Shown here piece by piece: positions 1 to 64,000 of a DNA stretch of 64,000 bases. How positions within the stretch are numbered: position 1 is the stretch's first letter; the number at the start of each line of letters is the position of its first letter. Under the pieces are notes generated by a model. That model was not told the DNA's origin. It was given only the letters and a program-made list of their open reading frames with translations, and searched no databases. The stretch is from Alicyclobacillus acidocaldarius subsp. acidocaldarius Tc-4-1 (GTDB lineage Bacteria > Bacillota > Bacilli > Alicyclobacillales > Alicyclobacillaceae), in the NCBI RefSeq assembly GCF_000219875.1, contig NC_017167.1:1096765-1160764 (forward strand), written 5' to 3'. The translations under genes and the position numbers were made by a program.

Positions 1-460
1 GCGTTTGCACCAGGCGTAATACCCGCTCCGAGAAACCCGTAGGAGTTGGCACATCTTCTGAACCGAAAGCTCGGAGCGGTGTGCATGGATCCAAGCGAAG
101 GCTACTTCCGGTCGTGCGTGAAGATGCGCACAGCTTTTTTTAGGATCTCGTTCTCCTCGCGCAAACGTCGGTTTTCCCGCTCCAAATCGCGTTGGGCTTG
201 TGCATCCGGGCGCAGGTGTCCACTTCCAACAAAGGGGTGATCGGGATCCTCACGATACTTGGCGATCCACCCATACAAGCTCTTCGGGGAAATCCCGAGA
301 TCACGAGCCACTTCGCTCGCCGGTCTGTCACTCTCGAGCGCCAACTCTACTGCGTGCAGTTTAAATTCTTTGTCGTACTTCTGTGTCACAAGGGCTCACC
401 TCGAATTCAACTTATTTTTACATTCTCGATTCGCCCTGTCCACAGTTTGATCCTAACATC
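1..460 (-). mobile_element. IS3-family element, partial (copy 1)
   Basis: Positions 1-461 repeat 10697-11157 almost base for base. The copy reads on the minus strand: orfA is complete and the beginning of orfB runs off the left window edge. The orfA-side end lies near 455-460, just after CACAGTTTGATCCTAACA. It abuts a broken DUF6788 gene, so the element inserted into another IS. A run of seven A on the minus strand (135-141) near the orfA end is the usual IS3 -1 frameshift site that would give an OrfAB fusion. Confidence 0.9.
102..389 (-). CDS. IS3-family transposase OrfA (copy 1)
   Basis: 95-residue DNA-binding subunit of an IS3-family transposase. The N-terminal half has a helix-turn-helix (VARDLGISPKSLYGWIAKYR), and the C-terminal part is a charged leucine-zipper-like helix (LERENRRLREENEILKKAV), the layout typical of OrfA. 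It differs from the second copy (10798-11085) by a few substitutions only. It would be joined to OrfB by -1 frameshifting on the A7 run at 135-141. Function by family; the OrfB partner continues outside the window. Confidence 0.9.
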   Translation of the reverse strand: MTQKYDKEFKLHAVELALESDRPASEVARDLGISPKSLYGWIAKYREDPDHPFVGSGHLRPDAQAQRDLERENRRLREENEILKKAVRIFTHDRK

Positions 461-636
461 AGTGAGCCAGCGATCGCTCCATCGAGATGAGCGAGCAAGT
501 GTTGCTGTTGACGATTTCGATGTAGGACGAGGATGCTTCTTTTAGACAAAGGGATCACCACCAATCCGATGTGTTATACACATATAAGAATACCGTGAAA
601 TCGCCCAATGAACAATGACTTTTTCAGAGCTCTCGT
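461..636 (-). pseudogene. 5' remnant of DUF6788 gene with IS end (IS1182-type element)
   Basis: This segment repeats 60133-60308. On the minus strand 461-564 encodes the first ~34 residues of the short DUF6788 protein seen whole at 59904-60236 (start codon TTG, MVVIPLSKRSILVLHRNRQ). Insertion of the IS3 copy at 460/461 removed the rest. The outer part (565-636) is the upstream end of that IS, ending at GAGCTCTCGT. Beyond 636 the two copies diverge, so 636 marks the element boundary; here the element had landed in an IS256 transposase gene. Confidence 0.8.
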
Positions 637-897
637 CTTACCTGAGCGATATCGGCGGCGCTTACGCACGACCAACGGTGTCGAACGGCTCAACGAAGAG
701 ATTCGGCGCCGCGAGCGGGTCATTCGCATCTTCCCCAACCGGGAATCGGCGATCCGTCTGCTGGGGCGTTACTGATGGAAATCGACGAAGAATGGACGAC
801 AGGGCGGAAATATTTCAACATGGACGAGCACGAGGCATGGAAGAAGGCGCAACAGGCCTGGAGAGAATCAGCTCAGGCTTGTGCAGCAACGGCCTAA
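637..897 (+). pseudogene. IS256-family transposase, C-terminal remnant
   Basis: The translated fragment contains the conserved IS256 mutator-type C-terminus: RYRRRLRTTNGVERLNEEI, then RRRERVIRIFPN, and, one frame over, MEIDEEWTTGRKYFNMDE and a stop at 895-897. The frame changes at a G run (763-766) where one G appears missing. Everything upstream, including the DDE catalytic core, is absent because the DUF6788-carrying IS interrupted the gene at 636. Positions 898-950 probably hold the right end of the IS256 element (TTTTACACAC-type terminus). No function is expected. Confidence 0.85.
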
Positions 898-1041
898 GCG
901 CTCACCGCTCCATTCGCCAAAGAGGGCAATTTTACACACGATCTCGGACTTGACCTTCTGGCGTCGGCCTCGAGTGAACTTCCGTTTAAACACTGGAGAG
1001 GTGCGAAGGCACCCTCTAAGTTTATTGACGAAAAGATTGGG

Positions 1042-1080
1042 TATTGACATGCAGCTTTATACTTACCTATACTGTCAATA
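1042..1080 (+). promoter_or_regulatory. Promoter with overlapping inverted-repeat operator for the sugar operon
   Basis: A sigma-A-like promoter, TTGACA (1044-1049), 18-bp spacer, TATACT (1068-1073), lies about 100 bp before the lipoprotein gene. Exact 8-bp inverted arms TATTGACA (1042-1049) and TGTCAATA (1073-1080) enclose both promoter boxes, as expected for a repressor site. The cognate regulator is not encoded next to it. An SD-like AAGGAGGG at about 1098-1105 precedes no obvious gene. Confidence 0.65.
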
Positions 1081-1180
1081 AGTAACCGTTTTCATGAAAG
1101 GAGGGTAACGGACCCGAATACATCGGAACTAGGTATTCTGTCAAATGTGGTCTCGAGTACACATGTGAGGGGGAAACGAT

Positions 1181-2521
1181 ATGCGTGCGAAGAAGATTAG
1201 ATATGCCACAATGGCTGCGTCCGTAGCGGTGGCGGGAATAGTGGCTTCTGGATGTGGAACGAATGGCGCCTCGAACTCAAGTATTACGCAGACGCGACAG
1301 GAGAGCGCGTCAACTCACCAGCCTGTGACGATTACGGTGGCTGCGTGGAATGATGCTGCAGACTCCTTGAGAGCAGAGATTCCTGGATTTGAGAAGAAGT
1401 ACCCATGGATTAAGGTGAACGTAGAATACGTGGATACGGCCTATCAGAAGGTCATTCCAGAGCTTGTTGCTGGGGACGCTCCAGATATTATTCAGGTACA
1501 GCAACGAGATTTTCAGACGTTTCTCCATAAGTTTCCTGGGGATTTTGTGGATTTGAGCCCCTATATGGGTTCAATTAAAAATCATATCGCTCCTGTCGCG
1601 CTGGATGTAACGCTGCAGAACGGTCAAATCTATGCCGCGCCGTGGGATCTGGGGCCAGCTGCATTGTATTATCGGAAAGATCTTTTTCGCGAAGCGGGCA
1701 TTAATCCAAATTCAATCAAGACGTGGGCAGACTACCTCGCTGCAGGAAAGAAGTTGGTGGCTCATTTCCATGGGAAGGTCAAAATGCTAGCAGAGAACAC
1801 ATCGGAACCAAGTCAAGGTATACAGACCACTCTTATGATTTTGGTCAATGAGCTTGGTGGAAGCTATGTGAATCGTAATGGGGATATCGACTTCTTGAAT
1901 CCTCAACTCGAGAAGGCCATGAGTGTGATTCAGCAATGGGGCAAGGCGGGTATTGTGGCGGATGCTCCAACTTGGAACGATGGTATCGCTGCCTTTGCAA
2001 ATGGTCAGGTTGCCACGATTTTGTCAGCGGTGTGGTACGCAGGTACCATGATGAATAGCGCCCCCAAACAAAGTGGTCTGTGGGGGATTGTTCCGCTTCC
2101 GGCATTCACTCCGGGAGGGAACAATGAGGCTGACACAGGCGGATCTGTTTTGGCAATTACGAAGGATAGCAAGAATCCTCAGGCGGCCTGGGACTTCATC
2201 AACTATTGTTTGTATACCGTCCCAGGTGAGAACGTGCAATTGAAGTACGGGCTTTTCCCTTCATGGGAGTCGTATTATACAGCTAAGGGTACCGATTTTG
2301 ATCAGAATTTCCCCTACTTTGGTATGCCCATTTATAAGTTCTTCGCATCCGTCTCTAAGCACATCCCGACCACCAATTATGGTGGATATTTTGAGGATTA
2401 TTCCCAGCCGCTATCTCAGGCCTACATTTCGGTGTTTAAGGGGGCGAATATTACTCAAGCGCTTCAGACCGCCGAACAGAACGCCGCACGTATTTCCGGG
2501 CAGTCTATTTCCAACGGATGA
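1181..2521 (+). CDS. Sugar ABC transporter substrate-binding lipoprotein
   Basis: Extracellular solute-binding protein of the carbohydrate (family 1, MalE-like) type, 446 residues. A charged start, hydrophobic stretch and lipobox (VASGC, Cys25) predict a diacylglyceryl-anchored lipoprotein on the outer face of the membrane. The mature part has the family pattern: VTITVAAW near the start, a PDIIQVQ strand, and AAPWDLGPAALYYRKDLF. An SD-like GAGGGGG precedes ATG 1181. It is first in an operon with two permeases and a beta-galactosidase, so a beta-galactoside or galactose-containing oligosaccharide is the likely ligand. That is inference from context. Confidence 0.9.
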   Translation: MRAKKIRYATMAASVAVAGIVASGCGTNGASNSSITQTRQESASTHQPVTITVAAWNDAADSLRAEIPGFEKKYPWIKVNVEYVDTAYQKVIPELVAGDAPDIIQVQQRDFQTFLHKFPGDFVDLSPYMGSIKNHIAPVALDVTLQNGQIYAAPWDLGPAALYYRKDLFREAGINPNSIKTWADYLAAGKKLVAHFHGKVKMLAENTSEPSQGIQTTLMILVNELGGSYVNRNGDIDFLNPQLEKAMSVIQQWGKAGIVADAPTWNDGIAAFANGQVATILSAVWYAGTMMNSAPKQSGLWGIVPLPAFTPGGNNEADTGGSVLAITKDSKNPQAAWDFINYCLYTVPGENVQLKYGLFPSWESYYTAKGTDFDQNFPYFGMPIYKFFASVSKHIPTTNYGGYFEDYSQPLSQAYISVFKGANITQALQTAEQNAARISGQSISNG

Positions 2522-2531
2522 AGTTCTATCT

Positions 2532-2561
2532 AACCAGTGGCACGATGGTGTGCCACTGGTT
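2532..2561 (+). promoter_or_regulatory. Intercistronic stem-loop after the binding-protein gene
   Basis: A perfect 12-bp stem (AACCAGTGGCAC / GTGCCACTGGTT) with a 6-nt loop lies between the lipoprotein and first permease genes and is followed by CCCCATTTT. Such hairpins commonly stabilise the upstream message or partly terminate transcription, so that the binding protein is made in excess over the permeases. The weak T-tract suggests partial rather than full termination. Confidence 0.75.
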
Positions 2562-2599
2562 CCCCATTTTGCATCAAAGACGGACTTGAGGTGATCTGC

Positions 2600-3539
2600 G
2601 TGTCTGCTGTCGAACGGGAGTCTGTGATCGGAGAAAGAGAGAATCGCTCGATAAGAAGACGGGCGCGTTTCCTTCATCAGCCTGGGGTTCCGTTTTGGAT
2701 TCCCTATGTCTTCATTACGCCGTTTTTCGTGATCTTCGCTCTCTTTATGCTCTATCCAATCGTGGACACCTTGGTTCTTTCCTTTGAAAACTGGTCTACC
2801 GTTCATTCCACATGGGTTGGAATCGAGAATTACAGACTGGTGATTACGGACCCGGCATTTTGGACTTCTCTTTTGAACGACGCGTTCATTTTGCTCATTC
2901 AAGTACCCGTTATGTTGTTCATTGCCACCCTTTTAGCGGTCGCTTTGAATGCCCGCTTTCTCAGACTGAAATGGTTGTTCAGGCTGCTGATCTTTTTCCC
3001 TGTCCTCGTTGACGCGGTAACGTACACGATTGCGTTTCAGCTGATCTTTAATCCTAGCTTCGGGATGATGAATTATCTATTACATCTCGTCGGTATTACG
3101 TCCATTAACTGGATAGGAAACTTGTGGGCTGCGCGTTTGGCGATCTTTCTTGTTGTGACATGGAGATGGACCGGATACAACGCGATCATTATCTTGTCCG
3201 GTCTTCAGAATGTTCCTGAAGAGGTATATGAATCTGCTGTCGTGGACGGAGCAGGACGCGTTCGGACGTTCTTCCAAATCACTTTGCCTTTACTTCGTCC
3301 GGTGATTCTCTTCTGTACCATCTTGTCCACCGTGGGCACTTTGCAACTCTTCACAGAACCATACATTCTGACGGGAGGCGGGCCCGGCGATGCTACAGAA
3401 ACTCCAATGCTTTATCTCTATAATATAGGCTTCCAGAATTACAACTTTGGTCTGGCCTCAGCAGGAACGTACATTCTAACTACCATTATTGCGATACTCT
3501 CGTATTTTCAGATCCGCGTGTCTCGTGGGGGCGACTACA

Positions 3540-3547
<8 letters not shown>
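2600..3547 (+). CDS. Sugar ABC transporter permease (MalF-like)
   Basis: Inner-membrane permease of a carbohydrate ABC importer, about 315 residues with six predicted membrane segments starting at WIPYVFITPFFVIFALFMLY. The EAA loop that contacts the ATPase is visible as EVYESAVVDGAGRVRTFF followed by ITLPLLRP. GTG 2600 is chosen as start because TTGAGGTGA lies just upstream; an in-frame GTG at 2537 falls inside the stem-loop and is unlikely. The stop overlaps the start of the next permease. No ATPase gene is present, so a shared MsmX-type ATPase encoded elsewhere is expected. Confidence 0.88.
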
Positions 3548-7524
<3,977 letters not shown>

Positions 7525-7610
7525 GTAGTAGAGCGTTTTGCAGATTTCTAAGTCCTTGTAGGGCAAGGGATTTCGGGGTACAAAAAAAGGACTTCACCCC
7601 AAGCTTCGAG
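7525..7610. other. Post-lacZ spacer with a small inverted repeat
   Basis: No gene is seen between the lacZ stop and the IS remnants. AAGTCCTT (7549-7556) and AAGGACTT (7587-7594) are inverted over about 30 nt and could be a weak terminator or the scar of another mobile element. Nothing else is recognisable. Confidence 0.4.
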
Positions 7611-7665
7611 CCCACATTTCGCGCCCGTTTTTTGGGCTTGTGTTCATTTTCGACAGGAATTTTGA
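7611..7665 (+). mobile_element. 55-bp left-end remnant of the IS1634-type element
   Basis: The stretch beginning CCCACATTTCGCGCCCG and ending AGGAATTTTGA matches the left terminus of the complete IS1634-type element at 51328-51381, apart from one extra T in a homopolymer. It then runs directly into IS3 orfB sequence. It is therefore a deletion junction: an IS1634-type copy stood here and recombination removed all but its tip together with the 3' end of the IS3 element. Confidence 0.8.
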
Positions 7666-7804
7666 CGTATTGGCTACCGCGATCCGAATGATGGAGCGTG
7701 ACACATCCTTGTCTGCGCCGTCCTCGTCGATAGGCCTGATCAAGTGCGTCCAAGCAAAGTTCTTTCGTCATGCGTGCATCCGCACGCCATCCGACGATCT
7801 TTCG
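7666..7804 (-). pseudogene. IS3 orfB, C-terminal fragment separated by IS66
   Basis: On the minus strand this reads KIVGWRADARMTKELCLDAL and ends with the motif HHSDRGSQY, the third conserved block of the IS3 DDE core. It continues directly from VEDLYTR at 10340, since removing IS66 and one ATCTTTCG copy restores a single frame. The part after SDRGSQY, including the catalytic Glu, is gone, replaced by the IS1634-type end at 7665. The second IS3 copy is therefore dead even without the IS66 insertion. Confidence 0.88.
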
Positions 7805-7886
7805 GTAAGCGTAAACTGAGACCCACATGGCTTTCATCCTCTCGTCGCTTGAAAATGTCATCATCAAGCCACGGGAGGGTTCTTGT

Positions 7887-8219
7887 ATGCGAGAGCACAT
7901 GTCTCACCAGGAGCGTCGTGAGCTTTGGCGTGAACGTATCGCTGCCTTCTACGACAGCGGCCAGTCCGCCAGTCAGTTTTGCGCTGAGCACGGTCTGAAA
8001 CCCCATCAGTTCTGGTACTGGCTTCGCCGACTACGAAACGAAACCGCACCTGGCACGCATGACACGACGTTCGTGTCGGTCGTGACAACCTCTTCACCTT
8101 CGGACGCAGGCCGTTCGCCCCTGACCCTGCGCATTGGTTCGGTCGAGATTGACGTCCGTCCCGGCTATGACGCGTCGACACTTGCTGAGCTCATTCGGCT
8201 CGTGATGCATGTTTGCTAG
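7887..8219 (+). CDS. tnpA: IS66 accessory protein TnpA
   Basis: 110-residue IS66 Orf1. The N-terminal region is a helix-turn-helix of the kind seen in these proteins (RIAAFYDSGQSASQFCAEHG, then LKPHQFWYWLRRLR). ATG 7887 follows GGGAGGG; the longer open frame upstream would start inside the terminal repeat region. It overlaps tnpB by 7 nt. TnpA is required with TnpB for IS66 transposition, though its biochemical role is not established. Confidence 0.9.
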   Translation: MREHMSHQERRELWRERIAAFYDSGQSASQFCAEHGLKPHQFWYWLRRLRNETAPGTHDTTFVSVVTTSSPSDAGRSPLTLRIGSVEIDVRPGYDASTLAELIRLVMHVC

Positions 8220-8575
8220 CCTTCGACTGGACTTCGGATCACCGCGTGTATCTCGCCTGTGGCGCCACAGACATGCGCAAATCCATTGACGGACTCGCCG
8301 CACTCGTTCAGGCGTCGTTTCAACTCGATCCGTTTTCGCCATGCCTGTTTGTCTTCTGCAATCGGCAACGGGACAAGCTCAAAATCTTGCACTGGTCGCA
8401 CAACGGCTTTTGGCTGTACTATCGGCGCTTAGAGCGCGGTCGATTCGATTGGCCAGAGACAGGAGATGCCAAGACCATGGTGATCACACGGCGAGAGCTG
8501 AACTGGCTCCTGGATGGCCTGCCGCTCGAGCAGCCGAAAGCGCATCGAGCTGTGCATGTCCGTTCTGCGATTTAA
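8213..8575 (+). CDS. tnpB: IS66 accessory protein TnpB (Orf2)
   Basis: 120-residue protein with the IS66 Orf2 signature: VYLACGATDMRKSIDGLAAL, LFVFCNRQRDKLKILHW and GFWLYYRRLERGRF. The start is TTG 8213, overlapping the tnpA stop, which suggests translational coupling. Full length and intact for the family. It is one of the three proteins needed for IS66 movement. Confidence 0.93.
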   Translation: MLAFDWTSDHRVYLACGATDMRKSIDGLAALVQASFQLDPFSPCLFVFCNRQRDKLKILHWSHNGFWLYYRRLERGRFDWPETGDAKTMVITRRELNWLLDGLPLEQPKAHRAVHVRSAI

Positions 8576-8624
8576 GTAGGCCACCTCAGCAGGAATCGGA
8601 TCTAGGCCGTCGAATGCTTAGGGC

Positions 8625-10250
8625 ATGACGCAGGAGAACGGCACCATCCTCATGACCGAACAAGAATACGAAGCCCTTCAGCGAGAAAAGGAGCAATTGC
8701 GCCAACAGGTGGCCTACCTGGAGGAGCAGATCCATCTGCTCCGTCATCGTCTGTTTGGGGCTTCCAGTGAAAAGCGGCGCAAGACCCCGGCTGAGTCGGA
8801 CAGCGTCCAGCTCCCGTTGTTCAACGAAGCCGAAGTCGAGGCGGACGCCCAACCTTCGGAAGAGACCGGGGAAGCCGATGCAGAAGTGACGTCGGAAGGC
8901 GTGGAGACGGAGACCATCACGTATGAGCGCCGGAAGCCTCGTGCGGCACGGGAGCGTGACGCCTGGCTGTATCAGGGCGAAGCAGACGAGGTCGTCGAAT
9001 ACCGACTGTCAGATGACGAGCGAGTCTGCTCGAAATGTGCGGGTGAGCTTCACGAGATGAGCCGTGAGATCACGCGACGCGTGAAAATCATCCCGGCGCA
9101 GATGAAAAAAGTCGAGTACGTGCGGTACGTGTACGCCTGCCGGCACTGTGAAGCGCAGGACGTGGAGACCCCTGTGGTGCGCGCGCCGATGCCGAGGCCG
9201 GTGCAGGCGAAGAGTCTCGCGACGCCAGAAGCGGTGGCATACGTGATGACGAAGAAGTTCGTCGACGGGATGCCATTGTACCGGCAAGAGCAACAGTTTG
9301 CGCGGCACGGGTATCCGCTGTCCCGCCAAACGCTGGCGAATTGGGTGGTGCACGCGGCGGAGACGTGGTTAGAGCCGCTCTATGCGAAACTTCGCCAAGT
9401 GCTCCTGGCTCAGCGCTATCTGCATGCGGACGAAACGACTCTGCAAGTGTTGCATGAAGCCGGGCGCGCGGCGCAGACCCAGTCGTACATGTGGGTGTAC
9501 CGGAGCGGTATGGACGGACCGCCTATGGTCCTGTACGACTACCAGGAAACGCGGAGCGCGGAGCATCCGCGACGGTTCTTGGCAGGGTTTCAAGGGTATC
9601 TGCACGTGGATGGATACGCGGGCTATGAGGGCTTGCCGGATGTCACCCTTGTAGGATGTTGGGCACATGCGCGGCGAAAGTTTGACGAAGCCCTAAAGGC
9701 AGTGCCTCCCAAGGAGCGAAAGGGCAAGACGGCTGCCGAAGAAGGATTGTCGTATTGCAACGCGCTGTATGCGGTGGAGAAGAAGCTGAAGAACGCAAGC
9801 GCCGAAGAGCGACAACGTGTGCGGATGGCCAAAAGTAAGCCCATCCTGGACGCGTTTTTGGCATGGCTTGAAAAGCAGGAACAGCAGATGTTGCCGAAGA
9901 GCGCGTTAGGACGGGCGGTGAATTATGGCCTGAAGCAGTGGCCCAAGCTGATTCGGTACGTCGAAGACGGGCATTTGGAGATCGACAACAACCGATGCGA
10001 GCGGTCATTGAAGCCGTTTGTGATCGGACGGAAGAACTGGCTTTTTGCCAATACGCCGCGAGGAGCACGGGCCAGTGCTGTGACATACAGCATCGTGGAG
10101 ACAGCGAAGGAGAATGGACTGAATCCGACCGCGTATTTGACGTATCTCTTTGAACGGATGCCGAACATGGACCTCAAGGATGAAGCGGCGTTCGAGGCAT
10201 TGTTGCCTTGGTCAGAAGGGCTCCCTGATGGGATTCGAGTGAGAAATTGA
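8625..10250 (+). CDS. tnpC: IS66 transposase TnpC
   Basis: 541-residue DDE transposase. An N-terminal coiled coil (EALQREKEQLRQQVAYLEEQ) precedes the IS66 start motif HRLFGASSEKRR. A zinc-finger-like block follows (CSKCAGEL and CRHCEAQ), then the catalytic core with YLHADETTLQVL (first Asp) and YLHVDGYAGYEGL (second Asp), and near the C-terminus EIDNNRCERSLKPFVIGRKNWLF (split here only for description) with the final Glu. ATG 8625 is used although the SD is weak. Length is normal and no frameshift is seen. Confidence 0.95.
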   Translation: MTQENGTILMTEQEYEALQREKEQLRQQVAYLEEQIHLLRHRLFGASSEKRRKTPAESDSVQLPLFNEAEVEADAQPSEETGEADAEVTSEGVETETITYERRKPRAARERDAWLYQGEADEVVEYRLSDDERVCSKCAGELHEMSREITRRVKIIPAQMKKVEYVRYVYACRHCEAQDVETPVVRAPMPRPVQAKSLATPEAVAYVMTKKFVDGMPLYRQEQQFARHGYPLSRQTLANWVVHAAETWLEPLYAKLRQVLLAQRYLHADETTLQVLHEAGRAAQTQSYMWVYRSGMDGPPMVLYDYQETRSAEHPRRFLAGFQGYLHVDGYAGYEGLPDVTLVGCWAHARRKFDEALKAVPPKERKGKTAAEEGLSYCNALYAVEKKLKNASAEERQRVRMAKSKPILDAFLAWLEKQEQQMLPKSALGRAVNYGLKQWPKLIRYVEDGHLEIDNNRCERSLKPFVIGRKNWLFANTPRGARASAVTYSIVETAKENGLNPTAYLTYLFERMPNMDLKDEAAFEALLPWSEGLPDGIRVRN

Positions 10251-10261
10251 AAATTACAAAG

Positions 10262-10285
10262 GCCCTGCCCGATTGACGGCAGGGC
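10262..10285 (+). terminator. Stem-loop after IS66 tnpC
   Basis: GCCCTGCC (10262-10269) pairs with GGCAGGGC (10278-10285), leaving an 8-nt loop just after the tnpC stop and inside the element. The T-tract is weak (GTCTTCG). It probably ends the IS66 transcript. Confidence 0.6.
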
Positions 10286-10331
10286 GTCTTCGTGAATGCG
10301 ATGCGTAAGGTGTGGTTCGGTTGACGCTTAC

Positions 10332-10836
10332 ATCTTTCGAGTATACAAGTCCTCCACGCTCGCCAGATACAGCCACCCCTCGTCGGTCGGGATGTACGTG
10401 ATATCGGCCATGTACACCTGACCGGGATGCTCCGTCACAAAGCGTTGGTCGAGCACGTTCTTGTGCACAGGATACGTGTGTTGCGACGCCGTGGTGGCCT
10501 TGTGCTTGCGCACCGTCCGGCTTCGGAGGCCGTGCTCTTTCATCCAACGCGCCACGGTCTTTTGAGCAATGCGTTCTCCTTCTCGACGAAGAAGTGCCGT
10601 AACCTTCGGACTGCCGTACAAGCGCCTGGACTCCACAAACAACTCGTGAATCCGTCGAATCAAGCGCTTGCGTCGCTTCGCACGTTGGCTTTCCGGGCGT
10701 TTGCACCAGGCGTAATACCCGCTCCGAGAAACCCGTAGGAGTTGGCACATCTTCTGAACCGAAAGCTCGGAGCGGTGTGCATGGATCCAAGCGAAGGCTA
10801 CTTCCGGTCGTGCGTGAAGATGCGCACAGCTTTTTT
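10332..10836 (-). pseudogene. IS3 orfB, N-terminal fragment
   Basis: Reads FAWIHAHRSELSVQKMCQLL, then RVSRSGYYAWCKRP, and the first two catalytic blocks of the IS3 integrase core: YMADITYIPT (first Asp) and VEDLYTR (second Asp). It is cut at 10339 by IS66 and resumes at 7804. The frame is entered from orfA by a -1 slip on the A7 run at 10831-10837, where continued reading passes through PEVAFAWIH. Not functional as it stands. Confidence 0.9.
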
Positions 10837-11085
10837 TAGGATCTCGTTCTCCTCGCGCAAACGTCGGTTTTCCCGCTCCAAATCGCGTTGGGCTTGTGCA
10901 TCCGGGCGCAGGTGTCCACTTCCAACAAAGGGGTGATCGGGATCCTCACGATACTTGGCGATCCACCCATACAAGCTCTTCGGGGAAATCCGGAGATCAC
11001 GAGCCACTTCACTCGCCGGTCTGTCACTCTCGAGCGCCAACTCTACTGCGTGCAGTTTAAATTCTTTGTTGTACTTCTGTGTCAC
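10798..11085 (-). CDS. IS3-family transposase OrfA (copy 2)
   Basis: 95 residues, nearly identical to the product at 102-389: helix-turn-helix (VARDLRISPKSLYGWIAKYR) then a leucine-rich helix. It is intact, but its OrfB partner is broken by IS66 and a deletion. A stand-alone OrfA of an IS3 element usually acts as a repressor or DNA-binding partner, so it could still affect the related copy at the left window edge. Confidence 0.9.
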   Translation of the reverse strand: MTQKYNKEFKLHAVELALESDRPASEVARDLRISPKSLYGWIAKYREDPDHPFVGSGHLRPDAQAQRDLERENRRLREENEILKKAVRIFTHDRK

Positions 11086-11157
11086 AAGGGCTCACCTCGA
11101 ATTCAACTTATTTTTACATTCTCGATTCGCCCTGTCCACAGTTTGATCCTAACATCA

Positions 11158-11314
11158 CTTGCCGTGAAATTTCTCGTCCTCCGCGCGGTCATCCTCATGT
11201 CCCTTGTTCGCCATTCATACCTATCTAGAGAAAAGACGTCGTTCATGGGAGATGCCCAACTGGATTCGCAGCAACACGCCGTTTTTGTGAGCTGCCGTTG
11301 CCGGGGGTGAAGAG
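11158..11314. other. Intergenic gap before the ali/bad-like operon
   Basis: 157 bp without a recognisable gene or a convincing promoter. A GGGGGTGAAGAG SD leads into the next gene. The IS3 end lies about 155 bp before the operon, so its original promoter region may have been altered. Confidence 0.4.
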
Positions 11315-12466
11315 GTGGACTTTGCGTTCTCCGAAGAGCAAGTACAATGGCGCGAGGTCCTACGAGACTTCGCGCGGCGCGAACTGGCGCCGAAATACGC
11401 TCATTGGGACCGAACGGGTGCTTTTCCGCGGGATTTATGGAAGGCCATGGGCCGTCTCGGGCTCACGGGGCTACGGGTGTCGCCGAGGTATGGCGGTAGC
11501 GGGGCGGACTGTTTGACCACTGGGATCGCCGCCGAAGAGATCGCCCGCGGCGACTTCAACGCCGCGTACGCTGTCATGCTGAACGCGCTTTTGGCCGAGG
11601 TCCTCGAGCCGCACGCCTCGGAGGCCGTGAAGCGCGAGTGGCTCGCTCCCATGGCCGCAGGCGAGCGGCTCATCGCCATCGCCATCACGGAGCCAGGCGC
11701 CGGATCGGACGTCGCCCACATGGCTGCGCGCGCGGAGCGCGTTGGCACTGGATACGTCCTCACGGGGGAGAAGTCGGGCATCTCGCTGGCCTCCGTCGCC
11801 GATGCGTTTGTCGTGTTCGCCAAGACGCAACCGGACGCGGGCGCGAGAGGCGTGAGCGCCTTTCTAGTCCCGAGAGAGGCGCCGGGCGTGTCGGTACATC
11901 GCTACGACGATATGGGCAACGTGGCCATTGGCCGCGGGTCAGTGTTCCTGGAGCGCGTGGAGGTGCCCGTTGACCATCGCATCGGCGAAGAAAATCGGGC
12001 CTTTTACCAGCTAATGCGGGGCTTCGACCTGAGCCGCGTGCTCATCTGCCTGCAGTGTCTTGGCGCGGCGATGCAGTCGCTCGATGAGACGGCGGAGCAT
12101 GTGAGGCGCAGGCGCGCGTTCGGTCGCTCGCTCGCTCAGTTTCAGGGTGTCGCGTTTCCTCTGGTGGAGTATCACACCCAGATCGAGATGATCCGCTGGT
12201 TCAGCTACCGGGCGCTGTGGTTGCGCGATCGCGGCCTTCCGCACACGAAGGAAGCGTCGATGTGCAAGTGGCTCGGCCCGCAGGTAGCGGCGCAGGCCAT
12301 CCACGAGTGCATCCTGCTTCACGGCCACTATGGCTACACGAAAGATCTGCCGCTCGAGCAGCGGCTGCGGGACGTGATTGGGCTCGAAATCGGCGATGGC
12401 ACGGCGCAGACGCAGAAGATCGTCATTGCGCGAGAGTGGCTGGGCAAAGACTACAAACCGTGCTGA
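11315..12466 (+). CDS. Acyl-CoA dehydrogenase, cyclohexanecarboxyl-CoA dehydrogenase-like (AliB-like)
   Basis: 383-residue flavoprotein of the acyl-CoA dehydrogenase family: N-terminal helical domain, beta domain with ITEPGAGSD, and C-terminal helices with RRRAFGRSLAQFQGV and HGHYGYTKDLPLEQ. Where most family members have YEGT with a catalytic Glu, this one reads GDGTAQTQ with Asp361. The start is GTG 11315 behind a GGGGGTGAAGAG SD. It is first in an operon with BadI-like, BadH-like and CoA-ligase genes, which points to desaturation of cyclohexanecarboxyl-CoA. The substrate is inferred from neighbours; the family is certain. Confidence 0.8.
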   Translation: MDFAFSEEQVQWREVLRDFARRELAPKYAHWDRTGAFPRDLWKAMGRLGLTGLRVSPRYGGSGADCLTTGIAAEEIARGDFNAAYAVMLNALLAEVLEPHASEAVKREWLAPMAAGERLIAIAITEPGAGSDVAHMAARAERVGTGYVLTGEKSGISLASVADAFVVFAKTQPDAGARGVSAFLVPREAPGVSVHRYDDMGNVAIGRGSVFLERVEVPVDHRIGEENRAFYQLMRGFDLSRVLICLQCLGAAMQSLDETAEHVRRRRAFGRSLAQFQGVAFPLVEYHTQIEMIRWFSYRALWLRDRGLPHTKEASMCKWLGPQVAAQAIHECILLHGHYGYTKDLPLEQRLRDVIGLEIGDGTAQTQKIVIAREWLGKDYKPC

Positions 12467-12481
12467 ACAGGGGGCGGGAGC

Positions 12482-13291
12482 GTGTCGTACACGGATATTC
12501 TCTACGAGAAGCGGGACGGGATCGCGAAGGTCATCATCAATCGGCCGGAGGTCTTGAACGCGTTTCGGTCGCTGACCGTGCGCGAGATGATCGACGCGTT
12601 TCGGGACGCGTGGGACGATCCGACCGTCGGCGTGGTGGTGCTCACGGGGGCGGGCGATCGCGCCTTTTGCACGGGCGGCGATCAGAAAGACCGCGACAGC
12701 GAAGGCTACACGGGTACGGGGGGCGATCTGGAAGAGGGCATTGGGCTCGAGATTGAGACGCTGCACGGTCTGATCCGGAGCATCCCGAAGCCGGTCATTG
12801 CAGCCGTGAATGGGTACGCGATTGGTGGGGGGCACGTGCTGCACGTCCTGTGCGATTTGAGCATCGCGTCGGATCGCGCGAAGTTCGGCCAGGTCGGGCC
12901 GAAGGTGGGGAGCTTTGACGCCGGCTATGGAACCGCTTACCTCGCGCGCGTGGTGGGCGAGAAGAAGGCGCGTGAACTGTGGTTTTTGTGCGAGCAGTAC
13001 ACGGCAGAGGAGGCGCTCGCGATGGGCCTCGTCAACAAGGTGGTGCCCCACGAGCGGCTGATGGACGAGGTCGAGGCATGGTGTCAGAAGATTCTCGACA
13101 AGAGTCCCACGGCGCTCAAGTTCCTCAAGTATTCGTTCAACGCGGACTCGGCGCATATCGAGGGCATCACGCGCCTGTCGATGGCATCCCTCGCGATGTA
13201 CTACCGCTCTGACGAGGCGCTCGAAGGGCTTCAGGCGTTCAAGGAAAAGCGGAAGCCGGACTTTCGCAAGTTTCGGCGGCGAGATAGGTAG
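12482..13291 (+). CDS. badI: 2-ketocyclohexanecarboxyl-CoA hydrolase (BadI-like), crotonase family
   Basis: 269-residue crotonase-fold protein that in the BadI role hydrolytically opens the ring of 2-ketocyclohexanecarboxyl-CoA to pimeloyl-CoA. Family blocks are seen: [29 protein letters not shown] (oxyanion hole), [20 protein letters not shown] and the C-terminal [11 protein letters not shown]. MenB (dihydroxynaphthoyl-CoA synthase) is a close relative and shares most of these motifs. BadI is preferred because a BadH-like gene follows and no menaquinone gene is nearby. GTG 12482 starts after GGGGGCGGGAG. BadI or MenB remains open without an alignment. Confidence 0.7.
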
Positions 13292-13309
13292 ACGCGGGGA
13301 GGGGATGGG

Positions 13310-14062
13310 ATGAAGCTGGAAGATAGGGTCGCCATCGTGACGGGAGGCGCGCGGGGGATCGGGCGGGCCATCTGCGAGCGCTTCGCGGCGGAGGGGGCTC
13401 ACGTGGCCGTGGTCGATCTCGACCTGGACGCGGCTCGCGAGACGAGCGAGCGCCTCTGCGGGATGGGCGCCGAGGCGGTGGCGGTGCGCGCGGACGTCAC
13501 GCGTCGAGACGAGGTCCAGGCGATGGTCGGGAAGGTGATGGAGCAGTTCGGGCGGATCGACATCCTGGTGAACAACGCCGGCTGGGACCGCATCGAACTG
13601 TTCCTCGACAGCCGGGAGGAGACGTGGGAGAAGATCCTTGCTACCAATTTGAAGAGCGTCCTGTACACGTGCCACGCAGTGTTGCCGCATATGGTGGCCC
13701 GCTCGTACGGCAAGGTGGTGAATATCGGCTCCGATGCGGCGCGGGTGGGATCCACGGGGGAGGCGGTTTACGCCGCGGCGAAGGGCGGCGTGATCGCATT
13801 TTCGAAGACGATTGCGCGGGAAATGGCGAAGCACCGCATCAACGTGAATGTGGTGTGCCCGGGGCCGGCCAGAACGCCTCTCTTTCAGGAGATTGCCGGG
13901 CAGAACGACAAATTGGCGAGCGCGCTGGAGCGGGCCATTCCATTTCGACGGCTCGCGGAACCGGAGGAAATCGCGAGCGCCGTGGCGTTTCTGGCGTCCG
14001 ATGACGCCCGATTCATCACCGGGCAGACGCTGAGCGTGTCGGGCGGCCTGACGATGGCATAG
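13310..14062 (+). CDS. badH: 2-hydroxycyclohexanecarboxyl-CoA dehydrogenase (BadH-like SDR)
   Basis: 250-residue classical short-chain dehydrogenase. The cofactor motif is TGGARGIG; Asp in VVDLD at the end of beta-2 favours NAD; NNAGW, then the active-site YAAAKGG with Tyr and Lys and the upstream Ser in GSDAARVGS. The segment GSDAARVGSTGEAVYAAAKG and the tail FITGQTLSVSGGLTMA resemble BadH, which oxidises 2-hydroxycyclohexanecarboxyl-CoA to the 2-keto form, the substrate of the upstream hydrolase. The SD is GGGGAGGGG before ATG 13310. SDR substrates cannot be read from sequence alone, so the role leans on context. Confidence 0.75.
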   Translation: MKLEDRVAIVTGGARGIGRAICERFAAEGAHVAVVDLDLDAARETSERLCGMGAEAVAVRADVTRRDEVQAMVGKVMEQFGRIDILVNNAGWDRIELFLDSREETWEKILATNLKSVLYTCHAVLPHMVARSYGKVVNIGSDAARVGSTGEAVYAAAKGGVIAFSKTIAREMAKHRINVNVVCPGPARTPLFQEIAGQNDKLASALERAIPFRRLAEPEEIASAVAFLASDDARFITGQTLSVSGGLTMA

Positions 14063-14091
14063 GGCCCTGCGGCGCGAGGAGGAGAGCATGG

Positions 14092-15797
14092 ATGAACGAG
14101 AGATGGGAGGCAAGCGTCGAGCGGCTGGTGTCGCGGGACGACGTGTGGCTGACGCGCCGACACATCGAGGAGCACCTGCGCGCGGGCCGCTGGACCGAGG
14201 AGACGTTCCTGGATCTTGTATCGCTGCACGCAGCGCAAAAACCTAACGCACCGGCCGTGATCGACGAGGACGGAGCCGTCACGACGTACGGCGAGCTCGA
14301 AAGGGCGTCGGACCAGTTCGCTCTCGGTCTTCAAGCGATGGGGGTGTGTCCAGGCGATCGCGTCGCGCTGCAGTTGCCGAACACGCACGAGTTCCTAGTG
14401 GCCCTCATGGGGACGGCCAAGGCGGGCGCGATTTCTGTCCTCTGCCACATGCCGTACACGGAGCACGATCTCGCCTATGTGCTCCAGCTGACACAGCCGA
14501 AGGTGGCTGTCGTGATGGCCACCTTTCGCAACCGGGACTATCTTGCGCCCATGCGGCGCGCCGCGGCGGACGCGGGGTGCACGTTGGCGCTTGTCGCCGT
14601 GCCGCAAGCCCCGGATGGGGACACCGTTTCCTACGCCGACTTGTTGCGTTCAGCTGCGGAGGGAGCAGGTGACTCGCTCCACGACACGCGCCCGGTCGCT
14701 GTGGATCCCTTTTTCATCATGTTCACCTCTGGCACCACAGGGCGGCCCAAGGCAGAACTCCACCTGCATGCCAACAACCTGTACTGGATACGGCAACTGA
14801 ATCAGACGGCGCGGTTTGAACCAGCGGCGAAGTGGCTCGTTGTGACGCCCATCGCCCACCTCACGGGGCTCGGCATCGGGTGTCTTGGGGCCCTCTCTCG
14901 CGGCGCGCCGGTGGCGCTCTTGTCCCACTGGGACGTCCAGCGCGCCGTGTCCGTCATGCGGAGGGAACAGCCCACCTATCTGCTCGGTGCCACGCCCATG
15001 CTCGTCGATCTCGCGCGGGCGGACGATCTCACCGCCTCGTCAGTTCCGTCTCTCCGTGGCATCGTCTATGCGGGGGCGACGTGTCCCGCGGAGATCTTGA
15101 GGTCGCTCAACACCAAACTCGGCGCCGACATCTTCGCCTGCTATGGATACACGGAGGGGGCGTCACGCACATCACGCGCCCTGGGGACGGTATCGACGTC
15201 ACCAGCGTGTCCTTCGGGAAACGGCTGGATGGACTCGAAGATCAGGTGGTGGATGAGCGCGGGCAGAGGCTCGAACCGCCTTGTGAAGGAGAACTCTGGG
15301 TGCGCGGCGCGAACATGATCCCCGGCTATTATCGGCAGCCGGAAAACACGCGCCGCATGTTTGATGATGAGGGCTGGTTTCACTCGGCGGACATTGTGCG
15401 GGTGGACGAAGCGGGGTATTGCACGTTTGTGGCGCGCCGCGACGACCTCATCAATCGAGGCGGCTACAAAATCGATCCCCGGGCCATCGAGGAGGTGCTG
15501 TACGCCCATCCGCGCGTGGGGCAGGCGGCGGTAGTGGCGATGCCGGACCCTCGCCTCGGCCAGCGCGCCGCATGTTTTATTGTGCCAAAGCATCCGGGCG
15601 ACGTGCTGACCCTGGAGGAGGTCCAGGCGTTCTTGCGCGATCGCGGCGTAAGCAAGTCGCACTGGCCAGAGGCAGTTCAGATGATTGACAGCTTCCCCAT
15701 GACGAGCACGGGCAAGTTTCAGCGCTTCGCCCTGCGCGAGCTCGCCGCGCGACTTCGCCCAGGGGCGGGCGGAGAGGGAGAGGATTCCCGCCTGTGA
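14092..15797 (+). CDS. Acyl-CoA ligase (AliA/cyclohexanecarboxylate-CoA ligase-like), apparent frameshift
   Basis: ANL-superfamily AMP-forming ligase of about 568 residues after repair. Motifs in order: FIMFTSGTTGRPKAELHLH (P-loop-like), YGYTEGG (A5), GWFHSADIVRVDEAG (A7), RRDDLINRGGYKIDP (A8 hinge) and TSTGKFQRF with the A10 lysine. The reading frame breaks in the G run at 15156-15160, inside YGYTEGG; one additional G would restore a continuous protein. ATG 14092 follows GAGGAGGAGAG. As last gene of the operon it would activate the free cyclic acid to its CoA ester for the three upstream enzymes. A single homopolymer indel may be a sequencing error. Confidence 0.8.
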
Positions 15798-15834
15798 CGT
15801 TCACCGGCGCCAATTTGACGGAGACAGCGCGTCC

Positions 15835-17121
15835 TCAGCCCACGACAGGCGTGCGCGTCACGGGCTGCGCTCTGCTGCGGCAAGCCATCACCAGAAGGGC
15901 ACCCAGGACGCAGGCGAACGAAATGAACATCTGAATGTGCAGCCAGTACAGCGAAGGTGCGAATCGCGTCACATGGTTGACAAGAAACGTGACGGGGAGT
16001 GTCTGCAGGACGTATGCGGCGGCGAGCAGCCCCGCATACGTCCGGCGCGCCGGTGTGCGCGGGTGCCGCCGGATCAGGTGGAGCGAAGCCAGAAGCGCTG
16101 GCAGCGTGAGCACCATGTGCGGCTGTTCCACCAGCGGTGAAACGGCCACAGGTAGAAGCGCGGTCAGCCCCAGGCGACTTGCGTCGCACGTCCACGGCTT
16201 TCTCCGCATCGCGGCACCGATGACGAACAACAGCGCGACAGCGTACCCGTCAAACACGAGACCCAAGTCAGGAGACAATGGGCCGGCTCGCCCCTTGTCC
16301 CACAGAAGCTCGAGTACGCCAAGAAGCGATTGGTTGTAGGGAGCAGGGCCATTCGCCATGCTCTGTCTCCCGAACTGCAGAAAGTGCGTGGCGTACGCCG
16401 CCGTACTCTCCCAGCCTAGGAAGAGAAACGATGAGAGGACGCCCAATCCTAGGACCAGCAGCGTACGCGCCACGACGTTCCATCGCCCCTGGATGGCGAA
16501 GGCGAGCAAAATCGCAAGTGGCGTCACCTTGATGAGCGCCGCTGCAGCCAAGGCGATGGAGCCCAACGTCGGCTTGTCCAGGCGATAGACGGCGTAGAAC
16601 GCGAGTGCCAGGAACGCAAACAGGATGGTATTCACGTTGCCGACGGCAAAGTCCAACTGAAAAGGCGTCAGTGTGAGCGTGGCCGCGACGGCGAGGAAGA
16701 GGTGTCCCCGCCGGATTCGCGGCCACAGCGTCTTCATGGTCCAGTAGACGCCGAATATCCCCGCCGCAATGGACATCACGCGCCACAAGGCGAGCGATGC
16801 GCCGAAGGGGAGAAGGGCCAGCCAGGCGAACATCCACGCGAACTGGGGCGGATACACGTAATGATTATGCGGATCCATCGGATAACCGTGGGCCGTCAAA
16901 AATGCGCGTTCCGCCGCCGGATCGTACAGATGGCGCCAGTCCGTCTGCCCGGCCATTACGTGCAAAAACGCGTTGTAAAAGAAGGCGTAGTCGTAGCCTA
17001 GAAAGTGGAGGCGGCCCAGTCCTTGCCATTCCTTCACGACGCAAACGCCGATCGCGATCAAGGCCATCGCAAGGGCGAGAGGTCGAATCGCATATCGGTC
17101 GGTGCGCGCGTGTGCGTCCAA
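15835..17121 (-). CDS. GT87/DUF2029-type polytopic membrane glycosyltransferase
   Basis: About 428 residues with roughly ten hydrophobic helices, of the DUF2029/GT87 kind that transfers hexoses from polyprenyl-phosphate donors outside the membrane. Visible hallmarks are the early acidic loop LGYDYAFFYNAFLHV, HYVYPPQFAWMF, a KVTPLAILLAFAIQGRW segment and PAPYNQSLLGVL. TTG 17121 is preferred as start because GGGAGGA sits 8 nt upstream; ATG 17157 has no SD. It converges on the CoA-ligase gene and diverges from the LacI-type gene. The acceptor is unknown. Confidence 0.7.
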   Translation of the reverse strand: MDAHARTDRYAIRPLALAMALIAIGVCVVKEWQGLGRLHFLGYDYAFFYNAFLHVMAGQTDWRHLYDPAAERAFLTAHGYPMDPHNHYVYPPQFAWMFAWLALLPFGASLALWRVMSIAAGIFGVYWTMKTLWPRIRRGHLFLAVAATLTLTPFQLDFAVGNVNTILFAFLALAFYAVYRLDKPTLGSIALAAAALIKVTPLAILLAFAIQGRWNVVARTLLVLGLGVLSSFLFLGWESTAAYATHFLQFGRQSMANGPAPYNQSLLGVLELLWDKGRAGPLSPDLGLVFDGYAVALLFVIGAAMRRKPWTCDASRLGLTALLPVAVSPLVEQPHMVLTLPALLASLHLIRRHPRTPARRTYAGLLAAAYVLQTLPVTFLVNHVTRFAPSLYWLHIQMFISFACVLGALLVMACRSRAQPVTRTPVVG

Positions 17122-17415
17122 CCTTGATTTCCTCCCTGTAGGTTCGAAGTTCACCATGACAGCGCACCCAGCATACCACATGGTCTATCAAAATCGGCTT
17201 AGAGGGCGGCGAGCTTGCGGGATGGTCATCACGGAGCGATGTCGCGTCGCCGACGTCCATCGGCGGTCTGTCTCAAGAGATGTCTTGTTGATCGACACAC
17301 AGATCTTCTAAAATGAAACTGATGTATAACAACTTAAAGGGCGATTGCGCTCCACGTGGCCTCGAGGCATCATCGAGGGATCGGGGCGTGATTGCGAGAC
17401 TCCGGGGGGAATGAC

Positions 17416-18429
17416 ATGGCCACGAGGGTGGATGTGGCGCGAAGGGCAGGCGTCTCGCCGACCACGGTCTCGAGGGTCCTGAATGAAAACGGATACGTAG
17501 CGGCGGACGTTCGCGAGCGTGTGCTCCAAGCCATCAAGGAATTGAATTACGTGCCCAATCGCATGGCGCGCAGCCTGAAGATGAAGCGGTGCGGGCAATT
17601 CACCTGCATCATTTCCTCGTTGAGCAACCCTTTCTATCACGAGGTGCTCCTCGGCATCGAGCGGGCAGCCTTGGAGCGCGGCTACACGTTCTCGCTGTAC
17701 AACGTGACGCGGGATCGCGAGGCGTACATGAAGCTCATTTTGGAGGGCTTTTACGACGGCCTCATGGTGCTGACGCCTTACGAAGTCATGAACGTCGTGG
17801 ACCTGAAGGAGTTGTCGCACAAAATCCCCATTTGTATTTATAAGGACCGCAGTTCGGATTTCGGGCTGCCTCACGTGCACGTGGATCTGTACCGGGCCAT
17901 GCGGCGGAACGTCGAATATCTGATTGAGCTCGGCCACCGCGACATCGCCTTCCTCGGCGAGTACGACGATCGCGAAGAGAATCCACGGTACGCGGGTTAC
18001 TTGGACGCGATGCGCGAACATGGTCTCGTGGCCGGAGATCCCTTGGTGCAACTCGTTCCGTACCTGCGCGACACCATGTCGGCGGGGTACGAGCGAACCG
18101 CGTCGATGCTGGATCAAGGCATTCGCTTCACCGCGATTGCCGCTTCCAACGACCTGTTGGCACTCGGCGCCATCCGAGCGCTTTCCGAACGTGGGGTTCG
18201 GGTCCCTCAGGATGTCTCGGTGATTGGCATCGACGACGTGGAGCTCGCGCGCATGTCGACTCCAGCCCTGACCACGGCACGCATTCCGAAGGCGGATGTG
18301 GGCGCGAAACTGGTTCAGTTGCTCTTGGATCAGGTGGAGGGTTTGGCATCGGGCCCCCGAAGTGTCGAATTGCCGACGGAACTCATCGTCCGGGAGTCGA
18401 CGTGTAGCGTACGAGCGTATAAAGTTTGA
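17416..18429 (+). CDS. LacI-family transcriptional regulator, C-terminus altered by IS insertion
   Basis: 337-residue LacI/GalR-type repressor. The N-terminal helix-turn-helix (VDVARRAGVSPTTVSRVLN), hinge helix (PNRMARSL) and periplasmic-binding-protein-like sensor domain (FTAIAASNDLLALGAI, VSVIGIDDVELARM) are complete. ATG 17416 follows CCGGGGGG. ISLre2 copy A inserted after RESTCSV: the protein now ends RAYKV with a stop supplied by the IS, whereas joining the flanks would end it RVP. The change is only a few terminal residues, so it probably still works. A promoter TTGTTG, 18 bp, TAAAAT lies just upstream (about 17285-17314). The sugar sensed and its target genes are not evident. Confidence 0.88.
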   Translation: MATRVDVARRAGVSPTTVSRVLNENGYVAADVRERVLQAIKELNYVPNRMARSLKMKRCGQFTCIISSLSNPFYHEVLLGIERAALERGYTFSLYNVTRDREAYMKLILEGFYDGLMVLTPYEVMNVVDLKELSHKIPICIYKDRSSDFGLPHVHVDLYRAMRRNVEYLIELGHRDIAFLGEYDDREENPRYAGYLDAMREHGLVAGDPLVQLVPYLRDTMSAGYERTASMLDQGIRFTAIAASNDLLALGAIRALSERGVRVPQDVSVIGIDDVELARMSTPALTTARIPKADVGAKLVQLLLDQVEGLASGPRSVELPTELIVRESTCSVRAYKV

Positions 18430-18470
18430 GTAGGGGGTGTTCTCGGGAGGATTTTCCGGGGACAAAGAGA

Positions 18471-18533
18471 AGAGACCTCACTGAGCACAAAAACAACCCG
18501 CGTTCGGAGCGCGGATGAAGAGGTGAGGTCTCT
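18471..18533 (+). promoter_or_regulatory. Leader hairpin covering the transposase SD and abutting its ATG (ISLre2)
   Basis: AGAGACCTCAC (18471-18481) pairs perfectly with GTGAGGTCTCT (18523-18533), and the ATG follows at 18535. A GC-rich inner hairpin (CCGCG/CGCGG) lies in the loop. The SD AGAGGTGAGG is in the 3' arm, so a transcript entering from outside would hide its ribosome site. The same arrangement is present in copies B and C. Confidence 0.8.
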
Positions 18534-18534
18534 C

Positions 18535-19973
18535 ATGTTGGATATTCGTGATGGCGCGGCGGGTTTCCTGCCGCTGTGGATGAATCTGTTGTGGTTGTCT
18601 GAGCATCCGTGCGACTTCGCGATTCTTGAAGAGAGGCTCATGAGGTCCTTCGGCGAATTCATGAGGGAAATGGTTCCGCGCTTGCTCGAAGCGTGGGACG
18701 AGAAGCTGGCGGCGGAGCGTGACCGAAATGAGTGGGAACTTATTCAGCGTAAACCACGGACGGTCGTGTCCACCCTGGGAGAGATCACGTATCGTCGGCG
18801 TTACTACCGCAATCGAAAGACGGGCGAACGTCGCTTCCTGTTGGATGAGGTAGCAGGGTTCGAACCCCGTCGTCGATTGAGCGGGAAGTTAAGAGACCAA
18901 GCTGTGGCGTTGGCTTTAGATGTGTCGTACCGGCGCGCGGCAGAGATTCTACAGACTTGGGTGCCGGACATCAGCGCGATGGCGATTTGGCAAGAAGTGC
19001 AAAGGCTCGGAGGGGAGAAGCGCGTCCGAGCGGAGCTGGAGCGGGAGAAGGTGTTCGAACAAGGAGACGCTCCGGGAGGGAGACGCAAAGCCGAGACACT
19101 CTTCGTGGAAGCGGATGGCGTGTATGTCCGAGGGCGCAGGGAGGAAGATGGCCAGTCACACTTCGAATTGAAGGTGGCCGTGGCGTATGAAGGCAAGCAG
19201 GAACAAGGGCGGGAACGGCGCGCCCTGATGAATCGACAGGTGGTCGCGGGGACTGAGGAAGCTGAACGCTTCTGGGAGGAAGCGGTGTCCTCTTTTGGCG
19301 CGTGTGGGATTGGGCCAGCGTGAAACGATGTTGGCTCGGCGCGGACGGGGCGGAATGGGCGAAGAAGGGCGTCGGAATGCTCCCTGGGGCTCGATATCGA
19401 TTGGATCCCTTTCACCTGCGGCAGGCGATGGTTGCGGCCTTGGGACGGGAGACGCAGGCCTACCGGAAGGTATGGGATGCGGTGAGAACCGAGGAGTGGT
19501 CGCGGGTAGAAAAGGTGCTGACGAAGATGGAGAAGCAAAAGCGAAGGGGCGAAGAAGCAGCGTATCTCGAAGCTGAAATCATACATGGAGAAGAATTGGC
19601 AAGGCATTGTGGGCGATGATGATGTGGTGAGTCTGGGTGCAATTGAGGGCCAGGTGTTCCACCACGTGGCGCGACGGATGAAGCGCCATGGGGCACGTTG
19701 GAGCAAGCCAGGGGCGGATGCGTTAGTGCGGCTGATTGCAACGCGCGCCAATCACGAGCCTCTGCGGGCCAACACGCCTTCTCGTTCGGAAATGCAGGCG
19801 GAAGTGCCGGTGAAGACAAAGCCAGTGAACGAGGCGGAAATCGCGAGACGGGTCGAAGAAGCGGCGACTTGGCTGGAAAACACATGCCAGCATTGGTCGG
19901 TCCGCATGCGGACCGACCATGGGTGAAGTACGTGCTTCGTGAGCTCGCCAGAGTTTCAGCCACGGTTGCCTGA
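18535..19973 (+). pseudogene. ISLre2 (UPF0236) transposase, frameshifted copy A
   Basis: UPF0236-type transposase spanning about 479 codons. N-terminal part: LGEITYRRRYYRNRKTGERR, LDVSYRRAAEIL and ETLFVEADGVYVR. C-terminal part in other frames: WLGADGAEWAKKG, RLDPFHLRQAM, AIEGQVFHHVARRMKRHGAR and the end RELARVSATVA. Frame breaks occur near 19294 (T4G2), 19538-19550 and in an A run near 19876, all homopolymers; the other copies break at partly different places. The intact protein can be pieced together from the three copies. No single copy is open throughout. Confidence 0.9.
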
Positions 19974-20036
19974 CTCAACCTAAGCGGTGAGGTCCTCCCC
20001 TACGACAACTTGACACGGACGTAGCGTACGCGTGCC

Positions 20037-20065
20037 TTGACGCGCGCCGGGGGGCAGCGTATTGT
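20037..20065 (+). promoter_or_regulatory. Promoter of trpG-trpE
   Basis: TTGACG (20037-20042), 17-bp spacer and TATTGT (20060-20065) lie 8 bp beyond the target duplication of ISLre2 copy A, about 85 bp before trpG. The IS therefore left the promoter whole. A short GGGCC/GGCCC hairpin lies in the leader; no tryptophan-rich leader peptide or T-box is seen. Confidence 0.6.
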
Positions 20066-20149
20066 AGACGTATCACGGTTGCTGAGCAGAGCACAGCCGA
20101 GCAGAGGGGGCCGAGAGGCCCGTTGAGATGAGGGGAGCGGAGGATAGCG

Positions 20150-20716
20150 ATGCTGTTGATGATCGACAACTTTGACTCGTTCACTTACAACCTCGTTCAA
20201 TATTGTTTGGAATTGGGTGCTGACGTCGTTGTGCGCCGCAACGATGTTTCCTTGGAAGAACTGAAGGCGCTGCGGCCCGCAGGGGTCCTGGTGTCTCCCG
20301 GCCCGTGTTCCCCGCGCGAAGCGGGTGTGTCGGTGGACGCCATTCGATACTTCGCGGGGCGCGTGCCTCTGTTGGGCGTGTGCCTAGGCCATCAGTCCCT
20401 CGGGTACGCATACGGAGGCAAAGTCGTCCGCGCGCGAGAACCCGTTCACGGAAAAACCTCGATGATTCTCCACAATGGCTCAGACCCCTTGTTTCGAGAC
20501 ATCCCCTCTCCGTTTCGGGCCACGAGATATCACTCCCTGGTCGTGGAACGCGAGTCGCTTCCCGACGCGTTCGTCGTCACGGCCGAGGTAGACGGCTACA
20601 TCATGGCCATGCGCCACCGGCCGACGGGCGCGGTGGGCGTGCAGTTTCACCCGGAGAGCATCCTGACCGACCACGGGAAGACCATGATCCGCAACTTTTT
20701 GGCGGACGTGGCGTGA
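20150..20716 (+). CDS. trpG: Glutamine amidotransferase subunit of anthranilate/aminodeoxychorismate synthase
   Basis: 188-residue class I glutamine amidotransferase delivering ammonia to chorismate. The catalytic triad is visible: Cys in GVCLGHQSLGY, and His and Glu in VGVQFHPESILTDHG; the N-terminus MLLMIDNFDSFTYNLVQY is typical. ATG 20150 follows GGAGGAT. It pairs with the next gene 24 bp downstream. In many Firmicutes one protein of this kind serves both tryptophan and folate pathways, so TrpG and PabA cannot be separated from sequence. Confidence 0.93.
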   Translation: MLLMIDNFDSFTYNLVQYCLELGADVVVRRNDVSLEELKALRPAGVLVSPGPCSPREAGVSVDAIRYFAGRVPLLGVCLGHQSLGYAYGGKVVRAREPVHGKTSMILHNGSDPLFRDIPSPFRATRYHSLVVERESLPDAFVVTAEVDGYIMAMRHRPTGAVGVQFHPESILTDHGKTMIRNFLADVA

Positions 20717-20740
20717 TGGCGAGACGGAGGGGATTTCACG

Positions 20741-22288
20741 ATGAGACAATCCAACCTTTCCGCGGAGATGAGCGTCGATCCGTATTATCTTTACCTCTCG
20801 CTCCGCGATGACCTCGGCCCTGGGCGCGTCTTTTTGCTCGAGGCTGGGCGAGAAGACATTCCGAGCGATTATCAGATGAGCCTCATCGGCATGGCGCCGC
20901 TCGTCGAGGTGCAGGTGCGCGATCACGTCGTCAGCGTGTTCACTCATCCAGATCTCGCGGCTCACCTGTTTTCCATCGCGCGGTCGGCCGGTGTCGAGGT
21001 TCCGCGCGCGCCGTATCCGTGGGAGAGCGTGGTCGGCGGGAACGTCATCCACGTGCAGGCCCAAGATCCCATGGCACTCCTCGACAGGATTCGCTCGGCG
21101 CTGTGCGAGCTCTTGTGTGGCCCGGACGGAGAGCCGTTCAGCGCCGGTTTTCTCGGCTACGTAGCGTATGACGCCATCCGCTACCTGGAGCGCGTGCCCA
21201 TGACGGCCGAGGACGACCGCCATCTTCCCGAAATCCGCCTGCTCTGGCACGCGGCCGTCGCGCAGTTGTCGGGCAGCACGGTCACGGTGTTTCGCCAGGA
21301 TGACGCGCCGGTGTTGCGCGCGGATCCAAAACTCGCTCAGGAACTGGACGAGACGGAGCGGCGCATCGCCACGGTCTGCCGTGAGGGGCTTGCGGTACCG
21401 CCCGTTCTGGACGAGATGGCGGAAATCGGTGCGGACGATCCCGTCATCACCTACGACGTCCCGAAGGACATGTACTGCCGGAATGTCGAGATCGCCGTCG
21501 AGTACATTCGGGCGGGCGACATTTTTCAGGTGGTTCCTTCCACCCGCATGCAAGTGCGCGGCGGCTTGCCGCCGCTCGCCGCGTACGATCGCCTGCGGCA
21601 GCTCAACCCGTCTCCCTACATGTTTGTGGCGGAGTATCCCGGCATGGTGCTCTATGGGGCGAGCCCGGAGGTGCAGTTCCGCGCGCTCCGCGGGCGGGCG
21701 GAGATGAAGCCCATCGCCGGGACGACGCGCGGCCGCGGATCATCTCCAGAGGAGGACGCTCGCCTCGTGGCGGAGTTGAAGCAAGATGCCAAGGAGAACG
21801 CGGAGCACGTCATGCTTGTGGATCTGTGTCGGAACGATCTCGGCCGCGTCGCCAAGCCGGGGACCGTCGCGGTGCCGGAGCTGATGGTGGTGGAGCGGTA
21901 CTCCCACTTGTATCACCTGGTGTCCCGCGTTACCGCGGAACTCCGCGACGACGTGAGCGTGTTTCACGCGCTCCTGACCACCTTTCCAAACGGTACCTTG
22001 TCTGGAGCGCCCAAGATTCGGGCCATGGAGATCATCGACGAACTTGAGCCGTATCGGCGCGGGCCATACGGAGGATTCATCGGGATGGTCGACGCGTGGG
22101 CCAATGCCAACACGGCCATCTTCATTCGGAGCGTGGTGGCCATCGGGGACGTGCAGTACGTGCAGGTGGGTGCAGGCGTCGTCTACGACTCGGTGCCGGA
22201 GCGAGAGTGGGACGAATGCCATTTCAAAGCAGGGGCCATCCTAGACGTTTTGACCGGCCTGCGCACCAAACCCATTCCAGCAAAGTGA
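20741..22288 (+). CDS. trpE: Anthranilate synthase component I (chorismate-binding)
   Basis: 515-residue chorismate-utilising enzyme that makes anthranilate with the TrpG subunit. The catalytic domain shows LNPSPYMFVAEYPGM, MKPIAGTTRGRG, EHVMLVDLCRNDLGRV, TFPNGTLSGAPKIRAMEII and GPYGGFIGM. Ala in PIAGT favours anthranilate synthase over PabB, which usually has Lys there. The regulatory LLES motif near the N-terminus reads LLEAG, so tryptophan feedback may be altered. The gene is unlinked to trpDCFBA and follows its amidotransferase rather than preceding it, so a PabB-like role is not excluded. Confidence 0.85.
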   Translation: MRQSNLSAEMSVDPYYLYLSLRDDLGPGRVFLLEAGREDIPSDYQMSLIGMAPLVEVQVRDHVVSVFTHPDLAAHLFSIARSAGVEVPRAPYPWESVVGGNVIHVQAQDPMALLDRIRSALCELLCGPDGEPFSAGFLGYVAYDAIRYLERVPMTAEDDRHLPEIRLLWHAAVAQLSGSTVTVFRQDDAPVLRADPKLAQELDETERRIATVCREGLAVPPVLDEMAEIGADDPVITYDVPKDMYCRNVEIAVEYIRAGDIFQVVPSTRMQVRGGLPPLAAYDRLRQLNPSPYMFVAEYPGMVLYGASPEVQFRALRGRAEMKPIAGTTRGRGSSPEEDARLVAELKQDAKENAEHVMLVDLCRNDLGRVAKPGTVAVPELMVVERYSHLYHLVSRVTAELRDDVSVFHALLTTFPNGTLSGAPKIRAMEIIDELEPYRRGPYGGFIGMVDAWANANTAIFIRSVVAIGDVQYVQVGAGVVYDSVPEREWDECHFKAGAILDVLTGLRTKPIPAK

Positions 22289-22381
22289 CGCCCGAATCGC
22301 GCATGCGGATGGCGCGGGTGTGAGTTGACAATGAGTTCGTCGCCCGCGCCGCTTGGCTTGGTTAGTCCCCAACTCGCGCGA

Positions 22382-22423
22382 AAAGGGCTGTCCCAAGGCG
22401 CCTTTGCACCTTCGAGACAGCCC
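22382..22423. terminator. Bidirectional terminator between trpE and tRNA-Arg
   Basis: AAAGGGCTGTC pairs with GACAGCCCTT over a loop of about 20 nt. On the plus strand TCTCCTTT follows; on the minus strand TTTTCGCG follows. It can end both the trpGE message and the tRNA-Arg transcript, which converge here. Confidence 0.8.
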
Positions 22424-22431
22424 TTCTCCTT

Positions 22432-22507
22432 TGGCGCGTCCGGAGGGATTCGAACCCCCGACCTATGGCTCCGGAGGCCAGCGCTCTATCCACTGAGCTA
22501 CGGACGC
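22432..22507 (-). tRNA. tRNA-Arg (anticodon CCG)
   Basis: 76-nt cloverleaf on the minus strand with encoded CCA: acceptor GCGTCCG/CGGACGC, D arm GCTC/GAGC, anticodon loop CTCCGGA (CCG, reading CGG) and T arm GGGGG-TTCGAAT-CCCTC. The discriminator base is G. A promoter TTGCAT, 17 bp, TATGAT lies upstream (22522-22550 on the minus strand), and the terminator at 22382-22423 follows. Single gene, own transcript. Confidence 0.95.
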
Positions 22508-22521
22508 AAGCGACAATGTGT

Positions 22522-22550
22522 ATCATAGCAGGGCGATGGGGAGAATGCAA
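22522..22550 (-). promoter_or_regulatory. Promoter of tRNA-Arg
   Basis: On the minus strand TTGCAT (22550-22545), 17-bp spacer and TATGAT (22527-22522) lie about 15 bp before the mature tRNA. The spacing and -10 match are good for a stable-RNA promoter. Confidence 0.7.
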
Positions 22551-22577
22551 GCCGTCCAGCGACAATCGCTGGACGGC
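22551..22577 (-). terminator. Stem-loop after the small membrane-protein gene
   Basis: GCCGTCCAGCGA (22551-22562) pairs perfectly with TCGCTGGACGGC (22566-22577) around a 3-nt loop. It lies about 40 bp after the stop of the minus-strand gene at 22616-22885 and touches the tRNA-Arg promoter. The T-tract on the minus strand is weak (TTGCATTCT), but the 12-bp stem is strong. Confidence 0.7.
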
Positions 22578-22615
22578 GCGGTGGCGCTTCCACAGGGCTT
22601 GCCTTGGCACTCGCT

Positions 22616-22885
22616 TTAAAGGCTGCTCGATTCGTCGGCATCGTAGGGCTCATGGTATTCCTCGTGCATGACAGGGCCTTGTGCCATGGGGTGATGAGGG
22701 GCGTAGCCGTACATGGGACCCGTTTCGATGACCTCGTCATACTCGGTGTACGCCACGGTCGCGACCGGCGCGGGTGCGGGCGCTGTGTGGTACACGCCGA
22801 CGCCCGCCGGCACGAGGAGAAAGAACAGCACGAAAATCACCAGGAACACCACAGCCCATCGGGTGTATCCGCCAAATGCACCCAT
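22616..22885 (-). CDS. Small membrane protein with acidic, Tyr/Pro/His-rich tail
   Basis: 89 residues, starting at ATG 22885 behind a textbook SD (AAGGAGGGA). One strong membrane helix (AVVFLVIFVLFFLLVPAGVG, residues ~11-30) follows MGAFGGYTR, and a proline-, histidine- and glutamate-rich tail ends DADESSSL. The Gly/Tyr start plus single hydrophobic helix loosely recalls YjcZ/YczG-type small sporulation proteins of Bacillales, but the tail is different, so no function is assigned. Monocistronic, divergent from argC. Confidence 0.75.
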   Translation of the reverse strand: MGAFGGYTRWAVVFLVIFVLFFLLVPAGVGVYHTAPAPAPVATVAYTEYDEVIETGPMYGYAPHHPMAQGPVMHEEYHEPYDADESSSL

Positions 22886-22996
22886 GCGAACATCCCTCCT
22901 TGCGAAGTTACTGCATGAAATGATGGGACATCGGCCCGGCGATACGGGCATTCGCACAGAGCCCGCAATCTGGGCTCGAGTGTAAATTAACGGAAG

Positions 22997-23050
22997 TTGC
23001 CCTTCGAATCCTCCATTCGCTATACTGAATATCAATACAGAATGGAGGAT
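22997..23050 (+). promoter_or_regulatory. argC promoter with ARG-box-like site and inverted repeat
   Basis: TTGCCC (22997-23002), 18-bp spacer, TATACT (23021-23026). Immediately downstream CTGAATATCAATACAG resembles an ArgR/AhrC half-operator (TGAATA...ATNCA). An 11-bp perfect inverted repeat (ATCCTCCATTC 23008-23018 / GAATGGAGGAT 23040-23050) brackets the -10 box and contains the argC SD in its right arm. Confidence 0.65.
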
Positions 23051-23058
23051 GTTTATAC

Positions 23059-24105
23059 ATGTCGAACGTGCGGGTCGGGATCGTGGGTCCCACCGGATAT
23101 GCCGGCATGGAACTGGTGCGCCTCGTCGCGGGACACCCGCGTATGACCTTGGTGTACTTGGCCGGATCGGGCGCTCGAACGGGTCCACTTGATGCGCATC
23201 TGCCCCATCTGCATGCGCTGGCTGACGCGCTGCCGCCTGTCGAGCCCCTGGATGTCCAAAAAGCCGCGGACTTGTGCGATCTCGTCTTCGTCGCACTGCC
23301 CTCCGGGGAGTCGGGACGAGTGGCGTGGGAGATTGTGCAGGCTGGACGCGATGGCGGCGTCAAGGTCATTGACCTGTCCGGGGATCTCCGGCTTCCGCCG
23401 GAGGAGTACGAAGCGTGGTACGGGAAGCCGCCTTTGCCGCGAGAGGCCATCGCGCAAGCGTGCTACGGCTTGCCTGAGCGCCATCGCGAGTCGATTCGGG
23501 AGGCGTCGCTCGTGGCGAACCCCGGGTGCTACGCGACGGCCTGCGCCCTCGCGGTCTTGCCTCTGGGGAATCTCCTGGCGGACCTGAAGGGGCCCATGGT
23601 GTTCGACGCCAAGTCCGGCGTCACCGGCGCAGGGCGTGCGCCGAAGGAGCACCTTCACCTCGGCGAGCTCGCGAACGACGTGTATCCGTATCGGGTGGGC
23701 CAACATCAGCACACGCCTGAAATCGAACGGGCGCTCGGCGGCGCGGTGCGCGTGCTCCTCACGACGCAGCTTCTGCCGGTCCCACGAGGGATTTTGGTGT
23801 GCGCGTACGTCCCCATTCCGCCGGACGCAGCCCCCGTGGTGTATGATCGGTATGTGTCGTTTTGCGAAGGCGAGCCGTTTGTACGGTTGCTGCCAGACGG
23901 CGAGATGCCGCACATCAAGGCCGTGAACGGGACCAACGAGTGCCACGTGGCCGTGCGCTGGGATGAGCGATCGCGACTGCTTCAGGTGTTCACGGCCATC
24001 GACAACCTCGGGAAGGGCGCAGCGGGGCAGGCCGTCCAAAACGCCAACTTGATGTTTGGTTGGCCTGAGCGAGAGGGTCTGAATCTCGTCCCGCTGTGGA
24101 TGTGA
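23059..24105 (+). CDS. argC: N-acetyl-gamma-glutamyl-phosphate reductase
   Basis: 348-residue NADPH-dependent enzyme of arginine synthesis reducing N-acetylglutamyl phosphate to the semialdehyde. Cofactor loop GPTGYAGMELVRL at the N-terminus; catalytic Cys in VANPGCYATACAL; family block KSGVTGAGRAPKEHLHLGEL (shortened) and HQHTPEIE. Start ATG 23059 after GGAGGA. It is first in an argC-argB-argD operon; argB begins 6 bp downstream. Confidence 0.96.
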   Translation: MSNVRVGIVGPTGYAGMELVRLVAGHPRMTLVYLAGSGARTGPLDAHLPHLHALADALPPVEPLDVQKAADLCDLVFVALPSGESGRVAWEIVQAGRDGGVKVIDLSGDLRLPPEEYEAWYGKPPLPREAIAQACYGLPERHRESIREASLVANPGCYATACALAVLPLGNLLADLKGPMVFDAKSGVTGAGRAPKEHLHLGELANDVYPYRVGQHQHTPEIERALGGAVRVLLTTQLLPVPRGILVCAYVPIPPDAAPVVYDRYVSFCEGEPFVRLLPDGEMPHIKAVNGTNECHVAVRWDERSRLLQVFTAIDNLGKGAAGQAVQNANLMFGWPEREGLNLVPLWM

Positions 24106-24111
24106 GGTGAG

Positions 24112-24903
24112 ATGGGCGTGATCGTCATCAAGCTCGGGGGGTCCCTCCAAGGGGGCGCCGACACGGCGCTCGCAGGCGCCGTGCAGGAGGCCAGGCGAAG
24201 AGGATGGCCAGTGGTGTTGGTGCATGGCGGCGGGCCGCGCATTTCCAAGCGGCTTCGGGACGCGGGCATTGAGCTCCCTTTTGTGAATGGACTGCGCCAG
24301 ACAACCGACGAAGCCATGCCGCACGTGATGGCCGCGCTCGCCGAATGCAATCGCGACATCGCGGAAACGCTGGCCCGGCGCGGCGTGCCCGTGGCCGCGT
24401 TGGCGGATGGCGAGATCGTCGTGGCGAAGGACGTGGGGCGGCTTCGCACGGGGGACGTGGCCGGCGTGCGCGTCGATCCGATTCAAGCGGCGGTGTCATC
24501 GGGGCGCGTGCCGGTGATTGCGCCGTTCGGCCGCGACGCCGCGGGGCAGCCCTACAATATCAATGCGGACCATGCTGCAAGTCACATCGCGCGCGCACTC
24601 GGCGCGACACGGCTGGTGTTTCTGACCGACGTGCCGGGCATCTACCGCGACTTTGAAGCGGGCGATCTCCTGCTCGATACGACGCCGGATGAACTGGAAG
24701 ATCTCCTCCAGGCAGGCGCGTTCAACACGGGCATGATTCCCAAGGTGAACGCCGTGCTACACGCTGTTCGGCACGGCGTGCGCGAAGTCTGGGTGGTCGA
24801 CGGGCGGGACCCGGAGGCTGTGCAGATGGCCGCATTAGGAACGAGCGAGAGGCGAGCCCGTGGGACGAGGCTTGCCGTGCAAACCGAAGGAGTGACGGCA
24901 TGA
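24112..24903 (+). CDS. argB: Acetylglutamate kinase
   Basis: 263-residue amino-acid kinase phosphorylating N-acetylglutamate, the second step of arginine synthesis. Nucleotide/substrate loops are visible: VIKLGGSLQGGAD at the N-terminus, VLVHGGGPRISKRL, FVNGLRQTTDEAM, YNINADHAASHIARAL and LTDVPGIY. It overlaps argD by 4 nt. It lacks the N-terminal helix of arginine-sensitive kinases, so feedback control may lie elsewhere. ArgJ, normally beside argC in Bacillus, is absent from this operon. Confidence 0.94.
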   Translation: MGVIVIKLGGSLQGGADTALAGAVQEARRRGWPVVLVHGGGPRISKRLRDAGIELPFVNGLRQTTDEAMPHVMAALAECNRDIAETLARRGVPVAALADGEIVVAKDVGRLRTGDVAGVRVDPIQAAVSSGRVPVIAPFGRDAAGQPYNINADHAASHIARALGATRLVFLTDVPGIYRDFEAGDLLLDTTPDELEDLLQAGAFNTGMIPKVNAVLHAVRHGVREVWVVDGRDPEAVQMAALGTSERRARGTRLAVQTEGVTA

Positions 24904-26069
24904 AGACGGCGTTGGGGCAGTTGGCGGACCAGGTCCTGTTTCAGAACTACGGCAAGCGAGATATCGCCCTTGTCCGAGGCGAGGGCGCGTATGTGTACGA
25001 CGACGAGGGCAGGCGGTACCTCGATTTCACGGCGGGGATCGCCGTGTGCAACCTCGGCCACGCGCATCCGGGCGTGACCGAGGTGATAGAGCGGCAGGCG
25101 AGGACGCTCTTGCACGTCTCCAACCTGTTTCTCATTGAGGGTCAGGTCGAACTGGCGGAAAAGTTGACCCGTTTGGCGGATCGCGGAACGGGGCCGTATC
25201 GGGCCATGTTCGTGAACACGGGCACGGAGGCGAACGAAGGAGCCCTCAAGCTCGCCCGGCGATATCAGTACGTCAGCGGGCATCCCGAGAAGATCCGCGT
25301 GGTGGCGCTGCCCAACAGTTTTCACGGTCGAACGATGGGCTCCTTGTCGGTGACGTCCAACCCCAAGTACCGCGAGGGCATGACGCCGCTTGTGCCCGGC
25401 TTTGAGGTGGCGGAGACCTATGAGGGCGCCGTGGAGATGCTAGATGAGCACACGGCGGCGTGCATCGTCGAGGTCGTGCAGGGCGAGGCGGGCGTGCGGC
25501 CCGTCGACAACGGCGTGCTTCACAGGTTGGCGGCCCGCGCGAAGGAAGTGGGCGCGCTCTTCATCGTGGACGAGGTCCAGACCGGTGTCGGGCGAACCGG
25601 GCGTTTCTTCGGATTCGAGCACTTTGATCTGTCGCCGGACATCATCACCATGGCGAAGGGACTGGGCAATGGAATTCCCACGGGAGCCATTCTGGCCAAA
25701 CAGCATGTGGCGGACGCGTTTACGCCTGGCATGCACGGATCGACCTTCGGCGGCAATCCGTTCGCGATGGCGGTGGCCAATTATGTGGTCGATGTGGTGC
25801 GCGATCCGGCCTTCCTCCAACGCGTCCAGCGGGTGGGCGAGGCGCTTCGACGCGTGCTCGAAGCGAACTTCGACGGCGTGACGGGCCTGGGCCTTATGTG
25901 GGGGTTTGACGTGGACGACGCCTCGACGTGGCGCAAGCGCGCCGCGGAGCGCGGGCTGCTCGTGACCGCGTGCGGGCCTCGGCGCATTCGCGTCGTTCCA
26001 CCACTCATCATCGACGAACAGCACGTCGAAGAATTTGAGGCCATCGTCAAAAAAGTCGGCCGCGCCTGA
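24900..26069 (+). CDS. argD: Acetylornithine aminotransferase
   Basis: 389-residue class III PLP aminotransferase converting N-acetylglutamate semialdehyde to N-acetylornithine. Motifs: FVNTGTEANEGALKLAR (phosphate grip), SFHGRTMGSLSVT, FIVDEVQTGVGRTG, the PLP-lysine block IITMAKGLGNGIPTGA and GSTFGGNPFAMA. ATG 24900 overlaps the argB stop (ATGA), implying coupling. The same enzyme may also serve lysine synthesis (DapC). A stem-loop at 26058-26083 overlaps its last codons and ends the operon. Confidence 0.95.
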   Translation: MKTALGQLADQVLFQNYGKRDIALVRGEGAYVYDDEGRRYLDFTAGIAVCNLGHAHPGVTEVIERQARTLLHVSNLFLIEGQVELAEKLTRLADRGTGPYRAMFVNTGTEANEGALKLARRYQYVSGHPEKIRVVALPNSFHGRTMGSLSVTSNPKYREGMTPLVPGFEVAETYEGAVEMLDEHTAACIVEVVQGEAGVRPVDNGVLHRLAARAKEVGALFIVDEVQTGVGRTGRFFGFEHFDLSPDIITMAKGLGNGIPTGAILAKQHVADAFTPGMHGSTFGGNPFAMAVANYVVDVVRDPAFLQRVQRVGEALRRVLEANFDGVTGLGLMWGFDVDDASTWRKRAAERGLLVTACGPRRIRVVPPLIIDEQHVEEFEAIVKKVGRA

Positions 26070-26083
26070 CGAGGGGCGCGGCC
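26058..26083 (+). terminator. Terminator-like stem at the argD stop
   Basis: GGCCGCGCC (26058-26066) pairs with GGCGCGGCC (26075-26083); the stop codon TGA is in the loop. CACGTGGTTTGGTCTTT follows. It separates argD from the converging acetyltransferase gene. Confidence 0.7.
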
Positions 26084-26151
26084 CACGTGGTTTGGTCTTT
26101 CGCAATTGCGCTGAATTTGCTATAGTATTCTTGCGTTGGCGCTGCAGGTGA

Positions 26152-26640
26152 TCAGGCTTCCTTCGCCTGTTTCAACGGCTGGAAATGGCGCGTATAGTAA
26201 ACCATCGCGACTTCATCGCAGTGATAGAACTTGTTACAGTAGATGCAATCCTTCCACACTTTATGCGGCAGCGTTTCCTTCCGCACGACGTGAAAGTTCA
26301 GCTTCTCAAAAAATCGGGTCTGATACGTCAGAGAGAGCACCTGCGCGATGCCGAGGTCTTCCGCCTCTTTTAACAGCGCTTTGACAATCTGACTGCCCAC
26401 GCCTTTCCCGTGCGCTTCAGGCGCAACAGCGAGCGAACGGATTTCAGCGAGATCCGTCCACAGGACGTGCAATCCCCCAACACCGATGACGCGCCCATCT
26501 TCCACTGCGACCGTGAAGCACTGCAGATGCTCACAAAGCGATTTGATGGTGCGCGGCAGCATCAGTCCCATGTCGGCAAAGTGTTGAATCAGTCGTTGCA
26601 TATCTTCGACGTCCGCTGAGGTCGCCTTCCGGATGTCCAA
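26152..26640 (-). CDS. GNAT acetyltransferase, probable short-type N-acetylglutamate synthase
   Basis: 162-residue single-domain GNAT protein. The acetyl-CoA loop is VAPEAHGKGVGSQIV, after the strand block IGVGGLHVLWTDLAEIRSLAV. The segments LPRTIKSLCEHLQCFTV and LHVLWTDLAEIRSLAV resemble the short, kinase-less ArgA enzymes known from actinobacteria, which acetylate glutamate or glutamine. Start TTG 26640 follows GGAGGAG. It converges on argD, and its own promoter carries an ARG-box-like sequence (26682-26700), which ties it to arginine control. It would supply N-acetylglutamate, the first substrate for ArgB, since no argJ is present here. Activity is inferred. Confidence 0.75.
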   Translation of the reverse strand: MDIRKATSADVEDMQRLIQHFADMGLMLPRTIKSLCEHLQCFTVAVEDGRVIGVGGLHVLWTDLAEIRSLAVAPEAHGKGVGSQIVKALLKEAEDLGIAQVLSLTYQTRFFEKLNFHVVRKETLPHKVWKDCIYCNKFYHCDEVAMVYYTRHFQPLKQAKEA

Positions 26641-26669
26641 CGCGGCTCCTCCTCTCCCGTTGCACTCAT

Positions 26670-26700
26670 GTTATAACACGGGATGGCATGATTATTCAAG
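26670..26700 (-). promoter_or_regulatory. Acetyltransferase promoter with ARG-box-like site
   Basis: On the minus strand TTGAAT (26699-26694), 18 bp, TATAAC (26675-26670). Overlapping the -35, CTTGAATAATCATGCCATC (26700-26682) matches the Bacillus ARG consensus CATGAATAAAAATKCAAKT at 14 of 19 positions by eye. Repression by ArgR/AhrC is expected. Confidence 0.6.
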
Positions 26701-26712
26701 AAGTCGTATAAT
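26684..26712 (+). promoter_or_regulatory. Candidate gltB promoter
   Basis: TGGCAT (26684-26689), 17-bp spacer and a consensus TATAAT (26707-26712) face gltB about 105 bp ahead of its start. It is back-to-back with, and overlaps, the acetyltransferase promoter and its ARG-box-like site, so one regulator could affect both genes. The leader of about 100 nt holds no recognised riboswitch. Confidence 0.55.
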
Positions 26713-26818
26713 GTTTCATAGCCGTTTCGGATCGCCCGTTGCTCGTTGGCTGTACACGAAGACTTGACGCGCAGAGAGATAGAGTGTCAAAATATTGTGC
26801 TAAAAAGGAGTGGCACAG

Positions 26819-29800
26819 GTGGAACTGGAGAAGTTGACGACCGACCTGCAGCGCGAATACGATGCCTGCGGAATTTTTCGCAGATTGAGAAATCAGGACA
26901 ACCCTCGTACGACACGGTTCGAAACGGATTGGACGCCCTTCGCGCTATGCGCCACCGGGCGGGATACGTCAATAACGAAGGAGACGGGTGCGGTCTCCTG
27001 TTGGACATTCCAAGAGCGCTGTGGGCTTCGCGGCTCGAGAGCCTCGGGCAATCAGGGCGGCTCGTCCACGAACCGGGCTTTTGGGTGGGTCACTTCCTGT
27101 TGGAGAAGGAAGTGTCTCAGGAGCCCATTCTGCGCGTCTTGACTCATCATGGCATGGAGCCGGTCGCGGTTGTCGAGGATCATGTGGATGAATCCGTGCT
27201 CGGCCCGCTTGGCAAGAAGGTCAAGCCGCACTTCCTTCAGATGGCGGGGTGCCTGCCTCATCGGGACGACGCGCGCGTGTTTGCGGCGTTTGCCGAGATC
27301 GACGAGTTGCCGGGCGTCCACGTCGCCTCCCTTTCACATGATCAGGTCGTGTACAAGGTCGTGGGCAACGACGAGACGCTGTATCGCTTCTACAAGGATC
27401 TGCAAAATCCGCTTTGCCGATCCGCATTCGTGATTGCGCACACGCGGTATTCCACGAATACGACGACGTCCTTCCCGCGCGTGCAGCCCTTCTCTTGCCT
27501 CGGACACAACGGGGAGATCAACACGATTGCGCGGTTTTACACGGAGTCGAAGATGATTGGCGTGCCGGTGCGGCCAGAGTTCAGCGATTCGCAGATGGTC
27601 GACAGGACGCTTTGCGCACTCGTGGCGACGCGCGGCTGGTCGCTGTTCGAAGCTGCGGAGCTGCTGTTTCCGCCCATCATTCATGAGATCAAGTCGATGC
27701 CAGAAGAATTGTCGGACTTGTACATGTATTACCGGTCGCTCTGGGGGCCGTTTGCGCAGGGACCCGCGGGCGTCATGATGCGCTACGGCAACGCCGCGGT
27801 GTTCAGCGTTGACGCGCTCGGCCTCCGGCCTATGTGGCAGCTCGAATCGGACACGGCGTATTACTTCTCCTCGGAGCAGGGCATTGTCCCGCTCGACATC
27901 TGGACGGCTGAGCCTAAGCCGCTCGCGCCAGGGGAGAAGGTGGGCGTGCGGTGGAGCGAGACGGGGGTCAAGATCTACACGTACGACGAGCTGCAGCTCG
28001 AGGTCTTGGAACTCGCGAAGCAGCGATTCAACTTTCGCGGCGAGCACCGCAATCTCCATTTTGCCGTGCCGTACGGCGTGAGTCAGGACGTCGCGCATGC
28101 GAAGCGGGACGCGAAGCCGCTCGATATTCGCATGCTGGCGTTTGGCTTCCGCGACGATGATCTCAAGCTCATGGATCAGGAGATCCAGAGCGGGGCAGAG
28201 CCCATCAAGTCGCTCGGTTTCGACAGCCCCATTGGCGCGCTGTCGGAAGAAGCGACCCTGCTCTCCGATTTCCTGCATGAAACCGTCGCCGTGGTGACGA
28301 ACCCGGCCATCGACCGCGAGCGCGAGATCGAGCACTTCAGCACGCGTTGCGTCCTGGGGCGTCGGCCCTCGTTCGATGGGCTGTATCAGGAGGCGCCGCG
28401 CGTGGAGGTTCAGGCGCCCATCCTGCTCGAGGGTTTGCCCGAGTCGTACGGCGTAGCGTACGACGAGATTCAAAACCTGGCGCACCGGTTCGGCACCGTC
28501 TGCTACGAAGACGCGTTGGCCATGCTGCGCACGAGCCCGAACGGGACGGCGGAGATCTTGATTCACCGCCGCGACGGCGAAAGCGTGCCGGAGGCGTTGG
28601 AGCGCTTTTCACTCGAGGCGCTGGAAGCGGTACAGGCGGGGGCCAACGTCATTGTGTTGGATGATCGCCTGCAATTTCGCCGCGGGCCGCACATCGACCC
28701 GTTCCTGGTGGTGTCGGCGGTTCACCGCGCGCTCTTGCGGCCGGCGGCCAAGGAGAAAGGCGAGCATTTGCGCCGGCGCACGAGCCTGATCTTGCGCAGC
28801 GGCGGCATCCGCAACCTGCACGACATCATGGTATCCCTCGGGCTCGGTGCAGACGCGGTCGTGCCGTATCACATGTGGGAATACGCGGCGAACAAGGGCG
28901 GACTGCACGCCATTGAGAACTTGTACAAGGCGCTGACAAAAGGCATCGAGAAGGTCATCTCGACCCTCGGCATCCATGAGGTCCGCGGGTACGAGCGCCT
29001 GTTCAGCGCCATCGGCTTGGCGGACGAAGTGGCCGAGCACCTCGCCATCCCGAACTTCTGCGGCTCGCAAAAGGCTGGATTGACGTTCGCGCGGATGGAG
29101 GAGATGTCCGAGCTGCGGCGCACCTGGTACGAAGCGCAGGACCGGAAGAGCATCCGGCCCAACCGGTTGTTCCAATTGTATCCGCGCATCTGGAAGACAG
29201 CGGGTTCCGTGGCGGACGGCGAATTGCCGTACGAGGAATTTGTCGCCAAGCTGCAGCAGTTTGAGACGGATAACCCGATTTCCATTCGCCACCTGCTCGG
29301 GTTCCGGGAGGACATCGAACCGGCCGAGGGCGAGATCGACACAACCATTGACGGCCACGCCTATCCGATGGTCATCAGTTCGATGTCGTTCGGGTCCCAG
29401 AACGAGACGGCGTACCGCGCGTACGCGGAGGCGGCGTACCGCATGAACATCGTCTGCCTGAACGGCGAGGGCGGCGAGATCAAGGACCTGCTCGAGAAGT
29501 ATCCGCGCAACCGAGGCAGACAGATTGCGTCGGGCCGATTCGGCGTCAACGCGGACCTTTGCAACAACGCGTACGTGCTCGAGATCAAGATTGGCCAGGG
29601 CGCGAAGCCGGGCGAAGGCGGACATCTGCCTGGCTCCAAGGTGACCGCGCAGGTGGCGGCGGCCCGCAATGCGACGCAGGGCGTCGACCTGATTTCGCCG
29701 TCCAACAACCACGACATCTACTCCATTGAGGACTTGGCGCAGGTCATCTACGAGCTCAAGGAGATCAACCCGCTTGCCAAAGTGGCGGTCAAGGTGCCTG

Positions 29801-31317
29801 TGGTGCCGAATATCGGGACCATCGCCGTTGGCATTGCGAAGGCCGGGGCGGACATCATCACGCTGTCCGGCTTCGACGGGGGCACGGGCGCGGCACGGGC
29901 GCACGCCATTCGCCACGTCGGCCTGCCGATGGAAATTGGCGTCAAGCTGGCGCATGAGGCGCTCTGCGAAGCGGGACTCCGCGAGTACGTGGAGCTCTGG
30001 GCGGATGGCGGCATGAAGTCGGGGCACGACGTCATGAAGGCCATCCTACTCGGCGCCAACCGGGTGGGCTTCGGCACCATGGCGATGGTCGCCATCGGCT
30101 GCACGGCTTGCCGCGCTTGCCACAAGGACACGTGCCACGTCGGTATTGCGACGCAGATGCACGATCTCGCCGAGGCGCAGGCGAAGGGGCTGAAACAGTT
30201 TGAGCCCCAGGATTTCGACCGCGCGGTCTCGCAACTGGTGCGCTTCTTCTCCGAGGTGGGCAAGCATGTCGAGGTGCTCACGCGCAAGCTCGGCGCGAAG
30301 CGCACGCAGGACCTCGTCGGCCGGAGCGATCTGCTGGTGAACCTGCGCGAGGACGCTCGGCTCGACACGTCGTGGCTGCTTCGGGTCCGCGAGGAATACC
30401 TGGGTCAGGGTTGTCACATCCGCTACCGCACGTTTGAAGAGGCGTATGGCGACGTCATCCAGGACGTGGCAGCCGTTGGGGCGGCGACGGGTACGGACGG
30501 CGTCGTGACGGCAGTGGGATCCAGAGTGACGTCCATCCGAGCCGTGCCGCGTGCGCTCGGCACGAGGCTGTCCGGGGAGAGCATCCGCCAGAAGCGGCGC
30601 GGTGAGGTGGGCCCCATCGTTCACGAGGGCGTGGCGGGCGCCGGATTCGCGGCTTACCACACCGAAGGCATGGTGTCCGTGGCTTTGGGTGGCGCGCAGG
30701 ATGGCGTGGGCAAGGCCGCGTTCGGCGGCAAGATTGTCGTCCTGAAGGGCCAGTGTGCCGATGGCGTCTGGCGTGGCGGCTCGGTCGGCAAGGGCTTGGC
30801 GTACGGTGCGGCCAAGGGGCTCTTCATCATCCAGGGCAACGCAGACGCGCGAGCCTGCATCCGGTTGTCTGGCGCAGACGTCGTCATCGGCGGCGAAATG
30901 GAGGCCCCGGTGCGCGGCGACCTTTCGCACATCGCCAACCGCGCGAACATCAAGGGGTTCGCCTTCGAGTACATGACGGGCGGCCGCGCGGTGGTGTTGG
31001 GCGATCCCGGCCCGTGGATCTGCTCGGGCATGACGGGCGGGCGGGTGTACCTGCGGCACGATCCGGAGATGGGCCTGGACGAAAAGGCGCTTCGGCGGCG
31101 CATTGCCAAGGGCGCGAAGGTCGCGCTCCGCGTGATCGACGCGCAGGGCCGGAACGACATCGTCGAGCTTTTGGGCGCATACCAGCTCGAATTGCGCCGT
31201 TACGGCCAACACGAGGAGGCGCGCCGGCTCCAGAAGCTCATCGACAACCCGTCGCTCCACTTCCTCATGGTCGAGCCCGCGCACGAGATCACGGATCAGG
31301 ACATCGCGACGGAATAA
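26819..31317 (+). CDS. gltB: Glutamate synthase large subunit, apparent frameshift near the N-terminus
   Basis: About 1500-residue NADPH-type GOGAT large subunit making glutamate from glutamine and 2-oxoglutarate. Order: N-terminal class II amidotransferase, central domain, FMN/synthase domain (SSMSFGSQNETAYRAYAEAA, LPGSKVTAQVAAARNAT, GFDGGTGAARAH), 3Fe-4S cysteines in GCTACRACHKDTCHVGIATQ, and the C-terminal GxG repeat domain (GGRAVVLGDPGPW). GTG 26819 has AAGGAG 8 nt upstream and gives a short propeptide before the nucleophile Cys in YDACGIF. The frame then breaks in a T run (26874-26878); one more T would give CGIFSQIEKSGQPS. Possibly a sequencing error. The small subunit gltD is not adjacent. 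Confidence 0.9.
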
Positions 31318-31332
31318 AGATTGATGCATGGG

Positions 31333-31355
31333 CGGCCGTCCCTCTGGGACGGCCG
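31333..31355 (+). terminator. Stem-loop after gltB
   Basis: CGGCCGTCCC (31333-31342) pairs perfectly with GGGACGGCCG (31346-31355) around a 3-nt loop, 15 nt after the gltB stop. The following TTCGACTGTCC is a poor T-tract, but the stem is strong and separates gltB from the argFGH promoter. Confidence 0.75.
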
Positions 31356-31399
31356 TTCGACTGTCCGGAGGCCTATGCGGATACGCGCCATAGCCGGAG

Positions 31400-31436
31400 T
31401 TGATAGATATACAGATTCGTGTATAATGATGCAAGG
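31400..31436 (+). promoter_or_regulatory. argFGH promoter with ARG box
   Basis: TTGATA (31400-31405), 16 bp, TATAAT (31422-31427). Over the -10 and start point, CGTGTATAATGATGCAAGG (31418-31436) matches the Bacillus ARG consensus at 14 of 19 positions, including the ATGCAA core. ArgR binding here would block RNA polymerase. A leader of about 85 nt precedes argF. Confidence 0.75.
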
Positions 31437-31517
31437 ACGATCAACTGACGCTTCCTTGACGGTACACGGACGCACAGAAATACATCGCTCGCGAAAGAGC
31501 GGAGAGGAGTTTCGGCT

Positions 31518-32585
31518 GTGGCAGTGTGGGATATGAAGAACGCCCTTGGACGCGGATCGTCGACTGTCGTGCCGCTGGGTTCCAACTATCTGTCGGTTCG
31601 GCTGCAGAATGCGCTCTGGTCCTGCCATCGCGTCATGGCGGGCAAGGACCTGCTTCATTTCAGCGATCTGTCCGGTGACGATTTGCGCAATCTCGTGCAT
31701 CTCGCCGAGTTGCTGAAAGAAGCGCAAAAGTCGCGGTTCACGCACACCCTTCTCGCCGGCAAAACGCTCGGCATGATCTTTGATAAATCGTCGACGCGAA
31801 CCCGAATCTCGTTTGAGGTCGGCATGTTGCAGCTCGGAGGCCACGCCCTGTTCCTGCCCGGGAACATGCTGCAGACCGGGCGCGGCGAGCCGATCTCCGA
31901 CACGGCGCGGGTGATGTCGCGTTACCTGGACGGCGTGATGATCCGGACGTTCCGCCAGCAGGACGTCGAGGAGTTCGCCAAGTACGCGGATATTCCTGTG
32001 ATTAATGGATTGACTGATGAATTCCATCCGTGCCAGCTGCTCGCGGACGCGCTGACCATCCTCGAGCACAAGGGGCGGCTCGAAGGCATTACGGTGGCGT
32101 TCATCGGAGACGGCAACAACCTCGCTCATTCCTGGCTGCAGCTCGCGCCGAAGCTCGGCATGAACATCCGCGTGGCGACGCCCCCAGGCTATCAGCCCAT
32201 GCAGTGGGTCGTCGAAGAGGCGAAGTTGCACGCCGTCCAGCAGGGGACGGAGGTGCTCGTCACGACGGATCCGGAGCGGGCCATCGAGGGCGCGGACGTG
32301 GTATACACCGACACTTGGGTGTCGATGGGCGATGAGGAAGAAGCGGAAGAGCGTCTGAAGCACTTCGAGGGGTATCAGGTGAACGAGAAGCTGTGCGCCC
32401 TCGCGAAACCGGACTATGTGTTCATGCACTGTCTGCCCGCGCACCGCGGCGAGGAAGTGTCGCCGGACGTGATCGACGGGCCGCACTCCATCATCTTTGA
32501 TCAGGCGGAAAATCGGCTACACGCGCAGAAGGCGGTGCTCGCCGCCACCATGGCGGATGCCAGCGCGTTTGGGGAGGATATGTGA
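31518..32585 (+). CDS. argF: Ornithine carbamoyltransferase
   Basis: 355-residue enzyme forming citrulline from ornithine and carbamoyl phosphate. Carbamoyl-phosphate loop [13 protein letters not shown], then [12 protein letters not shown], ornithine-side [15 protein letters not shown], and the Cys loop [16 protein letters not shown] 31518 follows GGAGAGGAG; the N-terminal extension of about 40 residues before the usual start ([13 protein letters not shown]) is longer than in most OTCases, so translation may instead start at ATG 31635. The stop overlaps the argG start. Confidence 0.95.
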
Positions 32586-33847
32586 TGGCAGAAAAGCTCG
32601 TGCTCGCCTACTCGGGCGGACTGGATACCTCGGTCTCCATCCCGTGGATTCGGGATCACTACGGCTATGACGTGATTGCGATGTGCGTGGACGTCGGCGA
32701 AGGCAAAGATCTGGACGCCACGCAGGCGAAGGCCATTCAGGTGGGCGCAATCAAATCGTACAAGATTGATGCGAAGGCGCAGTTTGCGGAGTCCTTCATT
32801 CTGCCGGCGCTCAAGGCAAACGCCCTATACGAGGGCAAGTACCCGCTCGCCTCGGCCTTGTCGCGCCCTCTGATTTCGAAGCTGCTCGTGGAGGTGGCCG
32901 AACGCGAAGGCGCGGTGGCGGTTGCGCACGGCTGCACGGGCAAGGGGAACGATCAGGTCCGATTCGAGGTGTCCATCCACGCGCTGAATCCGAACCTGAA
33001 GGTGATTGCGCCGGTGCGCGAGTGGGGGTTCACGCGGGACGAGGAAATCCGCTATGCGAAGGAGCACGGCGTCCCCATCCCGGTCGATCTCGACAATCCC
33101 TACAGCATCGACGCGAACCTCTGGGGCCGCGCGATTGAGTGCGGCGTGCTCGAAGATCCGTGGCAGGAGGCGCCGGAGGGCGCGTTTTTGTGGACCGTCT
33201 CGCCGGAAAAGGCGCCTGACGAGCCCGAGGAAATCGTGATCTCGTTCGAGCAGGGCAAGCCGGTGGCCTTAAACGGCGAGCCGCTTCCGCTCGTCGACCT
33301 GATTCACCGGGTGAACGAGATCGCCGGGCGGCACGGCGTCGGCCGGATCGATCACGTCGAAAACCGGCTCGTCGGCATCAAGTCGCGCGAGGTGTACGAG
33401 TCGCCCGCGGGCAAGGTGCTCATCATGGCGCACCAGGAGCTGGAGCACCTCACGCTGACCAGGGAAGTGCTGCAGTACAAGATGGGGCTCGAGCTCGAGT
33501 ACGCGAAGCTCATCTACAACGGGCTCTGGTACTCGCCGCTCAAAGCGGCCTTCGACGCGTTCATCGACGAGACGCAAAAATACGTGACGGGCGATGTGCG
33601 CGTGAAGCTGTACAAGGGCCACGCGCAGGCGACGGGCCGCAAGTCGCCGTATTCGCTCTACCGGCACGATCTCGCCACGTACGAGACGGGCGACAAGTTC
33701 GATCACGGCGCGGCGGTCGGGTTCATCCGCCTGTACGGGCTGCCGACGACGGTGTACGCCACGCTGCATGCGGGCGAGGAAAAGCCGACGAACCTGGGCG
33801 ATGACGCCTACTCCGTGCTCGGCGACGAGGTGGAGGCCAAGGCATGA
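32585..33847 (+). CDS. argG: Argininosuccinate synthase
   Basis: 420-residue ATP-dependent ligase joining citrulline and aspartate. The PP-loop is [15 protein letters not shown] at the N-terminus, followed by [15 protein letters not shown] and the C-terminal [22 protein letters not shown] (part of the tetramer region). ATG 32585 overlaps the argF stop (TGATG), so translation is coupled. Intact and of normal length. Confidence 0.97.
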
Positions 33848-35223
33848 AGCTTTGGGGCGGACGCTTCAACGAAGACACGAACCAGCTTGTGCTCGAGTAC
33901 ACGGCGTCCATCTCGTTCGACAAGCGCCTGTTGCCCTACGATATCCGCGGTTCCATCGCGCACGCGAGGATGCTCGGCCAGACCGGCATCCTCGCGCCGC
34001 ATGAGGCGCGCGCCATCATCGACGGGCTCGAATCGCTGCTCGCGGACTACGAGGCGGGCAAGCTCGAGTTTCGCCTCGAGGATGAGGACGTGCACATGAA
34101 TGTCGAACGGCTGCTCACGGAGCGCATTGGCGACGTCGCGAAGAAGCTTCACACGGCGCGGAGCCGGAACGATCAGGTGGCGCTCGACATGCACCTGTGG
34201 GCTCGCGACGCGGTGGACGAGCTTTTGGCGGGGGTCAAGCGCCTCGAGCGCGCGCTGCTTAGCGCGGCCGAACGCCATTTGGACGTGATTGTGCCTGGAT
34301 TCACGCACCTGCAGCGGGCCCAGCCCGTGCTCTTCGCCCATCACCTCCTGGCGTACGTGTGGATGCTGGTGCGCGATGAGCGGCGACTGCTGGCGCTGAA
34401 GGACGAGATCGACATGATGCCCCTTGGCGCCGCGGCGCTCGCGGGCACGACGTTTCCCATCGACCGGGAGATGGTTGCGGAAGAGCTGGGCTTTACGCGG
34501 CTCTACGAAAACTCGATGGATGCGGTCTCGGATCGGGACTATCTGCTGGGCCTACTCTTCAACTGCGCGACCCTGATGACGCACCTATCCCGCCTCGCGG
34601 AGGAGATGGTGCTCTGGTCGAGCGAGGAGTTTGGCTGGATTGAACTTTCGGATGCCTACGCGACGGGTTCGAGCATCATGCCGCAGAAGAAAAACCCGGA
34701 CGTGCCGGAGTTGGTGCGCGGGAAGACGGGCCGTGTGTACGGGCACCTCATGGGCCTCCTGACCGTCCTCAAGGGCTTGCCGCTTGCGTACAACAAGGAC
34801 CTGCAGGAAGACAAGGAAGGCGCCTTCGACGCGGTCGACACGGTAGTGCCGGCGCTCGAACTCATGGCGGGCACGGTCGAGACGATGAAGGTGCGCCGAG
34901 AAAGGCTTCAGCACGCGTTCGCGCGCGATTTCTCGAACGCGACCGATCTCGCCGACTACTTGGTGCGCAAGGGGCTTCCGTTCCGGGAGGCCCACGAGGT
35001 GGTCGGCCGGCTCGTGTCGGACGCGCTCGCGAAGGGGACGAATCTGGCGGGATTGTCCCTCGAAGAGATGCAAGCGAGATCGCCTTTGATTGACGAGGAC
35101 GCGTACGAGGCGCTCGATATCGCGCGCGTCGTGGAGGCTCGCCAGTCGCGCGGCGGCACTGCGCCGTCTGCGGTGCGGTTGCAGCTCGTGCTCGCCAAGG
35201 AGGCCGTCGAAGGGCAAGGCTGA
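33844..35223 (+). CDS. argH: Argininosuccinate lyase
   Basis: 459-residue fumarase/aspartase-superfamily enzyme releasing arginine and fumarate. Motifs: [12 protein letters not shown] at the N-terminus, [34 protein letters not shown] and the flexible signature loop [20 protein letters not shown]. It overlaps argG by 4 nt (ATGA) and closes the argFGH operon. GAGGGC/GCCCTC just after the stop is a weak terminator, and ISLre2 copy B starts 34 bp downstream. Confidence 0.97.
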
Positions 35224-35257
35224 GGGCGTCTTGGCCCTCGTGGCGCTCGCAGCCGCG

Positions 35258-36869
35258 GAGCGTATAAAGTTTGAGTAGGGGTTGTTCTCGGGAGGATTTT
35301 CCGGGGACAAAGAGAAGAGACCTCACTGAGCACAAAAACAACCCGCGTTCGGAGCGCGGATGAAGAGGTGAGGTCTCTCATGTTGGATATTCGTGATGGC
35401 GCGGCGGGTTTCCTGCCGCTGTGGATGAATCTGTTGTGGTTGTCTGAGCATCCGTGCGACTTCGCGATTCTTGAAGAGAGGCTCATGAGGTCCTTCGGCG
35501 AATTCATGAGGGAAATGGTTCCGCGCTTGCTCGAAGCGTGGGACGAGAAGCTGGCGGCGGAGCGTGACCGAAATGAGTGGGAACTTATTCAGCGTAAACC
35601 ACGGACGGTCGTGTCCACCCTGGGAGAGATCACGTATCGTCGGCGTTACTACCGCAATCGAAAAGACGGGCGAACGTCGCTTCCTGTTGGATGAGGTAGC
35701 AGGGTTCGAACCCCGTCGTCGATTGAGCGGGAAGTTAAGAGACCAAGCTGTGGCGTTGGCTTTTAGATGTGTCGTACCGGCGCGCGGCAGAGATTCTACA
35801 GACTTGGGTGCCGGACATCAGCGCGATGGCGATTTGGCAAGAAGTGCAAAGGCTCGGAGGGGAGAAGCGCGTCCGAGCGGAGCTGGAGCGGGAGAAGGTG
35901 TTCGAACAAGGAGACGCTCCGGGAGGGAGACGCAAAGCCGAGACACTCTTCGTGGAAGCGGATGGCGTGTATGTCCGAGGGCGCAGGGAGGAAGAGGGCC
36001 AGTCACACTTCGAATTGAAGGTGGCCGTGGCGTATGAAGGCAAGCAGGAACAAGGGCGGGAACGGCGCGCCCTGATGAATCGACAGGTGGTCGCGGGGAC
36101 TGAGGAAGCTGAACGCTTCTGGGAGGAAGCGGTGTCCTCTTTTTGGGCGCGTGTGGGATTGGGCCAGCGTGAAACGATGTTGGCTCGGCGCGGACGGGGC
36201 GGAATGGGCGAAGAAGGGCGTCGGAATGCTCCCTGGGGGCTCGATATCGATTGGATCCCTTTCACCTGCGGCAGGCGATGGTTGCGGCCTTGGGACGGGA
36301 GACGCAGGCCTACCGGAAGGTATGGGATGCGGTGAGAACCGAGGAGTGGTCGCGGGTAGAAAAGGTGCTGACGAAGATGGAGAAGCAAAGCGAAGGGCGA
36401 AGAAGCAGCGTATCTCGAAGCTGAAATCATACATGGAGAGAATTGGGCAAGGCATTGTGGGCGATGATGATGTGGTGAGTCTGGGTGCAATTGAGGGCCA
36501 GGTGTTCCACCACGTGGCGCGACGGATGAAGCGCCATGGGGCACGTTGGAGCAAGCCAGGGGCGGATGCGTTAGTGCGGCTGATTGCAACGCGCGCCAAT
36601 CACGAGCCTCTGCGGGCCAACACGCCTTCTCGTTCGGAAATGCAGGCGGAAGTGCCGGTGAAGACAAAGCCAGTGAACGAGGCGGAAATCGCGAGACGGG
36701 TCGAAGAAGCGGCGACTTGGCTGGAAAAACACATGCCAGCATTGGTCGGTCCGCATGCGGACCGACCATGGGTGAAGTACGTGCTTCGTGAGCTCGCCAG
36801 AGTTTCAGCCACGGTTGCCTGACTCAACCTAAGCGGTGAGGTCCTCCCCTACGACAACTTGACACGGAC
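35258..36869 (+). mobile_element. ISLre2-family element, copy B
   Basis: 1612 bp with the same ends as copy A and an exact 9-bp target duplication GCAGCCGCG (35249-35257 and 36870-36878). It lies between argH and the aspartokinase gene, about 85 bp ahead of the latter, and could change its upstream transcription. Differences from copies A and C are nearly all in homopolymer lengths. Confidence 0.96.
35380..36822 (+). pseudogene. ISLre2 (UPF0236) transposase, frameshifted copy B
   Basis: Starts MLDIRDGAAGFLPLWMNLLW at ATG 35380 with the same leader hairpin (AGAGACCTCAC...GTGAGGTCTCT) as copy A. Frame breaks are seen at an A run near 35661-35664 (four A, three in A and C), a T run near 35761-35764, the T5G3 stretch near 36139-36146, and later runs. 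The C-terminal frame from about 36436 to 36822 (GDDDVVSLGAIEGQVFHH to RELARVSATVA) is open. Not translatable as one protein as given. Confidence 0.9.
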
Positions 36870-36955
36870 GCAGCCGCGCTCCGGCTTCCGCCCTGGCTCA
36901 GAGATCAGGTAAGATAGACGAAATGGCGCCATCATGGAGATAAGGAGTGGAGAAG

Positions 36956-38191
36956 GTGCTCGTCGTACAGAAATATGGCGGCACGTCCGTGGGATCGACG
37001 GAGCGGATCCGGGCCGTGGCGGACCGCATCGCCCGGACCCGCGCCGAGGGGCACGACGTGGTGGTGGTGGTCTCCGCTATGGGCCACACCACCGACGAGT
37101 TGGTCGATCTCGCCGGAGCCATCGTGGACAGGCCGGATTCTCGGGAGATGGATCAGCTCCTCGCGACAGGGGAGCAGGTGTCAGCGGCGCTTTTGGCCAT
37201 GCGGCTCATCTCGCTCGGCGTGCCGGCGAAGTCGCTCACAGGTTGGCAGGCCGGGATTGCCACCGAGCCGGTGCACGGCAACGCCCGCGTGGCGAGAATC
37301 GACACGGCGGCGCTGAGGGCGCTTCTGGCGCAGGGCGTCGTGCCGGTGGTGACGGGATTTCAGGGCATTGCGGACGGCGAGGTCACGACGCTCGGGCGCG
37401 GCGGATCGGACACCTCGGCCGTGGCCATCGCGGCAGCGCTCGGCGCGGATCTCTGCGAGATCTACACCGACGTCGAAGGCGTGTACACGACGGACCCGCG
37501 CGTCGTGAAGACTGCGCAAAAGCTCGCGGCCATCTCGTACGACGAGATGCTCGAGCTCGCCAACCTCGGTGCCCAGGTGCTGCACCCGCGCGCCGTGGAA
37601 AACGCCAAGCACTTCGGCGTGAAGCTCGTCGTGAGGTCCAGTTTTACGGAAAGGGATGGGACACAAGTCGTGGCGGAGAATCAGCTGGAAGGCCGCCGGG
37701 TAGTCACCGGCATCGCGTTTGAACGCCAGGTGGCGCGCATCGCCGTCGTCGGCGTGCCCGTTGAGGAACACGCGCTTGCGGCCATCTTCTCGGCGCTGGC
37801 CGATCGCGGCGTGAACGTGGACGTGATTGTCCAGAGCGTGGTGGACGAGCAGGCGGTGGACGTGTCGTTCACGGTGCACGAGAGCGATCTCGACAAAGCG
37901 GAGCAGATTGTGGCGGAGTTGCAGCCCAAGATTGGCTTTAAGCGAATCGAGAAGGAGTCGCCGCTCGCGAAGGTGTCCATCGTGGGCGCGGGCATGATCT
38001 CGAACCCGGGCGTGGCGGCGCAGATGTTTGTGGCGCTTCGCGATGCCAAGGTGCCGATTCACATGGTGACCACCTCGGAGATCAAGGTGTCGTGCGTGAT
38101 TCCGGCCGACTTGGTCGAGGTGGCGGTGCAGGCGCTGCACCGGGCGTTTATCGAGGCGGAAGCCGTGACGCCCTTGACCCATGCGCGATAG
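36956..38191 (+). CDS. lysC: Aspartokinase
   Basis: 411-residue aspartate kinase, first step to lysine, threonine, methionine and diaminopimelate. Kinase signature VVQKYGGTSVGS at the N-terminus, GRGGSDTSAVAIAAALGAD (nucleotide site), YTDVEGVYTTDPR, then two ACT domains (VARIAVVGVPVEEHALAAIF and KVSIVGAGMISNPGVAAQMF), the lysine-sensitive layout. GTG 36956 is preferred: AAGGAG lies 8 nt upstream, whereas GTG 36947 touches that SD. An internal start giving a regulatory beta subunit, as in Bacillus LysC, was not located. ISLre2 copy B sits just upstream. Confidence 0.93.
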   Translation: MLVVQKYGGTSVGSTERIRAVADRIARTRAEGHDVVVVVSAMGHTTDELVDLAGAIVDRPDSREMDQLLATGEQVSAALLAMRLISLGVPAKSLTGWQAGIATEPVHGNARVARIDTAALRALLAQGVVPVVTGFQGIADGEVTTLGRGGSDTSAVAIAAALGADLCEIYTDVEGVYTTDPRVVKTAQKLAAISYDEMLELANLGAQVLHPRAVENAKHFGVKLVVRSSFTERDGTQVVAENQLEGRRVVTGIAFERQVARIAVVGVPVEEHALAAIFSALADRGVNVDVIVQSVVDEQAVDVSFTVHESDLDKAEQIVAELQPKIGFKRIEKESPLAKVSIVGAGMISNPGVAAQMFVALRDAKVPIHMVTTSEIKVSCVIPADLVEVAVQALHRAFIEAEAVTPLTHAR

Positions 38192-38201
38192 TTTTTATAG
38201 T
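38174..38201 (+). promoter_or_regulatory. Promoter of the serA riboswitch transcript
   Basis: TTGACC (38174-38179), 16 bp, TATAGT (38196-38201) lies at the 3' end of lysC, with a predicted start point near 38208 just before the ZTP-type aptamer. It would make a leader of about 165 nt ahead of serA. Confidence 0.65.
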
Positions 38202-38220
38202 CAGAACTGTGAGCCAAGAT

Positions 38221-38304
38221 GATAGAGAAGCTGTCGCATGACTGGCGGATGACGTGGGTGACCACGGGGGAGTGCGACAGTGGAAGAGCCGGCCGCCTGG
38301 GCAC
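38221..38304 (+). ncRNA. ZTP (pfl-motif) riboswitch upstream of serA
   Basis: The leader has the conserved landmarks of the pfl/ZTP aptamer: GACTGGCGGA after the first strand, a hairpin CGTGG-GTGA-CCACG (38253-38266) followed by GGGGAG, a closing helix CTGTCGCA (38231-38238) with TGCGACAG (38273-38280), and the hallmark 3' block GCCGGCCGCCTGGGCAC (38288-38304). ZTP reports shortage of 10-formyl-tetrahydrofolate. A CGCGCG-TCT-CGCGCG hairpin follows without a U-tract, so control of translation or an unusual terminator is possible. Gene controlled: serA and probably serC and the HAD gene. Confidence 0.85.
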
Positions 38305-38372
38305 TTGTACGCGCGTCTCGCGCGGAGTGACTAGGGGCCGTTCATTGTACTTATGGAGTGGTGAGAGAGAAC

Positions 38373-39962
38373 ATGGCGACCAAGATCTTGGTGACGGACG
38401 ACATCTCCCAGGCGGGCATCGACATCCTCTCCGGCCTCGAGGGCGCGGAGGTCGTCGTCAGGACGAACCTCACCCCGGACGAGCTGAAGGAGGCCATTGC
38501 CGACGCGGACGCCCTCGTGGTGCGTTCGCAGACGCGCGTGACGGGGGACGTGATCGAGCGTGCGAAAAAGCTCAAGGTCATCGGCCGCGCGGGCGTCGGC
38601 GTCGACAACATCGACCTCGAGGCGGCCACCCGCCGTGGCATCCTGGTCATCAACGCCCCAGATGGCAACACCATTGCGGCGGCGGAGCACACCTTCGCGA
38701 TGATGATCAGCCTTGCGCGGCACATCCCCGCGGCCCATCGGGATCTCCTCCAGGGCAACTGGAACCGCAAGAAGTGGATTGGCGTCGAGCTTCGCGGCAA
38801 GACGCTGGCCGTGCTCGGCATGGGCCGCATTGGCACCGAGGTCGCGAAGCGCGCGAAGGCGTTCGGCATGACCGTCCTCGGGTATGATCCGTTCCTCACG
38901 GAGGAGCGCGCGCAGAGCCTCGGCGTGAAACGGTGCGATCTCGACACCGCCATTCGCGAGGCCGACTTCATCACCGTGCACACGCCGCTCACGAAAGAGA
39001 CGCACCACATGATTGATGCAGGCCGGATCGCCCAGATGAAGGAGGGCGTGCGGATCATCAACTGCGCGCGCGGCGGCATCATCGACGAGATGGCGCTCGC
39101 GGAGGCGCTCGAAACAGGGCGCGTGACGGGCGCGGCCATCGACGTGTTTGAGCAGGAGCCGCTGCCGATGGATCACCCGCTTCGCCGCTGCCCGAACGTC
39201 GTGTTGACGCCGCACCTCGGCGCGTCGACGGTGGAGGCGCAGGAGAACGTGGCGATTCAGGTGGCGGAGGAAATCGTGCAGGTGCTTCGCGACGACACCT
39301 TCGAGCACGCGGTGAACCTGCCGAGCTTGAGCCAGCGCCAGAAGGAGCGGCTCGCACCGTACCTCGCCCTCGCGGAGCAACTGGGACTTTTTGCGGCGCA
39401 GCTCGCGCAGGGCGCGCCTTCGAGCATGACCGTGCGCTACGCCGGCGACGCTTCCGATCCGGACGGCGGCTACCTCACCCGCACCGTGTTGAAAGGCTTC
39501 TTCAGTTTCCAGTACGACGGCGAGGTCAACTACGTCAACGCGCTGCGGTACGCGGAAGACGCGGGCCTGCGCGTGCAGGAGGTGCGCGAGTCGCGCGGCC
39601 GGGTGTACACGAACGAGGTGGAGATCTCGGTCGCGACGGACAACGGCACCCACCGCGTCACGGGCACGGTCCTCGGGGAGTATGGGCCGCGCATTGTCGA
39701 GCTCGACGGGTATCCCATTGACACGCCCATCGAAGGCATTCTCATTTACACGCGGCACGAGGACCGGCCCGGCATGATCGGCCGCATCGGCACGCTCTTG
39801 GGCGATCGCGACATCAACATCGCGGGCATGCAGGTGGGCCGGCGGGAGACGGGCGGAGAAGCGGTGATGCTCCTGTCGGTCGACAAGCGCGTGCCCCAGG
39901 ACGTGATCGACGAGATCGCGAAGCATCCCGGCATTCGGCTGGTCAGGGCCATCGAACTGTGA
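38373..39962 (+). CDS. serA: D-3-phosphoglycerate dehydrogenase
   Basis: 529-residue long-form SerA, oxidising 3-phosphoglycerate at the entry to serine synthesis. The NAD site is LAVLGMGRIGTEVAKRAKAF; active-site Arg/Glu/His regions are INCARGGIIDEMAL and LTPHLGASTVEAQENVA. A linker (ASB) domain and a C-terminal ACT domain (ILIYTRHEDRPGMIGRIGTL) follow. ATG 38373 gives MATKILVTDDIS; the SD is GTGAGAGAGA. The message begins with a ZTP-type riboswitch, which links serine (the main one-carbon donor through GlyA) to folate status. Confidence 0.96.
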   Translation: MATKILVTDDISQAGIDILSGLEGAEVVVRTNLTPDELKEAIADADALVVRSQTRVTGDVIERAKKLKVIGRAGVGVDNIDLEAATRRGILVINAPDGNTIAAAEHTFAMMISLARHIPAAHRDLLQGNWNRKKWIGVELRGKTLAVLGMGRIGTEVAKRAKAFGMTVLGYDPFLTEERAQSLGVKRCDLDTAIREADFITVHTPLTKETHHMIDAGRIAQMKEGVRIINCARGGIIDEMALAEALETGRVTGAAIDVFEQEPLPMDHPLRRCPNVVLTPHLGASTVEAQENVAIQVAEEIVQVLRDDTFEHAVNLPSLSQRQKERLAPYLALAEQLGLFAAQLAQGAPSSMTVRYAGDASDPDGGYLTRTVLKGFFSFQYDGEVNYVNALRYAEDAGLRVQEVRESRGRVYTNEVEISVATDNGTHRVTGTVLGEYGPRIVELDGYPIDTPIEGILIYTRHEDRPGMIGRIGTLLGDRDINIAGMQVGRRETGGEAVMLLSVDKRVPQDVIDEIAKHPGIRLVRAIEL

Positions 39963-40022
39963 CAGGCGGGCGCAGGCGCACATCGGCGCCCTTGAGAGAG
40001 ATCTGCTGAAGGAGTGGAGACC

Positions 40023-41099
40023 GTGAGGCGGGTGGACAACTTCAATCCGGGCCCGGCGGCGCTGCCGCTCGAGGTGTTGGAGCAGCTGCGCGAGGAGCTC
40101 ATCGACTTCCGGGGCGCGGGCATGAGCGTCATGGAGATGAGCCACCGCAGCAAGGAGTACGAGGCCATTCACAACGAGGCGCAGGCGCGGCTTCGGCGAC
40201 TGCTCGGTATTCCCGACGATTACCGCGTGCTCTTTCTACAGGGCGGCGCGAGCCTGCAGTTCGCCATGATCCCGATGAACTTTTTGCGCGCAGGCCATCG
40301 CGCCCTGTACGTGCTGACCGGCGCGTGGTCAGAAAAGGCGCGGGACGAGGCGGTGCGATTCGGCGAGATTGCCGTGAACGACTGGGCGACGAAGGGCGGC
40401 TATCGGGACATCCCCGAGGCGATTCCGGAGGACGACGGCTCGTTCCGCTACGTGCACATCACGTCGAACAACACCATCTACGGCACGCAGTGGCCTGCGC
40501 TGCCGAAGACCGCCTCCCCGCTTGTGGCGGACATGTCGAGCGACATCCTCTCGCGGCCGATTGAGGTGTCGGATTTTGCGCTCATCTACGCGGGCGCGCA
40601 GAAGAATCTCGGGCCGTCGGGGGTCACCGTCGTGATCGCGAAGGACGCGTTTTTGGCGGAGGCCAACTCGGATCTGCCCGCGATGTTGCGCTACAGCACG
40701 CACGTGAAGTCGAACTCACTCTACAACACGCCGCCCACGTTTGCCATCTACGTGATGGAGCGGGTGCTCGCGTGGGTGGAAGAGATGGGCGGGCTCGCGG
40801 CCGTGGCGGAGCGCAACCGGAAGAAGGCAGCGCTCGTGTACGAGGCCATCGATGGTCATCCGCACCTGTACCTCGGCCACGCCGAGAAGCGGGCGAGATC
40901 GCAGATGAACGTGACGTTCCGGCTCCCGAGTGAGGAGTTGGAGCGCGCGTTCTTGAGCGAGGCCGCGGAGAAGGGGTTTGTGGGCCTGAAAGGCCATCGG
41001 AGCGTGGGGGGCTGCCGCGTGTCGCTGTACAACGCGGTGCCCATCGAGGCCGCGGAGCGGCTCGCGCAGTTCATGGACGACTTTGCCCGCCGGCATTGA
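40023..41099 (+). CDS. serC: Phosphoserine aminotransferase
   Basis: 358-residue class V PLP aminotransferase making phosphoserine from 3-phosphohydroxypyruvate. Motifs: NFNPGPAALPLEVLEQ at the N-terminus, GMSVMEMSHRSKEY, FLQGGASLQF, ADMSSDILSRPI and the PLP lysine in IYAGAQKNLGPSG. GTG 40023 is chosen since AAGGAG lies 9 nt upstream; GTG 40014 directly abuts that SD. The 60-bp gap after serA has no terminator, so the genes are co-transcribed. Confidence 0.95.
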   Translation: MRRVDNFNPGPAALPLEVLEQLREELIDFRGAGMSVMEMSHRSKEYEAIHNEAQARLRRLLGIPDDYRVLFLQGGASLQFAMIPMNFLRAGHRALYVLTGAWSEKARDEAVRFGEIAVNDWATKGGYRDIPEAIPEDDGSFRYVHITSNNTIYGTQWPALPKTASPLVADMSSDILSRPIEVSDFALIYAGAQKNLGPSGVTVVIAKDAFLAEANSDLPAMLRYSTHVKSNSLYNTPPTFAIYVMERVLAWVEEMGGLAAVAERNRKKAALVYEAIDGHPHLYLGHAEKRARSQMNVTFRLPSEELERAFLSEAAEKGFVGLKGHRSVGGCRVSLYNAVPIEAAERLAQFMDDFARRH

Positions 41100-41114
41100 A
41101 GCGAGGAGGACGGG

Positions 41115-42242
41115 ATGTTCAGGACGATTTTGTTCGATGTGGACGGCGTCATGCTGAGCGAGGAGCGGTATTTCGACGCGTCGGCGCTCACCGTGCATGA
41201 ACTCTTGACGAGCCCGCGATTTCTCGGCCTGTCCTCCGTTTCGCCGGCCTTCTCCCCGGCGCCTGCCGAGGAGGCCATCCGCGCCATTCGCCGCGACGTG
41301 TTTCGCGACGATGCGGTTCTCGAGGGCCTGAAGAACATCGGCGTGAATGCCAACTGGGACATGGTGTACTTCGTGTTCGTGGCGGAGTGGGTCGCGGCGC
41401 TCGAGCACGCGCGGGAGGCGTCCGCGGAGGTGGTCGATCGCGCCCGGTCCGTTCTCCGGGAGGGCTTTTCGGAGGCCTCGCTTCGCGCCATCGGGGAGAT
41501 GCTGCGGGAGGCGCTGCCCGGGTACGTGATCGCCTGGAAGGGATACGACGCGCTGTACGAAGGGGCTTCGTCGCGGTCGGATTTGATGGAGCGGGCGCGG
41601 GCGGCGCTCGCACGGTATGCCCCGGAGGCCGACGCGCACGCGCTCTGGCAGGTCGGCCAGGAGACGTTCCAGGAGTGGTATCTCGGCGACGCGTACACCG
41701 GCAAGGCGACGGGCAAGGCGGGCTTTCTCACGAGCGAATACCCGATTGTCGATCCGGCCGCGTTCGCCGCGCTGCTCGCGGATCTGAAGGCGGCGGGCGT
41801 GACGCTCGGCATTGCCACCGGGCGGCCGGAGATTGAGACGCGCGTGCCGCTTGAGCACTTCGGCTGGCTCAAGTATTTCGATCCGGCACGCGTCACGAAC
41901 GCCTCGGACGTGGTGGCGGCGGAGGAGCGCGCGCCGCACGCGCGGCCGCTGTCCAAGCCGCACCCGTTCTCGTACCTCCGCTCGCTCATGGGCGAAGCGG
42001 ACGTCGAGAAACTCCTACAGGTCGAGCTTCCCATTCCGGGCATCCGTGGTGAGGTGCTCGTAGTAGGGGATTCCATCGCCGACAAGCTCGCGGCGGACAG
42101 GCTCGGCGCCTCGTTTGCCGCCGTGCTGACGGGGCTCGAGGGCCAGGCGGCGCGGCCGAAGTTCGAGCGGCTCGGCGCGGACTTCATCCTGAACGACGTG
42201 CTGGAACTGCGCCGGGAGTTGAGCCTCGCGCCTGTGGAGTGA
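41115..42242 (+). CDS. HAD-superfamily hydrolase, candidate phosphoserine phosphatase
   Basis: 375-residue HAD phosphatase. Motif I FDVDGVMLSEERYFD (Asp nucleophile) is at the N-terminus; a large helical cap follows; motif II is TLGIATGRPE; motif IV LVVGDSIADKLAA. ATG 41115 has GAGGAGG upstream and sits 15 bp after serC, so it is in the serA-serC transcript. The pathway still needs a phosphoserine phosphatase, and a HAD enzyme in this place is an attractive candidate. It lacks obvious SerB-specific features, so this is inference; a house-cleaning phosphatase is the alternative. Confidence 0.75.
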   Translation: MFRTILFDVDGVMLSEERYFDASALTVHELLTSPRFLGLSSVSPAFSPAPAEEAIRAIRRDVFRDDAVLEGLKNIGVNANWDMVYFVFVAEWVAALEHAREASAEVVDRARSVLREGFSEASLRAIGEMLREALPGYVIAWKGYDALYEGASSRSDLMERARAALARYAPEADAHALWQVGQETFQEWYLGDAYTGKATGKAGFLTSEYPIVDPAAFAALLADLKAAGVTLGIATGRPEIETRVPLEHFGWLKYFDPARVTNASDVVAAEERAPHARPLSKPHPFSYLRSLMGEADVEKLLQVELPIPGIRGEVLVVGDSIADKLAADRLGASFAAVLTGLEGQAARPKFERLGADFILNDVLELRRELSLAPVE

Positions 42243-42560
42243 CGGCCCGGTCCCGCCCACGGTAAGGCGAGGAGGCGGCGAGCAGGTGGCGTCGCCCTTT
42301 TTACGCGACGGCCTACTCGGGGCGGGGGCGTGTGCAGACGGCAGTGTTTTGCATTCCGGGAGACGCCTCCTGCGGGTGTGGCTTGGGCGGTGTGGCGTTT
42401 GGGCGGGGCGGCCGCTGCGTGGGGTGTCGGGCCCGCCCAAGCCCGGACCCGGAGGCGCGCAGCGAGCGTCGTGCGCCGATACAAGAGGGGGCGCACATTG
42501 AGAGTGTGGATGACATCCAGCGGACCTCTCAGTCTGCGCCCGATGTCCCAAATGAGAAAT
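42243..42560 (+). other. Intergenic region with a terminator-like stretch and a doubtful small ORF
   Basis: 318 bp between the HAD gene and ISLre2 copy C. Near 42270-42299 a GC-rich inverted stretch (GGCGGCG...CGTCGCC) ends in TTTTT, a possible terminator for the ser operon. A 76-codon frame starts at GTG 42332 (QTAVFCIPGDASCGCGLGG), with several cysteines, and its stop is created by the first bases of the IS. Without the IS it would run about 12 codons further into the tRNA promoter. Coding potential is doubtful. Confidence 0.4.
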
Positions 42561-44169
42561 GAGCGTATAAAGTTTGAGTAGGGGGTGTTCTCGGGAGGAT
42601 TTTCCGGGGACAAAGAGAAGAGACCTCACTGAGCACAAAAACAACCCGCGTTCGGAGCGCGGATGAAGAGGTGAGGTCTCTCATGTTGGATATTCGTGAT
42701 GGCGCGGCGGGTTTCCTGCCGCTGTGGATGAATCTGTTGTGGTTGTCTGAGCATCCGTGCGACTTCGCGATTCTTGAAGAGAGGCTCATGAGGTCCTTCG
42801 GCGAATTCATGAGGGAAATGGTTCCGCGCTTGCTCGAAGCGTGGGACGAGAAGCTGGCGGCGGAGCGTGACCGAAATGAGTGGGAACTTATTCAGCGTAA
42901 ACCACGGACGGTCGTGTCCACCCTGGGAGAGATCACGTATCGTCGGCGTTACTACCGCAATCGAAAGACGGGCGAACGTCGCTTCCTGTTGGATGAGGTA
43001 GCAGGGTTCGAACCCCGTCGTCGATTGAGCGGGAAGTTAAGAGACCAAGCTGTGGCGTTGGCTTTAGATGTGTCGTACCGGCGCGCGGCAGAGATTCTAC
43101 AGACTTGGGTGCCGGACATCAGCGCGATGGCGATTTGGCAAGAAGTGCAAAGGCTCGGAGGGAGAAGCGCGTCCGAGCGGAGCTGGAGCGGGAGAAGGTG
43201 TTCGAACAAGGAGACGCTCCGGGAGGGAGACGCAAAGCCGAGACACTCTTCGTGGAAGCGGATGGCGTGTATGTCCGAGGGCGCAGGGAGGAAGAGGGCC
43301 AGTCACACTTCGAATTGAAGGTGGCCGTGGCGTATGAAGGCAAGCAGGAACAAGGGCGGGAACGGCGCGCCCTGATGAATCGACAGGTGGTCGCGGGGAC
43401 TGAGGAAGCTGAACGCTTCTGGGAGGAAGCGGTGTCCTCTTTTTGGGCGCGTGTGGGATTGGGCCAGCGTGAAACGATGTTGGCTCGGCGCGGACGGGGC
43501 GGAATGGGCGAAGAAGGGCGTCGGAATGCTCCCCTGGGGCTCGATATCGATTGGATCCCTTTCACCTGCGGCAGGCGATGGTTGCGGCCTTGGGACGGGA
43601 GACGCAGGCCTACCGGAAGGTATGGGATGCGGTGAGAACCGAGGAGTGGTCGCGGGTAGAAAAGGTGCTGACGAAGATGGAGAAGCAAAGCGAAGGGGCG
43701 AAGAAGCAGCGTATCTCGAAGCTGAAATCATACATGGAGAAGAATTGGCAAGGCATTGTGGCGATGATGATGTGGTGAGTCTGGGTGCAATTGAGGGCCA
43801 GGTGTTCCACCACGTGGCGCGACGGATGAAGCGCCATGGGGCACGTTGGAGCAAGCCAGGGGCGGATGCGTTAGTGCGGCTGATTGCAACGCGCGCCAAT
43901 CACGAGCCTCTGCGGGCCAACACGCCTTCTCGTTCGGAAATGCAGGCGGAAGTGCCGGTGAAGACAAAGCCAGTGAACGAGGCGGAAATCGCGAGACGGG
44001 TCGAAGAAGCGGCGACTTGGCTGGAAAAACACATGCCAGCATTGGTCGGTCCGCATGCGGACCGACCATGGGTGAAGTACGTGCTTCGTGAGCTCGCCAG
44101 AGTTTCAGCCACGGTTGCCTGACTCAACCTAAGCGGTGAGGTCCTCCCCTACGACAACTTGACACGGAC
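42561..44169 (+). mobile_element. ISLre2-family element, copy C
   Basis: 1609 bp with an exact 9-bp duplication ATGAGAAAT (42552-42560 and 44170-44178). It is in the same orientation as copies A and B. Its right end stands 16 bp before the -35 box of the tRNA-Ser/Met/Thr promoter, which it leaves intact. Confidence 0.96.
42683..44122 (+). pseudogene. ISLre2 (UPF0236) transposase, frameshifted copy C
   Basis: Open from ATG 42683 to a G run near 43158-43161 (one G fewer than copy A), then continuing in other frames: FVEADGVYVRGRREEEGQSH, the T5G3 stretch near 43440, and SEGAKKQRISKLKSYMEKNW to a G-run break near 43758-43761. The C-terminus RELARVSATVA ends at 44122. Each lesion is a one-base homopolymer change relative to another copy. 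The leader hairpin over the SD is present. Confidence 0.9.
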
Positions 44170-44185
44170 ATGAGAAATTTTGTGC

Positions 44186-44214
44186 TTGCAGAGTCGGCAG
44201 AATGCTGCTATGAT
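44186..44214 (+). promoter_or_regulatory. Promoter of the tRNA-Ser/Met/Thr operon
   Basis: TTGCAG (44186-44191), 17-bp spacer and TATGAT (44209-44214), 35 bp before the first tRNA. The same TTGCA(T/G)-17-TATGAT form drives tRNA-Arg at 22522-22550. Confidence 0.75.
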
Positions 44215-44248
44215 AACAATCGTCGTTTGGCTCCATTGAGCGAATTGC

Positions 44249-44340
44249 GGAGAGATGTCCGAGTGGTCGAAGGAGCACGATTGGAAATCGTGTAGGCGGT
44301 CAACGCCGCCTCGTGGGTTCGAATCCCACTCTCTCCGCCA
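44249..44340 (+). tRNA. tRNA-Ser (anticodon GGA)
   Basis: 92-nt class II tRNA with encoded CCA: acceptor GGAGAGA/TCTCTCC, anticodon stem CACGA with loop TTGGAAA (GGA) and a long variable arm (TAGGCGGTCAACGCCGCC), T arm GTGGG-TTCGAAT-CCCAC. First gene of a three-tRNA operon. Confidence 0.97.
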
Positions 44341-44350
44341 CGATTTCCGC

Positions 44351-44427
44351 GGCGGCGTAGCTCAGTTGGTCAGAGCACACGGTTCATACCCGTGCTGTCG
44401 GGGGTTCGAATCCCTCCGCCGCTACCA
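44351..44427 (+). tRNA. tRNA-Met (anticodon CAT), elongator type
   Basis: 77 nt with CCA. Acceptor GGCGGCG pairs with CGCCGCT, with a G1-U72 wobble as in Bacillus elongator tRNA-Met. Anticodon loop TTCATAC. It lacks the C1-A72 mismatch and three G-C pairs of initiator tRNA; a tRNA-Ile (lysidine) identity cannot be fully excluded from the CAT anticodon alone. Confidence 0.93.
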
Positions 44428-44430
44428 TAT

Positions 44431-44505
44431 GCCACCTTGGCTCAGGGGTAGAGCAGCTCACTCGTAATGAGCAGGTCGTCGGTTCGAATCCGACAGGTGG
44501 CTCCA
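44431..44505 (+). tRNA. tRNA-Thr (anticodon CGT)
   Basis: 75 nt with CCA. Acceptor GCCACCT/AGGTGGC, anticodon loop CTCGTAA (CGT), T arm GTCGG-TTCGAAT-CCGAC. Its last 45 bases (44461-44505) are repeated exactly at 60544-60588, which marks it as the attachment site of a genomic island. The island side keeps the full tRNA. Confidence 0.97.
44461..44505 (+). repeat. Left attachment repeat (3' end of tRNA-Thr)
   Basis: 45-bp direct repeat, identical to 60544-60588, running from the anticodon loop to the CCA end. This is the classic target of tyrosine-integrase islands. Confidence 0.88.
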
Positions 44506-44532
44506 TAAGAAGCCGCAGGCGCGGCAAGGGAG

Positions 44533-44575
44533 CGAGGCTCCGAATCCGAATGGGTCGGGGCCTCGATTTGTATTT
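44533..44575 (+). terminator. Terminator after tRNA-Thr inside the island edge
   Basis: CGAGGCTCCGA (44533-44543) pairs with TCGGGGCCTCG (44555-44565), 11 bp with one wobble, and ATTTGTATTT follows. It now ends the tRNA operon. The region 44576-44897 carries no recognisable gene. Confidence 0.7.
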
Positions 44576-44897
44576 GGATAGCTTATGGAGTCTGCCCACG
44601 TCTCAAATCGCTTCGCTCTAGGGGCTTCGTGTCCGGGATGGTGAATGGTCACAATTGTGAGCGGTTGCGAGACACTACCCTGAATCCGTGACAGGGCCGA
44701 TGGAAAGAGGCTGATGTGTGTTCTCGCAAGCCCCTTCACTGCGATTTCACGGATGTACATTCAATTTTCTTAGGGATTGTGAATATCGGTTGGAGCCAGT
44801 GCGGCGAAAAGGCAGATGTCCCCCCTGGACTCGTGAATGGTTGGGTTCGGTTTCCATGTCAGGTCATATGCAGTGTCTTTGCTCGACACAGTTCACG

Positions 44898-46250
44898 TTA
44901 CGCAAAGGCCAAGTACAATCGCCGAAATGCCGGGAGCCATCGATTCCCGTACCCCAATTTCAGCTTGGTCTGTCTGGCGTGTCGCACCATCTTCGCAGCC
45001 AGTGTCATCAGGTTCTGAATCACAGTCCGGATCCGGCGACGTTCTGCCTTTTTTCGTAGCGGCGCATCATTTCGCTTCAGACTCTCCTGGCCGATCACTC
45101 GCAGCAGATTGTACGCCACGCATACAAAGTGCAATACCAAGTTGTTCGTGGCGAATTTACCCGAGGGCAGCCGCTCGGCGTCCAGATCCGTCTTGATTTC
45201 GCTGTGGAACTGTTCCATCACGGCGTGGTCGTGATACAGGCGAATGATCACAGCCGGGTCATCCGGCAGTGAGGTCCAGTAGGCGCTGACCTCAATGTCC
45301 GGTACCAATAAGATTTGGCCGTCGGCCGTCATGGTCCGTTCGATAACTTCGAACACCATGCGAACTGGTTCGGATACACCCTTGACGGGACACATCAGCG
45401 AACCATGATATACCTTCTTGCCGGGACGAGGTTCATGACATGTCCCGTGTCGCTGGGCAATCACAAGCCAGGCCTCGGGGCTCTCCTTTCGCAAGTTGCG
45501 CTTGATGATGAACTCGGCCCTGCTGTCCTGGGAGCGACACACGGCGATGTTTTCTGCACTGTCATTGCCGGCATCCAGACGAACCAGAAGCGGGAGGTCC
45601 GTCACCTGCCTTGCATACTGAATACTCTCCCGCAGGAAAGTCGACGTGCCCTTTTGTACGTGGGTACTGCCTTCACGCAACTGGACATTGACCACGTAGC
45701 CCTCTTGGCCAAGGTAAGCAAAGATGGGAGCATATCCGTCGTGCCCCTTGTATGTACGGGACACGCCTTCCTTCTTCGTGCCGGAATTATCAAAGGGACT
45801 GACGTCGATATCCAGCGGGATGTAAGTTCGACGCTCTGCAGGCACGCCCAGTTCAATCGGATGCAGAGTTACATCGAGGGCTCTCAGGAGCCTTGCGGAC
45901 TCTTCCCGGAGAATGGACTCCCAGCCGGATTTTCCGGCAACCATGTCCAAACGCTGGCGCAGCGTCGGGCTCGAAGGCACGTTGTCTACTTGCAGTGCGA
46001 TCATGAAAAACTCGTCATCTCGAAACGCTTCGATGTGGTCGAAGTCGGTCTTGCCTTGGCAAAGCAGCCCGATGTATGAGTATGCCACGTCCCGGTTTGA
46101 AATATCCGGTTTGCCCATACCAGGCAGGCGGGTCTGATTCAACCGCTCGCCGATTCTGGTTTTATCAAGCAACACGCCGACAAGGGTCATTCCCGAATGC
46201 GTGACGATGACTTCATCGGATTCTTCAATGATGAAACGCAAGTGGTTCAC
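44898..46250 (-). CDS. IS1380-family transposase
   Basis: 450-residue DDE transposase (IS4 superfamily, IS1380 type). Recognisable blocks: RTYIPLDIDVSPFDNSGTKK (first Asp), LLVRLDAGNDSAENI (second Asp) and HDHAVMEQFHSEIKTDLDAERLPS with the terminal Glu and the family's FHSEIKTDL signature. Open throughout with GTG 46250 as apparent start. The element's exact ends were not settled; the right end may be near CTACAGG at 46301-46307. It lies between the tRNA operon and the defence genes, read away from the latter. Confidence 0.9.
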   Translation of the reverse strand: MNHLRFIIEESDEVIVTHSGMTLVGVLLDKTRIGERLNQTRLPGMGKPDISNRDVAYSYIGLLCQGKTDFDHIEAFRDDEFFMIALQVDNVPSSPTLRQRLDMVAGKSGWESILREESARLLRALDVTLHPIELGVPAERRTYIPLDIDVSPFDNSGTKKEGVSRTYKGHDGYAPIFAYLGQEGYVVNVQLREGSTHVQKGTSTFLRESIQYARQVTDLPLLVRLDAGNDSAENIAVCRSQDSRAEFIIKRNLRKESPEAWLVIAQRHGTCHEPRPGKKVYHGSLMCPVKGVSEPVRMVFEVIERTMTADGQILLVPDIEVSAYWTSLPDDPAVIIRLYHDHAVMEQFHSEIKTDLDAERLPSGKFATNNLVLHFVCVAYNLLRVIGQESLKRNDAPLRKKAERRRIRTVIQNLMTLAAKMVRHARQTKLKLGYGNRWLPAFRRLYLAFA

Positions 46251-46485
46251 CCCGATGGTGAAGAGGGATTGAATACAGCCGATATCCGAACTATCTCAAT
46301 TCTACAGGACCAACCACGAGCGCTTCAGCAATTTTCGCACCTACTCGTCACGGATTCAGGACTACTTTACACTAGGAACTTGTGGCAAATTACTTTGTGG
46401 AGAATTGCAGCGATGGTTCATGTAAATTCGCAAATCGCTTAGGACGAGGTTCGACTCTTGAAGTGACGGTCTAAGGAAGGAGATA

Positions 46486-46608
46486 GTGAATCTGATGTGG
46501 CGGTTTTCTGATGCGTTCCGTCGGTGGCTATGTGTGGGATGGATGACGCCGTTCCTCGCGCCATTGACATCCGGATTGACACTGCTCCCACGAGAAAGCA
46601 ATACATAG
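46486..46608 (+). CDS. Possible 40-residue leader peptide before the helicase gene
   Basis: GTG 46486 follows AAGGAAGGAGATA, one of the best ribosome sites in the island, and opens a 40-codon frame (MNLMWRFSDAFRRWLCVGWM, then TPFLAPLTSGLTLLPRESNT). It ends 18 bp before the helicase start. The product would be hydrophobic with four Trp. It could be a leader peptide, a small protein or the stub of a lost gene; no family is recognised. Confidence 0.4.
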   Translation: MNLMWRFSDAFRRWLCVGWMTPFLAPLTSGLTLLPRESNT

Positions 46609-46626
46609 AAGATGGGGGGATAAGGG

Positions 46627-49600
46627 TTGCTTCGACTGGAACACATCAAAAAGGATGCCGTAGTGGAAGGACTTGTCCCCCATGAAGCGGTGAGGATTCT
46701 CAGTGCGGAGCCGATTGGTCCGGATGCTGTGCACGTGATGTTTCGAACGGCAAGCGGGACGCTGCAGGAACAAACTCTGTTCCGTAGTCATGAACCATCC
46801 CTTCGTTTGGCGGAGGCGGGGTTGCCGTGGTCGTTCGAAGCCTATGGAGAGGACTTCAAGCTGGCGGCTGAGGCATACCGAATTCATGTCGCCCACCTGT
46901 TCGATCCGATGATGGCCGTGCACACGTCGAATGTTCAGCCGCTTCCGCATCAGATTACGGCGGTCTACGAGTCGATGCTTCCGCGCCAGCCTTTGCGCTT
47001 TGTGCTCGCTGACGATCCCGGCGCTGGAAAAACCATCATGGCCGGGTTGTACATACGAGAACTGATGATCCGGGCGGATGCGGTACGGATTCTCATTATC
47101 GCGCCCGGCAGTCTTGTCGAACAGTGGCAGGATGAGCTGTACGAGAAATTTGATCTCGAATTTGAGTTGTTTTCACGCGAGATGGAGCAGTTGAGCCGCA
47201 CGGGAAACCCGTTTGAGGAACGGGATCGCCTCATCGCAAGGCTCGACCAACTCAGCCGCAACGATTCCCTGCTCGAGAAGTTGGGGCGTACGCGCTGGGA
47301 TCTGGTTGTCGTCGATGAGGCGCACAAGATGTCCGCCAGTTGGTACGGGAACAAAGTGAACGAGACCAAACGGTTCAAGCTTGGCAAGCTGGTCGGTAGC
47401 ATCACGCGCCATTTTTTGCTCATGACGGCGACACCGCACAATGGGCGGGAGGAGGACTTTCAACTCTTCCTTTCCTTGCTGGACTCGGATCGATTTTATG
47501 GAAAATTCCGCGATGGCGCGCATCAGGTTGACGTCTCGGACCTGATGCGGCGCATGGTGAAAGAAGAGCTTGTTAAGTTCGATGGAACGCCATTGTTCCC
47601 CGAACGGCGCGCGGAGACCATCTACTACGAACTGTCAGATCTCGAGGCGGCATTGTACCAGCAAGTGACGGAATACGTGCGCGAGGAGATGAATCGAGCG
47701 GACAGGCTGGAGGTTGGGAGAAAGGGCACGGTGGGCTTTGCCTTGACCACCTTGCAGAGAAGGCTGGCATCCAGCCCAGAGGCCATTTACCAGTCGCTCA
47801 AGCGCCGGCGCGAGCGCCTGCAGCGGCAACTCGATGAAGCGAAGATCGAGCACCGGGGCCGACTCGCGTGGGTTCAGTTGCACGATGTGCCAGATGACAT
47901 TTATGAATCCGACGAGGAACTACCGGGTGGGGAATACGAAGAGTTAGAGGACGAGATCGCGTCCCAGGCAACGGCGGCCCAGACCATCGCCGAGCTGGAG
48001 CAGGAGATCCGCACGTTGGAACGGCTGGAGGCGCTCGCTTACCAACTGGTCCTGTCCAACCAGGACTCGAAGTGGACACAGCTGTCGACGCTGCTGCACG
48101 ACGAACCGGAGATGCGGGATAAGTCAGGCAACCGTCGCAAGCTTATCATCTTCACGGAGCATCGTGACACGCTGAACTATCTGCAGCGCAAAATGGAAGG
48201 CTTTCTAGGGCGTCCCGATGCCATCGTCGCGATTCACGGCGGCACCAAGCGGGACGAACGCCGAAAGATCCAGGAGAAGTTCTGGCACGATCCCGATACG
48301 CTGATTCTCTTGGCGACCGACGCGGCTGGAGAAGGCGTCAATCTTCAGAATGCGAACCTGCTCATCAACTACGACCTGCCGTGGAACCCAAATCGTCTGG
48401 AACAACGGTTCGGGCGCATTCACCGCATTGGCCAGACGGAAGTCTGCTACATGTGGAATCTGGTGGCGTCGAAAACCCGTGAGGGTGAGGTTTTTCAACG
48501 CCTGTTTGAAAAGCTGAAGGTGGAACGCGAGGCGTTGCAAGGCCGGGTCTTTGACATCCTCGGCCAAGTGTTTGAGGAAAAGCCGCTCAAGGAGCTGCTC
48601 ATCGAAGCCATCCGACGGGGCGATGATCCAGAAGTGCGCGCACGGCTTGAGCGTGAGGTCGATGGCGCGCTGGATCGGGAACATCTCAAAGCCATCCTGG
48701 AGCGTAACGCGCTCTGCGAAGAAGTGATGAGTCCGGAGCGCCTGTATCACGTGAAAGAGGAAATGGAGAAGGCGGAGGCGAGACGGCTTCATCCGTATTT
48801 CATCCGTGCGTTCTTTCGTGAAGCATTCGCGCGACTTGGCGGTGAATTGAAAGAGCGGGAACGGGAGCGTTACGAAATCACCCACGTCCCCGCCGTCATC
48901 CGCGAACGGGATCGGCAGATCAGCGGGCGGGATCGGGGTAATCGCAAGCCCGTCTTAAAACGCTACGAGCGCGTTTGCTTCGAACGCGAGTTAGTCCGAG
49001 TTCCCCACAAACCTGTGGCGGCACTTCTTCACACCGGTCACCCGTTGATGCAAGCTGTGACCGATTTGACTCTGGAACGCGGGCGAACTGCGCTCAGGCA
49101 AGGTGCAATTCTCGTAGACGACCACGACGACAGTGACCGTCCCTACATGTTGTTTTTGATAGAACACGCGGTTCGGGAGCAGCCTTTGGGAGGCCAGACG
49201 CGTGACGTTTCTCGTCGCGTTCAGTTTGTTGCCGTGTATGAGAATGGTGAGGTCGCGCTAAAGGGCTATGCACCACACCTGGATCTGCGCGGGGCCACGG
49301 ACGAGGAACGCCATCTGGTGCGAGAAATCCTGCGTCAGCCGTGGTTGTCGGGCGATCTCGACGCCTTGGCGCAAAAGCACGCTATTGCGCTCATTGGAGG
49401 TCCGCATTATCAGGAAATCCAAGAACGTAGGAACCGTGAAGTTACCCGTGTGAGGGACGAGGTTCACAAGCGGTTGTCGAGTGAAATCCAGTATTGGGTA
49501 GACCGGCACGAGAAGTTGAAGGATGACATTGCCGCCGGAAAACAGCCGCGCATGCAACTCGAGAACGTGCGGCGTATCATTGAGGACTTGACGGCACGAT

Positions 49601-50139
49601 TGGAACAGCGTAAGAGGGAACTGGAAGCGATGCGCCACTTGATTTCGGCAACGCCAGTTGTCGTCGGTGGTGCACTGGTCATTCCGGCGGGATTCTTGAC
49701 AAGACTGCGCGGTGAGGCTCCTTCTGCGGACGTCGTAAGCCGAGCGCGCATCGAGCGTGTCGCGATGGAAGCTGTCCTGGAAGCGGAACGGCGGATGGGC
49801 CACGAAGTCATCGACGTTTCGGCCGCGAAATGTGGTTGGGACATCACGGCGCGAATCCGGAAGCCTGACGGGACTATTGCTGCAGAGCGGCATATCGAGG
49901 TGAAAGGCCGCGCCAAGGGCCAGGACACGATTACCGTCACCCGCAACGAGATGATGTACGCGCTCAATCAGGGGGACAAGTTTCTGCTGGCCATTGTGAT
50001 CGTGGATGGCGACCGTGTGGACGGCCCTTACTACATCCGCAATCCGTTCCGTGAGCGTCCAGACTGGGCGGAAGTCAGCAAGACGTTTGACTTGAGGCTC
50101 CTCCTGGAGCGTGCGGTACCTGTGGAGCAGTCCTTGTAA
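46627..50139 (+). CDS. SNF2-type helicase with C-terminal DUF3883 domain (defence-associated)
   Basis: 1170-residue SF2 helicase of the HepA/SNF2 class. Walker [20 protein letters not shown] (about residue 130), DEAH box VVVDEAHKM (230-233), motif [13 protein letters not shown], then the helicase C half with [28 protein letters not shown] and [10 protein letters not shown]. Near the C-terminus a DUF3883 domain shows GWDITARI and IEVKGRAKG with Glu1091 and Lys1093, a PD-(D/E)xK-like nuclease pattern. TTG 46627 is the apparent start. It is followed 22 bp later by the DUF1156 methylase and then a DUF499 ATPase, a gene trio known from defence islands and related to BREX-type systems. Intact. Confidence 0.88.
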
Positions 50140-50161
50140 CACAGAGAGGGGTGCTAAGGTT

Positions 50162-51326
50162 GTGCCGAAAGTAAGAGCGCCGAAGAAGCTCATTGAAGTG
50201 GCACTGCCGCTTGATGATATTAATGCCGAAGCTGCGAGGGAGAAATCCATTCGTCACGGCCATCCTTCCACTCTGCATCTGTGGTGGGCGCGTCGTCCCT
50301 TGGCGGCAGCACGGGCGGTTCTGTTTGCACAGTTGGTGAATGATCCCGGCGGTGAACGCGGCTACAAACCTGGCATGACGAAAGAACAGGCGCAAAGAGA
50401 ACGCGAACGTCTGTTCGATATCATGCGCCGCTTGGTGAAGTGGGAGAACTCAAACAACGAAGAAGTCCTGCGCGAAGCTCGTGAAGAGATCTTGAAGAGC
50501 TGGCGGGAGACTTGTGAGATGAACAAGGGGTTGCCGGGATTTGATCCGGACAAGCTGCCCGCTTTTCACGATCCGTTTGCGGGCGGCGGTTCTATCCCGC
50601 TTGAGGCGCAACGTTTAGGACTGCAAGCCTACGCATCGGACCTGAATCCGGTGGCCGTTTTGATCAACAAGGCGCTGATCGAAATTCCACCGAAGTTTGC
50701 GGGAAGGCCGCCTGTCAATCCAGAGGCGCGGTCCAAAATGGGACTGCTCGAAGAGGAGTGCAAAGGCGCGCGTGGATTGGCGGAGGACATTCGATACTAC
50801 GGCAAATGGATGCGCGACGAAGCATTCAAGCGCATCGGTCACCTGTATCCGCAGGTGGAATTGCCACCCGAACATGGGGGTGGCAAGGCCACGGTCATCG
50901 CATGGCTTTGGGCACGGACGGTCAAGAGTCCGAATCCGGCGTACAGTCATGTGGATGTACCGTTGATTAGCTCCTTTTGGCTTTCTAAGAAGAAGGGAAA
51001 AGAGGTGTTTATTCAACCTGTCGTCAATGGAGATAGATATTCATTTACCGTCGTGTCTGGTTTAGCAACAGGAAACTTGAAAGAGATCGATGCTGGAACT
51101 ACATGGGTGGCTGAGAATGGAAGAAAGATAAAGGCGACATTCAAATGCATTGTATCTGGAAGTCCGATTAAAGCTGACTACATCGACGAGCAGGCGAATT
51201 GCGGTAAGATGGGGTTCCGGCTAATGGCCGTTGTGGTGCAGGGGAGGCACGGTCGAATTTATTTGGCACCAGATGTTATCGACGTAGACTCCCTGCAACG
51301 AGAAATACACACCTATTTTTGTAGAG
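50162..51326 (+). pseudogene. DUF1156 DNA adenine methylase, 5' part (interrupted by IS)
   Basis: Start GTG 50162. The DUF1156 N-terminus [20 protein letters not shown], then [20 protein letters not shown], is unmistakable, and the SAM-binding motif I is [18 protein letters not shown] (about residue 137). The frame runs into the IS1634-type element at 51327 after TYFCR. Removing the element and one AGAG restores a 971-residue gene with 53290-55040, a normal length for the family. The catalytic DPPY motif is in the downstream part, so this half alone cannot methylate. Confidence 0.93.
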
Positions 51327-53285
51327 ACCCACATTTCGCGCCCGTTTTTGGGCTTGTGTTCATTTTCGACAGGAATTTTGATTCCACACGTGGAATTGGA
51401 TAGCCCGTCGTATCTTCGTGCGGGAGGCTTTCCAGTTGTTCGGTCCAGTTCGCTCGTATGTCATGGGGCCTGCGCCCGTTTTAGCCAGACTGATCGACGA
51501 ATTGAAGTGGGTAGAGATCATCGACGAGTTCGTGCCACGTCCGGATAGCAAGCTGTCCATCGGGTTGCGTACCAAGGCGTTGCTAGTTAATATCGGCACG
51601 AACCGCGAAGCCCTCTACCGAGTGGAGGAGTTCTACGCGCAACGGGATGTGGAAGTCCTGCTTGGAAACGGCGTCTCCGCAGACGATCTCCATGATGACG
51701 CTTTGGCCCGGGCTCTGGATGCCTTGTACGACGCAGGTCTCGAGGCATTATACGCGCGTATCGCCCTACACACGCTACGCAGACTCCGGGTGCTCAGCGA
51801 TTCCAACGAACTCATCCCCATCCATGCGGATACCACGTCGCTCTCTGTGACAGGCGAGTACCTGGACCAAACAGCGTTTCGCATTGACCGGGGATTCTCC
51901 AAGGACCACCGGCCTGATCTCAAGCAAATTGTGTTTGGACTTTGCACCGTCCATGGTCTGGGGCTATGCGCGAACGTCAACCCTGGGAACTTGGACGATC
52001 ACACATGGAATTTCGAGAACATCCAGCAACTCCTGAGCCAGCTCGATGAGGAGACGCGAAAGAGAAGCGTCTACGTCGCGGACGCGGCGTTGGTGACGAA
52101 GGACAACCTTGAGCTTTTGGCGGAGGAAGACATCCATTTCATCTCACGACTGCCGGGGACGTATAAGCTGTCCGAGGACCTGAAGAGAGCGGCATGGGAG
52201 AAAGAAAACAGCTGGAAAGAAGTCGGTCGGCTCGCTGAGGCGGAAGACAGCGCCCATTACAGGATCCAGGCCTTCCGTCGCACGCTGTACGGGCGAACGT
52301 ATCGATTCGTGGTGGTGCGCTCCTCCAGCCTGGATACCCGGAAGGAGCGCAAGCTCGAAGAGGTGCTCAAGCGTGAGAAGGCTGCGCTGGAGAAAGCGGC
52401 CAAGGCGATGAACCAAAACGTCTACAGTTGTGAACAAGATGCACAGATGGCCATGCAGACCTTCATGCACGAACACCGTGCCACTTTGCATCCCATCTCC
52501 GCCCGCATATGTGCCGAGCAGGTGCAGGAAAAACGCGCGCGCCGCGGTCGCCCGCGCAAAGATGACCCGCCACCGCCGGTGCATACACAGTACCGTGTGG
52601 AAGTGGAGATCTTACCGCCTTCTGAGGAGCGGGTTCAGCAGTGGCGAGAGAAGGAAGCGACGTTTGTGCTCATCACCGACATCCGCGATGATCAGCGTGT
52701 GTCAGATGAACAGATCCTCCGCCTGTATAAGGAACAACACGAGGTGGAGGCGCGTTTTCGATATCTGAAAAGCCCGTATCACGTGGGTCCCATCTACCTG
52801 CATAAGCCGACACGGGTGAAAGCGTTCGGTTTCGTCATGCTGTTATCCCTACTCTTGTATAGTGTATTGGAATATCTCATCCGAGAGAAGATGAAACGGG
52901 AAACGGAACCGCTCATGCTGCCAGGCAAACGAAAGAGTTTTCGTCCAACAGGGTTGGCCATCCTCGAGATGCTGGATGGAATGACGACCGTGCACATGCA
53001 GGTCGGCGACACGTGGCAGCGAGTACCTGCAACGCCTCATAATCCTCAGATCATGAGGGTTCTTAAGCTGCTGAACATGGACCTGAGCATCTACACGGAA
53101 GCGCAAAAGACGGCTTGATCAACGTTTGGGGCCGTGTGCACAGGGTTTCCAAAACTGAACATTTCTCAAAAAGATCGCGCTTTCGATATCCTACACCCTT
53201 CCAGTCCCACAGTCGTCGGACGCTCAGATGGCTACCTCGCTCGAGTTTCCAGCTAAGTTTCTGTCGCGCGGCGCGAAATGTGGGT
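51327..53285 (+). mobile_element. IS1634-family element
   Basis: 1959 bp. Terminal inverted repeats ACCCACATTTCGCGCC (left from 51327, right ending 53285). A 4-bp direct repeat AGAG flanks it (51323-51326 and 53286-53289). It splits the DUF1156 gene. A 55-bp relic of the same left end is at 7611-7665. Confidence 0.93.
51418..53118 (+). CDS. IS1634-family transposase
   Basis: 566-residue IS4-superfamily transposase. Catalytic blocks: ELIPIHADTTSLSVTG (first Asp), KRSVYVADAALVTKDNLELL (second Asp) and the YREK-type C-terminal block RLYKEQHEVEARFRYLKSP with the Glu, followed by VGPIYLHKPTRVKAFGFV, typical of IS1634. The start is GTG 51418; no strong SD. The gene is full length with no frameshift, so the element may be mobile. 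Confidence 0.93.
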   Translation: MREAFQLFGPVRSYVMGPAPVLARLIDELKWVEIIDEFVPRPDSKLSIGLRTKALLVNIGTNREALYRVEEFYAQRDVEVLLGNGVSADDLHDDALARALDALYDAGLEALYARIALHTLRRLRVLSDSNELIPIHADTTSLSVTGEYLDQTAFRIDRGFSKDHRPDLKQIVFGLCTVHGLGLCANVNPGNLDDHTWNFENIQQLLSQLDEETRKRSVYVADAALVTKDNLELLAEEDIHFISRLPGTYKLSEDLKRAAWEKENSWKEVGRLAEAEDSAHYRIQAFRRTLYGRTYRFVVVRSSSLDTRKERKLEEVLKREKAALEKAAKAMNQNVYSCEQDAQMAMQTFMHEHRATLHPISARICAEQVQEKRARRGRPRKDDPPPPVHTQYRVEVEILPPSEERVQQWREKEATFVLITDIRDDQRVSDEQILRLYKEQHEVEARFRYLKSPYHVGPIYLHKPTRVKAFGFVMLLSLLLYSVLEYLIREKMKRETEPLMLPGKRKSFRPTGLAILEMLDGMTTVHMQVGDTWQRVPATPHNPQIMRVLKLLNMDLSIYTEAQKTA

Positions 53286-53289
53286 AGAG

Positions 53290-55040
53290 AAGATTTTATA
53301 GAAAAGTTACCGCATCAAACCTGCAGAGGGACATTTGCCAGTAACGCACAAGGAAGAAGTTATGGTTTTGTCGAGTTCAAGGATTACTTTACACACAGAC
53401 AGCTGATCGCTCTGAGTACCTTTTCTGATCTCGTTTCAGAAGCACGGAAAAAGGTGTACGAGGATGCACGTAACAGCGGGATGCCGGACGATGGAATAGG
53501 ACTTGAGGATGGTGGTTCAGGTGCGACGGCATATGCGGATGCGGTGGCGGTGTATTTGGCTCTTGCGGTTGATAAATTGGCAGATAGGCTGTCTTCAATA
53601 GCAAGTTGGGATTCATCAAGAGAGAACATTCGTAACACGTTCTCCAGACAAGCCATCCCCATGGTATGGGATTTTGCTGAGGCGAATCCTTTTTCGGACT
53701 CGACGGGAAACTGGATGGCCATGGTAGATTGGGTGTGGGAAGCAGTAGAGAATGCTCCGATGCAAGCAATAGCGGGTGAAGCTCATATTGCGAATGCGCA
53801 GACGCAAACCCTAAGTACAGGCAAAATCGTTTCGACGGATCCTCCGTACTACGACAATATTGGTTACGCGGATCTTTCAGACTTCTTCTATGTATGGCTT
53901 CGACGATCCTTGCACACAGTTCTTCCGGGACTTTTTGCAACGGTTGCTGTCCCGAAGGATGAAGAGTTGGTTGCAACGCCGTATCGCCACGGCACCCGGG
54001 AAGAGGCCAATTCCTTCTTCTTGCAAGGCATGTCAAACGCCATGGACCAATTGGTCCGTTCTGCGCACCCTGCGTTTCCAGTTACGATATATTACGCCTT
54101 TAAGCAGTCTGATACCGATCAGGATGGAACTTCGTCGATCGGTTGGATCGCATTTCTAGAGGCGCTGCTTAGGGCCGGGTTCTCTATCACGGGGACTTGG
54201 CCTCTACGTACTGAGCTGACGAACCGTATCCTTGGGCAGGACAGCAATGCACTCGCTTCTTCCATTGTGATTGTGTGCCGGAAAAGATCGAGTGACGCTG
54301 AAAAGGTATCACGAAGGCATTTTCTCCGAGAGCTCAATACCGTAATCCCCGATGCACTTTCGGAGATGGTGAACGGGGGCACGGGTCGGTCGCCTATCGC
54401 CGCAGTCGATCTCCAACAAGCTGCGATTGGCCCCGGTATGGCCGTATTCTCCAAATACGCCGCAGTGCTTGAAGCAGATGGGTCACCGATGACGGTGAAG
54501 ACGGCTTTACAGTTAATTAATCGAATTGTTGACTCTTATTTGCATGCCTCCGATGCGGAGGTCGACGCCAACACGTTATTTTGCATAAACTGGTTCGACC
54601 AATTCGGATGGTCAGAGGCTGACTTCGGGCGTGCCGACGTCTTGGCGCGTGCCAAGGGGACGAGTGTGGATGCGGTACGCGCTGGGGATGTTCTGACTGC
54701 GGGTCATGGCAAAGTCCGATTGCTGCGGTGGCAGGAGTATCCGTCCGATTGGAGGCCGGGCCAGGAGCATGACACACCCGTATGGGAGGCGCTCCATCAT
54801 CTGATCCGTGCACTCCAACTGGAAGGTGAGCAGACTGCGGGAGAGCTGCTTGCGGGCATGTACGGTCTTTCCGAGTCTATCCGCTCATTGGCGTATCGGC
54901 TCTATACATTGTGTGAGCGCAAGGGATGGGCGGAAGAGGCAAGGGCATACAACGAACTGATTGCGAGTTGGGATGCCATTGCCGAAGTGGCTCAAAAGAC
55001 TGGGCTGTCGGGTTCTCAATTAACTCTGGATGTGGAATAG
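53290..55040 (+). pseudogene. DUF1156 DNA adenine methylase, 3' part
   Basis: Continuation of the gene at 50162-51326, in frame once the IS and one AGAG are removed (TYFCREDFIEKLPHQT across the joint). Holds the catalytic motif IV as STDPPYYDNIGYADLSDFFY and a C-terminal region ending LTLDVE. An open frame from 53115 passes through the IS end but has no plausible SD, so this half is probably not made. It ends 15 bp before the DUF499 start. Confidence 0.92.
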
Positions 55041-55055
55041 GACGGAGTGATGATC

Positions 55056-56404
55056 ATGCTTCTCAAGCCTTGGCGCGAGGTGGCCGTGCCGCATGAGGAT
55101 GTGTTGCGCGGGACCTTTCAGCAGTCAGAGTTTGCGGCCGATTTGACACGTGTTCACAATGGCACGGCGACGGATGAATATCGGGATCCGAAGCTGTTTT
55201 ACGCTCGGACCTACATCACCGAAGGTATGCGTTTGCTTCTTGACTCCATCGTGCGTCGTCTGTGTGGCATTGGCGGAGAGCCAGTGGTGCAGCTCCAGAC
55301 AGCGTTCGGAGGAGGCAAGACCCATACCCTGCTGGCCGTGTATCACCTGGCCAAAGGAGAAGTGCCTTTACACGAGTTGCATGGCGTCGGTCCTATCGTC
55401 GACGCCGTCGGTGTCGTGGAGGTTCCAAAAGCCAGGGTTGTGGTGCTTGACGGCAATCAATTGTCTCCGAACCAGCCGCAAATGCGCGATGGACAGCCTG
55501 TACGGACGATGTGGGGGGAACTGGCGTGGCAGCTTGGTACGTGGGCCGCGTATGAGCGAATCAGGAAATCCGACGAATCGGGGACGTCCCCAGGCAAGGG
55601 AGTGCTGTCGGCACTCCTAGAGGAACACGCTCCTTGCGTCATTCTCATGGACGAGCTCGTGGCGTACCTTCGCCAATTCGAAGAGGGCCGTCAGTATACG
55701 GGCGGAACCTTCGAATCGAACTTGTCCTTCATTCAAGCGCTGACGGAGGCGGTAAAGGCCGTCCCGAACGCGATGGTGCTTGCATCGTTGCCCGAATCCG
55801 AGCTCGAGCTCGGAGGTCCGCGTGCTCAGTTGACCCTCGACAGCTTGGAGAAGATATTCGGCCGAGTACAGGCCCTTTGGAAACCGGTTGGTACCGAAGA
55901 AGCATTCGAGATTGTTCGGCGCCGACTATTTTCCGCGATCGCGGACGAGCGGGCGATGGAAGAAACCTGCCAAGCGTACATGCAGATGTACCTGCAGCAT
56001 GCCGGTGAGTTTCCACCGGAGACACAGGAAAGTCGGTATTTGGAACGCTTGCGGGCTTCATATCCGATTCACCCAGCGGTCTTCGACGCCTTGTACAACG
56101 TTTGGTCGTCAATGGATAAATTCCAGCGGACACGCGGTGTCCTGCGCCTGATGGCAAAGGCGATTCACAAACTGTGGGCGGACGGCAACGCATCGCCGAT
56201 GATCCAACCTGCTGATTTGCCCATCGACTTTGCGGACGTGCGCAACGACCTCTTGTACTATCTTCCGCAGGGATGGGACCCTGTCGTAGAACGGGATGTG
56301 GACGGTCCAAGGTCAGAGACCGCAAGACTCGACCGTGATACCCGATTTGGTGCGGTTCAAGCAGCAAGGCGCGTTGCACGCACGATTTTTCTCAATACGG
56401 CACC
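55056..56404 (+). pseudogene. DUF499 ATPase, truncated by IS21
   Basis: About 450 residues of a protein class that normally exceeds 900. Walker A is [18 protein letters not shown] (GGGKT at 85-89), and [15 protein letters not shown] looks like Walker B. The N-terminus [20 protein letters not shown] is typical for DUF499. ATG 55056 has CGGAG 8 nt upstream. IS21 starts at 56405 and the rest of the gene does not reappear beyond it, so the 3' half has been deleted. With the helicase and DUF1156 genes it formed one operon. Confidence 0.9.
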
Positions 56405-56479
56405 TGTCAACAGCGGATTAAAACTCCCCAAAAAAATCGCGCCCGATTCCTCAAAAACAGCGGATTCGATTCCCCAAAA

Positions 56480-57295
56480 TCATCGCGATTCGTTCCCCAC
56501 ACATGTGTTCGCTTCGTCTCTTGTTGCCGAGAATCCGTGCGTAACGCCAGCTCGCAGCTTGTCTTTCATGCGGTAACTGTTGCCACGGATATTCACGGTC
56601 GTTGCATGATGCAACAAACGGTCGAGTAAGGCGGCAGCCAGGACCTGGTCGCCAAAGAGCGTTCCCCAATTCGTGAAACTCGTGTTGGACGTGATGAGCA
56701 ACGACCCTCGCTCGTACCTCTCTGAGACCAGCCGGAAAAAGTTCGCGGCGTCGAGCGCGTCAAGAGGCAAGTAGCCCACCTCATCACAGATCAGAATCTT
56801 TGGCTGCGTATAGACTCGGAGCCGCCTGTCCAGCCGCCCTTCTTGGTAGGCTCGGCGTAAATCGCTCACGAGTTTCTGCATGGTGACGAAGTAGACGCTC
56901 ATCCGCTGGCGAATCGCCTCCATGCCGAGGGCCACGGCCAAATGCGTCTTTCCCACCCCTGGAGGCCCTAGGAAAATCACGTTTCCGCATTCTTGGACAA
57001 ACGTTAGCGTTGCGAGCTCTCGGATTTGGCGCTCATCCACAGATGGCTGGAACGAGAAGTCGAAGTCGGCGAGTGTCTTGTGGAACGGGAAGTTCGCCAA
57101 GCGCAGCCGAGCCTGCATGGCCCGGCTGTGCCGCTCCTCCTGCTCAGCCTCCAGCAAACGCTGGAGAAATGCGACATAGGTCGCCTCTTGCCCGGCGGCC
57201 CACTCCACGCACGCCGGCAAGACGGCAGCAGCTCGCTTCAAGCCCAGGTCCAACAGTTGTTCCTCGACCTGAGCGACCACCAATGCCTCGCTCAT
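56480..57295 (-). CDS. istB: IS21 helper ATPase IstB
   Basis: 271-residue AAA+ ATPase. Walker [20 protein letters not shown], Walker [14 protein letters not shown], and the DnaC-like [18 protein letters not shown] segment are present. It overlaps istA by 4 nt (start ATG 57295). IstB prepares target DNA and activates the IstA transposase. The C-terminus reads into the terminal repeats of the element. Intact. Confidence 0.95.
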
Positions 57296-58533
57296 TGCAC
57301 ATGACCTCCCATGGCGATCTGTTCATAGACCCCAAGCTCGCGCTGCTCCACGTCCGGATCGACTTGCCATCCCGCTGTCTTACCCCGCGCTGGATTCGCG
57401 GTGTCCCGAGGGAGGTTCTTGTAGTGCTCGGGATCCGTGGAGATTTGATGCTTGCCGGACAGCACGCAATGTTCTGCAATCACCTGTCCGCCGTACTCGA
57501 TTTGCAGGCGGCCAGACTCGAATTCCCGAACCAGGACCGTGTGGCCCACGTACCGCCAGGGAACAGTGTACAAGTTCGTGTTCCAGGAGACCCGGCAGTC
57601 ACTCATCACCTTCCGAAGACCTGCACAAGCCAACATATATGGGGTGGCCGGTAGCGGTTGCAGCTTCTCAGCTTGAAACCGCACGATGGGCTGTTCATGT
57701 GTCGTTCCGTGGATGCGGACGTTGGCGACGTGATCGCGCCACCACGCGACCTGTCGGTTCAAATCCGCTTCGTCCACAAAGGCAACTGGCCAGAAGTTGT
57801 CCCGGATATAGCGAATGGGCCGTTCTACCTTGCCTTTGGTCTGGCTCCGGCGAGGCCGACATGCCTTGGGTACGAATCCGTAGAACTTGGCAAAATCGAG
57901 ATACGCCGGTTGCCAGTCCACGTGACCCTGACCGTCATTGGCGACGACCAAAGACGAACAGTTGTCGCTGAGAATCACCCGAGGCACACCGCCAAAGAAC
58001 TCCAGCGCGTTGCGAAGGGCCTGAAGGATGTGCAGTTGGTCTGCCGCTTTGATAAACTCAACGTAGAGCATGCGGGAGTAGGCGAGTACCATGGCGAAGG
58101 CCCAAATCGTTCGTCGCTGACCGTGCGAATCGTAGTAGGGGAAGGCCCCCAAGTCGATCTGGGCTTGTTCACCAGGGTCCGACTCATAGCGTTCCGTGGC
58201 CTTGGCAGAGACCACCGGGCGAAGGGGCTTCATGAACTCTCGCAGGACGGTGATCCCGCCGGTATAGCCCTGCTCCCGAATCTCTCGTAGAATTCGTACA
58301 GCGTTGAGCACACCAAGTTGCATGCGCTGCTTCACGTAATCTTTGTAGGGCTCCAGCTTGGAACCTTTCTTTCGCTCCCCACGCGACGCTCTTTCGCCCT
58401 GCTTCTCCTCCACCGATGAATTCAGTGCACTGCGAATGGTCTTTCGGTCATAGCCGAATCTTCTGGCCAGCTCCGAGATGCTGACGCCTGCCTCGTAGAG
58501 TTGCCTGATTTCCATCCTCTCGTCCTCCCTCAT
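57292..58533 (-). CDS. istA: IS21 transposase IstA
   Basis: 413-residue DDE transposase. N-terminal helix-turn-helix SISELARRFGYDRKTIRSAL; integrase core with AQIDLGAFPYYDSHG (first Asp), VILSDNCSSLVV (second Asp) and the Glu in SQTKGKVERPIRYIRDNF (the KGKVER motif). ATG 58533 has GGGAGGT 8 nt upstream; ATG 58515 is another well-placed start. Open throughout. It reads toward istB. Confidence 0.94.
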   Translation of the reverse strand: MREDERMEIRQLYEAGVSISELARRFGYDRKTIRSALNSSVEEKQGERASRGERKKGSKLEPYKDYVKQRMQLGVLNAVRILREIREQGYTGGITVLREFMKPLRPVVSAKATERYESDPGEQAQIDLGAFPYYDSHGQRRTIWAFAMVLAYSRMLYVEFIKAADQLHILQALRNALEFFGGVPRVILSDNCSSLVVANDGQGHVDWQPAYLDFAKFYGFVPKACRPRRSQTKGKVERPIRYIRDNFWPVAFVDEADLNRQVAWWRDHVANVRIHGTTHEQPIVRFQAEKLQPLPATPYMLACAGLRKVMSDCRVSWNTNLYTVPWRYVGHTVLVREFESGRLQIEYGGQVIAEHCVLSGKHQISTDPEHYKNLPRDTANPARGKTAGWQVDPDVEQRELGVYEQIAMGGHVQ

Positions 58534-58691
58534 AACGGGCACCTCCCATGAATGGATGACAGGTGCCACGATTCGACATGGGGTGTGGGGAATTCATCCC
58601 GATGATTTTGAGGAATTGAGGCCGATGATCTTGGGGAATTCTCATCCGATGTTATTGGGGATTTTACAACCGATGTTGACAAGGACTCCCG

Positions 58692-59898
58692 AACCCGGTC
58701 GCTGAGATACACTCGCTCCCGGGTTTCCTTCTTTCCCAGACACGCGGTTTTCAATGGGCAGTTTTGGCAATCGGTTTGCGAAAAGTAGTACAGAAACCCG
58801 CCTTTGAAAGGCGTTTTTCCGCTCGTCTCCTTCCGTCCTGGGCACACAAAGGTGTCTTTCCGAGGCCGATAACGGAATCGTGTCTTCGCCAGGACACCGG
58901 CGTTTCGTGAAGGAATCTCCGGCTTTGCGCCATGGCTGCGAATGGCGTTTCGATTCCCGATCGAGTCATAGCCTTTGTCGGCCACCACCGAAGTAAACCG
59001 ATGCCCTTTGCGGACGTCCTGTTCAAGCAGTTCTGGCAGGTGCTCTCCTTCGTGTTCGTTCCCGCTCAATATTTGAACAGAAGTGACAATCCCAGAGGCA
59101 TCCATGGACGCGTGGGCTTTGTAACCAAAAAACGGAGTCCGTTTGTTTTTGAATCCCCACCTGCCGTCCGGGTCGATCAAGTTGGTCACACCCCCTTCCC
59201 CCGACAGAATCTGTGCCACCGTGTCCCGCAAAGACTGCAATTCCGTATGGCCCGCAGCATCAACCGCGTCGAGCAAGTGTTGGGTCAACTTCTCCTCTTT
59301 GGCCAGGTCCGGCTCGGATGCATTCGTGTACTCTTCTTGTAGCTGGTTCGCCGTCTCCGCAGCGGTCTTGGCATCTATGCGCTCCCAAGCACGGAACAGA
59401 CGCCGCCGTGCAGCACGGAGTAACTCCTTCCGGTTTTGTACGGCTGCATTCGCCGAAATCACCGTGGCATCCACACACTGCCGTTTCCCTTCAAGAAGCC
59501 CCTTTTGGCGGGCCTGTTCCACGATGCGGTCCAATAGCCGGGCGCATCGTTCAGGTCCCAGTCGGCGGCGGAACACGACCAGGGTGGAGTCGTCAGGGGT
59601 ATCGTCATCCAGAGAAAAGTGGGCAAAAGGCACGATACAACAGGTTGTACCGCAGCTCCTCTGCAACCCGTACGTCTGACAGGTTGTAGAAGTACGCGAG
59701 AAACAGCACACGCAGGAGCTGTTCAGGCGCATAGGCAGGACGGCCATGATGGAGACTATACAGATCGCGGGTTTCTTCTTCCACGAAAGAAAAGTCGATA
59801 TGTTGGTCAATGGCAAGAAGAATGTGATTCTCCGGCAACAGCTTTCGAATCAACCAGTCATCCCATAGCGAACGTGAATCCGGGAAGCGCGTGAGCAT
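58692..59898 (-). pseudogene. IS1182-like transposase, frameshifted and 3'-truncated
   Basis: Begins MLTRFPDSRSLWDDWLIRKL, continues DFSFVEEETRDLYSLHHGRP, then breaks at 59625-59628, where removing one A (T on the coding strand) restores YRAFAHFSLDDDTPDDSTLV. Catalytic blocks follow: QCVDATVISANAAVQN, FFGYKAHASMDASGIV, VVADKGYDSIGNRN and the zinc-finger-like CQNCPLKTACLG. It ends in the IS21 end after RVYLSDRVRESL. The frameshift is a single homopolymer base. Confidence 0.85.
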
Positions 59899-59903
59899 GA
59901 GGA

Positions 59904-60236
59904 TCAGTCCTCCAGCATCAGACGGCGATTGTACTCGCCCAGTTTCTGTAGCGCCTCTCGCGCGGCGCGAAAACGCTCAACCCCAGTGCGTACGGCATCC
60001 ACTTTGTCGGCGGGGACGTGGCAGGTACGCGTCCGGCCATTCTCCGACCACGTCAGCAGGTAGTACGGCCCGTGTTTTTGCCCGGAATGGCAGATGCAAT
60101 TGGGTTTGCCACAAGTGCGGTAGGTTTCGACAAGTGAGCCAGCGATCGCTCCATCGAGATGAGCGAGCAAGTGTTGCTGTTGACGATTTCGATGTAGGAC
60201 GAGGATGCTTCTTTTAGACAAAGGGATCACCACCAA
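59904..60236 (-). CDS. DUF6788 protein (IS passenger)
   Basis: 110 residues with the family core SLVETYRTCGKPNCICHSGQ followed by KHGPYYLLTWSENGRTRTCH. The C-x3-P-x-C-x-C cluster suggests metal binding. The start is TTG 60236 with a weak SD. The stop lies 5 bp before the transposase start, so the two are co-transcribed. Proteins of this family are commonly found beside IS transposases; their role in transposition is unknown. Confidence 0.75.
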   Translation of the reverse strand: MVVIPLSKRSILVLHRNRQQQHLLAHLDGAIAGSLVETYRTCGKPNCICHSGQKHGPYYLLTWSENGRTRTCHVPADKVDAVRTGVERFRAAREALQKLGEYNRRLMLED

Positions 60237-60304
60237 TCCGATGTGTTATACACATATAAGAATACCGTGAAATCGCCCAATGAACAATGACTTTTTCAGA
60301 GCTC

Positions 60305-60327
60305 TCGTTTCAATCCGCTGTTGACAG
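60305..60327 (-). mobile_element. Relic of an IS21 end, inverted relative to 56405
   Basis: On the minus strand TGTCAACAGCGGATT (60327-60313) equals the first 15 bases of the IS21 element at 56405, and the next five differ by one base. It stands directly beside the outer end of the IS1182-type element. A second IS21 copy in inverted orientation once ended here and was lost. Confidence 0.65.
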
Positions 60328-60543
60328 ATTGACTAATGCAGTTTTTAACGATTTGGCCGAGTAAGGGGCTATCAACATATCATGTTTGAGATTTGGGTGT
60401 CACTTTGGGAGTCAGCTCATCGAAAATCGTCTTTGCTCAGGTCCACTCTCCGCAAAGCACAAGTGCCGAAATCCCAAGCAGGACAAGGCTTTTCGGACCT
60501 GAGCACAACTCGGCGGTACTCCACGAAATAGGGTATTTTGACT
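60328..60543. other. Island right edge without recognisable gene
   Basis: 216 bp between the IS21 relic and the right attachment repeat. Frames are short on both strands, and no integrase, promoter or RNA is recognised. Confidence 0.5.
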
Positions 60544-60588
60544 CTCGTAATGAGCAGGTCGTCGGTTCGAATCCGACAGGTGGCTCCA
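60544..60588 (+). repeat. Right attachment repeat (partial tRNA-Thr)
   Basis: 45 bp identical to 44461-44505, covering anticodon loop, T arm and 3' acceptor with CCA. The 5' half of the tRNA is missing, so it is not a gene. Marks the right end of the island. Confidence 0.9.
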
Positions 60589-60599
60589 CCCCCATTCAT

Positions 60600-60637
60600 C
60601 GCGCGAGGTGTCGGGGTTACCGGCACCTCGCGCGTTT
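60600..60637 (+). terminator. Strong terminator, probably the original end of the tRNA operon
   Basis: A 15-bp stem with one wobble (CGCGCGAGGTGTCGG 60600-60614 / CCGGCACCTCGCGCG 60620-60634) and a 5-nt loop, followed by TTT. It stands 11 nt after the duplicated tRNA-Thr 3' end, where the tRNA operon terminator would be if the island were removed. Confidence 0.8.
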
Positions 60638-60829
60638 CGCATTCTCTGCTTCTCAAATCGGTGCCAGTCGCCTCATCCAAGGTCGCACGCATTCGGGGTG
60701 CATGGTCAAGTTTACCTGGAAGAGAAGGATTTCGCCCCTCCATGTCGAAATGCAGAATCCTCTCGAATGCGAGCAATGCGCGACGTGTGCGGCTTGACTC
60801 GAACGTCGCGCCGTAAAGGAGCATGGCAC

Positions 60830-61792
60830 GTGAGTGGGCTTCGCCACGTATTGCACCTAATCTCTGTGTGTCCCGTTCGTTCCCAGAAGAGGTCAAAACA
60901 ATGTCTCACCCTTTCCGCGCTGGCCGCGGTCCTGGTAGGCGCCGTTACCGCGTGTGGAAGCCCGACCGCATCCCCGGTGGAGCGGGGAGCGTCCACCTCG
61001 AACGTGACGTCCGCCAAACCCACGGCGCATCGCGACGCCACGTCGAAGCCGAAGGCCTCAGGGGACAACGCCAAGGTGGCCACAAGCGCGGTCGGGAGCG
61101 GCCATGCTGCGGATAACGCAACGCAGACATCGACGTCTCCGTCCAGCAACGCGTTGCTGAATAACACAAACTCGGTGCTGTTCGTGGGGCGGGACGGATC
61201 GTCCGTGCGCATTCCAGTCGTCGCTATCCAGAATGCACAGTACGGCATCCCGCCAACGAAACCGCTTCTGCCGTATCCGCCAGGCGGGTTTCCCACCGTC
61301 TATCTCACCATCCCGTCTGACCAAGTTCCGGATCTGTGCGTCTACTTCTTGAACGACGGAACAAACGATGGAGGTGTCTTTTTTCTCGGTCCGAAAGGCT
61401 GGCAGGTGACCCGGGCGGGCGAGGGCGTCGATGCATCGGTCTTCGTGCAGCTCGAAAACTTCGATGCGACGAACTCAGGCACCTTGACGTACTCCATCGA
61501 TACGGCCGCGGGGCTTGTCGACGACGATATCATGGCCTACTTTCCCAACTGGCAGCAGATTCTGACGCCGGAGGACGAGTCCTTCGGGCCGGTCACCTCG
61601 CCGACGTTCGCCGGGCGCGCCCTCTTAAACAGCCACACCTTGGCCTACGAGCTCGCGGATGGCACCAACGGCATCGCCATTTTTGCTCACAGTCCGAACA
61701 CGAACTGGTTCTTCTTGCGCGAAGAGCTGCGAGGACTTCCGCACGCCCTGGAGACGACCATCCTCAACGAAGCGCTCGCGTCTCACGCGTAG
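60830..61792 (+). CDS. Predicted lipoprotein of unknown function
   Basis: About 320 residues. The basic N-terminus (RSQKRSKQ), hydrophobic LTLSALAAVLVGAV and lipobox TACGS predict a secreted, lipid-anchored protein. A long Ser/Thr/Ala-rich linker follows, then a folded domain (SVRIPVVAIQNAQYGIPPTK, FFLGPKGWQVTRAGEG, YELADGTNGIAIFAHSPNTN). GTG 60830 is chosen because AAAGGAG lies 8 nt upstream. An ATG at 60823 uses the same SD in another, shorter frame and is less likely. The domain is not recognised. Nothing nearby suggests a partner. Confidence 0.65.
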   Translation: MSGLRHVLHLISVCPVRSQKRSKQCLTLSALAAVLVGAVTACGSPTASPVERGASTSNVTSAKPTAHRDATSKPKASGDNAKVATSAVGSGHAADNATQTSTSPSSNALLNNTNSVLFVGRDGSSVRIPVVAIQNAQYGIPPTKPLLPYPPGGFPTVYLTIPSDQVPDLCVYFLNDGTNDGGVFFLGPKGWQVTRAGEGVDASVFVQLENFDATNSGTLTYSIDTAAGLVDDDIMAYFPNWQQILTPEDESFGPVTSPTFAGRALLNSHTLAYELADGTNGIAIFAHSPNTNWFFLREELRGLPHALETTILNEALASHA

Positions 61793-61800
61793 GAGACCTC

Positions 61801-61899
61801 GCCGAAGGCCCGGTGCCATTCGTAGGGAGTCTTGCCGAAGGCCCGATGCCATTCATTCAAACCCGTGCAGAAAGCCCGGAGCCATTCGCCGGTGAGCGA
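61801..61899. repeat. Three 33-bp tandem repeats
   Basis: Units at 61801-61833, 61834-61866 and 61867-61899. Each begins GCCGAAGGCCCGGTGCCATTC or a close variant (21 bases conserved) and ends in a 12-base variable part. A weaker fourth unit may begin at 61900. Read in one plus frame they give an 11-residue repeat (AEGPVPFVGSL, AEGPMPFIQTR, AESPEPFAGER), but no start codon or SD supports translation. They lie just after the lipoprotein gene. Confidence 0.75.
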
Positions 61900-61942
61900 G
61901 CGGAACGCGGTGGCCATCGGGCGGGGTGCTGTCCACGCGCGG

Positions 61943-62036
61943 GAGCGTATAAAGTTTGAGTAGGGGCTGGTCTCGGGAGGATTTTCCGGGGATAAAGAGA
62001 AGAGACCTCACTGAACACCAAAAAACAACCCGCGTT
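61943..62036 (+). mobile_element. ISLre2 left-end fragment (copy D)
   Basis: 94 bp matching the first ~90 bases of copies A-C, from GAGCGTATAAAGTTTGAGTA to AACAACCCGCGTT, with some substitutions (older). The transposase gene and right end are missing. Its last bases contribute to the -35 box of the downstream promoter. Confidence 0.88.
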
Positions 62037-62077
62037 GCGCGCCGTGGCGCCTTGGTGTATCATGTGATTGAATACAC
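62035..62077 (+). promoter_or_regulatory. Promoter and operator of the gntR-ABC operon
   Basis: TTGCGC (62035-62040), 17 bp, TATCAT (62058-62063). An inverted repeat GTGTAT (62055-62060) / ATACAC (62072-62077) with an 11-bp spacer covers the -10 and start point. This suits autorepression by the GntR-type product encoded next. Confidence 0.6.
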
Positions 62078-62107
62078 TTAACACAATAGCCGAGAGGGGG
62101 CTGAACC

Positions 62108-62521
62108 TTGACGCTCGATCCTCCATGGCATCCTCCCGCGTGGGAGCTCGATCCGTCCCAGCCCCTGTACGAACAAATTGCACACCGGATTCGAATCGAG
62201 ATTGCCGCGGCCCGGCTGCCAAGCGGCACGCGCCTCCCGTCCGTTCGCGATCTCGCCGCGCATCTGCGCGTGACCCCGAACACCGTGATGCGCGCGTACG
62301 CGGACCTCGAGCAGGACGGGCTGCTCGAGACGTTCCGTGGCCAAGGCACGTTTGTCGCGCGCGCGCGTGACGTGATCGAGCGCGCTCGCTGGCGCATCGC
62401 GCGGCAGGCGTACGCGTATGTGCAGCGCGTCGCGGACGATCTCGGCATGACCGCCGAGGAGCTTCTGCAGCTCGGGGCAAGCCTGTCAGAGGGAGATGAT
62501 GCTCATGCCAATGGCCGTTGA
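62108..62521 (+). CDS. GntR-family regulator, YtrA type
   Basis: 137 residues. The winged-helix N-terminus is YEQIAHRIRIEIAAARLPSG, RLPSVRDLAAHLRVTPNTVM and GLLETFRGQGTFVA; a short C-terminal helical dimerisation part (about 55 residues) takes the place of a ligand domain, the YtrA pattern. TTG 62108 follows GAGAGGGGG. YtrA-type regulators control adjacent ABC exporter operons, often answering cell-wall antibiotics. The next two genes are such a transporter, with overlapping reading frames. Confidence 0.88.
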   Translation: MTLDPPWHPPAWELDPSQPLYEQIAHRIRIEIAAARLPSGTRLPSVRDLAAHLRVTPNTVMRAYADLEQDGLLETFRGQGTFVARARDVIERARWRIARQAYAYVQRVADDLGMTAEELLQLGASLSEGDDAHANGR

Positions 62522-63203
62522 GTGCGACGGCGTCTCGTTTTCCATCGCCAATCGCCCGATTTTGCGCGGCGTCACGTGTTCCATCGCGCCAGGGGAAACC
62601 GTGGGTCTGCTTGGGCCAAACGGCGCGGGCAAGACGACGTTGCTGCGGCTCATCGCAGGCATGCTCGTGCCCGAGTCCGGGCGGATTCGCGTCGTCGGCC
62701 AGCCGCCAAGCTGGCGGACGCTCGTCCACACGGCGCTTTTGCCGGAGCGCGGTCACCTGCCCGGCTGGCTCACGGTCGGCGAGTGGTTTCAATACGCCCG
62801 CCGGCTCTACCCGGACTGGAGCGAAGCGAGCGAGCATCAGCTCGTCGAGGATCTCGCCCTCCGCCTGGATCGCCCCATCTCGCGCCTTTCCCGCGGCGAG
62901 GCGACGCGAGTGGGCCTCGTGACGTGTCTCGCGCGCCGCACCGAGGTGGTGCTTCTCGACGAGCCGTTCACCGGCATCGATCCCCTGGCGCGCGAAGTCA
63001 TCGCAACCGCCATCGTGCGCGAGTGCGCGAGCCTGGGCCGCACGGTCATCCTGGCGACGCACGACATCCGGGAGTGCGAGTCGCTGTTCGATCGCGTCCT
63101 CTTTCTGAAAGAAGGGGCCCTTGCGGCGGATGAATCGGCCGACGTCATTCGGATGCGCGGATTATCCGTCGCGGCGCGCTATCGGGAGGTGTTTGCGACG
63201 TGA
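62505..63203 (+). CDS. ABC transporter ATP-binding protein
   Basis: 232-residue ATPase. Walker A GLLGPNGAGKTTLLRLIAG, signature SRLSRGEATRVGL (unusual for LSGGQ), Walker B EVVLLDEPFTGIDP and the switch His in LATHDIREC. ATG 62505 is chosen: GAGGGAG is 9 nt upstream; ATG 62496 and 62499 are too close. It overlaps the regulator gene by 17 nt. It pairs with the membrane protein that starts at 63203; an exporter is likely. Confidence 0.88.
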   Translation: MPMAVECDGVSFSIANRPILRGVTCSIAPGETVGLLGPNGAGKTTLLRLIAGMLVPESGRIRVVGQPPSWRTLVHTALLPERGHLPGWLTVGEWFQYARRLYPDWSEASEHQLVEDLALRLDRPISRLSRGEATRVGLVTCLARRTEVVLLDEPFTGIDPLAREVIATAIVRECASLGRTVILATHDIRECESLFDRVLFLKEGALAADESADVIRMRGLSVAARYREVFAT

Positions 63204-64000
63204 TGACTCGACATCCGTGGCTCGCCCTGTGGCCGTTCGAGTGGTCTCGCAGCAAGTGGGTCCACTTCCCCCTCAAAACGCGCGTCGCGGCTTTCGCGAT
63301 TGCGCTCGTCGTCTGCACCGCGGTGTCCTTTGTCATTTGCGGCGTGCAGTCGGTACCCCGCGATCGCGCCGGGCTCATCGCGCTATGCGTGTGGGGCGCG
63401 ATGGGGCTGTTTGTGCCGTCCCGTGACACGACGACAACCGGCCTACACGTGATGGCGCACTTGCCGTATCCGCGCCCGCTCATCCTCTGCGTGCGCATCG
63501 GTGTCGCGTACGCGCAGCTTATCCTCTGGCTTGCTGCGGGCGTCGTCGCTTTCGTTGGCGGCGCCGCGGCGCTGGGCTGGATGCACGGGCCCATGTTCCA
63601 CCAGGCGCTTGTCCTCGTCCTCGCTCTGGCCTTCGCGGACATCGGCTTTGCCTGCATCGCATCGGCGTCGGCCGCCGTCGCCGGATTGCGCTTGCGTGGG
63701 TTCGTTTCGAAACTCGATACCCTGCTGCTGGTGCTCGTGATAGTGATGCTGGACGATCTCGCCGCACCGGGGCCGCTATTGAGCGACCATGTGCTCTGGT
63801 ACCTCGTTGCTGCCCTGGATACAGCGTTCGGAATCTTCTGCGCGGCGGTTGGCGCGCGAAACTTTGCTCGCGGGGGATGGCTTTTGGCGGGAGATGACCC
63901 GCGCGATGTCGAAATGCAATCTACACAAACACCGCGGACCCGCGTTCAGGCGCCATCCATGGCGAAAACGGAGGCAGTTCGCGGCGGCACGTCGGCGGTC
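63203..64000 (+). CDS. ABC transporter membrane protein, partial
   Basis: Open for 266 codons to the window edge without a stop. ATG 63203 overlaps the ATPase stop (TGATG). The protein begins MTRHPWLALWPFEWSRSKWV and shows hydrophobic segments RVAAFAIALVVCTAVSFVIC, GLIALCVWGAMGLFV, LILWLAAGVVAFVGGAAALG, ALVLVLALAFADIGFACIAS and DTLLLVLVIVMLDDLAAPG. It is the expected permease of the YtrA-type ABC system. The last ~40 codons are polar and the C-terminus is outside the window. Confidence 0.75.
   Translation, partial: MTRHPWLALWPFEWSRSKWVHFPLKTRVAAFAIALVVCTAVSFVICGVQSVPRDRAGLIALCVWGAMGLFVPSRDTTTTGLHVMAHLPYPRPLILCVRIGVAYAQLILWLAAGVVAFVGGAAALGWMHGPMFHQALVLVLALAFADIGFACIASASAAVAGLRLRGFVSKLDTLLLVLVIVMLDDLAAPGPLLSDHVLWYLVAALDTAFGIFCAAVGARNFARGGWLLAGDDPRDVEMQSTQTPRTRVQAPSMAKTEAVRGGTSAV

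Follow-up and report, generated by a model that had tools for sequence, protein, structure and literature searches.

An insertion-broken Hma operon in a tRNA-Thr island of Alicyclobacillus acidocaldarius Tc-4-1, with a methylase HmaB whose centre varies among strains

The window, that is, the whole stretch of DNA analysed, comprised 64,000 nt of the thermoacidophilic bacterium Alicyclobacillus acidocaldarius subsp. acidocaldarius Tc-4-1 (NC_017167.1, 1,096,765-1,160,764). It was compared with the sister genomes G002 (taken as A. acidocaldarius DSM 446), G010 (A. mali) and G008. Adjoining genes of the HmaA, HmaB and HmaC families were detected in the window by PADLOC profiles, all on the plus strand and in the order A-B-C (Table 1). 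The Pfam families DUF1156, MethyltransfD12, DUF499 and NOV_C were matched as well. A chance match of three families was excluded by the profile scores. Judged by these profiles, the three-gene set is the system named Hma (HmaA, HmaB, HmaC) in PADLOC (Payne et al. 2021, PMC8565338). The same trio was called a Type-1 BREX-related (BR) system in a 2026 paper (PMC12839542).

The first-pass annotation had proposed a defence-type operon of a helicase, a DUF1156 methylase and a DUF499 ATPase related to BREX-type modules. The three families were indeed found where it had placed them, and the relation to BREX has been published under the Type-1 BR name. It had also regarded the stand-alone three-gene form as poorly characterised; the three-gene form was confirmed, but the system carries two published names and a mechanism model has been proposed for it (PMC12839542). 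Its span of 46486-56404 ended exactly at the last base before IS21 and began 141 bases too early relative to the hmaA start at 46627.

Table 1. Features of the hma locus, with positions given in the window.
Feature	Position	Strand	Basis
tRNA-Thr (CGT), island integration site, last of the tRNA-Ser/Met/Thr cluster	44431..44505	+	ARAGORN
Left end repeat (attL-like), 45-bp 3' end of tRNA-Thr	44461..44505	+	exact 45-bp repeat
IS1380 between tRNA and hmaA (transposase 44898-46250), 5-bp duplication ACTAC	44679..46360	-	inverted repeats; NCBIfam; flanks
hmaA, SNF2 helicase with C-terminal NOV_C, intact	46627..50139	+	PADLOC HmaA 1927 bits; Pfam SNF2/Helicase_C/NOV_C; motifs
hmaB 5' fragment, DUF1156 and first methylase motif	50159..51326	+	PADLOC HmaB 4-386/967; start inferred from G002 protein
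IS1634 inside hmaB (transposase 51418-53118), 16-bp terminal inverted repeats, 4-bp duplication AGAG	51327..53285	+	repeats; NCBIfam
hmaB 3' fragment, DPPY methylase motif	53286..55040	+	PADLOC HmaB 409-973/973
hmaC 5' fragment with the AAA+ ATPase half of DUF499 but no 3' half	55047..56404	+	PADLOC HmaC 1-454/941
IS21 (istB 56480-57295, istA 57292-58569), adjoins broken hmaC end	56405..58681	-	PADLOC, Pfam, NCBIfam
Truncated IS1182, other end gone where IS21 adjoins	58684..60308	-	NCBIfam and genomic copies
21-bp remnant, 20/21 match to reversed IS21 left end	60307..60327		repeat comparison
Island right arm, alignable with G010 right arm, not G002, though cargo differs	60358..60543		alignment
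Right end repeat (attR-like), 45-bp copy of tRNA-Thr 3' end	60544..60588	+	exact 45-bp repeat

The HmaA protein of 1170 aa aligned with positions 1-1175 of the 1176 in the profile. The best DrmD model reached 409 bits and RapA 164, so that the helicase did not group with unrelated repair enzymes. The N-terminus had no Pfam match. The NOV_C domain (residues 1042-1134, E 1.3e-21), which we take to be PD-(D/E)XK-like, was accompanied by the nuclease-like motifs GWDI (1070) and IEVKG (1090). No internal stop was present in the 1170 codons, and the start and length were equal in two sister genomes. The earlier statement that only the helicase is intact was correct, as hmaB and hmaC were both broken.

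The hmaB gene of Tc-4-1 (50159-55040) consisted of two pieces of one gene, matched to the models PDLC00660 and PDLC00661, respectively, with a transposase gene in between; hmaB of G002 was unsplit. The DPPY motif marks amino-methylases, and the PADLOC description of HmaB points to adenine methylation. DUF1156 and MethyltransfD12 were matched besides the motif, and HmaB may be an adenine methylase. The HmaC match ended precisely where the IS21 end starts, and a search of the whole 3.12-Mb genome found no further piece of the second half. Since HmaC is incomplete, the Tc-4-1 copy is a decayed Hma member and presumably not a working one; in G002 and G010, HmaC was complete. An N-terminal HEPN domain was not found on HmaC of G002. 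No relatives of HmaC were detected in 50,697 phage records at E <= 1e-10, and at E <= 0.1 single-sequence searches matched neither HmaB nor HmaC to a solved structure.

The insertion sequences of the locus were near-identical to other copies in the Tc-4-1 genome, where 10 other near-full-length copies of IS1380 and 2 other full-length copies of IS1634 were counted. A PADLOC match to PDLC02630 ('DrmD') was rejected as a sign of DISARM, the protein being the IS21 ATPase IstB (Pfam IstB_IS21).

The operon is part of an island of 16.1 kb, with the 45-bp 3' end of tRNA-Thr at one border and its exact copy at the other. G002 and G010 share the tRNA-Ser/Met/Thr cluster. The whole hmaABC, in the same order, occupies the same tRNA site in G002. 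In G010, hmaA sits on one contig and hmaBC on another, with the same pair of end repeats. The site is empty in G008, where one repeat is present and the right-flank genes begin about 0.7 kb later. The end repeats at both borders and the unoccupied site in G008 make this a tRNA-integrated genomic island, although no integrase or resolvase match (PF00589, PF00239) was obtained inside the islands of Tc-4-1, G002 or G010. The sister islands additionally carry SIR2-HerA or CBASS genes, and the genes after hmaC differ between G002 and G010. The expectation of the first-pass annotation that a dead copy with fuller relatives would offer a natural knock-out for comparison was borne out. The island with its 45-bp repeats, the insertion upstream of hmaA, the lost half of hmaC and the divergence of the HmaB centre go beyond that annotation. 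The intact A-B-C order was also found in G052, and the three families co-occur widely: among 56 relatives with at least 6.5 kb of sequence after hmaA, the trio was present in 48 and hmaB lay further off in 8.

HmaA was about 98% identical across Tc-4-1, G002 and G010. Set against 49-57% for a right-flank lipoprotein, this value had suggested horizontal transfer of the whole island among the three strains; the reading was dropped because two upstream chromosomal genes were equally close (dS 0.17-0.25, compared with 0.12-0.23 for hmaA). Between G002 and G010, hmaA was a mosaic with 99-100% identity in about ten successive windows and 91-97% elsewhere, which suggests some exchange. The centre of HmaB (alignment columns 300-449) was only 34-53% identical between strains, compared with 89-98% in the first 200 columns, and 47-56% identical at the DNA level, with the G010 hmaB pieced together from two contig ends. 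A like pattern was recorded on Rhodococcus plasmids, where HmaA was 96-97% identical and HmaB columns 300-699 only 47-70%. The centre is probably the target-recognition part of HmaB, and a target-recognition domain (TRD) nested as an insert in the Type-1 BR methylase core was described in PMC12839542.

The HmaB pieces could also differ by greater age or faster evolution of hmaB, with no exchange of the centre. We regarded this as unlikely, yet it has some evidence in its favour. The divergence tapers off through the C half, much of which is 62-84% identical in DNA between G002 and Tc-4-1; because this weaker divergence runs past the expected insert, the difference is not wholly a clean cassette swap. 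The dS of the hmaB N part (0.25-0.43) also exceeds that of hmaA, and an ancient allele could look alike. Between G002 and G010 alone, dS reached 0.38 in the N part of hmaB and 0.33 in that of hmaC compared with 0.12 for hmaA, hence the conserved ends of hmaB and hmaC are less constant than hmaA. However, dS of the hmaB C half, 0.53-0.91, lies far above both the neighbouring hmaA and the upstream chromosomal genes. In addition, the first homologous block stops abruptly near nt 815-870 in both comparisons, and the same central dip recurs on the Rhodococcus plasmids.

It was further considered that the island is not dead and that HmaA alone still defends as a helicase-nuclease, hence stays intact. 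A search for decay or relaxed selection in hmaA gave no sign of either (nonsynonymous:synonymous changes 15:115 in the Tc-4-1 lineage and 14:86 in the others, Fisher p = 0.69). The gene is intact, its dN/dS is 0.036-0.044 and amino-acid changes are not in excess in this lineage, so some HmaA function may remain. According to PMC12839542, a helicase-nuclease of the HmaA type was confirmed to have antiphage activity in a 2024 study. Such a single-gene remnant, kept by selection, would attack some invading DNA and spare the unmethylated host, so its self-recognition would be independent of HmaB methylation. We considered this improbable. The damage may be too young for decay to show, because the insertions are near-identical to genomic copies, and the lack of relaxed selection in hmaA itself makes the wreckage apparently recent. 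Moreover, IS1380 separates the tRNA from hmaA, no promoter-like site turned up between IS1380 and hmaA when 44500-46750 was scanned for consensus sequences, and none of the 56 relatives was without hmaB. Counted in the same way, changes specific to Tc-4-1 and changes in the others were, respectively, 5:18 and 8:51 for the hmaB N part, 6:24 and 12:76 for the hmaC fragment, and 44:82 and 25:84 for the hmaB C half; the last excess was not taken as evidence of decay because the region diverges in all three strains. The locus might instead be no separate system but BREX or DISARM with parts missing, as HmaA matches DrmD and BrxH models and the published architecture is linked to Type-3 BREX in PMC12839542. 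This is very improbable: the search for PglZ partners advised by the first-pass annotation gave no match (PF08665) in the Tc-4-1, G002 or G010 genomes, the NCBIfam DrmD score of 385.6 bits is below its cut-off of 610 and far below the 1927 of the HmaA model, and the genes after hmaC in G002 and G010 are neither BREX nor DISARM. PglZ was present in 2 of 15 genomes of the genus and in none of 80 loci, the latter a weak negative from tblastn with one distant PglZ query from the genus. BrxC (DUF6079) was not matched, DUF499 being the only match at E <= 0.001.

We proposed, with high confidence, that the locus is a decayed Hma (Type-1 BREX-related) island at tRNA-Thr, whose whole form would act in a restriction-modification-like manner with specificity set by the HmaB centre, and which is presumably now off. 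The whole Hma would most likely be a restriction-modification-like or BREX-like machine. HmaB would methylate adenine at a motif read by the central target-recognition insert, thus marking self DNA; HmaC, an AAA+ ATPase, would assemble or scan on DNA; and HmaA, in which an SNF2 motor is joined to a PD-(D/E)XK-like nuclease, would attack unmarked DNA. Replacing the HmaB centre would re-aim the machine, with the motor and the ATPase staying nearly constant. In Tc-4-1, the IS1634 insertion split hmaB within the variable centre. Half of hmaC was lost in an IS21/IS1182 event, which apparently also took all that followed except the last ~230 bp of the island. Because of the split hmaB and the lost half of hmaC, Hma is presumably off in this strain.

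The Hma system itself is already in print. New are its location in a 16.1-kb tRNA-Thr island and the variation of the HmaB centre among strains at nearly constant HmaA. A literature search, judged by titles and abstract openings, returned no paper on this locus. In the literature consulted, no published test of the full three-gene set was found, and the published mechanism rests mostly on comparative genomics. One chromosomal site of close thermophiles in whole (G002), two-contig (G010), IS-broken (Tc-4-1) and empty (G008) states provides a ready comparison; DSM 446, a laboratory type strain, is non-pathogenic according to PMC3035248. Near-constant HmaA and differing HmaB centres in two unrelated lineages lead to a testable proposal, namely that the specificity of Hma resides in the HmaB subunit; if true, this would tie Hma to the BREX methylase PglX.

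Compared with the PADLOC definition of Hma, the locus has all three families in the order A-B-C on the same strand, but in the Tc-4-1 copy B is interrupted and half of C is absent. HmaB was described as an m5C methylase in PMC8565338, but its DPPY motif and its description in PADLOC suggest adenine methylation. Like Type-1 BR in PMC12839542, the set has a DUF499 ATPase, a DUF1156 methylase, probably an N6-methylase with a nested TRD, and an SNF2 helicase with a C-terminal nuclease domain. That paper also gives the helicase an N-terminal TUDOR domain and reports an N-terminal HEPN in 1370 of 2446 Type-1 taxa; no such HEPN was found on the G002 HmaC, and the Tc-4-1 copy is inactivated. The NCBIfam trio of PLD-helicase, DUF1156 and DUF499, which we infer to be Type-2 BR, follows the same three-family logic. 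However, HmaA has NOV_C instead of PLD, and the scores against that trio were 173, 125 and 194, compared with cut-offs of 1100, 1000 and 1200. In Type I BREX, the methylase PglX governs methylation as well as phage targeting (PMC11341690), and the Hma methylase would likewise set self-marking and targeting. Unlike Type I BREX, Hma has no PglZ, and its TRD lies inside the methylase core rather than at the C-terminus, as described in PMC12839542.

Three defence-type genes in one shared direction were identified in the window from the ORF list and profile scans. The 1170-aa HmaA product was matched over positions 1-1175 of the 1176 of the PADLOC HmaA profile (1927 bits), and Pfam assigned to it the domains SNF2-rel_dom, Helicase_C and NOV_C. 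The last of these, at 1042-1134, corresponds to the former DUF3883. The motifs GAGKT (132), DEAH (230), GWDI (1070) and IEVKG (1090) were present. By PADLOC profiles, HmaB was found in two pieces with a transposase gene in between: the upstream piece covered profile positions 4-386 of 967 and carried DUF1156 and DPFAGGG, and the downstream piece covered positions 409-973 of 973 of a second HmaB model and carried DPPYYDN. The HmaC match was confined to profile positions 1-454 of 941, and a search of the whole 3,124,048-bp genome returned no further HmaC piece. The first-pass annotation had been correct in reading a broken defence operon; of the span proposed there, 46486-56404, the end was exact and the start lay 141 bases too early.

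Features of the hma island in the window
Feature	Position	Strand	Location or state	Termini
tRNA-Thr 3' end, 45 bp	44461-44505		first copy
IS1380	44679-46360		between tRNA and hmaA	5-bp duplication ACTAC
hmaA	46627-50139	+
hmaB	50159-55040	+	split by an IS
IS1634	51327-53285		inside hmaB	16-bp inverted repeats, 4-bp duplication AGAG
hmaC	55047-56404	+	5' fragment
IS21	about 56405-58681		adjoins broken hmaC end
IS1182	58684 to about 60308		truncated
tRNA-Thr 3' end, 45 bp	60544-60588		exact second copy

Two other full-length copies of IS1634, shown at 100% identity, and two of IS21, at 99%, were present in the same genome, together with ten other near-full-length copies of IS1380. Two other copies of IS1182 (L070 and L071) were read on their left side; at the point taken up in the window by the IS21 end, both continued in a common sequence. 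The IS21-IS1182 junction (window 56401-60308) recurred once, at G000:C1:1412732-1416627 of the same genome, with another left flank, as if the pair had moved or recombined as one unit. The missing half of HmaC is explained by a deletion running from hmaC to the IS21 end, of which the mechanism is inferred. A consensus scan, which is weak evidence, detected no promoter-like site between IS1380 and hmaA. Directly after the IS1182 end, a 21-bp stretch (60307-60327) equalled the reversed left end of IS21 at 20 of 21 positions and is perhaps a leftover of another IS21. It was also observed that the PADLOC profile PDLC02630 ("DrmD") matched the IS21 ATPase IstB (56480-57295, minus strand, E 2.2e-58); this profile may have been built on transposition proteins and could yield false DISARM parts.

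At E ≤ 1e-100, HmaC was detected in 3 of 15 genus genomes. The looser threshold of E ≤ 0.001 raised this to 4 of 15; the additional match, like a second copy in A. mali (G010), belongs to a more distant DUF499 family. In all three HmaC genomes, namely the window's, G002 (probably A. acidocaldarius DSM 446) and G010, the genes occupied the same tRNA-Ser/Met/Thr cluster site with the 45-bp repeat present twice. The G002 island contained whole hmaABC followed by SIR2 and HerA genes (L026 17402-20000) and a transposase gene; in G010, hmaABC was split inside hmaB across two contigs and was followed by genes for a CBASS cyclase and for a 4TM effector (L028 13010-14955). The tRNA-Thr island is a defence hotspot with a changing second cargo. 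Its right arm could be aligned between the window and G010 although the cargo differs, and could not be aligned between the window and G002. No tyrosine or serine recombinase was found inside any of the three islands. The site was also read in seven other relatives, each with a single repeat. G008, where the right-flank genes begin about 0.7 kb on, is an empty site; in G014 the repeat lay about 1.9 kb ahead of the first right-flank gene, and in G001, G004, G009, G011 and G012 no right-flank gene occurred within the stretch read. G010 also held a second, different DUF499 system (L029 1484-12659; DUF499-DUF7744, a DUF7680 protein, a DUF1156 methylase and a SNF2 helicase), which a DUF499 gene and helicase on G008:C61 resembled.

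The dS values of hmaA were 0.231 (window-G002), 0.229 (window-G010) and 0.119 (G002-G010), against 0.17-0.25 in two upstream chromosomal genes; descent of hmaA with the chromosome is therefore possible. The dN/dS of hmaA was 0.036-0.044, and nonsynonymous to synonymous codon changes specific to the window stood at 15:115, against 14:86 for the other two (Fisher p = 0.69). This leaves either recent damage to the island or some remaining role for HmaA, and recent damage is favoured by insertion elements that are nearly identical to other genomic copies.

The expectation that the three families stand side by side elsewhere was borne out. From a genome scan that found 476 relatives, 80 HmaA loci were kept, 56 of them with at least 6.5 kb after hmaA. 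In 48 of these 56, hmaB and then hmaC followed in order on the same strand; in the other eight, hmaB lay farther off and hmaC was not detected within the stretch read. Among the shorter loci hmaB was seen in 10 of 24. All three families occurred in each of ten plasmid regions inspected from 108 records, one having a split helicase on the opposite strand and another an hmaB cut by ISL3. Within the order, HmaC was found at E ≤ 1e-100 in 5 of 59 genomes; beyond the genus trio, G052 had the three genes in order, and G026 had hmaC and the hmaB end on a 9.7-kb contig without hmaA there. Other genes were observed among the Hma genes of some plasmids: an AAA ATPase and HNH nuclease, perhaps Septu-like, between hmaA and hmaB in Rhizobium rhizogenes (L115 4097-6074), and Fic, HTH and sigma-factor genes (L111 3059-8466) or HicB and HTH genes (L112 6990-8490) in Thermus. 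One record of the plasmid collection, the 4.9-Mb Aeromonas caviae NZ_AP026896.1, is probably a chromosome.

Divergence was greatest in the centre of HmaB. Among the strains, with cells of two columns left out, HmaB columns 300-449 were 34-53% identical and the first 200 columns 89-98%, and hmaB DNA identity fell to 47-56% in the centre. The dS was 0.25-0.43 for the hmaB N part, 0.53-0.91 for its C half and 0.25-0.33 for the hmaC N part. Constancy was highest in hmaA, followed by hmaC and the hmaB ends, and lowest in the hmaB centre. The identity comparison was extended to four plasmids among the 108 records in which HmaC relatives occur. In three Rhodococcus plasmids (L106, L109, L110), HmaA was 96-97%, HmaC 90-96% and HmaB 71-76% identical, with 47-70% in HmaB columns 300-699 and 89-94% in the first 200; the fourth (L107) was less informative, since its HmaA was only about 81% identical. 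According to PMC12839542, the target-recognition insert sits within the methylase core, flanked by its two motif halves. The same paper describes as a hypervariable RRM domain the region near the HmaC C-terminus in which a variable stretch was seen in Rhodococcus.

In the published proposal, HmaB would mark DNA, HmaC would assemble or scan, and HmaA would destroy unmarked DNA (PMC12839542); the domains found in the window are consistent with this scheme. Because the HmaB centre is so diverse, we extend this proposal: besides marking DNA, HmaB probably directs the attack, a role that PglX has in BREX (PMC11341690). In the Rhodococcus plasmid pNAPH (L109 4227-8466), ISL3 cuts hmaB near its 3' end and hmaA and hmaC are annotated whole, which fits a loss of HmaB that disarms the system rather than unleashing it; the truncated HmaB might instead still be functional.

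BREX was rejected because the check for PglZ found none in the window genome, G002 or G010, DISARM because the DrmD score was below the cut-off, and the NCBIfam PLD/DUF1156/DUF499 trio because all three scores were far below theirs. The locus is a decayed member of Hma (PMC8565338). The view that the stand-alone three-gene form is poorly characterised was incorrect or incomplete: the system itself is already known, and the interest lies in the natural comparison of sister strains and in the claim on HmaB. Hma is the Type-1 BREX-related system of PMC12839542.
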